Assembly (NCBI GenBank): GCA_017848855.1
Contig: JAFIHF010000041.1
Location: forward strand, 1 to 64,000
Length of the DNA: 64,000 bases
Origin: Rhodanobacter denitrificans
GTDB lineage: Bacteria > Pseudomonadota > Gammaproteobacteria > Xanthomonadales > Rhodanobacteraceae
Reading direction: 5' to 3'
Of this stretch, positions 1 through 64,000 are shown one piece after another. Below the pieces are notes generated by a model. It was given only the letters and a program-made list of their open reading frames with translations. It was not told where the DNA came from and did no database searches. Position 1 is the first letter of the stretch, and each line of letters opens with the position of its first letter. Both the position numbers and the translations under genes were made by a program.

Positions 1-262
1 GCCGCTGCCGCGGCCCGAGCTACTTCTCTTTTGCTTGTCCAAAAGAGAAGTAGCCAAGAGAAAACGACACCCCGCGGCGACGCTTTCCGTCCCTCCATGG
101 ACGGAAAGTGCGTGAGCCGTGGCCGGGCTTTTCGGCCGGGCATCCTGCCCGGTCGAAAAGGCGAGCCCATCCGTGGGCTCGCCCGCTGCGCGGCCTGATC
201 GTCCACGGCTCACCGCCGCCGAGGGGCCCCCGGGAAAAGCGGCGCGCTCCTGCGCGCAGAAG
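1..262 (+). repeat. Multi-hairpin intergenic element, copy A1 (cut by window edge)
   Basis: The stretch contains no credible gene. It begins with a GC box (GCCGCTGCCGCGGCCCGAG) followed by a perfect 13-bp stem at 20-53 (CTACTTCTCTTTT, loop GCTTGTCC, matching arm). Further stems follow: one at 128-160 opening with CTTTTCG and closing with CGAAAAG, one at 161-182 (GCGAGCCCA, loop TCCG, TGGGCTCGC), and a terminal stem at 241-257 built on GCGCGC. The same order of boxes recurs at 397-680 (minus) and 52596-52948 (plus), and in shortened form at 53090-53250 (minus). Arm sequences differ between copies but stay complementary. The upstream part of the first box lies outside the window. Confidence 0.75.
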
Positions 263-269
263 CCAAAGC

Positions 270-315
270 CCCCTCACCCCGACCCTCTCCCCCAAGCGGA
301 GCTTGGGGGAGAGGG
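270..315. repeat. CTCTCCCC-type palindromic repeat
   Basis: CCCTCACCCCGACCCTCTCC runs into a long hairpin, CTCTCCCCCAAGC with a GGAG loop and the complementary arm ending GGGGGAGAG. The same CTCACCCC-N-CCTCTCCCC plus GGGGAGAGG design recurs at 5432-5470, 5530-5571, 16412-16460, 43456-43495, 43555-43592 and 52535-52575. This is a REP-like dispersed palindrome. Here it lies between the two inverted copies of the multi-hairpin element. Confidence 0.7.
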
Positions 316-342
316 AGTTGGTGCGGCGCGCGCTTCGGCTTT

Positions 343-396
343 GCTCGGCTCGGCTCGGCTTGGCTTTGCTGTTGCTGTTGCTGTTGCTGTTGCTTC
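343..396. repeat. Short tandem repeats (GCTCG)3 and (GCTGTT)4
   Basis: Three GCTCG units at 343-357 are followed by GCTTGGCTTT and then four exact GCTGTT units at 368-391. The array abuts the terminal stem of copy A2. The other copies carry only AGAAGCAACGGCC or AGAAGCC at that place, so the expansion is specific to this copy. Confidence 0.7.
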
Positions 397-680
397 TGCG
401 CGCTGGGAGCGCGCTGCTTTACCTGGGGCCCCTATGGCGCGGCGGGCGGGTGGAGGAAAGTCCGCAGGATGGCCCGCACGGATGCGGGCCAGTTTTTCGC
501 CGGCACACGGAGGTGCCGTCGAAAAACCCCGGAACCCGCCCGCGCACCCGCAGGGCAGGATGCCCGGAGGGCGCGCCATCGGGGTGCCGTTTCTCTTTGG
601 TTCCTTTCTCTTTGGGCAAGCAAAGAGAAAGGAACTCGGGCCGCGGCAGCGGCTCGAAACCGCTTTGTTCCTTGCGAAAG
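397..680 (-). repeat. Multi-hairpin intergenic element, copy A2 (inverted)
   Basis: Read on the minus strand this has the same box order as copy A1. The AAAGCGGTTTCGAG box and the GC box are followed by stem 1 at 601-634 (TTCCTTTCTCTTTG against CAAAGAGAAAGGAA), a linker, stem 3 at 492-527 (GTTTTTCG against CGAAAAAC with CGGCAC inside), stem 4 at 470-491 (TGGCCCGC against GCGGGCCA) and the terminal GCGCGC stem at 397-418. Compared with A1 both arms of stems 1, 3 and 4 have changed together. About 66 bp remain between this element and the 3' end of dnaE, and no gene is visible there. Confidence 0.75.
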
Positions 681-746
681 TGCGAGAGCAACAATCTCTC
701 TCCCGCCAGCGGACGAGGGCAAAGCACGCTCAGGCGACAGCGCCCG

Positions 747-3700
747 CTAGTCGCCACCCTTCACGATACGCAACCGCGCCGCCGCCACTCCCGGCAGCGC
801 GCGCACCGCGCGCAACAAATCGGGCACGGGGTCGACGCGCCAGTCTTCGCCCAGTTCCATGTCGGCCTGGGCGGTGGCGTTGTGGTAGCCGTGCAGGCTG
901 ACCCCGGCGCGGCCGCCGCGGTAGCCGGCGAGGGCCTGGCGCAGTTGTTCGGGGAAGCTGGGGGCGATGCCGTTGAGCTTCACCTGCAGCAGGCGCGCGT
1001 GGCGGCGGCAGGCGTCGGCGAGGGTGGTGGCGCTGCGGGCGCGTACCTGGAAGCCGCCGCCGGAGAAGTCGTCGATGCGCAGGCCGCCGTCGACGATCAG
1101 GATTTCGTCGCGCACCAGCAGCGGCGCGACCTGCTGGTAGAGCTCGCCGAAGAAGCTCACCTCGATCACGCCGGTGCCGTCTTCCAGCCGCACGAAGGCG
1201 TCGCTGTCGCCGCGTTTGCGCACGGCCACCACCATGCCGGCCACGGTCCATGGCGTGTCGGGGCCGCGGCGGAAGCGGTTGCCGTCGTCGCCGTCGTTCT
1301 TGCGCGGCTTGGGCGGTTGGTAGCGCGCGGCGATCTCGCCCAGCGGGCAGGTGGCGAGTTGGGCCAGTTCCTCGCGCCAGGGATCGACCGGGTGGCCGGA
1401 GAAGTAATGGCCGAGCGTGTCGCGCTCGCCCTGCAGTTTTTGTTCGAGCGGCCAGTCGGGCGCGGTGGGCAGCTCGATCTGCACCACCGGTGCGGCGCTG
1501 CCCATCGTGGCGCCGAACATGTCGTTCTGGCCGGACTGGCGGTCGCGCAGGTGCTGCTCGGCGGCCTTGATCGCGTCGGGCAGCTGCAGCATCAGGCTGG
1601 CGCGGTTGGGCGCCAGCGCGTCCAGCGCGCCGGAGAGGATCAGCGCTTCGAGCACGCGCCGGTTGAGCTTGGTGGGATCGACGCGGCGGCAGAAGTCGGC
1701 GAGGTCCTTGTAGGCGCCGCCGCGCCGGCGTTCCTCGACGATGGATTCGCAAGCGCCCTGGCCCACGCCCTTGATCGCGCCGAGGCCGTAGCGGATGACC
1801 TTCGGTTCCACCGCGACGAACATGAACTCCGAGGCGTTCACGTCCGGCGGCAGCACGGTGAGGCCGATCGCCTTCGACTCGTCGATGAAGGTCACCGCCT
1901 TGTCGGTGTTGTCCATGTCCGACGAGATCGTGGCGGCCATGAACTCGGCGGGGTAGTGTGCCTTCAGCCACGCGGTCTGGTAGCTGACCAGCGCATAGGC
2001 GGCGGCGTGCGACTTGTTGAAGCCGTAGCCGGCGAACTTCTCCATCACGTCGAAGATTTCGTCGGCCTTGTCGCTGCCGACGCCGTCCTTGGCCGCGCCT
2101 TCGCGGAACTTGGCGCGCTCCTTCGCCATCTCCTCGACTTTCTTCTTGCCCATCGCGCGGCGCAAGAGGTCGGCGCCGCCGAGCGTGTAGCCGCCCACGA
2201 TCTGCGCCATCTGCATCACCTGCTCCTGGTAGACCATGATGCCGTAGGTCTCTTTCAGGATCGGCTCGACGCGCGGGTCGGGGTATTCCACGTCCTCGCG
2301 GCCGTGCTTGCGCGCCACGAAGTTGGGGATCAGGTCCATCGGGCCGGGGCGGTACAGCGCGCCCAGGGCGATGAGGTCGTCGAAGCGGTCGGGCTTGGCG
2401 TCCTTCAGCATGCGCTGCATGCCCGAGGATTCGAACTGGAAGATCGCGACCGTCTTCGCCTTGGCGAAGATCTCGGCGTAGGTGTAGGCGTCGTCCAGCG
2501 GCAGCTTGGAAATATCCAGGGGTTCTTCGCCGCCCTGCGCCCGGCGCGCGTTGATCGCCTTCACCGCCCAGTCGATGATGGTGAGCGTGCGCAGGCCGAG
2601 GAAGTCGAACTTCACCAGGCCGACCGCTTCCACGTCGTCCTTGTCGTACTGGGTGACCACGCCGCCGCCGCCCGCTTCGCAGTACAGCGGCGCGAATTCG
2701 GTCAGCGGCTTGGGGCCGATCACCACGCCGCCGGCGTGCTTGCCCACGTTGCGGGTGAGGTTTTCCAGCTTCAGCGCGAGGTCGATCAGCGGGCGCGCCT
2801 CGTCCAGGTCCTGCTCGTACAGCTCGCAGAATTCCTTGACGACGCGCTCGGGCTCCTTCTTCGATTTCTCGGTGCGGCCCAGCGCGTCCGACAGCGTGAG
2901 GTCGAGCGGGCGTGGCGGGATCAGCTTGGCGATCTTGTCCACCGCGCCGTAGCCCATGCCCAGCACGCGGCCGGAGTCGCGCAGCACCGCCTTCGCCGCC
3001 ATCGAGCCGTAGGTGATGATCTGGCTGACGTGGTCGCGGCCGTACTTGCGCGCCACGTAGTCGATCACCTCGTCGCGGCGGTCCATGCAGAAGTCGATGT
3101 CGAAGTCCGGCATCGACACGCGTTCGGGGTTCAGGAAGCGCTCGAACAGCAGGTTGAACTGCAGCGGGTCGAGGTCGGTGATCTTCAGCACCCAGGCCAC
3201 CAGCGAGCCCGCGCCCGAGCCGCGGCCGGGGCCGACCGGAATGCCGTTCTGTTTGCCCCAGTTGATGAAGTCCGCCACGATCAGGAAGTAGCCGGGGAAG
3301 CCCATCTTGATGATGACGTCCAGCTCGCGTTCCAGCCGCGCCTCGTAGTCGGCGAGGGTGTGGCCCGCGGCCAGCGGCGCGTGGGCGAGGCGTTCCTTGA
3401 GGCCTTGCCGCGCCAGTTCGCGGATGTGGCTGTCGAGGTCGTAGCCTGCCGGTACCGGGAAGTCGGGCAGGTAGTAGGTGCCGAACTTCAGTTCCAGGTT
3501 GCAGCGCTTGGCCAGCTCGACGGTGTTTTCCAGCGCCTCGGGAATGTCCGCGAACAGCGCGGCCATTTCCTCGGGCGATTTCAGGTACTGCTGGTCGCTG
3601 TAGTCGTGCGGGCGCTTGGGATCGGCCAGCACGCGGCCCTGGTGGATGCACACGCGCGCCTCGTGCGCTTCGAAATCCTCGCGCTTGAGGAAGCGCACGT

Positions 3701-4295
3701 CGTTGCCGGCGAGCACCGGCAGGCCGAGTTCGGCGGCCAGTGCCAGCGCGGCGGTGTTCCACGCCTCCTCGCCCTCGCGGCCGCAGCGGGTGAGCTGCAG
3801 GTACAGGCGATCCGGGAACAGCCGCGCCAGCGGCCGCAGCTTCGCCAGCGCGGCGTCGTGGCCCTGCGCCAGCGCGCTGCGCGCCACTTCGCTCTCGCGG
3901 CCGAGCAGGGCGATCAGGCCGTCGGTGGCCGCGCTCGTCAGCCAGCCCGCATCGACCAGCGCGCGGCCGCCGTGCTGGCCTTCCTGCCAGGCGCGCGAGA
4001 CCAGGCGCGACAGGTTGAGGTAGCCCTCGCGGTGCTGGCACAGCAGGGTGAGCCGCCAGGGGCGCGGGTCGTCCAGCGCGGAGATCCACAGGTCGCTGCC
4101 GCAGATCGGCTTGATGCCGGCCGCGCTGCACGCCTTGTAGAACTTCACCAGCGCGAACATGTTGCATTCGTCGGTGAGCGCCACCGCCGGCATGCCCGCC
4201 TGCACGCAGGCGCCGACCAGCGCCTTGATGCGGATGGTCGAGTCGACCAGCGAATACTCGCTGTGCAGGTGGGTATGGACGAAGCGTGCGGGCAT
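747..4295 (-). CDS. dnaE: DNA polymerase III alpha subunit
   Basis: This is the replicative polymerase subunit that extends DNA at the fork in the Pol III holoenzyme. The 1182-residue protein is close to the roughly 1160 residues of the E. coli enzyme. An N-terminal PHP domain opens with HTHLHSEYSLVDST (7-20). The palm carries the metal-binding PDFDIDF (396-402). The fingers contain YGSMAAKAVLRDSGR. An OB-fold lies near the C-terminus (TPWTVAGMVVAV). The start is fixed by homology at MPARFVHTHLHSEYS. A 21-bp palindrome ends two bases upstream of the ATG and may fold over the ribosome-binding region. rnhB lies upstream on the same strand, as in many proteobacteria, with a small unknown gene between them. 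Confidence 0.97.
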   Translation of the reverse strand: MPARFVHTHLHSEYSLVDSTIRIKALVGACVQAGMPAVALTDECNMFALVKFYKACSAAGIKPICGSDLWISALDDPRPWRLTLLCQHREGYLNLSRLVSRAWQEGQHGGRALVDAGWLTSAATDGLIALLGRESEVARSALAQGHDAALAKLRPLARLFPDRLYLQLTRCGREGEEAWNTAALALAAELGLPVLAGNDVRFLKREDFEAHEARVCIHQGRVLADPKRPHDYSDQQYLKSPEEMAALFADIPEALENTVELAKRCNLELKFGTYYLPDFPVPAGYDLDSHIRELARQGLKERLAHAPLAAGHTLADYEARLERELDVIIKMGFPGYFLIVADFINWGKQNGIPVGPGRGSGAGSLVAWVLKITDLDPLQFNLLFERFLNPERVSMPDFDIDFCMDRRDEVIDYVARKYGRDHVSQIITYGSMAAKAVLRDSGRVLGMGYGAVDKIAKLIPPRPLDLTLSDALGRTEKSKKEPERVVKEFCELYEQDLDEARPLIDLALKLENLTRNVGKHAGGVVIGPKPLTEFAPLYCEAGGGGVVTQYDKDDVEAVGLVKFDFLGLRTLTIIDWAVKAINARRAQGGEEPLDISKLPLDDAYTYAEIFAKAKTVAIFQFESSGMQRMLKDAKPDRFDDLIALGALYRPGPMDLIPNFVARKHGREDVEYPDPRVEPILKETYGIMVYQEQVMQMAQIVGGYTLGGADLLRRAMGKKKVEEMAKERAKFREGAAKDGVGSDKADEIFDVMEKFAGYGFNKSHAAAYALVSYQTAWLKAHYPAEFMAATISSDMDNTDKAVTFIDESKAIGLTVLPPDVNASEFMFVAVEPKVIRYGLGAIKGVGQGACESIVEERRRGGAYKDLADFCRRVDPTKLNRRVLEALILSGALDALAPNRASLMLQLPDAIKAAEQHLRDRQSGQNDMFGATMGSAAPVVQIELPTAPDWPLEQKLQGERDTLGHYFSGHPVDPWREELAQLATCPLGEIAARYQPPKPRKNDGDDGNRFRRGPDTPWTVAGMVVAVRKRGDSDAFVRLEDGTGVIEVSFFGELYQQVAPLLVRDEILIVDGGLRIDDFSGGGFQVRARSATTLADACRRHARLLQVKLNGIAPSFPEQLRQALAGYRGGRAGVSLHGYHNATAQADMELGEDWRVDPVPDLLRAVRALPGVAAARLRIVKGGD

Positions 4296-4296
4296 G

Positions 4297-4317
4297 CGGA
4301 CTCACCGGGTGAGTCCG
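4297..4317 (-). promoter_or_regulatory. Palindrome immediately upstream of dnaE start
   Basis: CGGACTCACC-C-GGTGAGTCCG (minus strand) is a perfect 10-bp inverted repeat around one base. It ends one base before the dnaE ATG. In the transcript the 3' arm contains GGUGAG, the only Shine-Dalgarno-like stretch before the start, so a folded arm would mask it. It may act as a translational control hairpin or a DNA operator; the sequence cannot separate these. Confidence 0.5.
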
Positions 4318-4380
4318 GGAAGGCTAACCGTGGCGGGGATTGCTCACAAGCTTGACAGCATGTTTGTCACGCACGTGGGC

Positions 4381-4581
4381 TCAATCCACGACACGGAAGC
4401 GTTCGTCTTCTTCGCGTTCCACGTAGTGGTCGAGCGGCGGCACCGGCAGCGGCCGCAGGTTGTAGTCGGTGTGCGGCGCGGGCGGGACCGTGGCCTTGCC
4501 GGCTGGGGTGGCCGGCGGGGTGGGCGCGGCGGTGTCGACAGGCGACGGCGCGTCGGTCTTGGGACGATTCGGAAGCATCAT
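4381..4581 (-). CDS. Small proline-rich protein of unknown function
   Basis: A 66-residue reading frame begins MMLPNRPKTDAPSP. It is preceded by GGAG nine bases before the first ATG, which is why I chose this start over the longer frame. The middle is a Pro/Ala/Thr-rich low-complexity stretch. The C-terminus is acidic (DHYVEREEDERFRVVD) and looks like the conserved part. There is no signal peptide or membrane segment, and I recognise no family. It sits between dnaE and rnhB on the same strand. Codon use matches the neighbours, so it is plausibly expressed, but coding status is not certain. Confidence 0.5.
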   Translation of the reverse strand: MMLPNRPKTDAPSPVDTAAPTPPATPAGKATVPPAPHTDYNLRPLPVPPLDHYVEREEDERFRVVD

Positions 4582-4779
4582 GGCACGACTCCAGCGGTTC
4601 GTTGGCGCGGACGGCCGTGCGGTGGCGATGCCTGCCGCCGGCATGGCCGGTGCGTCCGTGCGGGCGATGATCCCGATGACTATGATGCGCCCGATCGCGG
4701 AAAAGTTGCATGCGATTTTTGCGCACGAATCCGCGGCTCCGGTGCGTCGTCTCGCACGTGCCGGACGCCGGAAAAACCG

Positions 4780-5388
4780 TCAGAACAGCACGCCCTGGTC
4801 GAGCAACTGGCGCACCGGCGCGAAACTCCGCCGATGCTGCGCACATGGTCCCAGCTGCCGCAGTGCGGCGAGGTGGGCCGGCGTGGGGTAGCCCTTGTGG
4901 ATGGCGAAACCGTAGCCGGGGTGGGCGCCGTCCAGCGCCACCATCAGACGGTCGCGGCTCACCTTGGCGAGGATCGAGGCGGCGCTGATCGCCGGCTCCA
5001 GCGCGTCGCCGCCCACGATGGCGCGGCCGGGGCAGGGCAGGTCCTTCGGCAGCTGGTTGCCGTCCACCAGCGCCTCGTGCGCGGCCGGCGCGAGACCGGC
5101 CACCGCGCGGCGCATGCCGGCCATGGTGGCCTGGAAGATGTTGAGGCGGTCGATCTCCTCCGCCTCCACCACGATCACGCAGTGCGCCAGCGCGCGTTCG
5201 ACGATCAGCGGGTACAGCGCTTCGCGTTTCTTCTCGCTGAGCTTCTTGGAATCGTCGAGGCCGGCGATGGGGCGGGCGGGGTCGAGGATCACGGCGGCTA
5301 CCACCACCGGGCCGGCCAGCGGGCCGCGGCCGGCTTCGTCCACCCCCGCTCTTAAAAAACCTTGGTTGGACGAAGTCGAGGTATTCAT
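4780..5388 (-). CDS. rnhB: Ribonuclease HII
   Basis: RNase HII cleaves RNA in RNA-DNA hybrids and nicks at single ribonucleotides misincorporated in DNA. The 202-residue protein carries the signature [11 protein letters not shown] at 17-27, whose first two residues are catalytic. It also has [19 protein letters not shown] and [10 protein letters not shown], which carry further active-site and substrate contacts. Length is typical. It lies downstream of lpxB on the same strand, an arrangement common in gammaproteobacteria. The gap to lpxB is filled by two palindromic repeats in inverted orientation. Confidence 0.95.
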
Positions 5389-5431
5389 GTGTGCCGAGAT
5401 GTTGGTGGGTGCAGAACCGCACGGCGCGTTC

Positions 5432-5571
5432 GCCTCCTCCCCTGCATGCAGGGGAGGATTGAGGTGGGGTCAATGCTTGCGGTTTAGCCATTCAAAGCGC
5501 GCTTCGACGGCAGCACTTTCGCCAGCGTGTCCCCTCACCCCAGCCCTCTCCCCGGAGGGGAGAGGGAGAAA
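5432..5571. repeat. Inverted pair of CTCTCCCC-type palindromes
   Basis: One unit at 5432-5470 (CTCCCCTGCATGCAGGGGAG then GATTGAGGTGGGG) and one at 5530-5571 (CCCCTCACCCCAGCCCTCTC then CCCGGAGGGGAGAGGG) face each other across about 60 bp. They occupy the lpxB-rnhB junction. Each unit folds on its own, and the two together could form a larger cruciform. Confidence 0.65.
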
Positions 5572-5573
5572 AG

Positions 5574-6806
5574 CTACGCACGCTCGCGCTCGATCAACTC
5601 CCCAATCGCCCCCGCCGCCACCTCCGCCGCGTTGCCGTCCAGATCCGCGCGCAAGGCCCGGTGCAGTTGCTCGAACGCCGCCACGATCGCGCCGCGGCGT
5701 TCGCTGTCGTTGAACAGGGCGAGCACGGCGTCGGCGAGTTTCGCGGCGGTGCAGTCGTCCTGCATCAGCTCGGGCGCCAGCACCACGCGCTCGCCCATGC
5801 CGCAGGCGCGGGCGAGGATGTTCGGCAGCGCGTAGACGTCGGTCTTGAGCAGGCGCAGCAGTTTCGCGATGCGGTAGCTGGCGGGCGCGACGCGGTAGCC
5901 CACCACCATCGGCCGCTTGGCCAGCATCGCCTCCAGCGTGGCGGTGCCGGAGGCCAACAGCACCACGTCGGCGGCCTGCATCGCCAGATGCGCCTGGCCG
6001 TCGAGCAACTGCAGGGCGTCGTCGTGGGCCTGCATGCCGCGCAGGCGCTCCAGCATGCGCGGGTTGGCGGCGGGGATCACCACGCGCAGGCCGGGCAGGG
6101 CGGCGGCCACGCGCCGCGCGGCGTCGAGGAAGGGTTCGCCCAGCCGGGCCAGTTCGCTGCCGCGGCTGCCGGGCAGCACGGCCAGCACCGGCGCGTCCTG
6201 CGGCAGTTGCAGCGCCTCGCGCGCGGCGGCGCGGTCGGAGACCAGCGGGAAGCGGTCGGCCAGCGGGTGGCCGGTGAAGCGCGCATCGACGCCGTGCTTC
6301 GCGTAGATCGCGGGCTCCATCGGGAACAGGCACAGCACGCGGTCGGCGGAGCGGCCGATCTTCGCGGCGCGGTGCTCGCGCCACGCCCACACCGAGGGGC
6401 TGACGTAATGCACGGTGCGCAGGCCGGCCCGCTTGAGGCGCTGCTCCACGCCGAGGTTGAAGTCCGGCGCGTCGATGCCGATCACCACGGCCGGTTTCGC
6501 GGCCAGCAGGCGCGCGACCAGCGCCTTGCGCAGCCTGAGCAGGCGCGGCAGGTGCGACACCACTTCGGCGAGGCCGAACAGCGACAGCTCGCGGATGTCG
6601 TACCAGGATTCGAAACCCTGCGCGGCCATGCGCTTGCCGCCGATGCCGACGAAGCGCGCGTGCGGGTAGCGGGCGCGCAGCGCCGCGATCAGGTCGGCGC
6701 CGAGCTGGTCGCCGGAGTCTTCGCCGGCGAGGAGGGCGATGAGAGGCCGGGACTCGGGACTCGGGACTCGGGACTCGGAGGGGGGCGCGGCGGTGCTCAT
6801 GCGCAC
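5574..6806 (-). CDS. lpxB: Lipid-A-disaccharide synthase
   Basis: LpxB joins UDP-2,3-diacylglucosamine and 2,3-diacylglucosamine-1-phosphate to give the lipid A disaccharide at the inner face of the inner membrane. The family core starts at LIALLAGEDSGDQLGA and continues with GIDAPDFN, HYVSPSVWAWR, LPGSRGSEL and LLASGTATLEAML. The 410-residue frame has about 20 extra N-terminal residues compared with E. coli. Part of these, [12 protein letters not shown], is encoded by four heptads of a dispersed repeat (6749-6776), so the repeat has become coding sequence. The start could be at 6806 or at the second Met (6800). It follows lpxA in the operon lpxD-fabZ-lpxA-lpxB. Confidence 0.94.
   Translation of the reverse strand: MRMSTAAPPSESRVPSPESRPLIALLAGEDSGDQLGADLIAALRARYPHARFVGIGGKRMAAQGFESWYDIRELSLFGLAEVVSHLPRLLRLRKALVARLLAAKPAVVIGIDAPDFNLGVEQRLKRAGLRTVHYVSPSVWAWREHRAAKIGRSADRVLCLFPMEPAIYAKHGVDARFTGHPLADRFPLVSDRAAAREALQLPQDAPVLAVLPGSRGSELARLGEPFLDAARRVAAALPGLRVVIPAANPRMLERLRGMQAHDDALQLLDGQAHLAMQAADVVLLASGTATLEAMLAKRPMVVGYRVAPASYRIAKLLRLLKTDVYALPNILARACGMGERVVLAPELMQDDCTAAKLADAVLALFNDSERRGAIVAAFEQLHRALRADLDGNAAEVAAGAIGELIERERA
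6749..6776. repeat. Heptad array (GGGACTC)4 inside lpxB 5' end
   Basis: Four exact GGGACTC units lie within the lpxB reading frame. The complementary array (CCCGAGT)4 lies at 6871-6898, so the two 28-bp arms face each other across about 94 bp containing the lpxB start codons. A change of one or two units would shift the reading frame, because seven is not a multiple of three. Confidence 0.85.
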
Positions 6807-6870
6807 AAGTTTAGCCGTTGGCCTGCGCAGCGATGGTGTTTGCGCGTTTGAGGCAGTATGCGACGCTTTT

Positions 6871-6898
6871 CCCGAGTCCCGAGTCCCGAGTCCCGAGT
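6871..6898. repeat. Heptad array (CCCGAGT)4 between lpxA and lpxB
   Basis: Four exact CCCGAGT units lie just after the lpxA stop codon (minus strand) and before lpxB. They are fully complementary to the array at 6749-6776. A longer array of ten units lies at 42565-42634, and short two-unit remnants occur near 14546 and 14634. Confidence 0.85.
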
Positions 6899-6903
6899 CC
6901 CGG

Positions 6904-7692
6904 CTATCGGGCGAGCGCCCTCTCGCTGCGGTCGATGAAATCCAGCATCTCGCGCACGTCGGCGCTGTCCTTCGCCTGCTGGGCGAGCTGCTCGCGCGCT
7001 TCGGCCTGGGACAGGCCGGCCATGTACAGGGTGCGGTAGGCGCGCTTGATCGCGCTGACGCGCGCGCCGTCGAAGCCGCGGCGCTTCAGGCCTTCGCTGT
7101 TGATGCCGCGCGGGCGGCCGTGCTGTTCGTTCGCCATCATCAGGAACGGCGGCACGTCGGAGCCGACCAGGCAGCCCATCGCGATGAAGGCGTGCGCGCC
7201 CACCTTGCAGAACTGGTGCACGCCGGCGTAGCCGGAGATGATCACCCAGTCGCCGATCTCCACGTGCCCGGCCAGCGCCGAGTAGTTGGAGAACACGGTG
7301 TGGTTGCCGATGCGGCAGTCGTGCGCGATGTGCACGTAGGCGAGCAGCCAGTTGTCGTCGCCGATGCGGGTGATGCCGCCGCCGTCGCCGGTGCCGCGGT
7401 TGATGGTGACGAACTCGCGGATCAGGTTGCGGTCGCCGATCACCAGCTCGGTGCGCTCGCCGGAGAATTTCTTGTCCTGCGGGTCGCCGCCGAGCGAGGC
7501 GAACTGCGCGATGCGGTTGTCGCGGCCGATCCGGGTCGGTCCTTCGATCACCACGTGCGGGCCGATCACGGTGCCGTCGCCGATCTCCACCTCGGCGCCG
7601 ATCACGCTGTAGGCGCCGATGGCGACGTTGGCGCCGATGCTCGCGCCCGGATCGACCTGTGCGGTGGGATGGATAGCCGCGGCCCGGCTCAT
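6904..7692 (-). CDS. lpxA: UDP-N-acetylglucosamine acyltransferase
   Basis: LpxA transfers a 3-hydroxyacyl chain from ACP to the 3-OH of UDP-GlcNAc, the first step of lipid A synthesis in the cytoplasm. The 262-residue product is a left-handed beta-helix built of hexapeptide repeats ([20 protein letters not shown] at its start). The conserved active region is [19 protein letters not shown]. An alpha-helical C-terminal domain follows. I chose the start at 7692 because its ATG overlaps the fabZ stop as ATGA and gives the usual family start; a longer in-frame start exists at 7713. The overlap implies translational coupling with fabZ. Confidence 0.95.
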
Positions 7693-8162
7693 TTGTCCGA
7701 CCTCGCCGCGCACATCAGTTCGCAGCTGGCCACTTCCTTGCCGTCCACCACGGTGCGCGCCGCGAACAGGCCCATGCCGCGCATCACGCGCTTCACCGAC
7801 ACCTCCAGCCGCAGCTGGTCGCCCGGCACCACCGGCGCGCTGAAGCGCGCGTTGTCCACCTTGACCAGGTAGAACAGCGCGCTTTCGGTGTTGCCCTTCA
7901 TGCGGTTGCTGAGCTGGGTGAGCAGGCCGGCGGCCTGCGCCATCGCCTCCACGATCAGCACGCCCGGCATCACCGGGTGGCCGGGGAAGTGGCCGTTGAA
8001 GAACGGCTCGTTGATGGTGACGTTCTTGATCGCCACCACGCTCTGGTCGGGCACCAGCTCGACCACGCGGTCGACCAGCAGGAACGGGTAGCGGTGCGGC
8101 AGGAGCTGCTGGATTCCTTCCACGCTCACCGGCAGGGTCACGGTCGCGGCGTTGTCATTCAT
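7689..8162 (-). CDS. fabZ: 3-hydroxyacyl-[ACP] dehydratase
   Basis: FabZ dehydrates 3-hydroxyacyl-ACP in fatty-acid elongation and so competes with LpxA and LpxD for hydroxyacyl-ACP. The 157-residue hot-dog-fold protein carries the motif [14 protein letters not shown] and the active-site segment [21 protein letters not shown], read in parts, with catalytic His and Glu. Length is typical. It overlaps lpxD by 8 bp and lpxA by 4 bp, so the three are coupled. Confidence 0.96.
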
Positions 8163-9201
8163 CGTTCTCGTCCTTCTCCAGCGCCGCGATGCGGCGCGCG
8201 AAATCGTCCAGGTGCTTGAAGCGGGCGGCGTTCTTGCGCCAGGCGCGGTTGTCCTGCAGCGGCGTGCCGGAGGAATATTCGCCGGCCGCGCGGATCGAAT
8301 GCGTGACCAGGCTCTTGGCGGTAATGGTAACCCGGTCGGCGAGCTCCAGATGGCCGAGCACGCCGGCGTTGCCGCCGATCTGGCACCAGCGGCCGATCTT
8401 CGCGCTGCCGGCCACCGCGGCGCAGCCGGCCATCGCGGTGTGCGCGCCCACGTGCACGTTGTGGGCGATCTGGATCTGGTTGTCGAGGCGCACGTCCTCC
8501 TCCAGCACGGTGTCGTCCAGCGCGCCGCGGTCGATCGTGGTGTTCGCGCCGATCTCGCAGTCGTCGCCGATGCGCACGCCGCCGAGCTGGGGGATCTTCA
8601 GCCAGTGGTCGCGCTCGAAGGCGAGGCCGAAGCCGTCCGAGCCGATCACCGCGCCCGGATGCACCAGTACGCGCTTGCCCAGCCGCACCCGCGCCACCAG
8701 GGTCACCCGCGCCACCAGCCGCGACTGCGCGCCGACGGTGCAGTCCTCGCCCACGATGCAGTGCGGGCCGAGCACGGCGCCGTCCTCGACCACCGCGCCG
8801 CGCTCGATCACGCAGCAGGGGCCGACGCTGGCGCCGGCGGCGACCTGCGCGCCGGCGTCCACCACCGCCGTGGGATGGATGCCGGGGGCGGCGGCGGGCA
8901 GGCGCTCGTACAGCGCGGCGATCTTCGCGTAGGCCACGTAGGGGTCGGCGGCGACCAGCGCATCGACCGGGCAGTCGGCCAGGTGCTCCTCGCGCAGGAT
9001 CACCGCGCCGGCGCCGGTGGCGGCCAGTTGCGCGGCGTACTTGCCGTTGGAAAGGAAGCCGATCTGTCCGGCCTGCGCGTTCGCGAGCGTGGCGACGCCC
9101 TCGATGCGGCGGCCGCCGTCGCCGTGCAGGCGCAGGCCGAAGCGTGCGGCCAGTTCTGCAAGGGAATGGCTGGCGGGGGTAGGGCTGGGGTGCTGGCTCA
9201 A
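8155..9201 (-). CDS. lpxD: UDP-3-O-(3-hydroxyacyl)glucosamine N-acyltransferase
   Basis: LpxD adds the second hydroxyacyl chain, at the 2-amino group, in lipid A synthesis. The 348-residue protein has an N-terminal uridine-binding domain (SLAELAARFGLRLHG), a left-handed beta-helix of hexapeptide repeats, and the catalytic His region IAHNVHVGAHTAMAG. Length is usual for the family. Upstream lies bamA. No skp/ompH gene occurs in the 100-bp gap, which instead contains a terminator-like hairpin. Confidence 0.95.
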   Translation of the reverse strand: MSQHPSPTPASHSLAELAARFGLRLHGDGGRRIEGVATLANAQAGQIGFLSNGKYAAQLAATGAGAVILREEHLADCPVDALVAADPYVAYAKIAALYERLPAAAPGIHPTAVVDAGAQVAAGASVGPCCVIERGAVVEDGAVLGPHCIVGEDCTVGAQSRLVARVTLVARVRLGKRVLVHPGAVIGSDGFGLAFERDHWLKIPQLGGVRIGDDCEIGANTTIDRGALDDTVLEEDVRLDNQIQIAHNVHVGAHTAMAGCAAVAGSAKIGRWCQIGGNAGVLGHLELADRVTITAKSLVTHSIRAAGEYSSGTPLQDNRAWRKNAARFKHLDDFARRIAALEKDENDE

Positions 9202-9243
9202 GGGCGTCTCCGCGGCAGGCCCGTGATTGTATCGGCGGCGGCC

Positions 9244-9279
9244 AAAAGGCGAAAAGCGCGGCAGGCCGCGCTTTTCGCC
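9244..9279 (-). terminator. Terminator-like hairpin between bamA and lpxD
   Basis: GGCGAAAAGCGCG and CGCGCTTTTCGCC form a perfect 13-bp stem with a 6-nt loop. On the minus strand the stem is followed by TTTT and then GGCC. The short T tract suggests partial termination of the bamA transcript, with some read-through into lpxD. Confidence 0.6.
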
Positions 9280-9301
9280 GGTGCGACGTGGTTCCGCGCG
9301 C

Positions 9302-11734
9302 TCAGAACGTGGAGCCGAACGTGAACTGGATGCGCTCCTCGTAGTGGCCGTCGTCGCGCTGGGTGCGGAACGGCACCGCGAAGTTGATGATCATCGGGCC
9401 GATCGGCGCCTGCCAGTGCAGCGACAGGCCGGTGGAGGCGCGCAGGGTCTTGGCGTCGAAGCTCTGCCAGTTCTTGTACGCGTTGCCGACGTCGACGAAC
9501 CAGGACACGCGCGCGGTGTTGACGTCCTTCAGGAAGGGCAACGGCAGGTACAGCTCGGCCGTGCCCAGCACCTTGAACGCGCCGCCGATCGGCTGCGCGT
9601 AGGAGTAGTAGCTGCCGTTGCAGATGCCGCTGGCGTCGGGGCTGCCGCTGCCGGAGCAGATGCGCGGGCCCAGCGTGTTGTCCTGGAAGCCGCGCACGTC
9701 GCGCACGCCGCCGGAGTAGAAGTTCTCCCAGAACGGGAAGTCGTTGCGCATGTCGGTGAGGACGTGGTTCGGATCGGCCGCTTCGGTGGCGCTCTTCAGC
9801 GCGGCGAAGGCGCTGTCGCTGATGCCGTTCTTGCCGTAGGTCTTGCCGTAGCCGACCTGGCCGTCGAGGTAGAGCACGAAGCCGTGGCCGATCGGCCAGT
9901 AGTGGTTCGCCTCGCCGGTCAGCTTCCAGTACTTCACCGTGGAGGTCGGCAGCGCCACCTCGGCGTTCAGCGACAGCTGGCCGCCGCGGGTGGGCGCCCA
10001 GTAGCCGTTGCGGGTGTCCATGTTCCAGCCCAGCGTGCCGATCGTGGAGTGGACGGTGTAGTTGCCGATCTGGTTCTGGTAGTCGACCAGCTGCTGCGGC
10101 GTGTAGCCGGGGATCGCGTTGATCTTGTTGCTGGACAGGCCCAGGCCGGCGCGGATGCTCTGGAAGTCGGTGATCGGGAAGCCGAGGAAGGTGGAGAACG
10201 CCTTCTGGCTGGTGGAGTAGTTCGCGAACTCGCTGTTGTTGACGTTGCCGAAGTCGGTCTTGGAGTAGGTGGCGTTGTAGCCGATGCCCACGCCGTTGTC
10301 GGTGAGGTAGGGGTTGTAGTAGTTGACGTTGAAGCGGGTGTAGTAGCTGCTGCGTTCGCCGCTCACCGACACGCTGTCGCCGCTGCCGAACAGGTTGCGC
10401 TCCGACACCGAGGCGGACAGGATGATGCCCGAGTACTGCGAGTAGCCGATGCCGAACTGCAGGCTGCCGGCGGACTGCTCCTCGACCTTGACGGTGACGT
10501 CCACCTGGTCGTCGGAACCCGGCACCTTCTTCTTGTCGATGTCGACCTTCTTGAAGTAGCCCAGCTGCTGCAGGCGGATCTTGGAGCGGTCGATCACCGC
10601 CTGCGAGTACCAGGAGCCTTCGAGCTGGCGCATCTCGCGGCGCAGCACGTTGTCCTCGGTGCGCGTGTTGCCCTCGAACACCACCCGGCGCACGTACACG
10701 CGCTGGCCCGGCTCGAGGTAGAGCGTGAGGTCGACGGTGCGCTTGTCCTTGTCCAGCTTGGGATACGGCGTGACCTTGGCGTAGGCGTAGCCGATGTTGG
10801 CGAGCAGCGCCTTGATCGCCTTGGTGCTGGCCTCGATCGCGCCGCGGTTGAACACCTCGCCCGGCTTGACGAACACCAGCTGGCGCAGCGTGGCCTCCGG
10901 CAGCACCAGGGTGCCGAGCAGCTTCACGTCGGAAATCTTGTAGATCTCGCCTTCCTTGACGTCGGCGGCGATGTACATCGACTGCTTGTCCGGTGCGATC
11001 GTCACCTGGGTGGAATCGACGCCGAAGTCGGCGTAGCCGCGGTCCATGTAGTAGGACTGCAGCTTCTCCAGGTCGCCGGAGAGCTTCTCGCGCGAGTACT
11101 GGTCGTTCTTGGAGTACCAGGACATCCAGTTCGGCGTGCCCAGCTCGAAGTCGTCGCGGATCGCCTTGTCGGTGAACGCGTGGTTGCCGACGATGTTGAT
11201 CTCCTTGATCTTCGCCACCTGGCCTTCGCGGATCTCGATGTCGATCGCCACGCGGTTGCGCTCCAGCCGCACCACGTGGGGAACCACCGACACGCTGTAC
11301 TTGCCACGGTTGTAGTACTGGTGGATCAGCTCCTGCTGCACGTTGTCCAGCGCGAGGCGGTCGAAGGTTTCGCCCTCGGCCAGGCCGATCGACTTCAGGC
11401 CCTTCTTCAGGTCGTCGGTCTTGATGTCCTTGTTGCCGCGGATGGTGAGCTTGGCGATGGAGGGCCGCTCGGTCACCTTGATCACCAGGATGTTGCCGTC
11501 GCGCTCCATCTCCACGTCGCTGAAGAACTTGGTCTGGTACAGCGCGCGGATCGCCCGCTGTGCCACGGCGTCGGTCATGCGGTCGCCCTTGCCCACCGGC
11601 AGGTAGTTGAACACCGTGCCGGCGGAGATGCGCGAGAGGCCGTCGATGCGGATGTCCGAGATCGTGAACGGATCGAAGGCGAACGCCTGGGCGGAGAGGG
11701 AGGCAAGCAGGATCAGGGCGGCGATACGCTTCAT
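9302..11734 (-). CDS. bamA: Outer membrane protein assembly factor BamA
   Basis: BamA is the central Omp85 subunit that inserts beta-barrel proteins into the outer membrane. The 810-residue precursor has a signal peptide (MKRIAALILLASLSAQAFA), five POTRA repeats (roughly residues 20-420) and a C-terminal 16-strand barrel. The barrel shows the loop-6 motif VRGF and a terminal aromatic residue (...FTFGSTF), the sorting signal recognised by the Bam complex. Length matches E. coli. It lies downstream of rseP, the standard gene order. Confidence 0.97.
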   Translation of the reverse strand: MKRIAALILLASLSAQAFAFDPFTISDIRIDGLSRISAGTVFNYLPVGKGDRMTDAVAQRAIRALYQTKFFSDVEMERDGNILVIKVTERPSIAKLTIRGNKDIKTDDLKKGLKSIGLAEGETFDRLALDNVQQELIHQYYNRGKYSVSVVPHVVRLERNRVAIDIEIREGQVAKIKEINIVGNHAFTDKAIRDDFELGTPNWMSWYSKNDQYSREKLSGDLEKLQSYYMDRGYADFGVDSTQVTIAPDKQSMYIAADVKEGEIYKISDVKLLGTLVLPEATLRQLVFVKPGEVFNRGAIEASTKAIKALLANIGYAYAKVTPYPKLDKDKRTVDLTLYLEPGQRVYVRRVVFEGNTRTEDNVLRREMRQLEGSWYSQAVIDRSKIRLQQLGYFKKVDIDKKKVPGSDDQVDVTVKVEEQSAGSLQFGIGYSQYSGIILSASVSERNLFGSGDSVSVSGERSSYYTRFNVNYYNPYLTDNGVGIGYNATYSKTDFGNVNNSEFANYSTSQKAFSTFLGFPITDFQSIRAGLGLSSNKINAIPGYTPQQLVDYQNQIGNYTVHSTIGTLGWNMDTRNGYWAPTRGGQLSLNAEVALPTSTVKYWKLTGEANHYWPIGHGFVLYLDGQVGYGKTYGKNGISDSAFAALKSATEAADPNHVLTDMRNDFPFWENFYSGGVRDVRGFQDNTLGPRICSGSGSPDASGICNGSYYSYAQPIGGAFKVLGTAELYLPLPFLKDVNTARVSWFVDVGNAYKNWQSFDAKTLRASTGLSLHWQAPIGPMIINFAVPFRTQRDDGHYEERIQFTFGSTF

Positions 11735-11920
11735 CGTCGGTTCCGGTGGAGGGTTTCGATCAGGCCGCCGGCCCGATCAAGGCACGCGGCAGGGCAGGGC
11801 CCCGCCGCGAGAAAGAACGGGTGCCCGCGAGGGGCACCGGATGCAGCAAACCGCCGCGCGATGGCGCGGCCGGCACGAACCTTTGCGGCGTCGACGAACC
11901 GGTGGTGCGGATCATCGGCG

Positions 11921-13267
11921 TCACGACAGCAGCAGGCGATGGATGTCGTTGTAGAACACCAGGCCCATCAGGCTGAACAGCAGCACCAACCCGATGTACT
12001 GGCCGATCGCCATCGCCTGCTCGCTGAGCGGGCTGCCCTTGAGCAACTCGATAAGGTAATACAGCAGGTGGCCGCCATCCAAGACCGGGATCGGCAGCAG
12101 GTTCAGCACCGCCAAGCTCAGCGAGACCATGGCGAGGAACTGCAGGAACCAGGCCGGGCCCATGTGGGCGGTGGCGTTGGCCATCTGCGCGATGCCGATC
12201 ACGCTGGACAGGTTCTTGGTTGAAGCCTCGCCGCCCAGCATCTTGCCGATCATGCCGAAGGTCTGGGCGGTGTTGCGCCAGGTGCCGGCCAGCGCTTCGC
12301 GCAGTGCGCGCACGGGGCCGTAGCGCAGGGTGGCCGTTTCCATCGGCGGCGCGCCGATGCCGATCACCCAGTTGGTCGGCCGGCCCTGCAGCGCTTCGTG
12401 CTTCGCCACCACGTCCAGCGGGATCGTGCGGCCGTTGCGCTCGACCACGATCGCCAGCTTCGGCGACTCCGCCGCGCTCTGCTGCACCAGCTTGCCCAGC
12501 GCCTCGAAATCCGCCACCGGCTTGCCGTCCACGCTGAGGATGCGGTCGCCGCCCTGCATGCCGCCCAGCGCGGCGGGCTGGCCGTCCAGCACGGTGGCGG
12601 CGACCGGGGGCGGCGGCGCCAGCTGCAGGCCCAGGGCGGTGAGGTACTGGTCGACGGTCTGGCCCGGCGGCAGCCGGTCCAGCGGCAGCTGCAGCTGCCG
12701 TTGCGTGCCGTCGGGATCGCGCACGGTCAGCGACAGCGGGCTGCGGTCCAGCAGGGCGTTCGCCACCGCGTCCAGCGAGTCGCTCCAGGTGGTCACCTCG
12801 CGGCCGCCGACGCTGAGGATGCGGTCGCCCGGCGCGATGCCGGCCACCGCCGCCATGCTCTGCGGCTTGGCGGTGACGATCGGCGCCACGTCGGGCCGGC
12901 CCAGCATGAACATCAGCCACAGCGCGGCCACGGTGAAGATCAGGTTGAAGCCCGGCCCGGCCAGCACGATCAGGATGCGCTTCCACACCGGCTGGCCGGT
13001 GAATTCCTGACTCTCGAACTGCGGCGGCACCACGCCCTCGCGCGCGTCCAGCATCTTCACGTAGCCGCCCAGCGGGATCGCGGCGATCTGGTATTCGCAG
13101 CCGTCGCGGCCGATGCGCTTCCACACCGCCTTGCCGAAGCCCACCGAGAAGCGCAGCACCTTCACGCCGCAGCGGCGCGCGACCCAGTAGTGGCCGAACT
13201 CATGGAAGGTCACCAGCACGCCCAGCGTGACCAGCAACCAGAACACCGAGCCGAAGAAGGAAGTCAT
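11921..13267 (-). CDS. rseP: Site-2 intramembrane protease RseP
   Basis: RseP cleaves the anti-sigma factor RseA inside the membrane during the sigma-E envelope stress response and also trims leftover signal peptides. The zinc site HEFGH lies at residues 22-26 in the first membrane segment. Two PDZ domains occupy the periplasmic middle. The second catalytic element, LLPIPVLDGGHLL, is near the C-terminus. I chose the Met at 13267, giving 448 residues as in E. coli, rather than the upstream frame to 13378, which overlaps dxr. The Shine-Dalgarno sequence is weak. A 186-bp gap to bamA holds several small GC hairpins. Confidence 0.95.
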   Translation of the reverse strand: MTSFFGSVFWLLVTLGVLVTFHEFGHYWVARRCGVKVLRFSVGFGKAVWKRIGRDGCEYQIAAIPLGGYVKMLDAREGVVPPQFESQEFTGQPVWKRILIVLAGPGFNLIFTVAALWLMFMLGRPDVAPIVTAKPQSMAAVAGIAPGDRILSVGGREVTTWSDSLDAVANALLDRSPLSLTVRDPDGTQRQLQLPLDRLPPGQTVDQYLTALGLQLAPPPPVAATVLDGQPAALGGMQGGDRILSVDGKPVADFEALGKLVQQSAAESPKLAIVVERNGRTIPLDVVAKHEALQGRPTNWVIGIGAPPMETATLRYGPVRALREALAGTWRNTAQTFGMIGKMLGGEASTKNLSSVIGIAQMANATAHMGPAWFLQFLAMVSLSLAVLNLLPIPVLDGGHLLYYLIELLKGSPLSEQAMAIGQYIGLVLLFSLMGLVFYNDIHRLLLS

Positions 13268-13304
13268 CAAGCGCCGTGGCAGGAAATCTATCGGTGACAG
13301 GATA

Positions 13305-14480
13305 TCAGCAAGCCCGCCGCAACTGGCGCCGGGCGGCGGCCCGTGCCTCAGTGTCGCGCGCGACCAGGGACTCCACATCGACCACGGCTTGCGGTGGCAG
13401 TTCCGCCAGCACGGCCTCCACCACCTCGGCGATCGCCAGGAACGGCAGGGCGCCGGCGAGGAAGGCCTCCACCGCCACTTCGTTTGCGGCGTTCAGGATC
13501 GCCGGCGCGTCGCCGCCCGCGCGCAGCGCCTGGAAGGCGAGCGCGAGGCAGCGGAAGGTGCCCAGGTCCGGCGCCTCGAATTGCAGCGTGCCCGCGGTGG
13601 CCAGGTCCAGCGGCGGCACGCCCGCCGCCACGCGCTCCGGCCAGGCCAGCGCATGGGCGATCGCGGTGCGCATGTCGGGGTTGCCGAGCTGGGCCAGCAC
13701 CGAGCCGTCCACGTATTCCACCAGCGAGTGCACCAGGCTCTGCGGGTGCACCAGCACCTCGATCGCCTCGGCCGGCGCGCCGAACAGGTGGTGCGCCTCG
13801 ATCACCTCCAGGCCCTTGTTCATCAGCGTGGCCGAGTCCACCGAGATCTTGCGGCCCATCGACCACTTCGGGTGCTTGCAGGCCTGCTCCGGCGTCACCG
13901 CGGCCAGCTCGGCGCGCGTGCGGCCGCGGAACGGGCCGCCGGAGGCGGTGAGGATCAGCCGGCGCACGCCGCTGCGCGCCAGCTCGGGGCGGCCGCCGGG
14001 CAGGCACTGGAAGATCGCGTTGTGCTCGGAGTCGACCGGCACCAGCACGCCGCCACCCTCGCGCAGCGCGGCCAGCAGCAGCGGGCCGGCCAGCACGATG
14101 GATTCCTTGTTCGCCAGCAGCAGGCGCTTGCCCGCGCGCGCGGCGGCCAGCGTGGAATCCAGCCCCGCGGCGCCCACGATCGCGGCCACCACGGTGTCGC
14201 AGAGCGTGCCGGCAGCGGCGGCGGTCAGCGCGTCGTGGCCGCTGGCTACGTCGCAGCGCACGCCGGACGCCGCCAGCTTGCGCGCCAGCTCGCCCTCCAG
14301 CGCGGGATCGGCGATCACCGCCAGCTCCGGGCGGTGCGCGACGCACAACTCCACCAGCGCGTCCACGTTGCGGTGCGCGCTGAGCACGCTGGCGCGGAAG
14401 CGCTGCGGGTGCCGCGCGATCACGTCCAGCGTGCTGGCGCCGATCGAGCCGGTGGCGCCGAGTACCGCGACATTTCTCAT
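13305..14480 (-). CDS. dxr: 1-deoxy-D-xylulose 5-phosphate reductoisomerase
   Basis: Dxr converts DXP to 2-C-methyl-D-erythritol 4-phosphate, the committed step of the MEP isoprenoid pathway. The 391-residue protein begins [20 protein letters not shown], an NADPH-binding loop. It contains [13 protein letters not shown] and [10 protein letters not shown], which bind metal and substrate. Length is typical (about 398 in E. coli). It lies between cdsA and rseP in the standard order. The product feeds undecaprenyl synthesis by the neighbouring uppS. Confidence 0.96.
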
Positions 14481-14658
14481 ACTTCGCCCACCTGCGGCGG
14501 GAAGGGGAATCGCCCTGCGTCAAGCGCTCGGCAGGCCTGCCTTGCCGAGTCCCGAGTGACGCGCCGATCCATCGGCTTGCCCACAGGGCCATCGGCGTTG
14601 CCGATGTTCGCTCCGGCGTCCTGCCTGCGCGATCCGAGTCCCGAGTCCCGCCTCATCA
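14481..14658. repeat. dxr-cdsA spacer with short heptad remnants
   Basis: About 180 bp with no gene. Two short CCGAGTC arrays (near 14546-14558 and 14634-14650) match the heptad unit seen at lpxB and infC. Between them are small inverted repeats of the GCCGATG/CATCGGC type. Confidence 0.5.
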
Positions 14659-15477
14659 TCACAGCCCCAACACCCACAGGCCCAGGGCAAACACCGGCAG
14701 CGCGGCGAACACGCTGTCCAGCCGGTCGAGCAGGCCGCCGTGGCCGGGGAACAGGCTGCCCGAATCCTTCACCTGGGCGTGGCGCTTCATCAGGCTTTCC
14801 AGCAGGTCGCCCACGATCGAGGCGGCCACCGTGAGCACGGCCAGCACGGCGAGCCCGGCGAGGTCGCCGCCGCGCACGCCGAGCAGCCAGCCGCCGACGA
14901 GACACACCAGGGTGCCGGCCACCAGCGCGCCGTAGGCACCGGCGCGGGTCTTGCCGGGGCTGATCTGCGGCGCCAGCTTGCGCTTGCCGAAGCGGCGCCC
15001 GCTGAAGTACGCGCCGATGTCGGCGGCCCACACGATGAACAGCGCCAGCAGCATCCACCAGTGGCCGTGCGGTTCGCGGCCGTGCAGGGCGAGCACCGCG
15101 ATCCAGGCGGGGAACATCACGCAGGCGCCGGCCGCGAGTTTCAGCGCGCGGTTTTCCGGCGTCGGCGCCGCGCCGAAGGCGAAGCGGCCCAGCCACACGC
15201 AGGCCAGCAGCCACCACGCCACGCCCAGCGCCAGCAGCAGCGGCGTCAGCGCGCCGGCGTGCGCCAGCCACAGCAGCACGAACAGCGCGGCGGCGACGAC
15301 GAGTACGACGATGCGCATGGGCGCCTGCCGCACGCCGGCAAGCTGTGCCCATTCCTCCTGCGCCCCGAGGAACACCGCGGCGCTGACCACGGCGAACCAG
15401 GGCGTGGGCAGCAGCAGGATGACGGCGATCGCCAGCGGCGCAAGCAGCAGGGCGGTGATGACGCGCTGGAACAGCAT
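14659..15477 (-). CDS. cdsA: Phosphatidate cytidylyltransferase
   Basis: CdsA makes CDP-diacylglycerol from phosphatidate and CTP at the inner membrane, the branch point of phospholipid synthesis. The 272-residue protein is mostly hydrophobic (MLFQRVITALLLAPLAIAVI at its start) with about eight membrane segments. The C-terminal signature includes SLMKRHAQVKDSG, PGHGGLLDRLDS. The start is the ATG two bases after the uppS stop, so the genes are coupled. The longer upstream frame belongs to the uppS shadow. Confidence 0.95.
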   Translation of the reverse strand: MLFQRVITALLLAPLAIAVILLLPTPWFAVVSAAVFLGAQEEWAQLAGVRQAPMRIVVLVVAAALFVLLWLAHAGALTPLLLALGVAWWLLACVWLGRFAFGAAPTPENRALKLAAGACVMFPAWIAVLALHGREPHGHWWMLLALFIVWAADIGAYFSGRRFGKRKLAPQISPGKTRAGAYGALVAGTLVCLVGGWLLGVRGGDLAGLAVLAVLTVAASIVGDLLESLMKRHAQVKDSGSLFPGHGGLLDRLDSVFAALPVFALGLWVLGL

Positions 15478-15479
15478 GC

Positions 15480-16217
15480 TTAACCCTTGTCCGAGGCGAT
15501 CTGCTCGCCGGTACGGCCGTAGCGGCGTTCGCGCCGGCCAAAATCCTCGATCGCCCGGCGCAGGCAGGCCTGGTCGAAGTCCGGCCACAGGGTATCGGTG
15601 AAATGCAGTTCGGCATAGGCCGCCTGCCACAACAGGAAGTTGCTGAGCCGGCATTCGCCGCCGGTGCGGATGAACAGGTCCAGCGGCGGCAGCTCGGCGA
15701 GGCACATGTAGCGGTCGAGCGCGGCCTCGTCGATCGCCTCGACGGCCAGCTCGCCGCGCGCCACGGCGGCTGCGGCCAGCCGCGCGGCCTGGGCGATTTC
15801 CCAGCGGCCGCCGTAGTTCACCGCGATGTTGAGCGCCAGCTTGCGGTTGCCGGCGGTGCGTGCCATCGCCGCCTGCATGCGCTCGCGCAGCGGCGCGTCG
15901 AACGCGGCGAGGTCGCCCACGAAGCGCAGGCGCACGCCCTGGGCGTGCAGTTCGTCGGTTTCCTTGTCCAGCGCGCGCAGGAACAGCGCCATCAGCGCGC
16001 CGACTTCCTCCTCGGGGCGCTTCCAGTTCTCGCTGGAGAACGCGAACAGGGTGAGTGCCTCCACGCCCTCGCGCAGGCAGCCCTCCACCACCTCGCGCAC
16101 CGCCTTGCGGCCGGCGTTGTGGCCGAAGCTGCGCGGCCGGTGGCGCGCCTTCGCCCAGCGGCCGTTGCCGTCCATCACGATGGCGATATGGCGGGGGATG
16201 GGAGGTTCGGAGTTCAT
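15480..16217 (-). CDS. uppS: Undecaprenyl diphosphate synthase
   Basis: UppS adds eight isoprene units in cis to farnesyl diphosphate to make the lipid carrier for peptidoglycan and O-antigen. The 245-residue protein begins MNSEPPIPRHIAIVMDGNGR, with the catalytic Asp of the MDGNGRWA motif near residue 16. It carries the C-terminal signature RTGGECRLSNFLLWQ and AYAELHF. I chose the start from homology; the frame continues upstream into a repeat region without family similarity. Confidence 0.95.
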   Translation of the reverse strand: MNSEPPIPRHIAIVMDGNGRWAKARHRPRSFGHNAGRKAVREVVEGCLREGVEALTLFAFSSENWKRPEEEVGALMALFLRALDKETDELHAQGVRLRFVGDLAAFDAPLRERMQAAMARTAGNRKLALNIAVNYGGRWEIAQAARLAAAAVARGELAVEAIDEAALDRYMCLAELPPLDLFIRTGGECRLSNFLLWQAAYAELHFTDTLWPDFDQACLRRAIEDFGRRERRYGRTGEQIASDKG

Positions 16218-16528
16218 GGCTCGAAGCGAGGTGATCCTTCTGCCCGTCGGGGAGACACATCGGCAGGACTGCCGATGTGTGCGGCGTGAGCCGCCCGAAG
16301 GGTGAGCGCCAGGGATGGCGCGAATACAGGTGCCTCGAAGAGGCGGATGAGGGGCGGGTGCTCGCCTTGGGGCTGCTTCAGGCGAGCTTCGTTGCAGGGT
16401 TGTCGCAAGATTGGCCCCTCTCCCTTTGCCCTCTCCCCGGCGGGGAGAGGGGAACGCGTGGTGCCGTGCGGGTTCGCAGTTCCGGGCGCAGTCGCAGGCC
16501 GGGCGCTGCGGTTCCGCCGCGGCGCCAA
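16218..16528. repeat. uppS-frr spacer with two repeat types
   Basis: No gene is visible in these 311 bp. At about 16249-16320 there is ACACATCGGCAG-GA-CTGCCGATGTGT followed by GCGGCGTGAGCCGCCCGAAG. In reverse complement this resembles the 72-bp unit duplicated at 25828-25971 (shared CGGCAGTCCTGCCG core and CCCTTCGGGCG/GGGCGCC part). At 16412-16460 lies a CTCTCCCCGGCGGGGAGAGG palindrome of the dispersed family. The palindromes separate the cdsA-uppS unit from frr. Confidence 0.6.
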
Positions 16529-17086
16529 TCACATGGCCATCAACTCGTCTTCCTTGGCCTTCACCACGCCGTCCACGTCCTTGACGTAGCGGTCGGTGAG
16601 CTTCTGGATCTCGTCGCCGGCGGCGCGCTCCTCGTCCTCGCTGATCGCCTTTTCCTTGAGCAGATCCTTGACCTTCTGGATCGCGTCGCGGCGCACGTTG
16701 CGGATCGCGATCTTCGCGTTCTCGCCCTCGTGCGACACGTGCTTGGCCAGCTCGCGGCGGCGCTCCTCGGTGAGCGGCGGCATGTTGAGGCGGATCACGG
16801 TGCCGGCGGTGGTCGGCGTGATGCCGATGTCCGAGGCCAGGATCGCCTTTTCGACCGGGCCGACCAGGCTCTTGTCGAACGGCGTGATGATGATCGAGCG
16901 CGCGTCGCCCAGGGCGACCGAGGCCACCTGGTTCAGCGGCATCTCGGAGCCATAGGCGGGCACCCTGATGCCGTCCACCAGCGCGGTGCTGGCGCGGCCG
17001 GTGCGCAGGCGGGTGAGTTCGTGCCTGAGCGCGTCGATGCTCTTGCCCATGCGGGTCTGGGCATCGGTCTTGATGTCGTTGATCAT
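16529..17086 (-). CDS. frr: Ribosome recycling factor
   Basis: Frr splits post-termination ribosomes together with EF-G. The 185-residue product equals the E. coli length when started at the second ATG (MINDIKTDAQTRMGKSID). That ATG has CCGGG at a proper distance; the first ATG at 17092 is only two bases from it. Conserved features are LRTGRAS, PPLTEERRREL and RNVRRDA. It follows pyrH by about 57 bp in the usual order. Confidence 0.96.
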   Translation of the reverse strand: MINDIKTDAQTRMGKSIDALRHELTRLRTGRASTALVDGIRVPAYGSEMPLNQVASVALGDARSIIITPFDKSLVGPVEKAILASDIGITPTTAGTVIRLNMPPLTEERRRELAKHVSHEGENAKIAIRNVRRDAIQKVKDLLKEKAISEDEERAAGDEIQKLTDRYVKDVDGVVKAKEDELMAM

Positions 17087-17143
17087 GGACATGTCCCGGT
17101 GGATCTGGCTAGCCGGCGAGTATAGCAGCGCGCAACCGGGCGC

Positions 17144-17863
17144 TCAGTTGTGCACCAGGGTGCCCACCGCCTCGCCGCGCACGATGCGCGCGAGGTTGCC
17201 CGGCACGCTCATGTCGTAGATGCGCAGCGGCGTGTTGTGGTCGCGGCACAGCGCGATGGCGGCGGTGTCCATCACCTTGAGGTTGCGCTGGATCACCTCG
17301 TCGTAGGTGAGCTGGTCGTAGCGGGTGGCGTCTTTGTGCTTGGCCGGGTCGGCGGTGTACACGCCGTCCACCTTGGTGGCCTTGAGCAAGAGGTCGGCGC
17401 CGATCTCCACCGCGCGCAGCGCGGCGGCCGAGTCGGTGGTGAAGAACGGGTTGCCGGTGCCGGCCGCGAACAGCGCGATGCGGCCCTTCTCGATGTGGCG
17501 GATCGCGCGGCGGCGGATGTAGTCCTCGGCCACGTCGTGGATCTGGATCGCGCTCATCACGCGTGCGTAGCCGCCGCGCTTCTCGATCGCGTCGGCCATC
17601 GCCAGCGCGTTCATCACGGTGGCGAGCATGCCCATGTGGTCGCCGGTGACGCGGTCCATGCCGGAGGCGGCCAGGCCCTCGCCGCGGAAGATGTTGCCGC
17701 CGCCGATCACCACGCCGATTTCCACGCCGAGCTTGCGCAGCTCGATGATCTCGTCGGCCAGCCGTCCGAGCACCTTGGGGTCGATGCCGTAGTCGGCCTC
17801 GCCCATCAGAGCCTCGCCGGAGAGCTTGAGCAGGATGCGGCGGTACTTGGGCTGGTCGCTCAT
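17144..17863 (-). CDS. pyrH: Uridylate kinase
   Basis: PyrH phosphorylates UMP to UDP in pyrimidine synthesis. The 239-residue protein has the amino-acid-kinase fold: [11 protein letters not shown] near the N-terminus, [26 protein letters not shown] and [12 protein letters not shown]. The start at 17863 ([13 protein letters not shown]) has GGAG at a good distance; a longer frame to 17899 lacks this. rpsB-tsf usually lie upstream of pyrH, but here the neighbour is sodB, so the ribosomal part has been separated. Confidence 0.96.
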
Positions 17864-17897
17864 GGGGTCTCCGGATTGTGTTGGCGCAAACCGGCGC

Positions 17898-17903
17898 ATT
17901 GTA
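17898..17903 (-). promoter_or_regulatory. Possible -10 element for pyrH
   Basis: On the minus strand TACAAT lies about 35 bp before the pyrH ATG, in the only non-coding DNA after the sodB terminator. I do not see a good -35 hexamer at 17 bp, so this is a weak call based on the -10 match and the need for a separate promoter. Confidence 0.3.
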
Positions 17904-17949
17904 GCGATTGCAGGTTCCTGCGGCGAGCGCGGCGGGCGTTCCGGTCACG

Positions 17950-17985
17950 AAAAAGGCGGGGCCGCAACGGCCCCGCCCTTCGTTT
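17950..17985 (-). terminator. Rho-independent terminator of sodB
   Basis: GGCGGGGCCG and CGGCCCCGCC form a strong stem with a CAA loop. On the minus strand it is followed by TTTTTCG. It lies 15 bp after the sodB stop and isolates sodB from pyrH. Confidence 0.85.
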
Positions 17986-17999
17986 CGCTACCGGTCGGC

Positions 18000-18578
18000 T
18001 CAGGCGAGGTTCTTCGCCGCGAACTCCCAGTTCACCAGGTTCCAGAACGCCTCCAGGTACTTCGGGCGGGCGTTGCGGTAGTCGATGTAGTAGGCGTGCT
18101 CCCACACGTCCACGGTGAGCAGCGGCTTGTCGCTGCCGGTGATCGGGGTGGCCGCGTTGGAGGTGTTGACGATGCCCAGCGCGCCGTCCGGGCGCTGCAC
18201 CAGCCAGGTCCAGCCCGAGCCGAAGTTGCCGGCGGCGGACTTGCTGAATTCCTCCTTGAACTTCTCGAACGAGCCGAACGCCTTGTTGATCGCGTCGGCC
18301 AGCTTGCCGGTGGGCTCCTTGCCGCCCTTCGGGCTCATCGAGTGCCAGTAGAAGGTGTGGTTCCAGATCTGCGCGGCGTTGTTGAACACGCCGCCGGAGG
18401 ATTTGCGCACGATGTCTTCCAGCACCGCGCCGGCAAACTCGGTGCCCTCGATCAGCTTGTTGAGGTTGGTCACGTAGGCCTGGTGGTGCTTGCCGTAGTG
18501 GTACTCCAGCGTCTCGGCGGAGATGTGCGGTTCGAGCGCGTTCTTTTCGTAGGGCAGCGGGGGAAGTTCGATCGCCAT
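18000..18578 (-). CDS. sodB: Superoxide dismutase, iron type
   Basis: This enzyme converts superoxide to oxygen and hydrogen peroxide in the cytoplasm. The 192-residue protein begins [20 protein letters not shown]. The metal ligands are in HHQAY (first His), WNHTFYW (second) and [16 protein letters not shown] (Asp and last His). [12 protein letters not shown] and the overall length match the Fe-dependent SodB subgroup rather than MnSOD; discrimination by eye is not absolute. It has its own terminator and is divergent from grxD, pairing two oxidative-stress or iron genes. Confidence 0.94.
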
Positions 18579-18688
18579 GTCGTGGTTCCTTGAGGTTGGC
18601 TGGGAGAAGGGGAGGGCGGCCGACGGCCGCGAATGACCGCCTGATACAATACCGCTTCGCCTGCATTGTAAAGATGAAGCATCCAGCC

Positions 18689-19015
18689 ATGGACGTAAAC
18701 GAGCGAATCAAGTCGCTGCTCGCCGCGCACCCGATCGTGCTTTTCATGAAGGGCACGCCGGAGTTCCCGATGTGCGGTTTTTCCAGCCGCGCCGCGCAGG
18801 CGCTGCAGCGGGCCGGCGCGCCGTTCCATGCGGTGAACGTGCTGGCCGATCCGGAGATCCGCGCCGCGCTGCCGCACTACGCGAACTGGCCGACCTTTCC
18901 GCAGCTGTTCATCGAGGGCGAGCTGATCGGCGGCTGCGACATCATCGTGGACCTCGAGGCCTCCGGCGAGCTGGCGCGCATGGCCGGCGACGTGACCGGG
19001 GCGGCGCAGGAATGA
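18689..19015 (+). CDS. grxD: Monothiol glutaredoxin (Grx4 type)
   Basis: Monothiol glutaredoxins carry [2Fe-2S] clusters and act in iron-sulfur trafficking and iron sensing. The 108-residue protein has the CGFS active site (PMCGFSSRA), [20 protein letters not shown] for glutathione binding, and family length. I chose the start MDVNERIKS by alignment with the family; an ATG 15 bp upstream is possible. It is divergent from sodB, and its TGA overlaps the next ATG as ATGA, so it is coupled to the SDR gene. Confidence 0.94.
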
Positions 19016-19782
19016 CGCTGCCGACCGTGCGTCTTCCCGCGGACTGGGCGCCCGCGAGCGACACGCTGGCCGGTCGCGTGGTGCTGGTCACCGGCGCCTA
19101 CGGCGGGCTCGGCGGCGCGGTGGCGCGCGCGGCGACGCGCGCCGGCGCCACCGTCGTCATCAGCGGCAAGCGCAAGCGCCAGCTGGAGCAGCTGTACGAC
19201 GCGATGCTGGCCGAAGGCCTGGCCGAGCCGGTGATCCATCCGCTGGACATGGAAACCGCCACGCCGCGCGATTACGCCGCGCTGGCCGACGGCCTGCGCC
19301 ACGATTTCGGCCGGCTCGACGGCATCGCGCACTGCGCGGCCAGCTTCGCCGGACTCACCCCGCTCGCGATGCACAAGCCCGACGACTGGCTGCGCGCGAT
19401 GCACGTCAACCTCAACGCGCCGTTCGCGCTGACCCAGGCCTGCCTACCGCTGCTGCAGGAAGCGGCCGACAGCGCGGTGGTGTTCGTGCTGGACGATCCG
19501 GCGCGGCTCGCGCGCGCGCACTGGGGCGCCTACGGCGTCTCGAAGGCGGCGCTGGAGCGCTACGCCGAGATCCTGCACGAGGAAACCGACGAGAGCCCGC
19601 TGCGCGTGCACGCGCTGCTGCCCGCGCCGATGCGCACCCGGCTGCGCCGGCAGGCGTATTTCGGCGAGGACACCATGCAGCACCCGCTGCCGGATGCCAC
19701 GGCGCAGGCGATGGTCTGGCTGCTCGGCGCGCAGGGCTTGCCCGCGCGCGGCCGCGTGCTCGACCTGCGGGAGCCGGCATGA
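19012..19782 (+). CDS. yciK: YciK-like short-chain dehydrogenase
   Basis: The 256-residue protein is a classical SDR of the YciK family; the physiological substrate is not established. The cofactor loop is VTGAYGGLGGAVARA, and KRKRQLEQLYD follows as in YciK. The catalytic Tyr and Lys are in WGAYGVSKAALERYA. The position that carries Ser in E. coli YciK (SSVGR) reads DDPAR here, so the usual catalytic serine seems to be missing. It overlaps grxD by 4 bp and precedes a YhgN-like gene. Confidence 0.85.
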   Translation: MTLPTVRLPADWAPASDTLAGRVVLVTGAYGGLGGAVARAATRAGATVVISGKRKRQLEQLYDAMLAEGLAEPVIHPLDMETATPRDYAALADGLRHDFGRLDGIAHCAASFAGLTPLAMHKPDDWLRAMHVNLNAPFALTQACLPLLQEAADSAVVFVLDDPARLARAHWGAYGVSKAALERYAEILHEETDESPLRVHALLPAPMRTRLRRQAYFGEDTMQHPLPDATAQAMVWLLGAQGLPARGRVLDLREPA

Positions 19783-19813
19783 CGAGCTTCCACCGCCTGG
19801 CGGAGACGCGCTG

Positions 19814-20425
19814 ATGGAAACACAGATGACCACGCTGGCCGCGGGAATCATGCTGTTCCTGATCATGGATCCGCTCGGCAACATCCCGATCTTCCTCAGC
19901 CTGCTCAAGGACGTGCCGCCCAAGCGCCGCCGCCATGTGATGGTGCGCGAGCTGCTGATTGCGCTGGGCGTGCTGCTGGGCTTCCTGGTGGGCGGGCAGG
20001 GGCTGCTGAACCTGCTGCAGCTCAAGTCCGACTCGATCAGCATCGCCGGCGGCATCGTGCTGTTCCTGATCGGCATCCGCATGGTGTTCCCGCCGGCGGA
20101 TGGCGGCGGCATCTTCGGCAAGTCCGGCGACGGCGAGCCCTTCATCGTGCCGATGGCGATCCCGGGCGTGGCCGGCCCCTCGGCGATGGCGGCGCTGCTG
20201 CTGCTCACCAACACCCAGCCTGGCCGCACCGCCGACTGGGCGATCGCGCTGATCGGCGCGTGGCTGGCCACCGCGGTGATCCTGCTGTGCTCCACCTACC
20301 TGTTCCGCTGGCTGGGCGAGAGCGTGCTGACCGCGCTGGAGCGCGTGATGGGCATGCTGCTGATCGCGCTGTCGGTGCAGATGTTCCTGGGCGGCGTGGC
20401 CGCCTACCTGCACCTGCACATCTGA
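19814..20425 (+). CDS. yhgN: YhgN/MarC-family inner membrane protein
   Basis: This 203-residue integral membrane protein of the MarC family (UPF0056) has about six membrane segments. It is very close in pattern to E. coli YhgN: LFLIMDPLGNIPIFLSLLK, PKRRRHVMVRELLIALGVLL, and EPFIVPMAIPGVAGPSAMA. The transport role of this family is not established. The start at 19814 (METQMTTLAAG) lies 29 bp after the yciK stop, so it is probably in the same transcript. Confidence 0.9.
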   Translation: METQMTTLAAGIMLFLIMDPLGNIPIFLSLLKDVPPKRRRHVMVRELLIALGVLLGFLVGGQGLLNLLQLKSDSISIAGGIVLFLIGIRMVFPPADGGGIFGKSGDGEPFIVPMAIPGVAGPSAMAALLLLTNTQPGRTADWAIALIGAWLATAVILLCSTYLFRWLGESVLTALERVMGMLLIALSVQMFLGGVAAYLHLHI

Positions 20426-20497
20426 TCGCCTCGGTCAGATAACCGGCCTGTCATGATCGGCCGCCACGATGGGGAAAACCCCTGCGTGGAGGCGGTC

Positions 20498-22204
20498 ATG
20501 CTCAGCATCGAACGGACGCTGGTCGAGCGCTTGCCCTGGCTGGCTGCGCGCCCCGTCCTGCGGCGGCCATTGACGGAGGCGCTGGCAGGGCTGGCCGGCG
20601 AGCACGATTTCAACGCCGCGCTGCGCCGCCTCGGCACGGCCGAGGGACTGGACTTCGTCGAGCGCGCGCTGGACCAGCAGGGCCTGCGCTGCCGGCTCGA
20701 CCCGCGCGAGCGCGAGCACATCCCGGCCGACGGCCCGCTGCTGGTGGTGGCGAACCACCCGCTGGGCATGGCCGACGCGCTGGCGCTGCTGCAATTGATC
20801 GGCTCGGTGCGCCGCGACGTGCGCGTGCTCGGCAACGACTGGCTGGCGGCGATGCCGCAGCTGCGCGGCCTGCTGCTGCCGGTGGACGTGTTCGGCGGCG
20901 GCGCGCGTTCGCGCCTGCGCGAGGTATGCCGGGCGCTGGACCGCGGCGAGGCGCTGATCCTGTTTCCCGCCGGCGAGGTATCGCGGCTGGGGCCGGCGGG
21001 CGTGCGCGACGGGCGCTGGTCGGACGGTTTCGCGCGCCTCGCGCTGCGCCATCGTGCGCCGGTGTTGCCGGTGCATATCGCGGCGCGCAATTCGGCGGCG
21101 TTCTACGGCATGTCGATGCTGGCGCGCCCGCTGGGCACCGCGATGCTGCCACGCGAGGCGCTGGCGGCCGGCCGGCGCATCGGCCTGAGCATCGGCGCCC
21201 TGGTCGACAGCGAGGAACTGGCGCGGCGCGGCGACGGCTCGCCGCCGCGGATCGCGCGGCTGATGCGCCGGCATGTCTACCGCGTGGCGCGTCGCCGCGG
21301 CCTGGTCTTCGGCGGCCAGGCGCCGCTGGCGTTGCCCGAGCCGGCCGAACTGGTGGCGGCCGGGCTGCGCCAGGGCGAGCGGCTGTGCGATTTCCCCGAC
21401 GGCAAGCAGGTCTGGCTGCTCGACGGGCTGGCCGACGGACCGCTGCAACGCGAACTGGGGCGCCTGCGCGAGCTGGCCTTCCGCAAGGTGGGCGAGGGCA
21501 CCGGGCGCCGGCGCGACCTCGATGCCTACGACGCGCACTACCAGCACCTGCTGCTGTGGGATCCGCAGGCCTGGCGCCTGGTGGGCGGCTACCGGCTGGG
21601 GCATGGCGGCCGCCTGCTTGCCGCGCACGGCCTGCCGGGCCTGTACAGCGCCAGCCTGTTCCAGTACTCGCCGGCGCTGGAATCGCGGCTGGCGCAGGGG
21701 CTGGAGCTGGGCCGCAGCTTCATCGCACCGGCGTACTGGCGTTCGCGCGCGCTGGACCAGCTGTGGCGCGGCATCGGTCGGTATCTGCAGCGGCACGACG
21801 AGCTGCGCTACCTGTTCGGCCCGGTGAGCCTGTCCGCGCAGCTGCCGCACGAGGCGCGCGAGTGGATCGTGGCGGCCCACCGGCACTATTTCGGCGCGTC
21901 CGGCCTGGCCACCGCCCGGCAGCCGTTCCGGGTGTCGGCCGGCATCGAGGCGGACGTGCGGGCGGCGCTGGGCGGCCTGGCCGCGGACGCGGGCCTGGAC
22001 CGGCTGGATCGCCGACTCGATGCGCTGGGCGTGAGCCTGCCGGTGCTGTACCGCCAGTACGTGGGGCTGGTCGAACCGGACGGTGTGCAGTTCCTGGATT
22101 TCGGCGAGGACCCCGGCTTTTCCGGTTGCGTGGACGGCCTGGTGATGCTGGAGCTGGATCGCCTGAAGCCGGCCAAGCACGAGCGCTATCTGGGGCGGCG
22201 CTGA
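20498..22204 (+). CDS. olsF: Bifunctional acyltransferase, OlsF-like ornithine lipid synthase
   Basis: The 568-residue protein joins two acyltransferase domains. The N-terminal half is lysophospholipid-acyltransferase-like: NHPLG-x-x-D at 86-93 and FPAGEVSR as the later conserved block. The C-terminal half (about 290-568) is an OlsB/hemolysin-type N-acyltransferase: FRKVGEGTGRRRDLDAYDAHYQHL, LVGGYRLG, SLFQYSP and the ELGRSFIAPAYWRS segment. This order is that of OlsF, which makes ornithine (or other amino-acid) lipids alone; the substrate here is inferred. The start at 20498 has GGAGG five bases upstream; a longer frame to 20453 does not. Confidence 0.82.
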   Translation: MLSIERTLVERLPWLAARPVLRRPLTEALAGLAGEHDFNAALRRLGTAEGLDFVERALDQQGLRCRLDPREREHIPADGPLLVVANHPLGMADALALLQLIGSVRRDVRVLGNDWLAAMPQLRGLLLPVDVFGGGARSRLREVCRALDRGEALILFPAGEVSRLGPAGVRDGRWSDGFARLALRHRAPVLPVHIAARNSAAFYGMSMLARPLGTAMLPREALAAGRRIGLSIGALVDSEELARRGDGSPPRIARLMRRHVYRVARRRGLVFGGQAPLALPEPAELVAAGLRQGERLCDFPDGKQVWLLDGLADGPLQRELGRLRELAFRKVGEGTGRRRDLDAYDAHYQHLLLWDPQAWRLVGGYRLGHGGRLLAAHGLPGLYSASLFQYSPALESRLAQGLELGRSFIAPAYWRSRALDQLWRGIGRYLQRHDELRYLFGPVSLSAQLPHEAREWIVAAHRHYFGASGLATARQPFRVSAGIEADVRAALGGLAADAGLDRLDRRLDALGVSLPVLYRQYVGLVEPDGVQFLDFGEDPGFSGCVDGLVMLELDRLKPAKHERYLGRR

Positions 22205-22451
22205 TCCATTCCGCGCACCCGTCACTGCCCTGTATGCGCGCAGGCAAGGCGAGTGTGAAGATGTTGCGAAACTGTCATACAATGCCGTTAAAGTCTGCTT
22301 AACAACTGATTGGCAGACGGGGTGGCCCCGTCACCGTCGTGTTCCGGACCAAAACACAGGGAAACCTTGAGCTCGTCCGCCCGGATCGCCGGGAGGCGCG
22401 CTGTTCGGTTTCATCCGCAAGAAATTTCGTTGCGAACTTGAGGGAAACATC
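22205..22451 (+). promoter_or_regulatory. Leader region of the Oar-like receptor gene
   Basis: The 247-bp gap before the receptor is locally A+T-richer (around 22256-22310) and contains TACAAT at 22278-22283, a possible -10 without a clear -35. A short inverted repeat, GACGGGGTGGCCCCGTC, lies at about 22316-22332. I see no gene in it. Confidence 0.35.
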
Positions 22452-25400
22452 ATGAACAGCCGAATCCGCGCCGGTGTGCTGCCGCTGGCGATCGCCTCCC
22501 TGCTGGCCACGGCCGCCGTGCCGGCGCTTGCCCAGGACACCTCCTCCTCGATCAGCGGCCGCGTGCTCGACGCCAGCGGCCAGCCGGTGGCCGGCGCCAC
22601 CGTGCAGATCGTGCACGAGCCTTCGGGCACCACCAAGATCGCCACCACCGGCGCGGACGGCCGCTATGCGGCGCAGGGCCTGCGCGTGGGCGGTCCGTTC
22701 GACATCACCGTGTCCAAGGCCGGCATGGCCCAGACCGAGCAGAAGAACGTTTACCTGCAGCTGGCGCAGGACACCGCGGTCAACCTGACCATGGGCGCCG
22801 AGCAGGCCAAGGAAGTGAAGAACCTCGGCGCGGTCACCGTGTCGGCCTCGGCGCTGATGCAGACCTTCACGTCGGACAACAAGGGCATCTCCACCAACGT
22901 CTCGCAGCGCGAGCTGGAAGCCGCGCCGGCGCCGGACCGCTCGATCCAGAACATCGTGCGCATGGACCCGCGCGTGGTGATCACCGACCGCGAGCGCGGC
23001 GAGATCTCCGCGGTGGGCCAGAACAGCCGCTACAACAACATCACCGTCGACTCGATGAGCGCGAACGATCCGTTCGGCTTGAACGCGAACGGCCTGCCCA
23101 CGCTGGGCACGCCGATCTCGATGGACACCATCGCCGAATACAACATTTCCACCGCGAACTATGACGTGGCGAACCGCCGCGGCCTCGGCGCGGCGGTGAA
23201 CGCGGTGACCAAGAGCGGCACCAACGAGTTCCACGGCTCGGTCTACTACGCGTTCCAGAACGACAAGATGATCGGCGACAACGGGCAGGGCGCCAGCTAC
23301 AAGGGCTTCTCGCGCCAGTGGACCGGCGGCGCCACGGTGGGCGGCCCGATCGTCAAGGACAAGCTGTTCTTCTTCGCCTCGGTGGAGAAGAGCACCCAGG
23401 TGGCCGCGGGCAGCCCGTACGGCCCGGCCGATTCCGGCGCCGCCAGCCCGGTCGCCGGCCTGACTTCGGCCCAGGTCGAGCAGATCCGCCAGATCGCCGC
23501 GCAGAAGTACGGCATGACCGACCTCGGCAGCGTGGGCGGCGGCAACTCCAACCTGCAGGACAAGCGCTACCTCGGCAAGATCGACTGGAACATCAGCAAC
23601 AACCACCGCGCCAGCTTCACCTACAGCGAGACCAAGGAAACCAAGCCGATCATCACCGGCAGCCCGACCAATCTGCGGCTGTCCAGCGGCTGGTACACCA
23701 CCAAGGTCGACAACAAGAGCTACGCGCTGCACTTCTACGACGACTGGTCGGACATGTTCTCCACCGACACCACCGTCGCGTACCGCGACTTCAGCCAGAA
23801 CCGCGGCCCGTACAACGGCGTGGCGATGCCCGACGTCACCGTGTACCCGACCACCTTCGGCGGCCCGAGCGTGGAGTTCGGCACCGAGTACTCCAGCCAG
23901 GCCAACGTGCTGAAGGTGAAGACCTGGAACGCGGCCTGGGCCGGCACCCTGTTCCTGGGCGACCACACCGTGAAGGGCGGCGTCGACTTCGAGCGCGGCG
24001 AGTACTACAACCTGTTCGTGCAGAACCTGTTTGGCAGCTACGTCTTCGAGAACCTGACCGGCGGCCCGAACAACGGCCTCGATGCGTTCGCGCAAGGCAA
24101 GTACTACCAGTACCGCTACAACCGTCCCGCCAACGGGCTGGCGCTGGCCGATACCGCAGCCGCCTACAACATCAACCAGTGGGGCGTGTTCCTGCAGGAT
24201 ACCTGGCAGGTCAACAACAATCTGTCGGTGCAGTACGGCGTGCGCGTCGATATCCCGTTGATGACTGATCGGCCGATCTACAACCCGCAGTTCGCTGCCG
24301 CCTTCGGCCGCAACAACCAGACCACGATCAACGGCAACCGCGTGGTGCAGCCGCGCATGTCGTTCAACTACAGCTTCGACACCGAGCGCATGACCCAGCT
24401 GCGCGGCGGCGTGGGCCTGTTCGTGTCGAACCCGCCGGGCGTGTGGCTGGGCAACATCTTCTCCAACTCCGGCAAGACCCAGACCCAGTTCAACTGCGGC
24501 CCGACCCAGAAGGGCTGCAACACCAACCTGCCGGCGTTCAGCCCCGACCCGCACGCGCAGAACGACGGCACCCTCGGCACCGGCCAGATGACGGTGAACA
24601 CCGTGTCGCCGGGCTTCCGCATCCCCAGCGCGTGGAAGTTCACCCTGGGCTTCGACAAGGAGCTGCCGTGGTGGGGCCTGATCGCCACCGCGGACTACCA
24701 GCACATCAAGCAGCGCGATGCGATCTGGTTCCAGAACCTCAACATGGGTGCGCCCACCGGCGTGCTGCCTGACGGCCGCCTGAGCTTCTTCCGTTATCCG
24801 AACCTGGATCCGAAGGCGAAGAACCAGCAGGTGACCTACAACGCCAACCCGGCGTTCTCCAACGCCAACATCAACCTGGCCAATTCCAGCAGGGGCAAGG
24901 CCGACAGCCTGACCCTGGCGTTGAAGAAGCCGTTCGCGGATGGCTGGATGGCGATGACCGGCATCACCTGGGGCCGTTCCACCGAGGTGAATCCGGGCAC
25001 CTCCAGCGTGGCGTTGTCCAACTACCGCAACAACTACCTGGTCAACCCCAGCGAGAACGTGGCCAGCACGTCGAACTATTCGATTCCGTGGCGCGTGATC
25101 GCCTCGCTGACCTGGCAGCACCGCTTCTTCGGCGACTACGCCACCACGGTCGGCGCGTTCTTCGATGGCCATTCGGCCTCGCCGTACAGCTGGACCTATG
25201 GCAACGACGCGAACGGCGACGGCTTCGTCAACGACCTGGTGTTCATCCCGAAGCAGGGCCAGGTGGAGTTCCGCTCCAGCGGCAATGCCGCGCTGGACGC
25301 CCAGTTGCAGAAGGAGTTCTTCGACTACATCCAGGGCAACCAGTACCTGCGCGACCACGCCGGCAGCATCGCCCGCCGCAACGGCGCCCGCGCCGGCTGG

Positions 25401-25748
25401 ATCAACCAGCTGGACCTCAGCTTCAGCCAGGAGATCCCCGGCATCTTCAAGGGCAACAAGGGCGTGGTGAAGCTGGACATCTACAACTTCGGCAACATGC
25501 TCAACAAGAACTGGGGCGTGGAGAAGCGCGTGCCGTTCCCGGGCGCTCGCGCGCTGGCCGACTTCTACGGCGTGGATACGGCCACCGGCAAGTACATCTA
25601 CGACATCAGCTGCGGCGGTGCGTCGACCTGCACCAACTACATCCGGAACGGCCACTACAGCCCGCAGCCGATCCCTGTGTACATCAACAACAACGACGAC
25701 CTGGCCCAGCGCTGGTCGATCCTGCTGACCTTGCGCTACAAGTTCTGA
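22452..25748 (+). CDS. Oar-like TonB-dependent outer membrane receptor
   Basis: The 1098-residue precursor starts with a signal peptide (cleavage expected after ALAQ, residue 28). A carboxypeptidase-regulatory-like domain follows (SISGRVLDASGQPVAGATVQ), then a TonB plug (about 130-250) with VGQNSRYNNITVDSM and VNAVTKSGTNEFHGSVYY, and a very large beta-barrel ending in the aromatic residue of LTLRYKF. Size and the N-terminal Ig-like domain match the Oar family common in Xanthomonadales. The substrate cannot be read from the sequence. It stands alone with its own terminator. Confidence 0.88.
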   Translation: MNSRIRAGVLPLAIASLLATAAVPALAQDTSSSISGRVLDASGQPVAGATVQIVHEPSGTTKIATTGADGRYAAQGLRVGGPFDITVSKAGMAQTEQKNVYLQLAQDTAVNLTMGAEQAKEVKNLGAVTVSASALMQTFTSDNKGISTNVSQRELEAAPAPDRSIQNIVRMDPRVVITDRERGEISAVGQNSRYNNITVDSMSANDPFGLNANGLPTLGTPISMDTIAEYNISTANYDVANRRGLGAAVNAVTKSGTNEFHGSVYYAFQNDKMIGDNGQGASYKGFSRQWTGGATVGGPIVKDKLFFFASVEKSTQVAAGSPYGPADSGAASPVAGLTSAQVEQIRQIAAQKYGMTDLGSVGGGNSNLQDKRYLGKIDWNISNNHRASFTYSETKETKPIITGSPTNLRLSSGWYTTKVDNKSYALHFYDDWSDMFSTDTTVAYRDFSQNRGPYNGVAMPDVTVYPTTFGGPSVEFGTEYSSQANVLKVKTWNAAWAGTLFLGDHTVKGGVDFERGEYYNLFVQNLFGSYVFENLTGGPNNGLDAFAQGKYYQYRYNRPANGLALADTAAAYNINQWGVFLQDTWQVNNNLSVQYGVRVDIPLMTDRPIYNPQFAAAFGRNNQTTINGNRVVQPRMSFNYSFDTERMTQLRGGVGLFVSNPPGVWLGNIFSNSGKTQTQFNCGPTQKGCNTNLPAFSPDPHAQNDGTLGTGQMTVNTVSPGFRIPSAWKFTLGFDKELPWWGLIATADYQHIKQRDAIWFQNLNMGAPTGVLPDGRLSFFRYPNLDPKAKNQQVTYNANPAFSNANINLANSSRGKADSLTLALKKPFADGWMAMTGITWGRSTEVNPGTSSVALSNYRNNYLVNPSENVASTSNYSIPWRVIASLTWQHRFFGDYATTVGAFFDGHSASPYSWTYGNDANGDGFVNDLVFIPKQGQVEFRSSGNAALDAQLQKEFFDYIQGNQYLRDHAGSIARRNGARAGWINQLDLSFSQEIPGIFKGNKGVVKLDIYNFGNMLNKNWGVEKRVPFPGARALADFYGVDTATGKYIYDISCGGASTCTNYIRNGHYSPQPIPVYINNNDDLAQRWSILLTLRYKF

Positions 25749-25770
25749 TCGCGGCGCGATCGAGCTTGTC

Positions 25771-25801
25771 GAACCGGCGCCCGCGAGGGCGCCGGTTTTT
25801 T
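25771..25801 (+). terminator. Rho-independent terminator of the Oar-like gene
   Basis: AACCGGCGCCC, loop GCGA, GGGCGCCGGTT forms an 11-bp stem followed directly by TTTTTAT, about 22 bp after the stop codon. Confidence 0.9.
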
Positions 25802-25827
25802 ATGTGGCGCGCATTGCGGTCGGCTCG

Positions 25828-25971
25828 TCATGGCGCACATCCATGTGCGCCACCCTCAAGGGCGCCTGCGGCGTGCAAGACGGCAGTCCTGCCGTCTTGT
25901 CATGGCGCACATCCATGTGTGCCACCCTCAAGGGCGCCTGCGGCGTGCAAAACGGCAGCCCTGCCGTTTTG
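25828..25971. repeat. 72-bp tandem duplication with internal hairpins
   Basis: Two units, 25828-25899 and 25900-25971, are nearly identical. Each has TCATGGCGCACATCCATGTG, then CACCCTCAAGGGCGCCTGCG, then a hairpin whose outer bases differ but remain paired: AAGACGGCAG-TC-CTGCCGTCTT in the first and AAAACGGCAG-CC-CTGCCGTTTT in the second. The unit length is a multiple of three, so frames across it look repetitive, but I do not regard them as genes. A related single unit lies at 16249-16320 in inverted orientation. The rest of 25749-26061 holds only the receptor terminator and the ppnN leader. Confidence 0.75.
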
Positions 25972-26061
25972 TCTTGACGCGGATTCGGTCGAGGCGGGAA
26001 GCTTCGAGGTCGCCGCATCCGCGCGGGCGTGCGCCTGCGGGACAGTGGCATGGAGATACTG

Positions 26062-27462
26062 ATGAACGATGCAGGCGCCGGCGTCGCCGGCCGCACCCCC
26101 ACCGTGAGCGCGCGCATTTCGCCCGCCGGCGGTCTGGACATTCTTTCCCGCCACGAGGTGGCGCGCCTGCGCGGCGCCAGCGATTCGGGCCTGCACGGTT
26201 TGCTGCGCCGCTGCGCGCTGGCGGTGCTGACCTCGGGCACGATCAGCGACGATCCGCGGGCGATCCTCGAGCAGTATCCGGACTTCGACATCCAGGTGCT
26301 GCAGCAGGACCGCGGCATCAAGATCGAGCTGACCAAGGCGCCGGCGCAGGCCTTCGTGGACGGCCAGATCATCCGCGGCATCAACGAGCTGCTGGTGGCG
26401 GTGGTGCGCGACATCGTCTACGTGTCCACCCAGCTGGAGCAGGCCATTGCCGATCTCGAGCCATCCGACGCGCTGACCCAGGGCGTGTTCGAGGTGCTGC
26501 GCAACGCGCGTATCCTCAAGCCGAACGTCGACCCGAACCTGGTGGTGTGCTGGGGCGGCCACTCGATCTCGCGCGAGGAATACGACTACACCAAAGCGGT
26601 GGGCTACCAGCTCGGCCTGCGCGGGCTGGACATCTGCACCGGTTGCGGCCCGGGCGCGATGAAGGGGCCGATGAAGGGGGCGACGATCGCGCACGCCAAG
26701 CAGCGCCATCGCAACAACCGCTACATCGGCATCACCGAGCCGGGCATCATCGCGGCCGAGTCGCCGAACCCGATCGTCAACCACCTGGTCATCATGCAGG
26801 ACATCGAGAAGCGTCTCGAAGCGTTCGTGCGCATCGGCCACGGCATCATCGTGTTCCCCGGCGGCGTGGGCACGGCGGAGGAGATCCTCTACCTGCTCGG
26901 CATCCTGCTGCATCCGGACAACGCGGGCATTCCGTTTCCGCTGATCCTCACCGGGCCGAAGCAGTCGGCGCCGTACTTCGAGCAGATCGACAAGTTCCTC
27001 CGCCTCGCGCTGGGCGACGCGGTGGCCGAGCACTACCAGATCGTGGTGGACGACCCGGCCACGGTGGCGCGGGCGATGGCCCGTGGCATCGACAAGGTGC
27101 GCAACAACCGCCTCGACACCAAAGACGCGTTCTTCTTCAACTGGGCGCTGCGCATCCCGCTGGAATTCCAGACCCCGTTCCGCCCCACCCACGAGGCGAT
27201 GCGCGGCCTGCAGATCCGCCACGGCCGCCCCCTGCACGAACTGGCGGCGGACCTGCGCCGCGCGTTCTCCGGCATCGTCGCCGGCAACGTCAAGGAGGAG
27301 GGCGTGCAGGCGATCGAGTGCAACGGTCCGTTCGACATCGACGGCGACCGCGACATCATGCAGGCGCTCGACAAGCTGCTGCGGGCCTTCGTGCAGCAGC
27401 ACCGCATGAAGCTGCCCGGCGGCGCGGCCTACGTGCCGTGCTACCGCGTGATCACCGGCTGA
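26062..27462 (+). CDS. ppnN: Pyrimidine/purine nucleotide 5'-monophosphate nucleosidase
   Basis: PpnN hydrolyses nucleoside monophosphates to base and ribose 5-phosphate. In E. coli it binds (p)ppGpp, linking it to growth control. The 466-residue protein aligns along its whole length with E. coli PpnN/YgdH: ISPAGGLDILSRHEVARL, VVCWGGHSIS, TGCGPGAMKGPMKGA, FPGGVGTAEEILYLLGIL and the C-terminal QQHRMKLPGGAAYVPCY. The start at 26062 has GGAG upstream; an in-frame ATG at 26050 is possible. The tRNA-Asn gene follows by 67 bp. Confidence 0.94.
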   Translation: MNDAGAGVAGRTPTVSARISPAGGLDILSRHEVARLRGASDSGLHGLLRRCALAVLTSGTISDDPRAILEQYPDFDIQVLQQDRGIKIELTKAPAQAFVDGQIIRGINELLVAVVRDIVYVSTQLEQAIADLEPSDALTQGVFEVLRNARILKPNVDPNLVVCWGGHSISREEYDYTKAVGYQLGLRGLDICTGCGPGAMKGPMKGATIAHAKQRHRNNRYIGITEPGIIAAESPNPIVNHLVIMQDIEKRLEAFVRIGHGIIVFPGGVGTAEEILYLLGILLHPDNAGIPFPLILTGPKQSAPYFEQIDKFLRLALGDAVAEHYQIVVDDPATVARAMARGIDKVRNNRLDTKDAFFFNWALRIPLEFQTPFRPTHEAMRGLQIRHGRPLHELAADLRRAFSGIVAGNVKEEGVQAIECNGPFDIDGDRDIMQALDKLLRAFVQQHRMKLPGGAAYVPCYRVITG

Positions 27463-27529
27463 GCAACGCGCCGGCCGCGGCGCGGCGGGTTGACAGCGCG
27501 CCGCGTCATCGACAAACTACGCAGCTCCC

Positions 27530-27606
27530 GCCCGAATAGCTCAGCTGGTTAGAGCACTTGACTGTTAATCAGGGGGTCGTTGGTTCGAGTCCAACTTCGG
27601 GCGCCA
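27530..27606 (+). tRNA. tRNA-Asn (GTT)
   Basis: This is a 77-nt cloverleaf with acceptor arms GCCCGAA and TTCGGGC, D arm AGCTCAGCTGGTTAGAGC, anticodon GTT in the loop of TTGACTGTTAATCAG, T arm GGTTCGAGTCC and encoded CCA. Its 3' end is the attachment site of the element that follows. The last 23 bases are repeated at 35213-35235. Confidence 0.97.
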
Positions 27607-27607
27607 T
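27584..27607 (+). other. attL (tRNA-Asn 3' end)
   Basis: TTCGAGTCCAACTTCGGG followed by CGCCAT spans the T arm, acceptor and CCA of tRNA-Asn. It is repeated at the far end of the element with one G fewer. Confidence 0.9.
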
Positions 27608-27641
27608 CTAAGCGTCACGCAACATCCCGCAACACCCTTGA

Positions 27642-27666
27642 AACCGCGCTACGGCGCGGTTTTTTG
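27642..27666 (+). terminator. Terminator after tRNA-Asn, supplied by the element
   Basis: AACCGCGC-TACG-GCGCGGTT followed by TTTTTG lies inside the element, 36 bp after the tRNA. It replaces the chromosomal terminator, which integration has displaced to 35241-35268. Confidence 0.85.
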
Positions 27667-27705
27667 TTGCACGACCGTCCCGCACGACCCTTGAATAGCA
27701 TCGGA

Positions 27706-27770
27706 CTACCCGCAATTTTGCGGGTATGGGTACGGGTACGGGGCTGCCCGGCGGAGCGCGTACCCGAAAA
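27706..27770 (+). promoter_or_regulatory. Repeats upstream of the integrase (possible arm sites)
   Basis: A CCCGCAATTTTGCGGG hairpin is followed by three GGGTA units (GGGTATGGGTACGGGTACGG), and CGTACCCG occurs just before the gene. Short repeats between an att site and the integrase often bind the integrase arm domain; that role is inferred here. Confidence 0.4.
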
Positions 27771-27787
27771 ACTTCGGAGTGACCGCG

Positions 27788-29116
27788 ATGCCAAAGCGTG
27801 CAGACCCGTTGACCCCTTCCGCTGTTCAGAACGCCAAACCCGGGTTGAATCCTTTGTGGCCGGTCGGGGATGCGAGGCGTACCCCGGGCGCGAGTGAATC
27901 GTTCAAGATGCCTGACGGACGCGGCATGTTCCTGCTGGTGCAGCCGGGCGGCAGCAAACTGTGGCGTTGGCGGTATCACCGCCCCGGTACTGGCGCGGAA
28001 AACACGCTGTCGCTGGGCAGCTATCCCGAAGTCACGTTGAAGCGGGCGCGTGAGAAGCGCGAGGAAGCCCGCGCCCTGCTGGCCGATGGCATCGACCCGG
28101 GTGTGCAACGTCAAGCCTGCAAAGCCGCCAGCGCGACATCAGCGGCCAACACCTTCGAGGTAGTGGCGCGCGAGTGGGTGGCACGCAAGGCCGCGCATGA
28201 ATGGGTGGCGACCCAGACGGCGAAGGAAACTCGCAATCTGGAAAGGCACGTCTTCCCAAAAATCGGCCAAAAGCCTATTGCCGAGTTGGACGTGGATGAC
28301 CTGTCGCCTATCGTGCTGGGACTGGCTGATGCCGGTCACCATGAGTTGGCGCACCGACTGCGCGCGGACCTGAGTCGCATTTTCGTCTATGCCGCCGCCA
28401 CCAAGCGCATCCCGCGTGGCGCCAACCCTGCTGCGCCGCTCAAGGAGTTGATGCCACCGCGCAGGCCGTCGAAGCGGATGCCCACCATTACCGACCCGAC
28501 ACGCATCGGCGAACTGCTGCGCGCCATCGACACGCACGCTGGAACGTTCATTGTTGGCTGCGCGCTCAAGCTGTCCGCCATGTGGGCTTGCCGTCCGGGC
28601 GAGATTCGGCAATCCGAATGGGTCAACGTTGATCTGGACAGCGAGCACCCGACGCTGACCATTCCACCCAGTATCCGCAAGCTGCGGCGAGTGCAGAAAG
28701 AAGACCCTGAGACGTTGCCACATATCGTGCCGTTGTCGACGCAAGCGGTCGGCATCCTGCGTGAGCTGCATGCCGTGACCGGGCGCGGCAGGTATCTGTT
28801 TCCCGGCGCACGCGATCCGAAGCGGTCCATGAGCGAGGCTGCCGTTACCGCTGCGCTGGCACGGCTGGGCTACAAGGGGGCGTTGGTCGCGCATGGCTTC
28901 CGGCATATGGCAAGCACGTTACTCAACGAACACGGCTGGCCGCCGGACGCCATCGAGCGCCAGCTATCGCACAAGGATAAGGACAAGATTCGCGGCACGT
29001 ACAACCTTGCACAGTACATGGACGAGCGCCGCCGCATGATGCAGTCACTGGCCGACCATCTGGACGGGTTGCGCACTGGCGGTGCTGTGGTGCTGTTCGA
29101 GCGCAAGGCCAGCTAG
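27788..29116 (+). CDS. P4-type tyrosine integrase
   Basis: The 442-residue site-specific recombinase integrates and excises the element at tRNA-Asn. It has the DUF4102-type N-terminal arm-binding domain (residues about 35-95), a SAM-like core-binding domain (about 105-210) and the catalytic domain. The catalytic residues are Arg in CRPGEIRQSEW, His and Arg in AHGFRHMAST, His in LSHKD, and Tyr in GTYNLAQYMDERRRMM. The start at 27788 has GGAG eight bases upstream; a GTG nine bases earlier is less likely. It reads away from the tRNA, as usual for this class. All catalytic residues are present, so it may be active. Confidence 0.95.
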   Translation: MPKRADPLTPSAVQNAKPGLNPLWPVGDARRTPGASESFKMPDGRGMFLLVQPGGSKLWRWRYHRPGTGAENTLSLGSYPEVTLKRAREKREEARALLADGIDPGVQRQACKAASATSAANTFEVVAREWVARKAAHEWVATQTAKETRNLERHVFPKIGQKPIAELDVDDLSPIVLGLADAGHHELAHRLRADLSRIFVYAAATKRIPRGANPAAPLKELMPPRRPSKRMPTITDPTRIGELLRAIDTHAGTFIVGCALKLSAMWACRPGEIRQSEWVNVDLDSEHPTLTIPPSIRKLRRVQKEDPETLPHIVPLSTQAVGILRELHAVTGRGRYLFPGARDPKRSMSEAAVTAALARLGYKGALVAHGFRHMASTLLNEHGWPPDAIERQLSHKDKDKIRGTYNLAQYMDERRRMMQSLADHLDGLRTGGAVVLFERKAS

Positions 29117-29127
29117 TCGCAGGCAAG

Positions 29128-29220
29128 CCCAACCGCGCGCAGTACTTGGCTGATCGCCAGCGAACGATGCAGACACGGGTCGACTATCTGGACGGCCTGC
29201 ATTCTGACGCCGCCGTGAGG
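29128..29220 (+). pseudogene. C-terminal remnant of a second integrase
   Basis: Directly after the integrase stop, in another frame, the DNA reads NRAQYLADRQRTMQTRVDYL followed by DGLHSDAAV. This matches the end of the intact integrase (NLAQYMDERRRMMQSLADHL, DGLRTGGAV) with many substitutions. It is too diverged to be a recent duplication. It looks like the tail of a different integrase left by an earlier or recombinant insertion. The rest of 29117-29335 holds nothing else I can name. Confidence 0.7.
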
Positions 29221-29335
29221 CCATTCCGGCGCAAGTTGGACTGCCCCTTTCACGCTGCGCCTAGAATGGCCATCCGAACGCCGGGCGCCTTCGCCGGCTG
29301 GCGCGGTTCCTGTTGAAGGGCACAGAGGTGTGCGT

Positions 29336-29902
29336 ATGACGAACTTCGATGAGGTGGACTATCCGGGGTGGAATGACTGGCAGCATTACTCAGTCCTTAC
29401 AGTAGGACATGCGGCATGTCTGTTGAGTGGTGTTCACCCACTGACCTTCGCGGGTACGGGTTACGATGGCCTGCCTGCATCTGTCAGAAGCAAGGGGCAT
29501 GTAATTACAGATGCCATCCAAAAGCGCGAGCTTTTGCCGAGGACACTCTATGTGGTGCGAAATGGCAACTTAACATGCATGGCATCCGACCAACTGCCAA
29601 CCAGCGATCCAATCGCATATGACACGATCTTGGCTTTCGAAGATTTTGCCAAGTGGTGTAACGAATACGGCTATGAGCACCCTTGGCAGGATGACACGCA
29701 TGCCTCTGATGAGAGGCCGCTATCTGCGCGGGAGCGCAGAACGTGGCTGGCGATCATCCGCGCTCTGTCGGTCATGGCGAAACTTCCTGATCGCGGCGCA
29801 GCTGGCGCTGTGGAAAAACAGTTGCAGGAACTCGGATTCGGATCACCTAAGGTGAAAGTCATTGGCGATGTCTTGAGCGAGGCGCGCGCTCTTGAGCCTT
29901 GA
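29336..29902 (+). CDS. Hypothetical element protein
   Basis: The 188-residue soluble protein has no signal peptide. The N-terminal part (residues 1-125) contains GWNDWQHYSVLTVGHAACLL and an AYDTILAFEDFAKWCNEYGY segment. The C-terminal 60 residues (RPLSARERRTWLAIIRALSV onward, ending LGFGSPKVKVIGDVLSEARA) form a helical domain. I recall similar tails on proteins encoded in proteobacterial islands beside the excisionase; this is memory, not a search. The start has GAGG seven bases upstream. The specific role is unknown. Confidence 0.7.
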   Translation: MTNFDEVDYPGWNDWQHYSVLTVGHAACLLSGVHPLTFAGTGYDGLPASVRSKGHVITDAIQKRELLPRTLYVVRNGNLTCMASDQLPTSDPIAYDTILAFEDFAKWCNEYGYEHPWQDDTHASDERPLSARERRTWLAIIRALSVMAKLPDRGAAGAVEKQLQELGFGSPKVKVIGDVLSEARALEP

Positions 29903-29904
29903 CG

Positions 29905-29962
29905 GAAACGGTAATTGCCGAAGACGAAACGGTAATTACTCCATAACGAATTGATCGTTCGC
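29905..29962 (+). promoter_or_regulatory. Direct repeats and palindrome upstream of the excisionase-like gene
   Basis: GAAACGGTAATT occurs at 29905-29916 and 29926-29937, an exact 12-bp repeat at a 21-bp pitch, which is two turns of the helix. A 10-bp palindrome, GTTCGCGAAC, follows at 29953-29962. The layout suits a regulator or excisionase binding region controlling the alpA-DUF3631 operon. Confidence 0.5.
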
Positions 29963-30011
29963 GAACATCGCCGGTAAGCCCGTGATAACGGGAGCTATTG
30001 GAGATGCCGCA

Positions 30012-30239
30012 ATGTCCACGCAAGCCCAACCCCTCGCCAAGCTGGTACCCGGTGACCTTGTCACCGAACACGAAGCCGCTGCCATGCTTGGCATCGGCGT
30101 CCGCACGCTTAGAAACTGGCGTGCGCTACGTAATAAAAAAGGTCCGCGCTATCGCAAGATCGGTGCACGACTGGTGCGCTATCACGTCGCCGATCTTGAA
30201 GCGTTCCAGCGCGTCATGGCGGGTGAGGTGGAACAATGA
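30012..30239 (+). CDS. Excisionase-like HTH protein (AlpA/MerR type)
   Basis: The 75-residue protein is a single winged-helix domain: LVTEHEAAAMLGIGVRTLRN for the helix-turn-helix, followed by RYRKIGARLVRYHVADLEAF. Such proteins act as excisionases or transcription activators in integrative elements. GGAG precedes the ATG by eight bases. Its stop overlaps the next start (ATGA), so it is coupled to the DUF3631 gene. A longer GTG frame to 29982 has no better signal. Confidence 0.85.
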   Translation: MSTQAQPLAKLVPGDLVTEHEAAAMLGIGVRTLRNWRALRNKKGPRYRKIGARLVRYHVADLEAFQRVMAGEVEQ

Positions 30240-31756
30240 GCGCTGTGCTGCCGCTGCATCGGCAGGAGTCTGACTGCATCGAAGTCGCCTTGCAGAAGCT
30301 GGACACTGACCCCGGCGCATTGTTCGAGTGTGCGGTGTTGAAAGCGTTGACCGCCGTGCGCCAAACTGACCCGGCCCGATACCAGCGAGTACGCGCGGCT
30401 GCGAAAGGCAAAGCCGGTGTGGCCGAGCTGGACAAGCTGACCGCGCCGCAGAATGATGATCGCACCATTGAGATGTTCCCGGACGTGGAGCCGTGGCCGC
30501 ATCCTGTGGACGGCGAAACGATGTTGATGGCCATCTACAGCATCATCGCCCAACACGTCATTGCCGACCCGCCGACGATCCGCGCGGCTTCCCTGTGGAT
30601 CGTCCATACCTACTGTATGGACGTGCTCACAGTGTCTCCGCTCGCACACGTCACCTCACCGGAAATGCGCTGCGGTAAGACAGTGCTGCTCACTGCGATG
30701 ATGCGGCTGGTGTACCGCCCGCTGTACGTGGCCAGCATCTCCCCGGCAGCAATTTTCCGCACGGTGGAGCGGTGGGCGCCGACGCTGGGCATCGACGAGG
30801 TGGACGCCTTCATGCGAGACAATGATGAAGCGCGAGGCCTTATCAATTCCGGCCTGTACCGCGAGAGCGCGATGGTCATCCGCTGTATGGGCGATGACAA
30901 CACACCCACGCAATTCAGCACGTGGTCACCCAAGATTCTCTGCGGCATCGGCAAGCTGGCCGGAACCATCGAAGATCGTTCCATCCCGCTACGCATGCGC
31001 CGTAAGGTTAAGGGCGAGGTTGTCGCCAGTATCCGGCGGTCTGATCCCCAGCTGTGGGACGACTTGAAAGCGCAGTTGACGCGTTGGGCGAATGACCACC
31101 GCCAACATATCGCGGCGGCACGGCCTGCACCAGCGGCAGGGCTTGGCGACCGCGCGCAAGATTGCTGGGAGCCGTTGTTCGCCATCGCAGATGAGGCAGG
31201 CGGGGAGTGGCCGCGACAGGCGCGCACGGCAGCGGTGGCGCTTCACGGCGTGGAGGAGGAAACCCCAAGCATCGGCGTAGAGCTGTTGCGCGATGTGGAG
31301 GTCGCGTTCAAGGAGCGAGGCGCCAGCCGGCTTGCCAGTCGCGCGCTGCTGGAAATCCTGACCGGCGACGATGAGGCGCCTTGGGCGACATGGAACCGGG
31401 GCAAGCCGATGTCGGTGCGCCAACTCGCCGCGAGGCTTTCGGAGTTCGGCATCACGCCCAAGACAACCCGGCTCCCGAACGGCGACCGGCTCAAGGGCTA
31501 CGCGCTTGTCGACTTCGCCGATGCCTTCGCCCGCTATCTTTCCGCCGATGGGGGGGATTCATCCGTGACACCGGGACAACCGCATAGCAGCGTGGTTTGT
31601 GAGGTATCGCCAAGCGTGACACCCGCCAACGCGTCACGCATCGCCAAAGCCACGGAACCCGCATGGGACAAGGCTTGTCACGATGTCACGGATAAAAACA
31701 GGGGTGCGGAGAAAAAGGATGGAGGCAGCACAGACATGGAGGCCTTCGACCTATGA
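30236..31756 (+). CDS. DUF3631-type ATPase (putative replication protein)
   Basis: The 506-residue protein has a P-loop-like segment TSPEMRCGKT (140-149) and an acidic Walker-B-like segment LGIDEVDAF (184-192). LCGIGKLAGTIEDRSIPLRM follows, with the arginine-rich MRRK stretch. The C-terminal part (about 275-425) fits the DUF3631 pattern found in primase-helicase-like proteins of satellites and islands, ending with a winged-helix-like stretch (VRQLAARLSEFGITPKTTRL). A role in element replication is inferred. The Walker A is degenerate in its first glycine. It is coupled to genes on both sides by ATGA overlaps. Confidence 0.75.
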   Translation: MSAVLPLHRQESDCIEVALQKLDTDPGALFECAVLKALTAVRQTDPARYQRVRAAAKGKAGVAELDKLTAPQNDDRTIEMFPDVEPWPHPVDGETMLMAIYSIIAQHVIADPPTIRAASLWIVHTYCMDVLTVSPLAHVTSPEMRCGKTVLLTAMMRLVYRPLYVASISPAAIFRTVERWAPTLGIDEVDAFMRDNDEARGLINSGLYRESAMVIRCMGDDNTPTQFSTWSPKILCGIGKLAGTIEDRSIPLRMRRKVKGEVVASIRRSDPQLWDDLKAQLTRWANDHRQHIAAARPAPAAGLGDRAQDCWEPLFAIADEAGGEWPRQARTAAVALHGVEEETPSIGVELLRDVEVAFKERGASRLASRALLEILTGDDEAPWATWNRGKPMSVRQLAARLSEFGITPKTTRLPNGDRLKGYALVDFADAFARYLSADGGDSSVTPGQPHSSVVCEVSPSVTPANASRIAKATEPAWDKACHDVTDKNRGAEKKDGGSTDMEAFDL

Positions 31757-32109
31757 TCGCCGTTCCACTGATCCGCGAATTGCAGCAGGCCGGCATCGTC
31801 TTGTCGGCACGCGGTGACGATCTGCACGTCGAGGCGCCTGTCGGCGTCGTCACGCCGGGATTGCGCCAACGCATCGTCGAACACAAAGCCGACCTGTTGG
31901 CTGAACTGCATTACTCCGATACCCGTGCTGGCCTGTTGACGCTGACCGACCGGCTGGGCATCGACCGCGCCATCATGGCGCGTATCCCGTCCGCTGACCT
32001 ATTGCGATGGGCGAGCGTGCCTGCCGAGGCTCTGTTGGCCTACCTGTGCGGATTGGACGATGCCGTCACCCGGCAGGCTGGCGGCAACGTGCCGCGACCG
32101 TCCACGTGA
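31753..32109 (+). CDS. TubC_N-like small protein
   Basis: The 118-residue protein has an N-terminal half (1-55) that matches the TubC_N docking-domain pattern: LIRELQQAGIVLSARGDDLH followed by VEAPVGVVTPGLRQRIVEHK and ADLLAEL. That domain is best known at the ends of NRPS/PKS proteins, but similar sequences sit next to DUF3631 genes in mobile elements. The C-terminal half is of unknown fold. The overlap with the ATPase gene suggests that the two proteins act together, perhaps by docking. Confidence 0.6.
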   Translation: MIAVPLIRELQQAGIVLSARGDDLHVEAPVGVVTPGLRQRIVEHKADLLAELHYSDTRAGLLTLTDRLGIDRAIMARIPSADLLRWASVPAEALLAYLCGLDDAVTRQAGGNVPRPST

Positions 32110-32115
32110 CCTTTC

Positions 32116-32439
32116 CTAGAGAGTGTCGTCCGCTGAATGCTCGTTCGCCGTCAAGGCCAGTTCTTCAATGTCGGGGAAGAACTCGCCCACGTTGCAGTTC
32201 AGGGCAATGGCGAGCTTGACCAGCGTGGGGATTGTGGCGGCACGTTTCCCATTCTCGATCATGCCGATATGGGCGCGGTCGAGGGGGATGCTGTAGGCCA
32301 ACTTGTCTTGACTGATGTTCTTTGCCTGCCGGATGGCCCTTATGCGTGACCCTACAGCGATCAGCAAACCGGACGGAGGTCCTTGCCTCGTCTTTGCATG
32401 AGTGGACTTCGTTCCCTTGCCGGTGTGCTTGGTGGCCAT
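32116..32439 (-). CDS. XRE-family repressor
   Basis: The 107-residue protein has a basic N-terminal tail (about 25 residues rich in Lys, Thr, His) and a standard five-helix XRE domain (VGSRIRAIRQAKNISQDKLA, then IGMIENGKRAATIPTLVKLA). It is convergent with the ATPase operon and divergent from the exported-protein genes, so it probably represses its own promoter and perhaps the cargo. I see no Shine-Dalgarno sequence before its ATG. Confidence 0.85.
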   Translation of the reverse strand: MATKHTGKGTKSTHAKTRQGPPSGLLIAVGSRIRAIRQAKNISQDKLAYSIPLDRAHIGMIENGKRAATIPTLVKLAIALNCNVGEFFPDIEELALTANEHSADDTL

Positions 32440-32472
32440 CGGCGAAAAGATAGGTGCCTGTTGACGGCAATA

Positions 32473-32497
32473 CCTCTGGCGGAATAGCCTCTGGCGG
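32473..32497 (+). promoter_or_regulatory. Direct repeats between the repressor and the cargo operon
   Basis: CCTCTGGCGG occurs at 32473-32482 and 32488-32497, a 15-bp pitch, in the 91-bp divergent gap. TTGACG at 32461 could be a -35. This is the natural place for repressor operators; the assignment is an inference. Confidence 0.35.
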
Positions 32498-32530
32498 CAC
32501 TACTCATGTTGGTAGCTGGGGGAGAAAACC

Positions 32531-32953
32531 ATGAAGTACCGCCTAGTCGCTTGCGCAATGCTTGCCCTAAGTTCCCTGCCAACCCATGCGCAAGGCGTCA
32601 CCACGCAAGGTATGGCTTCCGATATCCAAGCATTCCTAAAAAAACCCGACCAAAGAGTAGATGCCATGACAGCGGCGCGATTCAGCTCTGCCATCTCATT
32701 AGTTATTGGCGAGTATGTAGTTTTGACGGCTGTTGCAGAAAAGGAGCAAGGGCATCTAGGCTGCATTGATGAAAAAATGGACCGAGACAAGATTCTAAAA
32801 AATGTCTCTCAAGCAATAAAAGCAGACAATGACATAAGCGCTAATACATATCTCGGCACAATGGAGGCGATCACCGAAGCCTATCCATGCCTAACTCCGC
32901 GCGCCTTTGTAGAACCTGCCACTAATGGGAAAGTCATCGGGAATAGCAACTGA
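32531..32953 (+). CDS. Exported protein of unknown function (cargo gene 1)
   Basis: The 140-residue precursor has a signal peptide (MKYRLVACAMLALSSLPTHAQ, cleavage after residue 20). The mature part, about 120 residues, is mostly helical with two cysteines (LGCIDEKM and YPCLTP) and could form one disulfide. The layout, a signal peptide, a helical body and a late Cys in an AITEAYPC context, faintly recalls the Rap1a/Tai class of periplasmic immunity proteins, but I cannot confirm it. The region is A+T-rich compared with the chromosome. GGGGGAG precedes the ATG. It overlaps the next gene by one base. Confidence 0.75.
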   Translation: MKYRLVACAMLALSSLPTHAQGVTTQGMASDIQAFLKKPDQRVDAMTAARFSSAISLVIGEYVVLTAVAEKEQGHLGCIDEKMDRDKILKNVSQAIKADNDISANTYLGTMEAITEAYPCLTPRAFVEPATNGKVIGNSN

Positions 32954-33324
32954 TGGCCACCCATGCCGCCACCACATTGGTCAATCGCAACCATGCCGCA
33001 TTCAGTCGCGCCAAATGCATAGCGCTTTTGACTCTTGCTATCGCTCCATCAATTGCAATCGCAGGCGCGCCATTCTGCGAGGTAGATAGCGGCGGCCAGC
33101 ATTGTTACTACTACAACATACAATCTTGCCTGCAAGCAGCCCGCCTAAGTAATGGCGCGTGCGTGGCTAATCAAGATGCGCAGCAAACCACGAGCAGCGG
33201 CGCCCCCTTCTGCGTCGTGAGTAGCTCCGGCGCTCAATGCACCTATTACGACTTCAATGTCTGCCGTCAAGCGGCGCAGTTCATGAACGGTGCGTGCGTA
33301 GCCAATGCGAAGCAGCAGGAGTAG
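32953..33324 (+). CDS. Exported protein with tandem Cys repeats (cargo gene 2)
   Basis: The 123-residue precursor has a signal peptide ending near SIAIAG (residue 38). The rest consists of two copies of a roughly 37-residue unit: GAPFC-x-V, then QHCYYYNIQSCLQAARLSNG-ACVAN in the first and AQCTYYDFNVCRQAAQFMNG-ACVAN in the second. Each unit has four Cys at matching positions. The pattern recalls DUF3551 proteins, normally one unit per protein. The function is unknown; a periplasmic or secreted disulfide-rich protein is likely. It overlaps gene 1 by one base, so it is translated in coupling. Confidence 0.75.
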   Translation: MATHAATTLVNRNHAAFSRAKCIALLTLAIAPSIAIAGAPFCEVDSGGQHCYYYNIQSCLQAARLSNGACVANQDAQQTTSSGAPFCVVSSSGAQCTYYDFNVCRQAAQFMNGACVANAKQQE

Positions 33325-33328
33325 TGCC

Positions 33329-34171
33329 ATGCATAAGGTTGACGGAAGAAAGAGCCAACTAGTCGCACTTCTGACAACATTCTTACTCAGCAGCTGCGCG
33401 ACCACCACCCATTGGGTCGATGCGACAGGCCAATTCAGGTCGGATGGGCTATTACAGCAAAATCTATTCGAATGCCGCCAATTGGAAATGGCCGTTGAGC
33501 AGCAATATGAAAACAAGCTGAAGCCATCAGTCGCCAGTGCATCCAATGAAAACCAAGCAGCATTTATTCTGCTCGCCGTAGAAGCGGATGCACTCGTAGC
33601 GGGCAAATCTCAATTCGGAATGTGCATGGCAAGATCAGGCTGGGTTGAACGAAAAATCGATAGAACACCAAGCTCACCCGTCAACACCAGTGAAGTCATG
33701 ACTAGTCAGTCAAATAGTGCTGTTGCCACCGAATCACAAATGTCGAATTCGCTCCCCCTCGCCAACTTGAGCGAATCCGCGACACAAGAGGGATTTATTA
33801 CAATCAGGGACATTCATATTGCACCAAAAGAGTGGAGAGAATACCCGCCGCGAAAAGTGCCTGATACGCTGACTATTATTGACGACCATCTCAGCATTTA
33901 CAGCAACGGCTCAATTTTTGCCAAGGTCATGATGAACTATGACAGGCCGAGCAAATTATTGTTTATTGGGACAACCCAATCTGTTCTATTCGACGTCGAA
34001 ATTCGATGTGACTCTGATAAAGGCATGGCGCGCGAAGTCGCATTCTACTCGGGTAGGAATGCTACTGGGAAATTATTAAAGGAAGCACTGAGCGTCCCGA
34101 TTCACATCAAACCGAATTCCGTTGAGAGTCAGATGCAGAGCTATGTGTGCTCGACCATTGCAAGCCGCTGA
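33329..34171 (+). CDS. Lipoprotein of unknown function (cargo gene 3)
   Basis: The 280-residue precursor has a lipoprotein signal peptide with lipobox LLSSC (Cys about residue 23). Positions +2 and +3 are Ala and Thr, with no Asp at +2, so outer-membrane sorting is likely. Residues 40-115 are helical with Cys pairs (FECRQLEMAVEQQYEN and FGMCMARSGWVERK), a layout common in small Xanthomonadales lipoproteins. A Ser/Thr/Asn-rich linker (115-160) leads to a beta-rich C-terminal domain (about 160-280) with two Cys (RCDSD, YVCSTI). AGGAG precedes the ATG and overlaps the end of gene 2. The three genes form one operon. Confidence 0.75.
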   Translation: MHKVDGRKSQLVALLTTFLLSSCATTTHWVDATGQFRSDGLLQQNLFECRQLEMAVEQQYENKLKPSVASASNENQAAFILLAVEADALVAGKSQFGMCMARSGWVERKIDRTPSSPVNTSEVMTSQSNSAVATESQMSNSLPLANLSESATQEGFITIRDIHIAPKEWREYPPRKVPDTLTIIDDHLSIYSNGSIFAKVMMNYDRPSKLLFIGTTQSVLFDVEIRCDSDKGMAREVAFYSGRNATGKLLKEALSVPIHIKPNSVESQMQSYVCSTIASR

Positions 34172-34335
34172 GAGATAGTTTGAAGCGACAAGCGCAAGCA
34201 TCCCGCCGGTGTGGCGTCATGTGTGACTGAGCAACTCGGGGAAACCCGTGGAACACCTACATCCGATCACTTGCACAATGATAGTCTCGATTACGTTCAA
34301 GCCAAATCGACGACACTGAAGGAGGTGTCGATGCC

Positions 34336-34980
34336 ATGGCATCACACCCATGCATCGAGGATGCCTACGTCCTGCGCATCGCCGATCTTTTAGCGGCGTA
34401 TGCGGCAGGAGCTTGGAGCGTTCCATTGTGGCAACCTCCAGTGCCTTGGCGGGCTGGGGGCAGGGAGCATGGCGCGCTTTTCAAATTGAGCCTTGGTGAG
34501 ACAGCGGGCCGTGTCGAACTCACCTATGCGGCTGGCCTGCCGGGTCAATGGGGGCCGGCGTCCGACTCGATAAAGCTGGAAGCGACGCGCCCCCACTACG
34601 GGGGAGTCCGCTGGTGGTTCCGGTGCGGGATCACTGGCCGGCGGGCAAGCAAGTTGTATCTGTTCCCCGGCCAGCAGCGGTTTTGTCACCGTACAGGGCT
34701 TGGCATCAATCCGACGTACCTTAGCCAACGTGTCTCCGGCGTGGACAAGGTGCTGATGAGACTGTGGTCACTAAGGCAGTCCATCTCCGGTCAGGGCACG
34801 ATTCTAGAACCGCTGAAGCGTCCACCTCGGATGCACCTTGCAACATACGTCAAGCTGCTTCAGCGGGATGCCGCGATCTGGAACTCGCCGGACAATGAAG
34901 CCCTGTCCTTCCTCCGTGCGTGGGGCATGGTCGATGGTAGGTGCGATAAGACTGCGAACCCAAGCGACAGCTCAAATTGA
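34336..34980 (+). CDS. Hypothetical protein with degraded zinc-ribbon pattern
   Basis: The 214-residue soluble protein follows a pattern I know from many island-borne proteins: VELTYAAG, a GGVRWWFRCG...GRRASKLYL stretch, QQRFCHRTGLGINPTYLSQR and KRPPRMHLATYVKLLQR. In relatives the two central stretches hold Cys pairs (CPxC and CRxC). Here only one Cys of each pair remains, so zinc binding is probably lost. A perfect AAGGAGGTG lies upstream; its spacing is 10 bases to this ATG and 5 bases to an ATG in another, short frame. The function is unknown. Confidence 0.65.
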   Translation: MASHPCIEDAYVLRIADLLAAYAAGAWSVPLWQPPVPWRAGGREHGALFKLSLGETAGRVELTYAAGLPGQWGPASDSIKLEATRPHYGGVRWWFRCGITGRRASKLYLFPGQQRFCHRTGLGINPTYLSQRVSGVDKVLMRLWSLRQSISGQGTILEPLKRPPRMHLATYVKLLQRDAAIWNSPDNEALSFLRAWGMVDGRCDKTANPSDSSN

Positions 34981-35212
34981 GGTGGCTCCGAGCTTTGACC
35001 TTGGCGCGCGCTTGTGGGTGGTGGTTTCACTAATTATTTAGAGCGGAATGGTGGCTGGGAGCATCGCTTGTAGCGCGTCCCCGCATCCGGCTATCACGCA
35101 CGGAAACGGAATGCGCGAGCGCGGCATCGCAAGCGGGAAGGGGTAGATTTAAGGGTATGAGCGCTGTGGAAAGACCATGAAATGGCTTCATACAGGGCTT
35201 TGATGACCTCTA
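34981..35212. other. Non-coding right end of the element
   Basis: These 232 bp between the last cargo gene and attR hold no reading frame I can support and no clear repeat. The sequence contains short A+T-rich patches (around 35028-35045). It is probably the decayed right end of the element. Confidence 0.5.
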
Positions 35213-35235
35213 TTCGAGTCCAACTTCGGCGCCAT
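35213..35235 (+). other. attR with one-base deletion
   Basis: TTCGAGTCCAACTTCGG followed by CGCCAT repeats the end of tRNA-Asn but lacks one G of the GGG in the acceptor arm. The repeat marks the right boundary of the island. Confidence 0.9.
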
Positions 35236-35240
35236 ACATG

Positions 35241-35268
35241 AAAAGGCCGGCAGCGATGCCGGCCTTTT
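35241..35268. terminator. Bidirectional terminator next to attR
   Basis: AAAAGGCCGGC, loop AGCGAT, GCCGGCCTTTT. Before integration it would have ended tRNA-Asn transcription. Now it can serve the leftward pseudopilin gene, whose stop lies 28 bp away. Confidence 0.85.
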
Positions 35269-35295
35269 CGCGTTCGGGTTCCCACGCAACCGCAT

Positions 35296-35853
35296 TCACT
35301 GTGCCGCGGCGCAACTGGCGGCCTGTTCCGCGTTGGCTTTCGCGCCGCGGACGCGGCCGACGTTGGAGATCACCACCACCCACGCTTCCTCGGGGTGGCC
35401 ACGGCGGCAGAAGCGCAGGGTGTTGGTCATGCCGCTGGCGCTGCCGTCGCTCCGGAAGCGTGTCAGCCGGCGGCCGCTGTCGCCGAGGATGGTGATGCCG
35501 GCGTAGGCAGCGCGGGCGCGCAGCGGCGTCGCCTCGGGCTGGCCCTGGCGGGCCGGGTCGTGGCCGATCAGCCAGCCGGATTCCCAGCGCGTCTCGCCGC
35601 TGCAGCGCTTGCCGTCGCGGCTGGGGCAGAACAGGGTGGGCTTGCCGCTGGTGACGGCGGTGCCGCGCGCGTGCTGCAGGGCGCCGATGAACTCCGCATG
35701 TGCGACCTGCACCTGGTTGCGCTGGAGCAGCGACGCCAGCGACGGCATGGCGATCGCCGCCATGACGCCGAGGATCGCCACCACCATGATCTGCTCGATC
35801 AGGGTGACGCCGCGCTGCCGGTCGCGCGGTCCGCAAGCCTGTCGCATCGCCAT
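35296..35853 (-). CDS. GspH/FimT-type pseudopilin
   Basis: The 185-residue minor pilin-like protein has a prepilin peptidase site, RG-VTLIEQIMVVAILGVMAA, with Glu at +5 and a hydrophobic N-terminal helix. Position +1 is Val rather than Phe or Met. The C-terminal globular part (GALQHARGTAVTSGKPTLFC, GWLIGHDPARQG, LRFCRRG) follows the GspH/FimT pattern and has four Cys. I chose the start at 35853 because GGAG precedes it; a longer frame to 35883 has no such signal. It is an orphan, with no other type II secretion or type IV pilus genes nearby. Confidence 0.85.
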   Translation of the reverse strand: MAMRQACGPRDRQRGVTLIEQIMVVAILGVMAAIAMPSLASLLQRNQVQVAHAEFIGALQHARGTAVTSGKPTLFCPSRDGKRCSGETRWESGWLIGHDPARQGQPEATPLRARAAYAGITILGDSGRRLTRFRSDGSASGMTNTLRFCRRGHPEEAWVVVISNVGRVRGAKANAEQAASCAAAQ

Positions 35854-35940
35854 GGCGCGCTCCTGCATGGGCGGGAGGGCCATGCTAGGAAGCCGTGCTC
35901 GCGCGGCCAGCCGTCCGGCGGCTGGGCGCGGTGTCGGCTT

Positions 35941-35963
35941 CTGCTGACAGGGACTGTCAGCAG
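35941..35963. promoter_or_regulatory. Perfect palindrome between pseudopilin and uvrB genes
   Basis: CTGCTGACAG-GGA-CTGTCAGCAG is a 10-bp perfect inverted repeat in the divergent gap, 42 bp before uvrB. It is not followed by a T run, so an operator for either gene is more likely than a terminator. I do not see a LexA box here. Confidence 0.5.
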
Positions 35964-36005
35964 CGGCGATTTAATATGCAGGTACCCGCCCGCATATCGT
36001 CCGCC

Positions 36006-38021
36006 ATGACCGAGCGCTTCGAACTCGCCGCACCTTACCAGCCCGCGGGCGACCAGCCCGAGGCGATCCGCCGCCTCAGCGAAGGCTTCGAGGCTGGCCT
36101 CGCCGCACAGACCCTGCTCGGCGTCACCGGTTCGGGCAAGACCTACACCGTCGCCAACGTGATCGAGCGGGTGCAGCGGCCCACCATCGTACTGGCGCCG
36201 AACAAGACGCTGGCGGCGCAGCTGTACGGCGAGTTCCGCGAGTTCTTCCCGCACAACGCGGTGGAGTACTTCGTCAGCTACTACGACTACTACCAGCCCG
36301 AGGCCTATGTGGTGGCCTCGGACACCTACATCGAGAAGGATTCCTCGATCAACGAGCACATCGAGCAGATGCGCCTGGCTGCCACCAAGGCGCTGCTGTC
36401 GCGGCGCGATGCGATCATCGTGGCCACGGTGTCGGCGATCTATGGTTTGGGCGATCCGGAGGATTACCTCTCGCTGCGCCTGATCCTCGCGCGCGGCGAG
36501 CGCATCGACCAGCGCAAGCTGATCCACCAGCTCACCGAACTGCAGTACACGCGCAACGAGATGGAGCTGCGCCGCGGCAGCTACCGCGTGCGCGGCGAGA
36601 TCGTCGACGTGTTCCCCGCCGAATCGGAAACCGAGGCGCTGCGCATCGAGCTGTTCGACGGCGAGGTGGAGAACCTTTCGCTGTTCGACCCGCTCACCGG
36701 CGAGACGATCCGCAAGGTGCCGCGCTACACCGTCTACCCGCGCACGCACTACGCCTCCACCCGCGAGAGCGTGCTGAACGCGATCGAGACGATCAAGCTG
36801 GAATTGAGCGAACGGCTGGAGCGGCTCTACAAGGAGAACCGCCTGGTCGAGGCGCAGCGGCTGGAGCAGCGCACCCGTTTCGACCTCGAGATGATGGCCG
36901 AGGTGGGCTACTGCCAGGGCATCGAGAACTACTCGCGCCACCTCACCCGGCGTGCGCCCGGCGAGCCGCCGCCCACGCTGTTCGACTACCTGCCGGCCGA
37001 CGGTCTGCTGGTGGTGGACGAATCGCACGTCACCGTGCCGCAGCTCGGCGCCATGTACAAGGGCGACCGCTCGCGCAAGGAAACCCTGGTGGAGTTCGGC
37101 TTCCGCCTGCCGTCGGCGCTGGACAGCCGCCCGCTGCGCTTCGAGGAATGGGAGGCGCGGGTGCCGCGCGCGATCTACGTCTCCGCCACGCCGCGCGACT
37201 ACGAGCTGCAGAAGTCCGGCGACGCCGTGGTCGAGCTGGTGGTGCGCCCCACCGGCCTGGTCGATCCCGAGGTGGAGGTGCGCCCGGTGCGCACCCAGGT
37301 CGACGACCTGCTCGGCGAGGCGAACAAGCGCATCGCGATGGGCGACCGCGTGCTGGTCACCACGCTGACCAAGCGCATGGCCGAGAACCTCACCGAGTAC
37401 CTCGGCGAGCACGGCGTGAAGGTGCGCTACCTGCACTCCGACATCGAGACGGTGGAGCGCAGCGAGATCATCCGCGACCTGCGCCTGGGCGAGTTCGACG
37501 TGCTGGTGGGCATCAACCTGCTGCGCGAAGGCCTGGACATGCCCGAGGTGTCGCTGGTGGCGATCCTCGATGCCGACAAGGAGGGCTTCCTGCGCTCCAC
37601 CGGCTCGCTGATCCAGACCATCGGCCGCGCCGCCCGCAACGCGCGCGGCAAGGTCATCCTCTACGCCGACGAAATCACCCGCTCGATGCAGGCGGCGATG
37701 GACGAGACCAACCGCCGCCGCGAACGGCAGCTCGCCTACAACGCCGAACACGGCATCACCCCGAAGACCGTGCAGCGGCGCATCGCCGACATCATGGAAG
37801 GTGCGCGCAGCGAGGCGCCGGCCCGCGGCCGCGGCAAGGGCAAGGCGCGCGCCGTGGCCGAGGCGCCCGCCGGCTACGCCGCGATGGATCCGGCCCAGGC
37901 CGCGGCCGCCATCAAGAAGCTGGAGGCGCAGATGTACAAGCACGCACAGAACCTGGAGTTCGAGGACGCGGCGCGGCTGCGCGACCAGATCCACCAGCTG
38001 CGTGAGCAGGCGTTGCGTTGA
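36006..38021 (+). CDS. uvrB: UvrABC system protein B
   Basis: UvrB is the damage-verifying helicase of nucleotide excision repair. The 671-residue protein begins [20 protein letters not shown]. It has the Walker A GVTGSGKT, the beta-hairpin [16 protein letters not shown] (Walker B), helicase motifs GRAARN and the C-terminal UVR domain ([27 protein letters not shown], read in parts) that binds UvrC. A basic low-complexity linker ([18 protein letters not shown]) precedes the UVR domain. Length is usual. An upstream frame to 35895 has no homology. Confidence 0.97.
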
Positions 38022-38085
38022 GCTTGTCGCCAGCCGGGGAGTCCCCTATACTGCGCGGCTCGCGCGGCCTGCAGCCACGCGAATC

Positions 38086-38160
38086 GGGCGGTTAGCTCAG
38101 CGGTAGAGCACTACCTTGACATGGTAGGGGTCACAAGTTCGATCCTTGTACCGCCCACCA
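38086..38160 (+). tRNA. tRNA-Val (GAC)
   Basis: This is a 75-nt cloverleaf: acceptor arms GGGCGGT and ACCGCCC, D arm AGCTCAGCGGTAGAGC, anticodon GAC in the loop of CTACCTTGACATGGTAG, T arm CAAGTTCGATCCTTG and encoded CCA. Confidence 0.96.
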
Positions 38161-38171
38161 GATACCATGCG

Positions 38172-38206
38172 ACGGCGCGAACCTCAGGTTCGCGCCGTTT
38201 CTTTTT
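38172..38206 (+). terminator. Terminator after tRNA-Val
   Basis: ACGGCGCGAACCT and its exact complement AGGTTCGCGCCGT surround a single C, followed by TTCTTTTT. It separates the tRNA from hemJ. Confidence 0.85.
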
Positions 38207-38220
38207 GCCGGAGCGCCGCG

Positions 38221-38670
38221 ATGGTCTACCTGTGGGTGAAGAGCTTCCACGTGTTGTTCGTGATCGCCTGGATGGCCACGGTGTTCTACCTGCCGCGCAT
38301 CCTGGTGAACCTCGCCGAGGCGGGCGACGAGCCGGCGGTGAAGGCGCGGCTGCTGCTGATGGGGCGGCGGCTGTACAAGTTCGGCCACAACATGTTCGGC
38401 ATCGCCTTCGTCTTCGGTCTGGCGCTGTGGCAGGGCTGGCGGCTGTGGCCGACGAAGCTGCCGAACGTGGCCGCGGGCATGCACTGGATCGACGCCAAGC
38501 TGACCCTGGTGGCGTTGCTGCTGGCTTATTTCGTGTGGGTGGGGCGGTTGGTGAAGCGCTGCGAAACGGGCGGCGCGCTGCCGTCGGCGAAGGCGCTGCG
38601 CTGGTGGAACGAGCTGCCGCTGCCGCTGCTGCTGGGCGTGATCTTCCTGGTGCTGGCCAAGCCGTTTTGA
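38221..38670 (+). CDS. hemJ: HemJ-like protoporphyrinogen IX oxidase
   Basis: HemJ oxidises protoporphyrinogen IX to protoporphyrin IX in haem synthesis at the inner membrane. The 149-residue protein has four to five membrane segments and the family landmarks: KSFHVLFVIAWMATVFYLPR with the conserved His, GRRLYKFGHNMFG, MHWIDAKLTLVALLL with the conserved Lys, and WNELPLPLLLGVIFLVLAKP near the end. Length is typical. The start follows CCGGAGCGCCGCG. It is convergent with the epimerase gene, 3 bp away. Confidence 0.85.
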   Translation: MVYLWVKSFHVLFVIAWMATVFYLPRILVNLAEAGDEPAVKARLLLMGRRLYKFGHNMFGIAFVFGLALWQGWRLWPTKLPNVAAGMHWIDAKLTLVALLLAYFVWVGRLVKRCETGGALPSAKALRWWNELPLPLLLGVIFLVLAKPF

Positions 38671-38673
38671 ACG

Positions 38674-39681
38674 TTATCGCTTGAAATAATCCCGGTACCA
38701 CGCCACGAAGCGCGCCACGCCGTCCTCGATCGAGGTGCTCGGCGCGTAGCCCACGTCGCGGCGCAGTGCCGACACGTCGGCCCAGGTGTCGGGCACGTCG
38801 CCGGGCTGCATCGGCAGCAGGTTCTTTTCCACCGTGCGGCCGAGGTGCTGCTCCAGCAGTTCGATGAAGCGCAGCAGCTGCACGGGCTGGTCGTTGCCGA
38901 TGTTGTAGACGCGATACGGCGCGTTGGACGTGCCGGGGTTCGGCGCCTTGGCGTCGTAGGCCGGGTCGGGCTGGGCCGGGTGGTCGAGCGTGCGGATCAC
39001 GCCTTCGACGATGTCGTCGACGTAGGTGAAGTCGCGGCTGTGGTGGCCGTGGTTGAACACGTCGATGGGCTCGCCACGGCTGATGCGGTCGGCGAACAGC
39101 ATCGGCGACATGTCGGGCCGGCCCCACGGCCCGTACACGGTGAAGAAGCGCAGTCCGGTGGTGGGCAGGCCGTAGAGGTGGCTGTAGCTGTGCGCCATCA
39201 GCTCGTTGGCCTTCTTCGTCGCCGCGTACAGGCTCACCGGGTGGTCCACCGCGTCCTCCACCGCGAACGGCAACTTGCGGTTGGCGCCGTAGACCGAGCT
39301 GGAGGAGGCGTAGACCAGGTGTTCGACCTGGCCGTGGCGGCAGGCTTCGAGCACGTTGCCGAAGCCGACCAGGTTGCTCTGCACGTAGGCCTGCGGGTTC
39401 TTCAGCGAATAGCGCACGCCGGCCTGGGCGGCGAGGTTCGCCACGCGTTGCGGCTGGAATTCGGCGAAGGCGGCGTTCACCGCGGCGGCATCGGCGAGGT
39501 CGGCGCGCCGGTGGGTGTAGTTCGGGTGGTTGGCGAAGCGGGCGAGGCGGGCTTCTTTCAGCGCCGGGTCGTAGTAGTCGTTGTGGTTGTCGATGCCCAG
39601 CACTTCGTCGCCGCGCGCCAACAGGCGTTCGGCCAGGGCGGCGCCGATAAAGCCGGCGGTGCCGGTGACGAGGATGCGCAT
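38674..39681 (-). CDS. UDP-glucuronate epimerase-like NAD-dependent epimerase
   Basis: The 335-residue extended SDR begins MRILVTGTAGFIGAALAERL, the NAD-binding loop. The active site is SSSSVYG and YAATKKANE. HSRDFTYVDDIVEGVI and the C-terminal GDVPDTWADVSALRRDVGY are typical of UDP-glucuronate 4-epimerases and CapI/LspL-type enzymes that supply UDP-galacturonate for surface polysaccharides. The exact sugar cannot be fixed by eye. A longer frame to 39939 runs into the thrS leader and lacks homology. No polysaccharide genes adjoin it. Confidence 0.88.
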   Translation of the reverse strand: MRILVTGTAGFIGAALAERLLARGDEVLGIDNHNDYYDPALKEARLARFANHPNYTHRRADLADAAAVNAAFAEFQPQRVANLAAQAGVRYSLKNPQAYVQSNLVGFGNVLEACRHGQVEHLVYASSSSVYGANRKLPFAVEDAVDHPVSLYAATKKANELMAHSYSHLYGLPTTGLRFFTVYGPWGRPDMSPMLFADRISRGEPIDVFNHGHHSRDFTYVDDIVEGVIRTLDHPAQPDPAYDAKAPNPGTSNAPYRVYNIGNDQPVQLLRFIELLEQHLGRTVEKNLLPMQPGDVPDTWADVSALRRDVGYAPSTSIEDGVARFVAWYRDYFKR

Positions 39682-39826
39682 GGGCAAGGCCTTGGTGGCG
39701 GTGGAGGCGGGCCTATTGTCGGCGGCGGGGCGCTGAATTGACAGCGCGCGATGGGCTAAACTAGCGTCTCTCCATTCATTCCAGAGACAAGGTGGCCCGC
39801 GCCAACGCGCCGGCCGAGCGTGCGAC

Positions 39827-39853
39827 ATGTCCACTACCCGCGACCACCGCTGA
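39827..39853 (+). CDS. Putative thrS leader peptide
   Basis: ATG TCC ACT ACC CGC GAC CAC CGC TGA encodes MSTTRDHR, with two adjacent threonine codons. It ends ten bases before a pair of mutually exclusive hairpins upstream of thrS. The Shine-Dalgarno sequence is weak (GAGCG at 39817), and two Thr codons is few, so this is a hypothesis supported mainly by position. Confidence 0.45.
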   Translation: MSTTRDHR

Positions 39854-39862
39854 CGACTCTTC

Positions 39863-39902
39863 CGCCTTGTGCTCCACGAAGGCGCTGCGGCGCTTTTGTT
39901 TT
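39863..39902 (+). promoter_or_regulatory. Putative attenuator of thrS (antiterminator and terminator)
   Basis: CGCCTT (39863-39868) pairs with AAGGCG (39879-39884), and inside it GTG pairs with CAC. The same AAGGCG can pair forward instead: AAGGCGC-TGCG-GCGCTTT (39879-39896, with one G-U pair), followed by TTTTGTTTT, a terminator. Two more hairpins lie downstream, GTCCGCC-TTCCG-GGCGGAC at 39903-39921 and CCGGCCAT-CC-ATGGCCGG at 39932-39949. The alternative pairing just after a Thr-containing short frame is the layout of amino-acid attenuation. The rest of 39682-39999 holds no other gene. Confidence 0.5.
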
Positions 39903-39999
39903 GTCCGCCTTCCGGGCGGACAACGGCAAAACCGGCCATCCATGGCCGGACTCATCAAAATAAAGCGACGTCCACTGCGACGGCGCGGCAGGAATACCC

Positions 40000-41901
40000 A
40001 TGATCGAGATCACGCTACCCGACGGCAGCAAGCGCCCCTTCGAGCATCCCGTGTCCGTGCAGGAGGTGGCCGCCTCCATCGGCGCCGGCTTGGCCAAGGC
40101 CACCCTGGCCGGCAAGGTGGACGGCAAGCTGGTGGACGCCAGTCACGTCATCGACCGCGACGCCAGCCTGCAGATCGTCACCGAGAAAAGCCCCGAGGCG
40201 CTGGAGATCCTGCGCCACTCCACCGCGCACCTGATGGGGCAGGCGGTGCAGCGCTTGTTCCCCGGCGCGCAGGTCACCATCGGCCCGGTGATCGACAACG
40301 GCTTCTACTACGACTTCGCCTACGAGCGCCCGTTCACGCCCGAGGATCTGCCGAAGATCGAGGACGAGATGCGCAAGATCGTGGCGGAGTCGCTGCCGGT
40401 GGTGCGCAGCGAGAAGTCGCGCGACGAGGCGGTGGCGTTCTTCAAGGGCCTGGGCGAACACTACAAGGCCGAGATCATCGAGGGCATCCCGTCCAACGAG
40501 GCGCTGTCGCTGTATTCGCAGGGCGAGTTCACCGACCTGTGCCGCGGTCCGCACGTGCCCAACACCGGCAAGCTGCATTCCTTCAAGCTGATGAAGGTGG
40601 CCGGTGCGTACTGGCGTGGCGATTCGTCCAAGGCGATGCTCACGCGCATCTACGGCACGGCGTGGCTCAGCGACAAGGATCTGAAGGCCTACCTCACCCA
40701 GTTGGAGGAAGCCGAGAAGCGCGACCACCGCAAGATCGGCAAGGCGCTGGATCTGTTCCACCAGCAGGAGGAAAGCCCCGGCATGGTGTTCTGGCACCCG
40801 CGCGGCTGGGCGATCTGGCAGCAGGTGGAACAGTACATGCGCGGCGTGTACAGGAAGAGCGGCTACCAGGAAGTGCGCTGCCCGCAGGTGCTGGACGTGT
40901 CGCTGTGGAAGAAGTCCGGCCACTGGGACAACTACCAGGAGAACATGTTCTTCACCGAGTCGGAGAAGCACACCTTCGCGCTCAAGCCGATGAACTGCCC
41001 CGGCCACGTGCAGGTGTTCAACACCGGCCTGCACAGCTACCGCGAGCTGCCGATCCGCTACGGCGAATTTGGCGGCTGCCACCGCAACGAGCCCTCCGGC
41101 GCGCTGCACGGCATCATGCGCGTGCGCGCGTTCACCCAGGACGACGGCCACATCTTCTGCACGCCGGCGCAGATCGAATCCGAGGTGACCGCCTTCCACG
41201 CGCAGGCGATGCAGGTCTACGCCGACTTCGGCTTCGAGCACATCGACGTGGCGCTGGCGCTGCGCCCCGACAAGCGCATCGGCTCGGACGAGGTGTGGGA
41301 CAAGGCCGAGGCCGCGCTGCGCGGCGCGCTGGCCGCCGCCGGCGTGAAGTGGACCGAGCTGCCGGGCGAGGGCGCGTTCTACGGCCCCAAGATCGAGTAC
41401 CACATGCACGACTCCATCGGCCGCGACTGGCAGGTGGGCACCATGCAGGTGGATTTCATGATGCCCGAGCGCCTCGGCGCCGAGTACGTGGACGAGAACT
41501 CGCAGCGCCAGCACCCGGTGATGCTGCACCGGGCCATCGTGGGCTCGATGGAGCGCTTCATCGGCATCCTGATCGAGCACCACGCGGGCCTGTTGCCCAC
41601 CTGGCTCGCGCCGGTGCAGGCGGCGGTGTTCTCGATCACCGACGCCCAGGCCGATTACGTCCGCGAGGTCACGCAAGCCCTTGTCGACAAAGGCTTCCGG
41701 GTGGAGGCGGATTTGCGCAACGAAAAAGTCGGCTATAAAATCCGCGAGCACACCTTGCAGAAACTGCCCTACTTGCTTGTCGTCGGCGATCGCGAGAAGG
41801 AGTCCGGGGCAGTTTCCGTGCGTACCCGTTCGGGGGAGGACCTTGGCAGCATGCCGCTGGCCGCCTTCATCGAACGGCTGGAGGCCGAAACGCGGCGCTG
41901 A
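40000..41901 (+). CDS. thrS: Threonyl-tRNA synthetase
   Basis: ThrS charges tRNA-Thr and edits mischarged serine. The 633-residue protein has an N-terminal TGS domain ([20 protein letters not shown]), an editing domain with HSTAHLMGQ and the CRGPHVP motif, a class II catalytic core with MNCPGH, HRNEPSG and MLHRAIVGS (zinc ligands and motif 3), and a C-terminal anticodon-binding domain. Length matches the E. coli enzyme (642). AGGAAT precedes the ATG. It heads the cluster thrS-infC-rpmI-rplT. Confidence 0.97.
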
Positions 41902-41947
41902 ACCGCGCTGCACGGCCAGTCGATGACTTCTTCTGGAGGATAGTGGT

Positions 41948-42475
41948 ATCGCTACCACCGACAACAAGGGCAACCGCCGCAACCATGAGATCCGCGTGCC
42001 GCGCGTGCGCGTGATCGGCCCGGATTCCGAGCAGCTCGGCATTCTTTCCCGCGACGAGGCACTGCGCGCGGCGGAAGAGGCGGGCCTCGACCTGGTCGAG
42101 ATCCAGCCGAACGGCGACCCGCCGGTCTGCCGCATCATGGACTACGGCAAGTTCAAGTTCGAAGCCCAGAAGAAGGCCCAGGCCGCCAAGAAGAAGCAGA
42201 AGCAGGTCGAGATCAAGGAAGTGAAGTTCCGTCCGGTCACGGACGTGGGCGACTACGAGATCAAGCTGCGCAACATGCTTCGCTTCCTCGAGGAAGGCGA
42301 CAAGGTCAAGGTCACCATCCGCTTCCGCGGCCGCGAGATGTCCCACCAGGACCTCGGCCAGGAAATGGCCAAGCGCATCCAGACCGACATCGGCGAGAAC
42401 GGCCAGGTGGAATCCTTCCCGCGTCTGGAAGGCCGCCAGATGGTCATGATGATCGGCCCCAAGAAGAAGCAGTAA
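41948..42475 (+). CDS. infC: Translation initiation factor IF-3 (ATC start)
   Basis: IF-3 prevents premature subunit joining and proofreads the start codon. Homology continues upstream of the first ATG-like frame ([15 protein letters not shown]) to an ATC at 41948, eight bases after a perfect GGAGG. No ATG, GTG or TTG is in frame between. infC of E. coli starts at AUU and uses this for autoregulation, so an ATC start is credible and gives 175 residues. Conserved parts are [37 protein letters not shown] and [13 protein letters not shown]. It ends with PKKKQ as in E. coli. Confidence 0.93.
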
Positions 42476-42564
42476 GCGAACGGCGGCCTCCGGGCTGCCG
42501 TTTTTGCTGCTGCGGATCGGCTCCGCGCGTTCCCCTCCCGCACCCGCGGGAGCGATAGCCTTTT

Positions 42565-42634
42565 CCCGAGTCCCGAGTCCCGAGTCCCGAGTCCCGAGTC
42601 CCGAGTCCCGAGTCCCGAGTCCCGAGTCCCGAGT
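42565..42634. repeat. Heptad array (CCCGAGT)10 between infC and rpmI
   Basis: Ten exact CCCGAGT units in tandem lie inside the infC-rpmI-rplT transcript, 90 bp after the infC stop and 150 bp before rpmI. It is the largest array of this unit in the window; the others are at lpxB (four plus four) and near 14546 and 14634. Confidence 0.95.
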
Positions 42635-42785
42635 CCCGCGGCCAGACTGGCGCCAACCCCGCATCCCCCGTATAATCGCCCGTTCGACCCGCCAGGAAGG
42701 GTCGTGCACCGATGTCGGCAGGATGGAAAGCGTGGCCTCGCGGCCGCCGCCGAATCAGTCAGAAAACCATGATGCGGAGCATTTC

Positions 42786-42983
42786 ATGCCCAAGATCAAG
42801 ACCAACCGGGCGGCGGCGAAGCGTTTTCGCAAGACCGCTTCCGGCAAGTTCAAGGCCGGTCACGCCTTCAAGTCGCACATCCTGACCAAGAAGGCCACCA
42901 AGCGTAAGCGCAACCTGCGCGCCACCAACCACGTCAAGGCGTGCGACACCAAGGGTGTGGCTCGCATGTTGCCGTATCTCTGA
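42786..42983 (+). CDS. rpmI: 50S ribosomal protein L35
   Basis: The 65-residue basic protein begins [20 protein letters not shown] and contains [15 protein letters not shown], the complete L35 family signature. GGAG is six bases before the ATG. It lies between infC and rplT as in most bacteria, but 310 bp from infC because of the heptad array. Confidence 0.97.
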
Positions 42984-43000
42984 GACGGGAGGACTAGACC

Positions 43001-43360
43001 ATGGCTCGTGTCAAGCGTGGCGTTACCGCCCGTCGTCGTCACAAGAAGATCATCGGCCGCGCGAAGGGCTACTACAACGCCCGCCGCAAGGTATTCCGCG
43101 TAGCGAACCAGGCCGTCATCAAGGCTGGCCAGTACGCCTACATCGGCCGCAAGCAGAAGAAGCGCCAGTTCCGCGCCCTGTGGATCGTGCGCATCAACGC
43201 TGCCGCCCGTCAGTTCGGCCTGTCCTACAGCCGCCTGATCAACGGCCTGCTGAAGGCCGGCGTCACCGTCGACCGCAAGGTGCTGGCCGACATCGCCGTG
43301 CACGACATCAAGGCGTTTGGTGCGATCGCTGAAAAGGCGAAGGCCGCCCTGGCTGCATGA
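43001..43360 (+). CDS. rplT: 50S ribosomal protein L20
   Basis: The 119-residue protein begins [20 protein letters not shown] and contains [20 protein letters not shown] and RQKKRQFR-like segments typical of L20. In E. coli L20 represses its own operon by binding the mRNA; I did not identify that site here. GGGAGGA precedes the start by about ten bases. A strong terminator follows. Confidence 0.97.
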
Positions 43361-43393
43361 TCGTCACTCGCTGACGATATGATGTGAATCGAG

Positions 43394-43429
43394 CGGGGAG
43401 AAGGCCATCAGCCTTCTCCCCGTTTTTGT
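43394..43429 (+). terminator. Terminator after rplT
   Basis: CGGGGAGAAGGC, loop CATCA, GCCTTCTCCCCG, followed by TTTTTGTTT. It closes the thrS-rplT unit, so pheS needs its own promoter or read-through. Confidence 0.92.
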
Positions 43430-43436
43430 TTAATGA

Positions 43437-44603
<1,167 letters not shown>

Positions 44604-44622
44604 ACCGGGCAGGGAACACACG

Positions 44623-47001
44623 ATGAAATTTTCCGAGAACTGGCTGCGCGAGCTGGTCGACATCAAGGCCGACCGCGCCCAGCTGGCCCACGCACTGACC
44701 ATGGCCGGGCTGGAAGTGGAAGAGCTCACCCCGCTGGGCGAAAGCCTGGACGGCGTGGTGGTGGCCGAGATCGTCTCCGCCGAAAAGCATCCCGAAGCCG
44801 ATCGCCTCAAGGTGTGCAAGGTGGACGCGGGGCAGGGTGAGCCGCTCACCATCGTCTGCGGCGCGCCGAATGCGCGCGTGGGCATCCGCGTGCCGCTGGC
44901 CACGGTGGGTGCGAACCTGCCGGGTGGCATCGCCATCAAGGCGGCGAAGCTGCGCGGCGTGGAGTCGTTCGGCATGTTGTGCTCGGCCAAGGAGCTGGGC
45001 ATCGACGCGGACGCTTCGGGTCTGCTGGAGCTGCCGCTGGACGCGCCGGTCGGCCAGCCGCTGGCGAGCTATCTCGGCCTGCCCGACGCCAGCATCGAGC
45101 TGAAGCTCACGCCGAACCGCCCGGACTGCCTCGGCCTCGTCGGCCTCGCGCACGACGTGGCCGCGCTGTTCGGCAGCCGCGTGAAGGCCGGCGCGCAGGC
45201 GCCCGTCGCCGTCGCCAGCGAAGCGCGTCGCGGCATCCGCCTCGAAGCCGGCAAGGACGCGCCGCGCTACCTCGGCCGCGTCGTCGAGGGCATCGACCCC
45301 GCCGCGCGCACGCCGCTGTGGCTGGCCGAGCGCCTGCGCCGCGCCGGCCTGCGCCCGATCAGCGCGGTGGTCGACATCACCAACTACGTGATGCTGGAGC
45401 TGGGCCAGCCCATGCACGCGTTCGACAACGGCAAGCTCGACGGCGACATCGTGGTGCGCCACGCGCGCGCCGGCGAGACGCTGAAGCTGCTCGACGGCAG
45501 CGAAGCGGCGCTGGACGAAGGTTTCGTGCTGATCGCCGACGAGCAAAAACCGCTGGCGGTGGCGGGCGTGATGGGCGGCTTCGACTCGCGCGTCACCGAC
45601 GCCACGCACGACATCTTCTTCGAGGCCGCGCACTTCGCGCCGGCCGCGATCATGGGCCGCGCGCGCAAGCTGGGCCTGCACACCGACGCCTCGCACCGCT
45701 TCGAGCGCGGCGTCGATCCCGAGCTGCCGCGCCGTGCGCTGGAGCGCGCCACCGAACTGCTGCTGGCGATCGCCGGCGGCAAGGCCGGGCCGGTGCTGGT
45801 GGCGGAAAACCTCGCCGACCTGCCGCAGCCCGCGCCGGTGACGCTGCGCCGTGCGCGCCTCGCACGCGTGCTGGGCGTGGACGTGGCCGATGCCGAAGTG
45901 GCGCGCATCTTCACCGCGCTGGGCATGCAGGTGGAAACGCTGGCCGAAGGCTGGCGCATCACCGCGCCCAGCAGCCGCTTCGACATCGAGCGCGAGGAAG
46001 ACCTCGTCGAGGAAGTCGCGCGCATCTTTGGCTACGACCACATCCCCACCGCCACGCCGGCCGGCGCGTTGGCGCTGGCTGCCGAGCCGGAGGCGCGCAT
46101 CGGCGAGCTGGCGCTGCGCGAGCAGTTGGCCGCGCGCGGCTACTTCGAAGCGGTGAACCTGTCCTTTGTCGCGAATGAACTGCTGGCGCAGTGGGGCCTG
46201 GCCGGGCAGGGCGTGCCGCTGGCCAATCCGCTGTCGGTCGATCTGGCCGTGATGCGCCCCTCGCTGCTGCCGGGCCTGGTCGAGGCGCTACGCCACAATC
46301 GCGCGCGCCAGCAGGAGCGGGTGCGGCTGTTCGAAGTCGCACGCGTGTTCGCGGCGGGCAACCCGCCCATCGAAACCCCCAGCCTTGCCATCGCCGCCTG
46401 CGGCACCGCCCGCGCCGAGCAGTGGGGCGAGCCGTCCCGCGCGCTGGATTTCTTCGATCTCAAGGGCGATCTGGACGCGCTGCTCGCCTGGGGCGGCGAG
46501 CCGCAGCGCTGGTCGGTGCATGCCGACGGCCTGCCGGCCTGGCTGCATCCGGGGCGCGGCGCGCGTCTCGCGCGCGACGGCGCGACGGTGGGCTACATCG
46601 GCGCCCTGCATCCGCAGCTGGCCAAGGTGCTGGACCTGGGGCCGGACGTGCACGTGCTGGAACTGGCGCTGGAGCCGCTGCTGGCCCGCCGCCTGCCCAA
46701 GGCACAACCGGTGGCGCGCTTCCCCTCGGTGCGCCGCGACATCGCCGTCGAGGTGCCGGAGGGCGTGGCTTGGGCGCGGATCGGCGAGGTCGTCCGCGAC
46801 AGCCTCGGCACCGTGCTGCAGGAGCTGCGCCTGTTCGATCGCTACAGCGGCAAGGGGGTCGAAGCGGGCCGAAAAAGTCTCGCTATGGGCTTGATTTTGC
46901 AGGATGCTTCCCGCACCCTTACCGATGACGACGCAGACCGTTGGGTGCGGCAGGCGATTGCCGCACTGGAACAGACTTGCCAGGCTAAGTTGCGAGGATG
47001 A
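44623..47001 (+). CDS. pheT: Phenylalanyl-tRNA synthetase beta subunit
   Basis: The 792-residue beta subunit has the N-terminal EMAP-like tRNA-binding domain ([19 protein letters not shown]), the B3/B4 editing domain ([16 protein letters not shown]), the B5 domain, a catalytically inactive class II-like core, and the C-terminal FDX-ACB anticodon-binding domain ([17 protein letters not shown]). Length matches E. coli (795). It follows pheS by 19 bp, and its stop is one base from the ihfA start. Confidence 0.96.
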
Positions 47002-47002
47002 G

Positions 47003-47302
47003 ATGGCGCTGACCAAGGCGGATATGGCCGAGCGGCTTTTCCTTGACGTGGGCCTCAACAAGCGTGAAGCCAAGGAGTTCGTGGATGCCTGTTTCGAGGT
47101 CGTCCGCGAAGCACTGGAGAGGGGGGAGCAGGTGAAGCTGTCGGGCTTCGGCAACTTCGACCTGCGCGAGAAGAACCAGCGGCCCGGGCGCAACCCCAAG
47201 ACCGGCGAGGAGATCCCGATCTCCGCGCGCCGGGTGGTGACGTTCCGGCCAGGGCAGAAACTCAAGGTGCGAGTCGAGGGCTATGCTGGACCAAGGGAAT
47301 AA
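47003..47302 (+). CDS. ihfA: Integration host factor alpha subunit
   Basis: IHF-alpha pairs with IHF-beta to bend DNA sharply in replication, recombination and transcription. The 99-residue protein begins [20 protein letters not shown] and has the DNA-arm segment [20 protein letters not shown] with the intercalating Pro. The pheT-ihfA-merR order is the usual one. It overlaps the next gene by 20 bp. Confidence 0.96.
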
Positions 47303-47639
47303 CACCGAACTGCCGCCCATCCCGGCCAAGCGCTACTTCACCATCGGCGAAGTGGGCGAGCTGTGCGGGGTGAAGCCGCACGTGCTGCGCTACTGGGAGC
47401 AGGAATTCCCCGCGCTGAACCCGGTGAAGCGCCGCGGCAACCGGCGCTACTACCAGCGCCACGACGTGCTGATGATCCGCCAGATCCGCGCGCTGCTGTA
47501 CGACGAGGGCTTCACCATCACCGGCGCACGCGCGCGGCTGGAAGGCCCGCAGGCGCGGGTGGAGGCGAGCATGTCGCACCAGATCGTGCACCAGGTGCGG
47601 TTGGAACTCGAAGAAGTTCTCGCCTTGCTGCGTCGCTGA
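47283..47639 (+). CDS. MerR-family transcriptional regulator
   Basis: The 118-residue protein has an N-terminal winged-helix domain ([40 protein letters not shown]) and a short C-terminal helix ([16 protein letters not shown]) for dimerisation. It has no effector domain. It is the small regulator that commonly follows ihfA in proteobacteria; its target is not known. GAGGG lies before the ATG, inside ihfA. Confidence 0.88.
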
Positions 47640-47727
47640 GCGCATTCATCTGCTATAGTTCGCGCTTCCCGATCGCACGATCGCGAAGCACACAAGGCGG
47701 CCACGTTGCCGCCTTTCAAGTCCAAGT

Positions 47728-47804
47728 CGGGGCGTAGCGCAGCCTGGTAGCGCATTTGCCTGGGGGGCAAAGGGTCGTCGGTTCGAATCCGGCCGCCCCG
47801 ACCA
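47728..47804 (+). tRNA. tRNA-Pro (GGG)
   Basis: This is a 77-nt cloverleaf: acceptor arms CGGGGCG and CGCCCCG, D arm GCGCAGCCTGGTAGCGC, anticodon GGG in the loop between TTTGC and GCAAA, T arm GTCGGTTCGAATCCGGC and encoded CCA. The following GGCGCC-TGCG-GGCGCC hairpin with a short T run (47821-47842) may be its terminator. Confidence 0.96.
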
Positions 47805-47930
47805 ATCTGGAAACACCGACGGCGCCTGCGGGCGCCGTTTGCGTATGCGGACTTCCATCATCCGCCGCAGGAAATTGCCGCGCGGGCCGGCTAGGCTCTG
47901 GCATCGGGTTTGTCCACCAGGAGATGCCGC

Positions 47931-48662
47931 ATGCCGTCGAACAGCTGCCACCCGAACGCGCCGCACGAGAAGCTCAAGGCGCCCGACTGGTACGTTTCCG
48001 CGCTGATGCTGGACCGCGCGCTGGACGCGATCCTGCGCCGGGTGAAGAAGCTCGACCGCGAGCACGACATCCCCTACCTCGCCGGCTACAGACAGGACGG
48101 CAAGACCATCTACATCGACCGCCACTTGCCGAAGAGTTTCACGTTCCGCGGCCGCACGATCGAGGTGGACCGCTTCCTGATCCTGCACGAGGAAGTGGAG
48201 AAGACCCTGATCGACCAGCTCGGCCTGCATTACCTGCACGCGCACCAGATCGCCACGCGCGCCGAGGAGGCCGCGGTGAACGCGCAGCGCGTCACCTGGA
48301 AGGCCTACGACCGCTTCATGCAGAAGTACGTGAAATCCGTCGGCGACGAGCACCTGCAGAAGGTGCCGGCCGACCTCGACCTCAAGCCCTATCGCGACTA
48401 CCACGACTACGACCTGATGCAGCGGATGGAGCAGCATCTCGAGCGCACGCCGGGGCTGGGCGCGAAGCTCAAGGCCGAGCTGAAGTCCTACGCCGCCGCG
48501 TTCCGCGAGGAACACGCGGTGGAGCGGCGGCGTGCGGCGCGTGGCGCCGAAGCGGGCAAGCGCGCGGCCGCCGTGCCGAAGCAGGCGGCCGCGAAGAAGC
48601 CGGCGGCGAAAACGGCGGCGCGCAAGCCGGCCGCGAAGGCGGCGGCCCGCAAGCGCCGCTGA
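47931..48662 (+). CDS. Conserved-looking protein with histone H1-like tail
   Basis: The 243-residue protein has an N-terminal globular part (about 1-190), with LDRALDAILRRVKKLDREHD, AGYRQDGKTIYIDRHLPKSF and FLILHEEVEKTLIDQLGLHY, the last resembling a metal-binding HExxx-type helix but without a proper HExxH. The last 50 residues are Lys/Ala/Arg-rich (KKPAAKTAARKPAAKAAARK), like bacterial histone H1-type tails that bind DNA. AGGAG precedes the ATG. I do not recognise the family; a DNA-associated role is inferred only from the tail. Confidence 0.75.
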   Translation: MPSNSCHPNAPHEKLKAPDWYVSALMLDRALDAILRRVKKLDREHDIPYLAGYRQDGKTIYIDRHLPKSFTFRGRTIEVDRFLILHEEVEKTLIDQLGLHYLHAHQIATRAEEAAVNAQRVTWKAYDRFMQKYVKSVGDEHLQKVPADLDLKPYRDYHDYDLMQRMEQHLERTPGLGAKLKAELKSYAAAFREEHAVERRRAARGAEAGKRAAAVPKQAAAKKPAAKTAARKPAAKAAARKRR

Positions 48663-48707
48663 GCCGACGAATCCGCGGCGACGCGCCGGCCGGCGCGTCG
48701 CGCGCCC

Positions 48708-49940
48708 TCAGTACAGCACGCGGCTGCGCAGCGTGCCGGGGATCGCCGCCAGCTTGTCCTTCAGCGCATTGGACTGCGCCTCGTCGGCGGCCACGTCGAT
48801 CACCACGTAGCCCACTTCCGCGTCGGTCTGCAGGAACTGCGCGTCGATGTTGATGTTGCCCGCGGAGAACAGCTCGTTGATGCGCGACAGCACGCCGGGC
48901 ACGTTCTTGTGGATGTGCAGCAGGCGGCGGCTGCGCGGATGCTCGGGCAGCGACACCTCGGGGAAGTTCACCGCCGACAGGGTGGAGCCGTTGTCGCTGT
49001 AGCGCACCAGCTTGCTGGCCACCTCGATGCCGATGTTGTCCTGCGCCTCCAGCGTGCTGCCGCCGATGTGCGGGGTGAGGATCACGTTGTCCAGGCCCAC
49101 CAGCGGCGACACGAACGGGTCGTCGTTGCCCTTCGGCTCGACCGGGAACACGTCCACCGCGGCGCCGGCGAGGTGGCCGGACTGCAGCGCCGCGGCCAGC
49201 GCCTCGATGTCGACCACGCTGCCGCGCGAGGCGTTGATCAGCAGGGCGCCCTGGCGCATCGCGGCGATTTCCCTCGCGCCGAACATCAGCTTGGTGCTCG
49301 GGGTTTCCGGCACGTGCAGGGTCACCACGTCGGCGCGCTGCAGCAGGTCGTCGAGGCCCGCCGCCGCGTGCGCGTTGCCCAGCGCCAGCTTGGTCTCCAC
49401 GTCGTGGAAGATCACCTGCATGCCCAGGCTCTCGGCCAGCACGCCCACCTGGGTGCCGATGTGGCCGTAGCCGATCACGCCCAGCACCTTGCCGCGCGCC
49501 TCGTAGCTGCCGGCGGCGGACTTGCTCCAGCCGCCGCGGTGGCACTGCGCGTTGCGTTGCGGGATGCCGCGCAACAGCATGATCGCTTCGGCGATCACCA
49601 GCTCGGCCACGCTGCGCGTGTTGGAGTAGGGCGCGTTGAACACCGGGATGCCCAGCCGCTCGGCCTCGGGCAGGTCGACCTGGTTGGTGCCGATGCAGAA
49701 GCAGCCCGCCGCGATCAGCCGCTTGGCGTGGCGCAGCACCTCGGCGGTGAGCTGGGTGCGCGAGCGCAGGCCCACGATGTGGGCGTCGGCGATGCGTTCC
49801 AGCAGGGTCGCCTCGGGCAGCGACTTCTGGTGGTATTCGATATTGGTGTAGCCGGCGCGCTTGAACACTTCCACCGCGGTCTGACTCACCCCCTCCAGCA
49901 GCAGCACCTTGATGTCTTGCCGTGGGAACGAGGTCTTCAT
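48708..49940 (-). CDS. serA: D-3-phosphoglycerate dehydrogenase
   Basis: SerA oxidises 3-phosphoglycerate in serine synthesis and, as known for E. coli and Pseudomonas, also reduces 2-oxoglutarate to D-2-hydroxyglutarate. The 410-residue protein has VLGVIGYGHIGTQVGVLAES (NAD-binding), NASRGSVVD and HIGGSTLEAQDNIG (catalytic Arg, Glu and His region) and a C-terminal ACT domain (NVPGVLSRINELFSAGNINI) for serine feedback. Length equals the E. coli form. It is divergent from a D-2-hydroxyglutarate dehydrogenase-like gene. Confidence 0.96.
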   Translation of the reverse strand: MKTSFPRQDIKVLLLEGVSQTAVEVFKRAGYTNIEYHQKSLPEATLLERIADAHIVGLRSRTQLTAEVLRHAKRLIAAGCFCIGTNQVDLPEAERLGIPVFNAPYSNTRSVAELVIAEAIMLLRGIPQRNAQCHRGGWSKSAAGSYEARGKVLGVIGYGHIGTQVGVLAESLGMQVIFHDVETKLALGNAHAAAGLDDLLQRADVVTLHVPETPSTKLMFGAREIAAMRQGALLINASRGSVVDIEALAAALQSGHLAGAAVDVFPVEPKGNDDPFVSPLVGLDNVILTPHIGGSTLEAQDNIGIEVASKLVRYSDNGSTLSAVNFPEVSLPEHPRSRRLLHIHKNVPGVLSRINELFSAGNINIDAQFLQTDAEVGYVVIDVAADEAQSNALKDKLAAIPGTLRSRVLY

Positions 49941-49991
49941 GATGGCTCCGGAGGTGGAATGGAGCTGCTACTATGCCAGAATTGCCGCGTT

Positions 49992-50028
49992 GCAGCATCA
50001 TGATATTTGGACGTCCAAACGATGCTGC
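49992..50028. promoter_or_regulatory. Nested palindrome between serA and the FAD dehydrogenase gene
   Basis: TTTGGACGTCCAAA (50006-50019) is a perfect 14-bp palindrome. It lies inside a wider inverted repeat, GCAGCATC at 49992-49999 and GATGCTGC at 50021-50028. It is central to the 112-bp divergent promoter region, so it is a good candidate operator for joint control of both genes. Confidence 0.6.
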
Positions 50029-50052
50029 ATTCATAAGCCAGCCGGAGACCAC

Positions 50053-51450
50053 ATGAGCGCCCCCCTGGACGACCTCGCCCGCCGCCTGCCCGACCTGCGC
50101 CTGCTCACCGCCGCCGGCGACCTCGAACACTACGGCCGCGACTGGACGCGCCGCTGGACGCCGGCGCCGCTGGCGATCGCGCTGCCGGCCTGCGTCGGGG
50201 AAGTGCAGGCCATCGTGCGCTGGGCCAACGAGCACCGCGTGGCGATCGTGCCCTCGGGCGGCCGCACCGGGCTCTCCGGCGGCGCGGTGGCGGCGCGCGG
50301 CGAACTGGTGCTGAGCCTGGAGCGGATGAACCGCGTGCTCGGCTTCGACGCCGCCGACCGCACGCTCACCGTGCAGCCGGGCATGCCGCTGGAAGCCGTG
50401 CATGCGGCGGCGCGCGAGCACGGCCTGATCTATCCGGTGGACTTCGCCGCGCGCGGCTCCTGCTCCATCGGCGGCAACATCGCCACCAACGCCGGCGGCA
50501 TCCGGGTGATCCGCTACGGCAACACCCGCGAGTGGATCGCGGGTTTGAAGGTGGTGGCCGGCAACGGCGAGTTGCTGGATTTGAACCGCGCGCTGGTGAA
50601 GAACTCCAGCGGCTACGATTTCCGCCAGCTGCTGATCGGCTCGGAAGGCACGCTGGGCATCGTGGTGGAAGCCACGCTCAAGCTCACCGATCCGCCGCCG
50701 CCCGCGCAGACCATGCTGCTGGCGCTGCCGAGCATGGAGGCGGTGCTTGCGGTATTCGCGCTGTTCCGCGCGAAGCTCGCGCTGCAGGCGTTCGAGTTCT
50801 TCACCGACGTGGCGCTCAGGCACGTGCTGGCGCACGGCGCGCAGCGCGCCATCGAGGGCGATCATCCGTACTACGTGGTCACCGAGTTTGACGCACCCGA
50901 CGAGGCCGCGCAGGAGGCGGCGCTCGCGGTGTTCGGCGAGGGCATGGAGCAGGGCTGGATCGTCGACGGCGTGATCGCGCAGAGCGAGGCGCAGGCCGCC
51001 GCGCTGTGGCGGCTGCGCGAGGGCATCACCGAAAGCCTCGCCCCGCACAAGCCGTACAAGAACGACGTCTCCGTGCGCATCGGCGCGGTGCCCGCTTTCC
51101 TGCACGCGATGCAGGCGCTGCTCGCGCGCGAGTACCCGCAGATCGAGGTGGTGTGGTTCGGCCATATCGGCGACGGCAACCTGCACATCAACGTGCTGAA
51201 GCCCGCGGACATGGCGGACGCGGATTTCATCGCGCAGTGCGAACACGTCACCAAGCTGCTCGCCGCCACGCTGAAGGAATACGGCGGCAGTATCTCCGCC
51301 GAGCACGGCATCGGCCTGGTCAAGCGGCCCTACCTCGACAGCACGCGCAGCGCGGCGGAGATCGCGTTGATGCGCGGCGTGCGCATGGTGTTCGATCCGA
51401 ACGGCATCCTGAATCCTGGCAAGTTGTTCGAGGTGGGGGTGTCGGACTGA
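50053..51450 (+). CDS. FAD-linked D-2-hydroxyglutarate dehydrogenase-like protein
   Basis: The 465-residue flavoprotein oxidises a D-2-hydroxy acid. It has the PCMH-type FAD domain (VPSGGRTGLSGGAV, GGNIATNAGGIRVIRYGNTR, KNSSGYDFRQLLIGSEGTLG) and the FAD-oxidase C domain (WFGHIGDGNLHINV, SAEHGIGLVKRPYL) with metal-binding His. Family members include D-lactate, glycolate and D-2-hydroxyglutarate dehydrogenases. Divergence from serA favours D-2-hydroxyglutarate, the SerA by-product, as substrate. GGAG precedes the ATG by seven bases. Confidence 0.87.
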   Translation: MSAPLDDLARRLPDLRLLTAAGDLEHYGRDWTRRWTPAPLAIALPACVGEVQAIVRWANEHRVAIVPSGGRTGLSGGAVAARGELVLSLERMNRVLGFDAADRTLTVQPGMPLEAVHAAAREHGLIYPVDFAARGSCSIGGNIATNAGGIRVIRYGNTREWIAGLKVVAGNGELLDLNRALVKNSSGYDFRQLLIGSEGTLGIVVEATLKLTDPPPPAQTMLLALPSMEAVLAVFALFRAKLALQAFEFFTDVALRHVLAHGAQRAIEGDHPYYVVTEFDAPDEAAQEAALAVFGEGMEQGWIVDGVIAQSEAQAAALWRLREGITESLAPHKPYKNDVSVRIGAVPAFLHAMQALLAREYPQIEVVWFGHIGDGNLHINVLKPADMADADFIAQCEHVTKLLAATLKEYGGSISAEHGIGLVKRPYLDSTRSAAEIALMRGVRMVFDPNGILNPGKLFEVGVSD

Positions 51451-51451
51451 A

Positions 51452-52527
<1,076 letters not shown>

Positions 52528-52534
52528 TCCTGCT

Positions 52535-52575
52535 TTTCTCCCTCCCCCGTTGGGGGAGATGGGTGGGGAGAGGGG
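52535..52575. repeat. CTCTCCCC-type palindromic repeat
   Basis: TCTCCCTCCCCCGTTGGGGG then AGATGGGTGGGGAGAGGG, an imperfect member of the dispersed palindrome family, lies just after the pip stop. Confidence 0.55.
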
Positions 52576-52595
52576 CTTTTGCTTTTCTTGGTTTT

Positions 52596-52948
52596 CGCAA
52601 GTTTCAAAGCGGTTTCGAGCCGCTGCCGCGGCCCGAGCTACTTCTCTTTTGCTTGTCCACGCACGCGCAGGAGCGCGTGCGAACGGCGAAGCCGGCCCGA
52701 AGGGCGGAGGGCATGGATGCCCGGAGTCAAAGAGAAGTAGCCAAGAGAAAAGGACACCCCGCGGCGACGCTCTCCGGGCATCCTGCCCTCCGAGTCCGTG
52801 AGTCGGGGCCGGGCTTTTCGAGCGGGCTCCTGCCCGCGCGAAAAGGCGTTGCCCTCCCTGGCAACGCCCGCTGCGCGGCCTCTTCGTCCCCGCCTCACCG
52901 TCGCCGAGGGGCCCCGGGAAAAGCAGCGCGCTCCCAGCGCGCAGAAGC
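52596..52948 (+). repeat. Multi-hairpin intergenic element, copy A3
   Basis: The box order of copy A1 is repeated in full. The AAAGCGGTTTCGAG box and the GC box precede stem 1 (CTACTTCTCTTT...AAAGAGAAGTAG), whose loop carries an insertion of about 70 bp with its own GC hairpins. The GGACACCCCGCGGCGACGC linker follows. Stem 3 is at 52814-52845 (CTTTTCG outer, GCGGGC/GCCCGC inner), stem 4 at 52846-52867 (GCGTTGCC/GGCAACGC) and the terminal GCGCGC stem at 52924-52942. No gene is supported in the 780-bp gap 52528-53307. Confidence 0.75.
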
Positions 52949-53089
52949 AACGGCCAGAGCTAAGCGTCGCAAGATTCGGCTCCTCAGTTTCCAGATACGT
53001 CGCGGGGTGGCTGCTGTGGGGCGACGTGTCGACGAGCGTTGATCCAACGTCCTCGACACGGCCTGCTTGTAGGGTCGGCGGATTGAACA

Positions 53090-53250
53090 GGCCATTTCTC
53101 TGGGTTACTTCTCTTGACTCCGGGCATCCTGCCCTCCGCCCTTCGGGCCGGCTTCGCCGTTCGCCACCGCTCCTGCGATGGCGTGGGCCAGCAAAGAGAA
53201 GTGACTCGGGCGCCGGCCGGCGACCGAAACCGCTCTGTCGCTTGCGGAAG
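53090..53250 (-). repeat. Multi-hairpin intergenic element, copy A4 (inverted, short)
   Basis: On the minus strand this copy has the AGAGCGGTTTCGG box, a diverged GC box and stem 1 (TCACTTCTCTTTG...AAGAGAAGTAA). It carries the same kind of loop insertion as A3 (GGCGAACGGCGAAGCCGGCC, GGGCGGAGGGCAGGATGCCC). Stems 2-5 are absent. It faces A3 across about 140 bp, the same inverted-pair layout as A1 and A2. Confidence 0.7.
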
Positions 53251-53307
53251 CATGAGCTGTCGTGAGCGCTCTCTACTCACCCCGGCGGGGCGTGGAAGGA
53301 CGAGGGC

Positions 53308-54894
53308 TCAGCGTGCGAGAAACGTCGCCACCCTTTCGCCGATCATCGCGCAGGCAGCCTGCGTGTTGCCGGAAATCAGCGTGGGCATGATCGAGGCGTC
53401 GGCTACGCGCAGGCCCGCCACACCGCGCACGCGCAGTTCGGGGTCGACCACGGAACCTGCGTCGCTGCCCATGCGGCAGGTGCCGACCGGGTGGTAGATG
53501 GTGTCGGCGTGGGCGCGGATGATCTCGCGCAGGCGCGCTTCGTCGGTGGTCTCGGCGTCGTACAGCGCCGGCCCGGCGTAGCGGGCGAAGGCGGGTGCGG
53601 CGAGGATGCCGCGGGCGAGCGCCACGCCGGCGACGAGGGTGTCGAGGTCGCGTGGGTCGCCGAGGAAGTTGGGGTCGATCAGTGGTGCGCGGCGGACGTC
53701 GTTGCTGACCAAGCGCACGCTGCCGCGGCTGTGCGGCCGCAGCACGCAGGTGTGCAGCGACATGCCGCGGGTGGCGTGCATGCGGCGGCTGTGGTTGTCG
53801 ACGATGCCGATGCACAGGTGCAGCTGGATGTCGGGTCGATCCAGTTCGGGCCGCGTGCGCAGGAAGCCGCCGGCTTCGGCCACGTTGCTGGTGAGCAGGC
53901 CGCGGCCGCGGCGGAACGGGGCGATCGCGCGGATCACCTGCGGCACGATGGACGGCACCGTGCCGAACAGGCCGCGGTCGTTCACCTTGCGGCTGATGAC
54001 GAAGTCCACGTGGTCCTGCAGGTTCGCGCCCACCTCCGGTGCATCGTGCAGTACGGGGATGCCCAGTTCGCGCAGGTGGTCGGCGGGGCCGATGCCCGAG
54101 AGCATCAGCAGTTGCGGCGTGCCGAAGGCGCCGGCCGCGAGCACCACTTCGGCGCGCGCCGCGTAGGTGCCGCCATCGGCGCAGGCGATGCCGCGAGCGC
54201 GGCCGTCCTCGACCAGCACGCGCGCCACCGGCGTGTCGGCCAGCACGGTCAGGTTCCTCGGCGCCAGCGTGGCAAGGTAGGCGCGCGCCGCGTTCCAGCG
54301 CCGGCCGTGGCGCTGGAACACCTGGTACAGGCCCACGCCTTCCTGGCTGGCGCCGTTGAAATCGGTGTTGCGCGGATGGCCGCATTGCACGGCGGCGTCG
54401 ACGAAGGCGCGCGCGCAGTCGCTGGGGCTGGCCAGGTCGCTCACCGCCAGCGGGCCGCCGGTGGCATGCCATGCGTCCGCGCCGCGTGCGTTGTCCTCGC
54501 TGCGCAGGAAGTACGGCAGCACGTCGCGCCAGCCCCAGCCGGTGGCGCCGAGGCGCGCCCAGCCGTCGTAATCCTCGCGCTGGCCGCGGATGTAGATCAT
54601 CGCGTTGATCAGGCTGGAGCCGCCCAGTCCGCGGCCGCGCGGCTGCACGCCGCGGCGTCCGTCCAAGCCGGCTTGCGGCACGGTGCGGTAGCTGTAGTTG
54701 CGTGCGTTGCGGAACGGCACCAGGGTGGCGATGCCCAGCGGCACGTCCGAGCGCAGGCCGCTTTTCGCGGGGCCGGTTTCGAGCAGCAGCACGGAGGCTT
54801 GCGGCCGCGCCAGCGCCAGCCGCGTGGCGGCGGCGCAGCCGGCCGGGCCGGCGCCGACGATGATGTAGTCGAATGTCCCCCGTGGCGCGTGCAT
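53308..54894 (-). CDS. GMC-family FAD oxidoreductase (choline dehydrogenase-like)
   Basis: The 528-residue flavoenzyme oxidises an alcohol. It has the N-terminal dinucleotide-binding loop [17 protein letters not shown], the GMC signature [18 protein letters not shown], the second signature [16 protein letters not shown] and the C-terminal catalytic His in [10 protein letters not shown], with Asn in ISGNTQAA. Size and motifs match choline dehydrogenase and alkan-1-ol dehydrogenase types; the substrate is not determined. No betaine pathway gene adjoins it. Its ATG follows the upp stop directly, so the two are cotranscribed. Confidence 0.87.
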
Positions 54895-55527
54895 TCAGCC
54901 CGGCCTGGTGCCGAAGATCTTGTCGCCCGCGTCGCCCAGGCCGGGCAGGATGTAGCCGTGTTCGTTCAAGCGTTCGTCGATCGCGGCGGTGTAGATCTCG
55001 ATGTCGGGATGCGCGGCTTCGATGCGCTGGAGGCCTTCCGGCGCGGCGACCAGGAACAGGCCCTTGATGCGCGTGCAGCCGGCGGCTTTGAGCATGTCCA
55101 CCGTGGCGACCAGGGTGCCGGCGGTGGCGAGCATGGGGTCGACGATCAGCGCGATGCGCTCGTCCATGCGGCCGGTGAGTTTCTCGTAGTAGGCGGTCGG
55201 CTTGAGCGTGTGCTCGTCGCGCTGCAGGCCCACCACGCTGACCTTGGCGGCAGGGATCAGGTCGAGTACGCCGGGCAGCATGCCGAGGCCGGCGCGCAGG
55301 ATTGGCACGATGGTGATCTTGGCGCCCTTGATCCGCTGCACGGTGAGCGGGCCGGCCCAGCCTTCGATGCGTTCTTCGACGGTCTCCAGGTCCTTGGTGG
55401 CCTCGTAGGTGAGCAGCGAGGCCACCTCGCCGGCCAGCTCGCGGAACTCCTTGGTGCTGATCCCGGCGCGGCGCATCAGGCCGAGCTTGTGCCGGATCAG
55501 GGGATGGCGGACTTCGACGATTTTCAT
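54895..55527 (-). CDS. upp: Uracil phosphoribosyltransferase
   Basis: Upp salvages uracil with PRPP to give UMP. The 210-residue protein begins [20 protein letters not shown]. It has the PRPP-binding stretch [12 protein letters not shown] and the C-terminal uracil-binding region [17 protein letters not shown]. Length is usual (208 in E. coli). The start is fixed by homology; an upstream frame reaches into other genes. It is followed without gap by the GMC gene. Confidence 0.96.
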
Positions 55528-55544
55528 CGGCCAAGCATAGCCGC

Positions 55545-55590
55545 AGCAGGAGCGAGTGGAGAGGAGTGAGGAGTGAGAGAGGAGCAGGGC
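55545..55590. repeat. Purine-rich GAGGAGTGA repeats upstream of upp
   Basis: The stretch reads GAGCGAGTGGAGAGGAGTGA then GGAGTGAGAGAGGAGCAGG, with several overlapping GAGTG(G/A)AG units on one strand. It lies between the psiF terminator and upp. No function is evident. Confidence 0.4.
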
Positions 55591-55597
55591 GTGCAAC

Positions 55598-55628
55598 AAA
55601 AAAAAGCGCCGCCTTGCGGCGGCGCTTT
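55598..55628 (-). terminator. Terminator of the PsiF-repeat gene
   Basis: AAAGCGCCGCC, loop GCAA, GGCGGCGCTTT followed on the minus strand by a run of eight Ts. It lies 19 bp after the stop codon. Confidence 0.92.
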
Positions 55629-55646
55629 GAAACAGAGCAACAGGCC

Positions 55647-56054
55647 TCAGTGCGCAGGCGCAGCCGCGGGGGCTTCGCCCTTCAGGCAGGAGCTCATGAA
55701 GGCCTTGTGGGCGGCGCCCTTCGGAGCCTTGGTCTTCGCCTCGGCGTTGCAGCTCTTCATGCGTTCCTGCTGCGTCTCCTTGGCCGACGGCGCGGCGGCG
55801 GTGGCCGGCGCGGCGGTCTCGCCCTTCAGGCAGGAGCTCATGAAGGCCTTGCGCTCGGCGCCTTTCTTGCTGGTGGCTTCCTTGTTGCAGTCCGCCATGC
55901 GCTGCTGCTGCGCGGTCATTTCCTTCTTGGCGGCCGGGGCCGTTGCCGCGGCGCTGGCTGCCTGCGCTGCGGCAGGGGCGGCCGTGGCCGCGAAGGCGGT
56001 GCCGGCGAGGGCGATGGCGGCGCTGACGGCGAGCATGCGAATCGACAGTGACAT
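55647..56054 (-). CDS. PsiF-repeat exported protein
   Basis: The 135-residue precursor has a signal peptide ([22 protein letters not shown]). An Ala-rich spacer leads to two PsiF repeats: [28 protein letters not shown] and [30 protein letters not shown]. Each repeat has two Cys. E. coli PsiF is induced by phosphate starvation, but its role is unknown. I chose the start with GGAGG upstream (56054), not the longer frame. It has its own terminator and seems monocistronic. Confidence 0.9.
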
Positions 56055-56258
56055 GTGGTGACCTCCCATGGTGACCGGCAGCTGCCGGCGGGTGCAGTCT
56101 ATCGCCGCTCGGGGAGCGTCGTGGCGGCCTGCAGAAATTCCGGTGCAAGCCGCATTCATCTAGGACAACGCCGCATGACCGCGCCGTGCCGGGAGGGCTG
56201 CCTGCCAAAGCGAATGCTCAGCTTTGGCAGGCAGTGGCAGCCCGGTGCAGTCGTCGCT

Positions 56259-57755
56259 TCAGGCCGCCTTGCTCTCGCTCTTGCGCGGCCCTTCCAGCAG
56301 CGCCTGGCGCACGTGCGACACCACCAAGTCCACCTCGGCGCTGGTGACGTTGAAGTGTGGGGTGAAGCGCAGCGAGTTGACGCCGCCGTGGATCACGCCG
56401 ATGCCGCGCTCGCGCAGGTATTCCTCGGTGGAGCCGGCGCCGTAGCACTTGAACTGCGGCGCCAACTCGCAGGAGAACAACAGGCCGGTGCCCTGCACCT
56501 TGGTGATCAGGCCGCCCAGCTCGTCCTTCAGCGCGTTGAGCTTGTCCACGAACTCCTTGCCGCGCTCGCGGATGTTGGCGCGCACCGCGTTGCTGAGCTC
56601 GCCCAGCACGGCCAGCGCCACGTCCAGCGCGCGCGGGTTCGCGGTCATGGTGTTGCCGTAGATGCCCTTGCGGTACAGGCCGGCGACGCGCTCGCTCACC
56701 GCCAGCACCGACAGCGGGTACTGGCCGGCGTTCAGCGCCTTGGAGAAGGTCTCCATGTCCGGCGCGGGCAGCTTCTCGAAGCCGGGGTAGTCGGTGATCG
56801 AGAGCACGCCGTGCGCGCGCAGGCCGGCCTGGATCGAATCGACCAGGAACAGCGCGCCGTGCGCTTCGGTGAGGCGGCGTGCGGCGCTGTAGAACTCCGG
56901 CGTCACCGCGCGGCCCGGGTCGCCTTCGCCCATCACCGGTTCGAGGAACATCGCCTCGATGAACCAGCCGTGCTTGTCGGCGTCGGCGAACGCGGCTTCC
57001 AGTTGCGCGACGTTGTACGGCTCCACCACCAGCACGCTGTCCTCGTGGCGGTAGCTGGCGAGGTACTGCTGGTAGGTCTTGCGCGAGGAGTCGGAATACA
57101 GCGCCGGCTTCTCGGTGCGGCCGTGGAAGGCGCCCTTCACCACCAGGCGCTTGATCGTGCGCCCGGCGTGGCGGCCGCCGGCGTCGGTCATCAGCTTGGC
57201 GTTGACGTCGGCGACACGGCAGGCCAGCGAGACCGACTCCGAGCCGGAGTTGAGGCACAAATAGCGCGCGTACGGGTTGCCGCCGCGGTTGCGGCCCAGC
57301 TCGCGGTTCAGCGCCTGGGCGAAGCGCAGCTGCGCCACGCTGGGCGTCATCACGTTCGCCATCACCTGCTCGCGCGCCAGCGCGGCGTCGATCGCCGGAT
57401 GGTTGTGGCCGAAGCCGAGCATGCCGTAGCCGCCGTTGTCGTGCAGCACCGCGCCCTTCAGGGTGACGATCCACGGCCCGCGCGCGGCGGCCGGCAGGTA
57501 GGGGTTGATCGCGTCGTCGGGATAGAAGTTGACGAAGCCGGCCTGCGCCTGCGCCAGCTGCGCGGCCTCGTCCAGCTTCAGGAAGTCGCCGAGCTCGGCG
57601 CGCAGTTCGCGATGGCGCGCCACGGCGGCGGCCACGGCCTCGCCCAGCATGGCGTCGGCCGCGGCCATGCGCTCGATGCTGGCATCGTCCAAACCGGTGG
57701 TGCGCGGCTTGCCGCCGAATTCGCGCAGTTCGCGCAGCTGATCGATCAAACCCAT
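56259..57755 (-). CDS. Class III PLP-dependent aminotransferase
   Basis: The 498-residue enzyme has the class III fold. It begins with an unusual N-terminal extension of about 80 residues (MGLIDQLRELREFGGKPRTT). Then GGYGMLGFGHNHPAID opens the domain. SGSESVSLACRVA and GAFHGRTEKPAL bind PLP phosphate and ring. FLVDSIQAGLRAHG holds the conserved Asp, and FSKALNAGQYPLS the Lys that forms the Schiff base. The substrate (an omega-amino group of lysine or ornithine type is usual) cannot be read. It is divergent from the ABC operon. A Shine-Dalgarno sequence GAGGAGAAAACC precedes the start. Confidence 0.88.
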   Translation of the reverse strand: MGLIDQLRELREFGGKPRTTGLDDASIERMAAADAMLGEAVAAAVARHRELRAELGDFLKLDEAAQLAQAQAGFVNFYPDDAINPYLPAAARGPWIVTLKGAVLHDNGGYGMLGFGHNHPAIDAALAREQVMANVMTPSVAQLRFAQALNRELGRNRGGNPYARYLCLNSGSESVSLACRVADVNAKLMTDAGGRHAGRTIKRLVVKGAFHGRTEKPALYSDSSRKTYQQYLASYRHEDSVLVVEPYNVAQLEAAFADADKHGWFIEAMFLEPVMGEGDPGRAVTPEFYSAARRLTEAHGALFLVDSIQAGLRAHGVLSITDYPGFEKLPAPDMETFSKALNAGQYPLSVLAVSERVAGLYRKGIYGNTMTANPRALDVALAVLGELSNAVRANIRERGKEFVDKLNALKDELGGLITKVQGTGLLFSCELAPQFKCYGAGSTEEYLRERGIGVIHGGVNSLRFTPHFNVTSAEVDLVVSHVRQALLEGPRKSESKAA

Positions 57756-57951
57756 GGTTTTCTCCTCGGTGCCGTCGGCGCCTCGCACCCAGCGCAAAGC
57801 AGGCCGACGTATGGGGCGTGATGTGCGCGGCAAGTCATCCGGCTTCGCGGGCGGCGCGCAATCACGAACGCCAAGGATAGCGCGCGAGACCGGGTGCCCG
57901 GTACCCCTTGGCGGCATCGAAACGCCTTGCACTGCAGCAACTTGCGCGCGA

Positions 57952-57965
57952 GTGACGCTTGTCAC
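57952..57965. promoter_or_regulatory. Candidate operator of the ABC/two-component operon
   Basis: GTGAC-GCTT-GTCAC is a perfect 5-bp inverted repeat with a 4-bp centre, 73 bp upstream of the ABC ATPase start. NarL/DesR-type regulators bind short inverted repeats of this size, so it may be the binding site of the regulator encoded at the end of the operon. The rest of 57756-58037 shows nothing else. Confidence 0.5.
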
Positions 57966-58037
57966 ACGCGATGGCTGACGGCGGCGACTGGGGCCGGCAC
58001 GCTGCGCTGCCTAGCCTGTGCGGCACGGAGGAAAACC

Positions 58038-58945
<908 letters not shown>

Positions 58946-58946
<1 letters not shown>

Positions 58947-59740
58947 TGCACGCCGTGACCCTTCCCGCCGCGCCGTCGGCCGCCATGTCCGCCATGCCGC
59001 CGCGCCGCGTGCTCGGCGCCTACCTCGCCGAGGCGCGCAGCGAATGCCTGCGCTACCTGCGCGCGCCGGGCTTCATGCTGCCGATCCTGCTGTTCCCGGG
59101 CCTGTTCTACCTCGTGTTCGGGGTGCTGATGGGCAAGTCCGAGGGCGCCGACGCGGCACGTTACCTCTTGGCCAGCTACGGCGTGTTCGGCGTGATGAGC
59201 CCGGGCCTGTTCGGCTTCGGCGTGTCGCTGGCGATCGAGCGCGACGGCGGCCTGCTTACGCTCAAGCGCGCGCTGCCGATGCCGCCGGGCGCCTACCTGC
59301 TGGGCAAGATGCTGATGGCGATGGCCGCCGCCGCGGTGGTGGTGCTGATGCTGCTGGCGATGGCCATGGGCATCGCACGCGTCGCGCTGACGCCGGTGCA
59401 GGCCGCGGCGCTGCTGGCGACGGGCGTGCTCGGCGTGCTGCCGTTCTGCGCGCTGGGCATGCTGGTGGGCACGCTGTTCAAGGGGCAGGGCGCGCCCGGC
59501 ATGCTGCAACTGGTCTACCTGCCGATGTCCTTCCTGTCCGGCCTGTGGTTCCCGCTGTCGATGCTGCCGAAGCTGCTGCAGCAGTTCGCGCCGCTGTGGC
59601 CGAGCTACCACCTCGACCGCGTCGCGCTGGTTGCTGTGGGCATCGTGCGCGAGCCGGTGCTGCCGCACGTGCTGGTGCTGGCCGGCTTCGGCGCGGCGTT
59701 CTTCGCGCTGGCGCTGCGGCGGCTGCGCCGGGTCGGCTGA
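58946..59740 (+). CDS. ABC-2 type transporter permease
   Basis: The 264-residue membrane protein has six segments. It begins with an N-terminal cytosolic helix (LGAYLAEARSECLRYLRAPG), then FMLPILLFPGLFYLVFGVLM and the family region LVYLPMSFLSGLWFPLSMLP, KLLQQFAPLWPSYHLDRVAL. It pairs with the preceding ATPase. The substrate is unknown; relatives are implicated in lipid or antibiotic export. Confidence 0.9.
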
Positions 59741-59786
59741 GGCGCAGTAGCATGCTGGCTTGCTGTCCGTTGCCAAGGGGACGCGC

Positions 59787-61013
59787 GTGAACCTCAAGTT
59801 GCTCCCTGCCTGGTTGTCGCCGGCGCCCGATTCGTCGATCGCCGCCAACCTGCGCCAGGGCAAATCGCTCTGGTTCGAAGCGATCCACCTGGTGTGGTCG
59901 GTGTGGGTGTTCATCACGCCGCTGTTCACCCATGGCTACGACTGGCAATGGGCGCTGTTCACGCTCGGTTCGTACCCGCTGTTCGTGCTGCTGTACGCGA
60001 TGAGTCATCTGGCGTCGCGGCGGGTCGCGTATCGCTATGCGCTGGGCATGGTGTTGCTGAGCTTCGTGCTGATGCCGTGGTACCCCAGCGGCATCAGCTA
60101 TTTCATCTACGGCTGCATCATGCTGCACGTGCCCAACAGCCGCTTCCTGCGGCACCTGGGGCGACTGCTGCTGCTGAACGCGGCATACGTGCTGCTGGGC
60201 TGGCTGGCCGGCTATCCGTGGCAGACCTTGTTCAGCGTGTCGGGCATGGCCCTGACCATCAGTTTCGTGACCAGCGTGGAGTTCATGGAGAAGCGCAGGG
60301 ATGCGGAGTTGCTCCTTTCGCAGGACGAAGTGCGCCGTTTGGCCGCCACCGCCGAGCGCGAGCGCATCGGCCGCGACCTGCACGACCTGCTCGGCCACAC
60401 GCTGTCGCTGATCACGCTGAAGCTGGAACTGTCGCGCAAGCTGTTCGACCGCGATCACGAGGCGGCCAGGCGCGAGCTGGAGGAGGCCGAGCGGGTGGCT
60501 CGCCACGCGTTGGCCGAAGTTCGCAGTGCGGTCACCGGCATCCGCGCCACCGACATCGCCGCCGAGCTGGCCTCGGCGCGCCTGCTGCTGGAGTCTTCGG
60601 CGGTGCAACTGGAATGCACGCGCCTGCCATCGTCGCTGCCGGCGGAGATCGAGCGCAGCCTGGCGCTGGTGCTGCGCGAGGCGGTGACCAATATCGCCCG
60701 GCACGCCCAGGCCACGCGCGCGCAGGTGGCGTTGACCGCCGAGGGCGGCGTTGTGCGCCTGCGCATCGACGACAACGGCCGCGGCGGCATCGATGCGCAT
60801 GGCAACGGCCTCAGCGGGATGCGCGAACGGGTGCATGGGCTGGGCGGCACTTTGCGCATCGAGTCGCCGCGGCGGCAGGGGACGCACCTGTGCATCGAGG
60901 TGCCGTTGCCGGCCGCGAACGGCATGCGCGAACAAGCTTCGGAGCCAGGCAAGGCTGGGCAGGAGTTCGCCCCGGTCGGTGGCTGGCAGCCCCACGGGCA
61001 GCATGCGACATGA
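59787..61013 (+). CDS. DesK-type sensor histidine kinase 1
   Basis: The 408-residue kinase has five to six N-terminal membrane segments (about 30-170) as sensor. The HisKA_3 dimerisation domain follows (AERERIGRDLHDLLGHTLSL, phospho-His in DLHDLLGH), and a HATPase domain with LREAVTNIARHA (N box) and DDNGRGG, HGNGLSGMRERVHGLGG (G boxes). The GTG at 59787 has AGGGG six bases upstream and is my start; a TTG at 59760 is possible. A C-terminal tail of about 30 residues (REQASEPGKAGQEFAPVGGW) is not part of the domain. Confidence 0.9.
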   Translation: MNLKLLPAWLSPAPDSSIAANLRQGKSLWFEAIHLVWSVWVFITPLFTHGYDWQWALFTLGSYPLFVLLYAMSHLASRRVAYRYALGMVLLSFVLMPWYPSGISYFIYGCIMLHVPNSRFLRHLGRLLLLNAAYVLLGWLAGYPWQTLFSVSGMALTISFVTSVEFMEKRRDAELLLSQDEVRRLAATAERERIGRDLHDLLGHTLSLITLKLELSRKLFDRDHEAARRELEEAERVARHALAEVRSAVTGIRATDIAAELASARLLLESSAVQLECTRLPSSLPAEIERSLALVLREAVTNIARHAQATRAQVALTAEGGVVRLRIDDNGRGGIDAHGNGLSGMRERVHGLGGTLRIESPRRQGTHLCIEVPLPAANGMREQASEPGKAGQEFAPVGGWQPHGQHAT

Positions 61014-62170
61014 TCCGTCTGTTCGCTCCCCGTCCCGATTCGCTGCTGGGCCAGTTCGGCGCGCGGCGCCTGCGCTGGGAGGAATGGGGCGGGCGGCTGT
61101 GGGTGGTCGCGCTGTTCGCGATACCGCTGACGCAGGAACAGCCGGGCTGGGCGTGGCTGCTGTCGGCGCTGCTGTCGGTGCCGCTCTATCTCTGCCTGCA
61201 TCGGCTGGTGTATGCGGATTCCGTCCGGCGACTGGCCTGGTACGGTGCAGGCATGATGCTGCTGGGGCTGGCCGCCTGGCCGTTCAACGGGGTGGCGCTG
61301 GGTTACGTGATCTCCGGCTGCATCAGTTGCGCCTGCCTGCCGTCGTGGCGCCGCTGGCTGGCCTTCACGGCCGTGGCATTCGTGTTCGCCACGGCGATGG
61401 CGCTGTGGCTGCAGGTGTCGCCGTGGCTGATGCCGCTGCTGCTGATGCTCACCGTGCTGTCGGGTTTCGGTCACCACTTGCGCGCGCGCAACCTGCGCCA
61501 GGACGCGGCGCTGCGCCTGTCGCAGGAAGAGATACGCCGGCTGGCGGTGCTCGCCGAGCGCGAGCGCATCGGCCGCGACCTGCACGACCTGCTCGGCCAC
61601 ACGCTGTCGCTGGTGACGCTGAAGTCCGAACTGGCGCGCAAGCTGGCGCTGGCCGATCCGCCGCGCGCGCAGCGCGAGATGGAAGAGGTGGAGCGCGTCT
61701 CGCGGCATGCGCTGGCCGAGGTGCGCGCGGCGGTCACCGGCATGCGGCGCAGCGACCTGGCGGCGGAACTCGCTTCCGCGCGGCTGATGCTGGAAGCCTC
61801 GAACATCGCGCTGGACGCCGAGGCGCCGGCCGCGCTCGAACTGCCGCCGGAAATCGAGGCCTCGCTGGCGCTGGTGCTGCGCGAGGCCGTCACCAACATC
61901 CATCGCCACGCCCGCGCCACCAGCGCGCGCGTGGTTTTCTCCCGTGCAGCGGAAAGGTTCCACATGCGCATCAGCGACAACGGACGCGGCGGCCTCGCCG
62001 CCCACGGCAACGGCATCAGCGGCATGCGCGAACGCGTGCGTGCGCTGGGCGGCGAGCTCGGCATCGACTCGCCCGCACGGCGCGGCACCACGCTCGAGGT
62101 CGCGGTGTCGCTGCGCGCGGCGGCGCGGTTCGCCACGCTGACGCCGGCCGGACAGGAGCATGCCGCATGA
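61010..62170 (+). CDS. DesK-type sensor histidine kinase 2
   Basis: The 386-residue kinase is a paralogue of the preceding one, with the same AERERIGRDLHDLLGHTLSL box and HGNGISGMRERVRALGG. Its membrane part is diverged and contains CISCACLPS where the first kinase has CIMLHVPNS. It overlaps kinase 1 and the regulator gene by ATGA on both sides. The pair probably arose by tandem duplication, and both could phosphorylate the single regulator, alone or as a heterodimer. Confidence 0.9.
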   Translation: MIRLFAPRPDSLLGQFGARRLRWEEWGGRLWVVALFAIPLTQEQPGWAWLLSALLSVPLYLCLHRLVYADSVRRLAWYGAGMMLLGLAAWPFNGVALGYVISGCISCACLPSWRRWLAFTAVAFVFATAMALWLQVSPWLMPLLLMLTVLSGFGHHLRARNLRQDAALRLSQEEIRRLAVLAERERIGRDLHDLLGHTLSLVTLKSELARKLALADPPRAQREMEEVERVSRHALAEVRAAVTGMRRSDLAAELASARLMLEASNIALDAEAPAALELPPEIEASLALVLREAVTNIHRHARATSARVVFSRAAERFHMRISDNGRGGLAAHGNGISGMRERVRALGGELGIDSPARRGTTLEVAVSLRAAARFATLTPAGQEHAA

Positions 62171-62769
62171 TCCGCGTGCTGCTGGCCGAGGACCAGGCGA
62201 TGGTGCGCGGCGCGCTGTCCGCGCTGCTGAATCTCGAATCGGACATCGAGGTGCTGGGCTCCGCCTGCGACGGCGAGGCGGCCTGGCGCGAGCTGCAGAA
62301 GCTCAAGCCCGACGTGCTGGTCACCGACATCGAGATGCCGGGCTTGACCGGGCTGGAGCTGGCGCAGCGCATCCAGCGCCACGAGCTGCCGATCAAGGTG
62401 ATCATCGTCACCACCTTCGCGCGCCCCGGCTTCCTGCGCCGCGCGCTGGACGCGGGCGTGTCCGGCTACCTGCTCAAGGACGCGCCCGCCGAGAACCTCG
62501 CCGAGGCGCTGCGCACCGTGCATCGCGGCGGCCGCGCGATTGACCCGCAACTGGCGCTGGAGGCGTGGTCGGAGGCCGACCCGCTGAACGACCGCGAGCG
62601 CCAGGTGCTGCGCCTGGCCGGCGAAGGGCAGAGCGCCGGCGACATCGCCACGGCGCTCAACCTCTCGCACGGCACCGTGCGCAACTACCTGTCCGAGGCG
62701 ATCGGCAAGCTCGGCGTGGCGAATCGCATCGAGGCGTATCGGCTGGCGCGGCAGAAAGGCTGGTTGTAG
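62167..62769 (+). CDS. NarL/DesR-family response regulator
   Basis: The 200-residue regulator has a receiver domain (VLLAEDQAMVRGALSALL, phospho-Asp in DVLVTDIEMPG at about residue 54, Lys in YLLKDA) and a LuxR-type HTH (LNDRERQVLRLAGEGQSAGD, LNLSHGTVRNYLSEAIGKLG). The ending NRIEAYRLARQKGWL is that of the DesR subgroup. It is the last gene of the ABC-kinase-kinase operon and is followed by a GTAGGTCGGG-type palindrome. Confidence 0.94.
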   Translation: MIRVLLAEDQAMVRGALSALLNLESDIEVLGSACDGEAAWRELQKLKPDVLVTDIEMPGLTGLELAQRIQRHELPIKVIIVTTFARPGFLRRALDAGVSGYLLKDAPAENLAEALRTVHRGGRAIDPQLALEAWSEADPLNDRERQVLRLAGEGQSAGDIATALNLSHGTVRNYLSEAIGKLGVANRIEAYRLARQKGWL

Positions 62770-62789
62770 GTCGGGATTCATCCCGACTG
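62766..62789. repeat. GTAGGTCGGG-type palindrome after the regulator gene
   Basis: GTAGGTCGGGATTCATCCCG then AC forms a GTCGGGAT-TC-ATCCCGAC stem that overlaps the stop codon of the response regulator. It lies between two convergent genes and may help end transcription. Confidence 0.6.
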
Positions 62790-62803
62790 CGGATGGCCGC
62801 GAA

Positions 62804-63352
62804 TCAGCGCCGGCTTTGTCGCCAGCGCGGCCGTGGCTGGGCGTGCGCTGGTGGCGTGGCCACGGCTTGCAGATTACGCACGAAGCCGGCCGGATCGGCC
62901 GGCGACAGCACCACCGTGCAGTTCGCCGCGCGCAACACCACCGCGCGCTGCCAGTCGGTGACGAAGGCGCGATAGCGGCCCAGCTTCGCGTTGCGGAACC
63001 AGCCCGAGAACGAGAACAGGCCGCCGTTGCCGAACAGCCGGATCGAGCCGGCGCAGGCCTGCGGATCGATCGTCGCTTCCTGCAATTCGCCGAGTGCGAC
63101 GCGGGTCGTCCAGAACAGGCGACGCACGTGCAGGACACCGTCGCGCACCTCGTAGTCGCGCACCACGAAGGGCACGGCCGCCAGCAGGATCACCAGCGGC
63201 AAGGCGACCGTCAGCGTGCGCAAGCCCGGCAGCGCATGGATCGGCACGGTGGCCGCAACCAGCCAGGACACGCCCAGCAGGAGCAGGGTGACGGCGATCG
63301 AGATGCCCTTGAGAAAGCCGCTCCAGGGCGCGGCGGGAGAAGGTGTCTGCAT
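62804..63352 (-). CDS. Membrane protein with bacterial PH-like domain
   Basis: The 182-residue protein has two N-terminal membrane segments (about 15-65: LKGISIAVTLLLLGVSWLVA and TLTVALPLVILLAAVPFVVR). A cytosolic beta-rich domain follows: YEVRDGVLHVRRLFWTTRVA and GELQEATIDPQACAGSIRLF, then ANCTVVLSPADPAGFVRNLQ, the pattern of bacterial PH-like domains. The start could be 63352 or 63379; neither has a clear Shine-Dalgarno sequence. It is convergent with the two-component operon and divergent from queA. The function is unknown. Confidence 0.75.
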   Translation of the reverse strand: MQTPSPAAPWSGFLKGISIAVTLLLLGVSWLVAATVPIHALPGLRTLTVALPLVILLAAVPFVVRDYEVRDGVLHVRRLFWTTRVALGELQEATIDPQACAGSIRLFGNGGLFSFSGWFRNAKLGRYRAFVTDWQRAVVLRAANCTVVLSPADPAGFVRNLQAVATPPAHAQPRPRWRQSRR

Positions 63353-63464
63353 GCGCGGATTCTGGCCGTTGTCGGCCATGCGGGCAATGCAAGCGCCAAG
63401 CCGCACGGGCTTGCGCGATAATGCGCCGTTGCCCACGGCATTCGTCCCTGCGCCGAGCCTCTCC

Positions 63465-64000
63465 TTGAAAAAGTCCGACTTCGATTTCGACCTGCCGCAT
63501 GAGCTGATCGCGCAGGCGCCGCTGGCCGAGCGTTCGGCCAGTCGCCTGTTGCTGCTGGACGTGGCCGCCGGCAGCCGGCAGGACCGCCTGTTCCGCGAGC
63601 TGCCCGACTTCCTGCGACCCGGCGACCTGCTGGTGTTCAACGACACCCGCGTGCTGCCGGCGCGCCTGTACGGGCGCAAGGAGAGCGGCGGCGCGGTGGA
63701 GATCCTGATCGAGCGCGTCACCGGCGCGCACGAAGCCACCGTGCAGCTGGGCGTGAGCAAGAAGCCGAAGGAGGGCGCGCGGATCGAGCTGGCCGACGGC
63801 AGCCATGCGCTGGTGCTGGGCCGCGACGAGAGCTTCTTCCGCCTGCGCTTCGAGGCGCCCGAGCCGCTGGAGAAGCTGCTGCTCAAGCTCGGCGAAATGC
63901 CGCTGCCGCCGTACATCGAGCGCCACGCCGACGCGGCCGACATGGAGCGCTACCAGACCGTCTTCGCGCGCGAACCCGGCGCGGTGGCCGCGCCCACCGC
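63465..64000 (+). CDS. queA: tRNA preQ1(34) S-adenosylmethionine ribosyltransferase-isomerase (5' part)
   Basis: QueA transfers the ribosyl part of SAM to preQ1 in tRNA, giving epoxyqueuosine. The visible 178 residues match the family: KKSDFDFDLPHELIAQAPLA, ERSASRLL, GDLLVFNDTRVLPARLYGRK, MPLPPYIER, YQTVFAREPGAVAAPTA. No ATG or GTG suits; the start appears to be the TTG at 63465, which begins LKKSDFDFDLP at the family position, with a weak GAG upstream. The 3' end lies beyond the window. Confidence 0.93.
   Translation, partial: MKKSDFDFDLPHELIAQAPLAERSASRLLLLDVAAGSRQDRLFRELPDFLRPGDLLVFNDTRVLPARLYGRKESGGAVEILIERVTGAHEATVQLGVSKKPKEGARIELADGSHALVLGRDESFFRLRFEAPEPLEKLLLKLGEMPLPPYIERHADAADMERYQTVFAREPGAVAAPT

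What the first reader, a model, noticed from the sequence alone, without database searches (positions are those of the whole stretch)
1..680. Multi-hairpin intergenic element with covarying stems, in inverted pairs
Four copies (1-262 plus, 397-680 minus, 52596-52948 plus, 53090-53250 minus) share box order and loops, but stem arms differ and stay complementary. Stem 3 inner arms are CCGGGCA/TGCCCGG, CGGCAC/GTGCCG and GCGGGC/GCCCGC. Stem 4 is GCGAGCCCA/TGGGCTCGC, TGGCCCGC/GCGGGCCA and GCGTTGCC/GGCAACGC. Stem 1 is CTACTTCTC.../...GAGAAGTAG in three copies but TTCCTTTCTC.../...GAGAAAGGAA in A2. Paired change in several stems suggests selection on fold, or a mechanism that rewrites arms, such as template correction within the hairpin. 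Both loci hold a plus copy facing a minus copy.
Basis: seen in the sequence. Interest (0 to 1): 0.75.

Follow-up and report, generated by a model that had tools for sequence, protein, structure and literature searches.

The report
Folding two-part mobile DNA repeat
The window holds two of many copies of a roughly 560-base mosaic repeat that lies between genes in a bacterial family and keeps a branched hairpin fold although its letters keep changing, apparently because the DNA itself, rather than an RNA made from it, has to fold.

Summary
The unit is a heterodimer: an end module plus folded core A faces an inverted end module plus core B or C (67 units: 24 A-B, 43 A-C; no A-A seen). The fetched tenth of the own genome (inferred Rhodanobacter) holds 94 near-complete cores; a covariance model matches 143 of 195 family genomes. 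In 96 distinct cores of relatives, 50 of 56 pairs show two-sided change and 97% of cells pair.

DNA rather than RNA is suggested by G-U at 2.4% of cells (6S 13.5%, SRP 17.8%) and by equal folding of both strands in relatives (own copies fold about 15% better on the minus strand; the RNA controls differ about twofold). A junction mismatch (not Watson-Crick in 160 of 164 parsed cores, 49 of these G-T), TCC loops and coupled long-range arms argue against blind arm correction alone, although long-range stems are often imperfect in single copies. Two sites are empty in 9 of 9 and 10 of 11 congeners.

Best reading: a non-autonomous, mosaic, BIME/MITE-like mobile element kept for its fold as DNA and moved by an unknown enzyme; a new variant of a known kind.

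The parts
1..62 (+). Unit 1, end module E (cut at its outer end by the contig start): hairpin P0 (CCGC-TGCC-GCGG, 2-13), hairpin P1 (19-54), then box CCAAGAGAAA
   Evidence: outer boundary seen at -30 in 132 ends of the own genome
66..230 (+). Unit 1, core A: closing stem P2 (70-79 with 217-226), P3 hairpin (83-108), long-range P4 (112-122 with 203-213), P5/P6 hairpin (128-160), P7 hairpin (160-183); stem limits partly by eye
   Evidence: A1 row window:66-230
242..257 (+). Inner hairpin P8 (GCGCG-CTCCTG-CGCGC)
   Evidence: read from sequence by eye
264..386 (.). Spacer between the two halves: CCCTCTCCC-type hairpin (283-315) and short tandem runs
425..588 (-). Unit 1, core B (diverged homologue of A, inverted)
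   Evidence: A2 row window:425-588:-
600..680 (-). Unit 1, inverted end module E: P1 (600-635, TTCCTTTCTC allele) and P0, ending near 680
52594..52752 (+). Unit 2, end module E with an extra insert (about 52660-52727) in the P1 loop
52753..52915 (+). Unit 2, core A
   Evidence: (L031:1958-2120)
52981..53105 (-). Unit 2, body C: not alike to A or B, 61 hits in the fetched stretches of the own genome; contains a short inverted repeat GTGTCGA...TCGACAC (by eye)
53106..53260 (-). Unit 2, inverted end module E (P1 with insert, P0); P1 carries a C-A mismatch that recurs in C halves

Best explanation
A non-autonomous, mosaic, mobile intergenic DNA element (BIME/REPIN/MITE-like) of about 470-700 bp. 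Two inverted end modules (E: hairpins P0 and P1) flank two different inner halves, A with B or A with C. Each A or B half folds as single-stranded DNA (lagging strand, cruciform, or transposition intermediate) into a branched structure of about 165 nt with two conserved features, TCC loops and a mid-stem non-Watson-Crick junction, which I infer are read by an enzyme acting in trans. Arms change as complementary blocks, helped by recombination between copies and probably by template switching within hairpins; copies that fold badly spread less. The halves differ so that the unit does not become a long perfect palindrome. Shown: fold, covariation, scarcity of wobble, little or modest strand preference, mosaic combination of modules, the A + B/C grammar, site polymorphism. 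Inferred: ssDNA as the working form, the enzyme, gain rather than loss at the polymorphic sites, and the reason for heterodimers.
For: Copies and spread: 94 near-complete cores in the fetched stretches of the own genome (69 A, 25 B); model R1 matches 143 of 195 family genomes in 22 of 26 genera at E 0.001 or better. Mobility: downstream of dnaE 0 of 9 congeners in which the site was found carry it; downstream of pip 1 of 11 does, and in G004 the two flanking genes nearly abut, about 7 bp between stops by eye. Sharp outer boundary at -30 in 132 ends. Fold: 50 of 56 pairs with two-sided change, 1090 two-sided cells against 310 in shuffles. DNA level: GU 2.43% of cells in relatives and 0.67% in own A, against 13.5% (6S) and 17.8% (SRP) in the same family; relatives' consensus energy -85.9 plus and -86.7 minus, against -58.1/-28.2 for 6S and -42.7/-24.3 for SRP. 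Long-range pairing: own A copies are WC at P2 pair 15-151 in 48 of 67 (29.4 in shuffles), P4 pair 52-143 in 26 of 67 (13.9) and 55-140 in 47 of 67 (30.8), 0 of 2000 shuffles as high each; in relatives P2 596 of 659 cells (404) and P4 642 of 672 (458). P2 arms, 141 nt apart, have the highest association of 28 segment pairs (V2 0.70), while P3-P6 (48 nt) and P3-P7 (75 nt) are unlinked, p 0.57 and 0.71. Recognition features: P5/P6 junction WC in only 4 of 164 parsed cores; TCC within the loop plus 3 flanking bases in 91 of 94 P6 and 89 of 96 P7 hairpins of relatives. Grammar: all 67 A cores scored with an inverted partner face B (24) or C (43), and no A-A, B-B, C-C or B-C unit appears among the stretches.
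Against: No target-site duplication in 38 complete units. No enzyme identified: Y1 transposases (PF01797) have no match in G003, G011, G013 and G112, which carry the element. Single copies are often imperfect in the long-range stems: all six P2 pairs WC in 42 of 67 own A copies, both variable P4 pairs WC in only 16 of 67, and 28 of 67 have T-C at 52-143; a non-pairing segment pair (P4-5' with P2-3', V2 0.55) is second in association, so shared ancestry of copies explains part of the coupling, and shuffles ignore relatedness. Strand symmetry is not complete: own A -78.7 plus against -91.2 minus, own B -94.4 against -107.2. The GU contrast has weak points: own B has 3.45%; in pairs with two or more WC types SRP has only 2 GU of 136 cells; 49 of the 160 non-WC junctions are G-T, a pair in plus-strand RNA. 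C halves share no fold with A and their P1 often has a C-A mismatch. Site polymorphism could reflect loss.
Confidence: 0.57

Rival explanations
1. Blind arm correction: DNA polymerase template switching inside hairpins copies one arm onto the other, so complementarity is kept without any selection on the fold.
For: Few wobble or one-sided intermediates and block-wise change of arms; local hairpins are more perfect than long-range stems in single copies; the mechanism is published for hairpins (PMC8794818, passages read).
Against: The P5/P6 junction stays non-WC in 160 of 164 parsed cores between neighbours that pair in 96 of 96; loops are conserved and almost never inverted (GGA in 0 of 94 P6 and 2 of 96 P7 loop windows); arms 88 and 141 nt apart pair above shuffled expectation.
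Confidence: 0.16
2. A structured non-coding RNA, for instance a CsrA/RsmA-binding sponge read from the minus strand of core A, where P6 and P7 loops read A(N)GGA.
For: A(N)GGA on the minus strand in 178 of 190 P6+P7 loop windows of relatives, 119 of 124 own A, 48 of 48 own B; strong covariation; own copies fold better on the minus strand (-91.2 against -78.7 for A, -107.2 against -94.4 for B), and A-C mismatches, wobble on that strand, outnumber G-T in relatives, 50 to 24. The CsrA motif is recalled.
Against: Wobble scarce on either strand in relatives (2.4% plus, 1.5% minus) and equal energies there; in own A the mismatch bias is opposite, 46 GT to 10 AC; no Rfam match at gathering score; because halves are inverted, a transcript of an A-B unit carries GGA loops from one half and UCC loops from the other; no copy downstream of dnaE in 9 of 9 congeners.
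Confidence: 0.14
3. A member of the classical REP/BIME system moved by a RAYT (Y1) transposase.
For: High copy, intergenic, palindromic, paired inverted heterodimers as reported for REP dimers (PMC3733652, passages read); the own genome has two PF01797 matches, one with a stop inside.
Against: Core of about 165 nt rather than 20-40 bp; no invariant GTAG foot (P1 alleles differ there); element present without a PF01797 match in G003, G011, G013, G112, while G108 has 18 PF01797 matches and no element match.
Confidence: 0.08
4. Ordinary remnants of one recent duplication, covariation by chance.
For: Units in the window are similar in layout.
Against: 94 cores in fetched stretches of one genome, 143 of 195 family genomes, 0 of 500 shuffles reach the observed pairing.
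Confidence: 0.01

Closest known systems
REP / BIME / REPIN repeats with RAYT
   Same: High-copy, intergenic, palindromic, inverted pairs; heterodimers preferred in most GTAG and CGTC families (PMC3733652, passages); site polymorphism
   Different: Branched core of about 165 nt and units of about 560 bp, two different partner bodies, no invariant GTAG/CGTC foot seen, no consistent Y1 transposase
MITE-like enterobacterial RU repeats (PMC2759123, search listing only)
   Same: Short, dispersed, intergenic, inverted ends
   Different: No target-site duplication detected here in 38 units; inner halves form a heterodimer with a covarying branched fold
Template-switch-maintained hairpins (PMC8794818, passages)
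   Same: Compensatory blocks and near-perfect stems
   Different: Here loops are hardly ever inverted, one junction stays non-WC, and long-range stems covary as well
CsrB/RsmZ-type sponge RNAs (recalled)
   Same: Several hairpins with A(N)GGA loops on one strand
   Different: Little wobble, weak or no strand preference, dispersed polymorphic copies, no Rfam match
Integron attC sites (recalled)
   Same: Works-like analogy: folded single-stranded DNA recognised by shape with conserved unpaired bases while sequence varies
   Different: Different size and architecture; no integron context examined; analogy only

Membership tests
REP/BIME (RAYT-associated) | Palindromic unit of about 20-40 bp | tested here: not met
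   Core about 165 nt; P0-to-P0 unit median 557 bp, range 467-696, in 38 units
REP/BIME (RAYT-associated) | Invariant GTAG or CGTC foot beside the hairpin | tested here: not met
   P1 alleles differ at that position; the families were not searched for as such
REP/BIME (RAYT-associated) | Cognate Y1 transposase in the genome | tested here: not met
   PF01797 without a match in 4 element-bearing genomes among 19 searched: G003, G011, G013, G112
REP/BIME (RAYT-associated) | Inverted dimers, often hetero | tested here: met
   67 A cores with a partner, all facing B or C; 26 facing pairs in relatives, mean identity 0.65
MITE | Terminal inverted repeats with a sharp boundary | tested here: met
   E modules at both ends; conservation starts at -30 in 132 ends
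MITE | Target-site duplication | tested here: not met
   No clear excess of direct repeats in 38 units at offsets 20-49, k 2-9
MITE | Related autonomous transposon with the same ends | not tested
   Three single-ended loci were read by eye and showed host genes; no systematic search
Structured non-coding RNA | Covariation supporting a common fold | tested here: met
   alignment fitted to the model
Structured non-coding RNA | Tolerance of G-U pairs and a preferred strand | tested here: inconclusive
   Relatives: GU 2.4%/1.5%, equal energies; own copies fold better on minus by about 15%; 6S and SRP controls 13.5% and 17.8% GU and about twofold energy difference. Leans against RNA
Structured non-coding RNA | Match to a curated family | tested here: not met
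   No gathering-level Rfam match over either unit; sub-threshold matches only in 1-720
CsrA/RsmA sponge RNA | A(N)GGA in several hairpin loops | tested here: met
   178 of 190 P6+P7 loop windows of relatives, minus strand
CsrA/RsmA sponge RNA | Transcribed and bound by CsrA | not testable with these tools
   No RNA-seq or binding data available

The most novel reading that the evidence does not exclude
A family-wide class of selfish DNA whose unit is a two-part, multi-branched DNA fold: a large intergenic element with RNA-like covariation but little wobble, kept as single-stranded or cruciform DNA by an unidentified structure-reading enzyme, with an A + B/C heterodimer grammar. If so, strong covariation with little wobble and near-equal folding on both strands would be a general signature for finding functional DNA folds that RNA searches would misread as ncRNA.
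Probability: 0.33. Interest if true: 0.8.

Novelty: new variant of a known kind. Interest (0 to 1): 0.62.

Why it matters
The element shows RNA-grade covariation that many pipelines would call a non-coding RNA, yet two simple controls, wobble frequency and fold energy on the opposite strand, lean towards DNA that folds. That suggests a way to separate DNA folds from RNA folds in comparative data. With dozens of naturally varying copies in one genome, combining module by module, it also makes the question of selection versus template correction in compensatory change directly testable. It is widespread in one bacterial family, and several contigs of this draft end inside it.

Tried and rejected
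Rfam (whole window, only 1-720): nothing over the element at gathering score; sub-threshold microRNA-type matches treated as chance. RAYT/Y1 transposase as driver: not consistent with presence. Target-site duplications: none. General bias to GGA/TCC hairpin loops: outside the element 13 of 127 distinct hairpins of arm 8 or more and 6 of 51 of arm 10 or more, in a control of 1686 arm-5 hairpins not among the twelve commonest triplets (so at most 7.7%); a slight excess, far below the element's. Strand from G-T versus A-C mismatches: own A 46 to 10, own B 1 to 7, relatives 24 to 50; no consistent strand. Autonomous copy: three single-ended loci read, each runs into an ordinary host gene by eye. 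Paper searches for a prior description: searches listed none; searches listed nothing that looked like it by title and abstract start; one search found none of five Xanthomonadales names in the RepRanger main text. Searches were for CsrA, template switching and RsmA (listings only, apart from PMC8794818). Only open-licence papers are held.

Rows dropped or caps: A1 uses 67 of 69 A cores (L126 with an insertion, L035 with a deletion left out). LD keeps alleles seen in at least 3 copies. The junction test parsed 64 of 67, 21 of 25 and 79 of 105 rows (duplicates not removed). The 26 facing pairs include two loci fetched twice. One search's P1 part is invalid (pattern hit the loop) and is not used; still misparses TTTCTC alleles, so only its C-half mismatch (22 ends with one mismatch) is used. 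One search's pattern failed on most rows and was replaced. Controls use 27 distinct 6S and 17 distinct SRP sequences from the 30 best loci of 58 matching genomes each. Family and order scans scored at most 14 and 11 candidates per genome, so copy counts there are floors. Gene calls are a GC3-based heuristic of mine; 27 of 67 units lacked a called neighbour on at least one side, and 17 of 84 A features had no partner (many lie at contig ends).

Full report
What is there. Both places named in the finding were read. Searching the own genome with the first stretch gave 151 matches and with the second 146, pieces of one copy and both strands counted; a short box pattern gave 59 + 62 places, with 0 for its reversed control. 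From 111 fetched stretches and the window start I extracted 94 near-complete cores, 69 of type A and 25 of type B. Loci with identical scores in two congeners and in named records point to Rhodanobacter sp. PCA2 and sp. DHG33, so the window is inferred to be Rhodanobacter; the family name Rhodanobacteraceae is recalled.

Anatomy. The end module E starts sharply at -30 (TnnCGCAAG...CAAAGCGGTTTCG) and holds hairpin P0 with loop TGCC (three main arm alleles, 129 of 132 ends perfectly paired) and hairpin P1 (perfect inverted repeat of 9 bp or more found in 92 of 132). Core A or B (about 165 nt) has a closing stem P2, hairpin P3, a long-range stem P4, the P5/P6 hairpin and P7. DNA folding of window 66-230 and 425-588 (minus) gives z = -10.6 and -8.7. 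A different body C (61 hits in the fetched stretches) stands in place of B in many units.

Grammar. The 67 A cores scored with an adjacent inverted partner face B (24) or C (43); that script looked for B or C only, and the absence of A-A, B-B, C-C and B-C units is read from the signature list, where 17 of 84 A features have no partner. In relatives, 26 facing pairs (two loci fetched twice) average 65% identity, and in 25 of the 26 both halves match a half at another locus at least as well as each other, one as a tie; L189 is the exception. REP heterodimer preference is described in PMC3733652 (passages); avoiding a long perfect palindrome is my inference for the reason here.

Distribution and mobility. 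Model R1 matches 143 of 195 family genomes and 22 of 26 genera; in a sample of 249 genomes of the order 67 match, ten of them outside the family (best E 9.7e-18 to 9.0e-4). Downstream of dnaE none of the nine congeners in which the site was found has it; L253 has one weak match (29 bits) about 1.7 kb away on the dnaE side. Downstream of pip one of eleven congeners has it, and in G004 the two flanking genes nearly abut (about 7 bp between stop codons, by eye). Units look intergenic: 1 of 67 overlapped a called gene. Where both neighbours were called, 15 of 40 lie between convergent, 22 between co-oriented and 3 between divergent genes. Absence could be loss; I read the polymorphism as gain and turnover.

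Covariation. In 105 matches (96 distinct) from a search of 75 loci of relatives, 97.1% of cells pair (74.7% in shuffles), 50 of 56 pairs have two-sided changes, and no slid version exceeds 24. The alignment was fitted to the model, and the shuffles ignore relatedness; both favour the structure.

DNA or RNA. With GU allowed, GU is 2.43% of cells in relatives, 0.67% in own A and 3.45% in own B, against 13.53% in 6S and 17.84% in SRP RNA of the same family. Counts from folds run without GU are low in the controls too (1.28% and 0.74%) and do not discriminate. Consensus energies of the relatives are equal on the two strands (-85.9, -86.7), but own A (-78.7, -91.2) and own B (-94.4, -107.2) fold better on the minus strand; 6S (-58.1, -28.2) and SRP (-42.7, -24.3) differ far more. 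In variable pairs only, GU is 46 of 4646 (element, plus) and 76 of 4646 (minus), 72 of 459 in 6S but only 2 of 136 in SRP, a weak point of this test. Mismatch types do not favour one strand consistently. I read this as leaning to DNA, not as proof.

Selection or correction. Within the own genome P3 combines freely with P6 and P7 (p 0.57 and 0.71), while P6 and P7 are linked, so copies are partial mosaics. The two arms of P2, 141 nt apart, show the strongest association of 28 segment pairs (V2 0.70); the next is a non-pairing one, P4-5' with P2-3' (0.55). Counting pairs directly, WC states at the three most variable long-range pairs exceed shuffles (48 against 29.4, 26 against 13.9, 47 against 30.8, of 67; 0 of 2000 each), yet only 42 of 67 copies have all six P2 pairs and 16 of 67 both variable P4 pairs; across relatives P2 has 596 of 659 and P4 642 of 672 WC cells, against 404 and 458 shuffled. 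So the long-range fold is kept over evolutionary time but loosely in single copies. The P5/P6 junction is rarely WC (0 of 64 own A, 0 of 21 own B, 4 of 79 relatives among parsed rows; 49 of the 160 others are G-T), and P6/P7 loop windows keep TCC (91 of 94, 89 of 96), P3 less so (68 of 91). Template switching as described in PMC8794818 (passages) can explain blocks without intermediates but should erase that junction and invert some loops. I take selection on a DNA fold as the main cause, with correction and conversion as helpers.

Rivals. On the minus strand the loops read A(N)GGA in 178 of 190 cases, the recalled CsrA/RsmA motif; with the better minus-strand folding of own copies this is the best RNA reading, but scarce wobble and site turnover speak against it. 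RAYT mobilisation fails on presence and absence. No target-site duplication was found, so the moving enzyme and chemistry are unknown.

Noticed in passing
G000 contigs C5, C10, C13, C14, C16, C18, C21, C24 and others, first or last bases: Several contigs of this draft assembly end inside the element, so the repeat itself probably fragments the assembly and the true copy number may be higher.
   Followed up: partly
window 29254-29320: Rfam int-alpA RNA (RF02996) match on the plus strand, which may mark a nearby integrated element.
   Followed up: no
window 283-315, 5544-5566, 16429-16451, 43457-43479, 43567-43589: A second intergenic hairpin repeat of CCCTCTCCCC...GGGGAGAGGG type, often abutting or inside the element units.
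   Followed up: no
window 52981-53105 (minus) and L046, L062: Body C can be read as a short open frame of about 36 codons (ATGGCCTGTTCA...) in some copies but apparently not in others; read by eye only.
   Followed up: no
L132, right of the single E-C half: A different hairpin with ATGGAT loop (GCGGCCATGGATGGCCGC) occurs twice.
   Followed up: no
G108, 18 places: A family genome without element matches has 18 PF01797 matches, sixteen of them with nearly the same score, which looks like a recent IS200-type expansion.
   Followed up: no
L256: Downstream of dnaE in G003 two near-identical stretches separated by an N carry an isolated end-like motif (CAGAGCGGTTTCGTCGGC), possibly a relic end module or an assembly join.
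   Followed up: no
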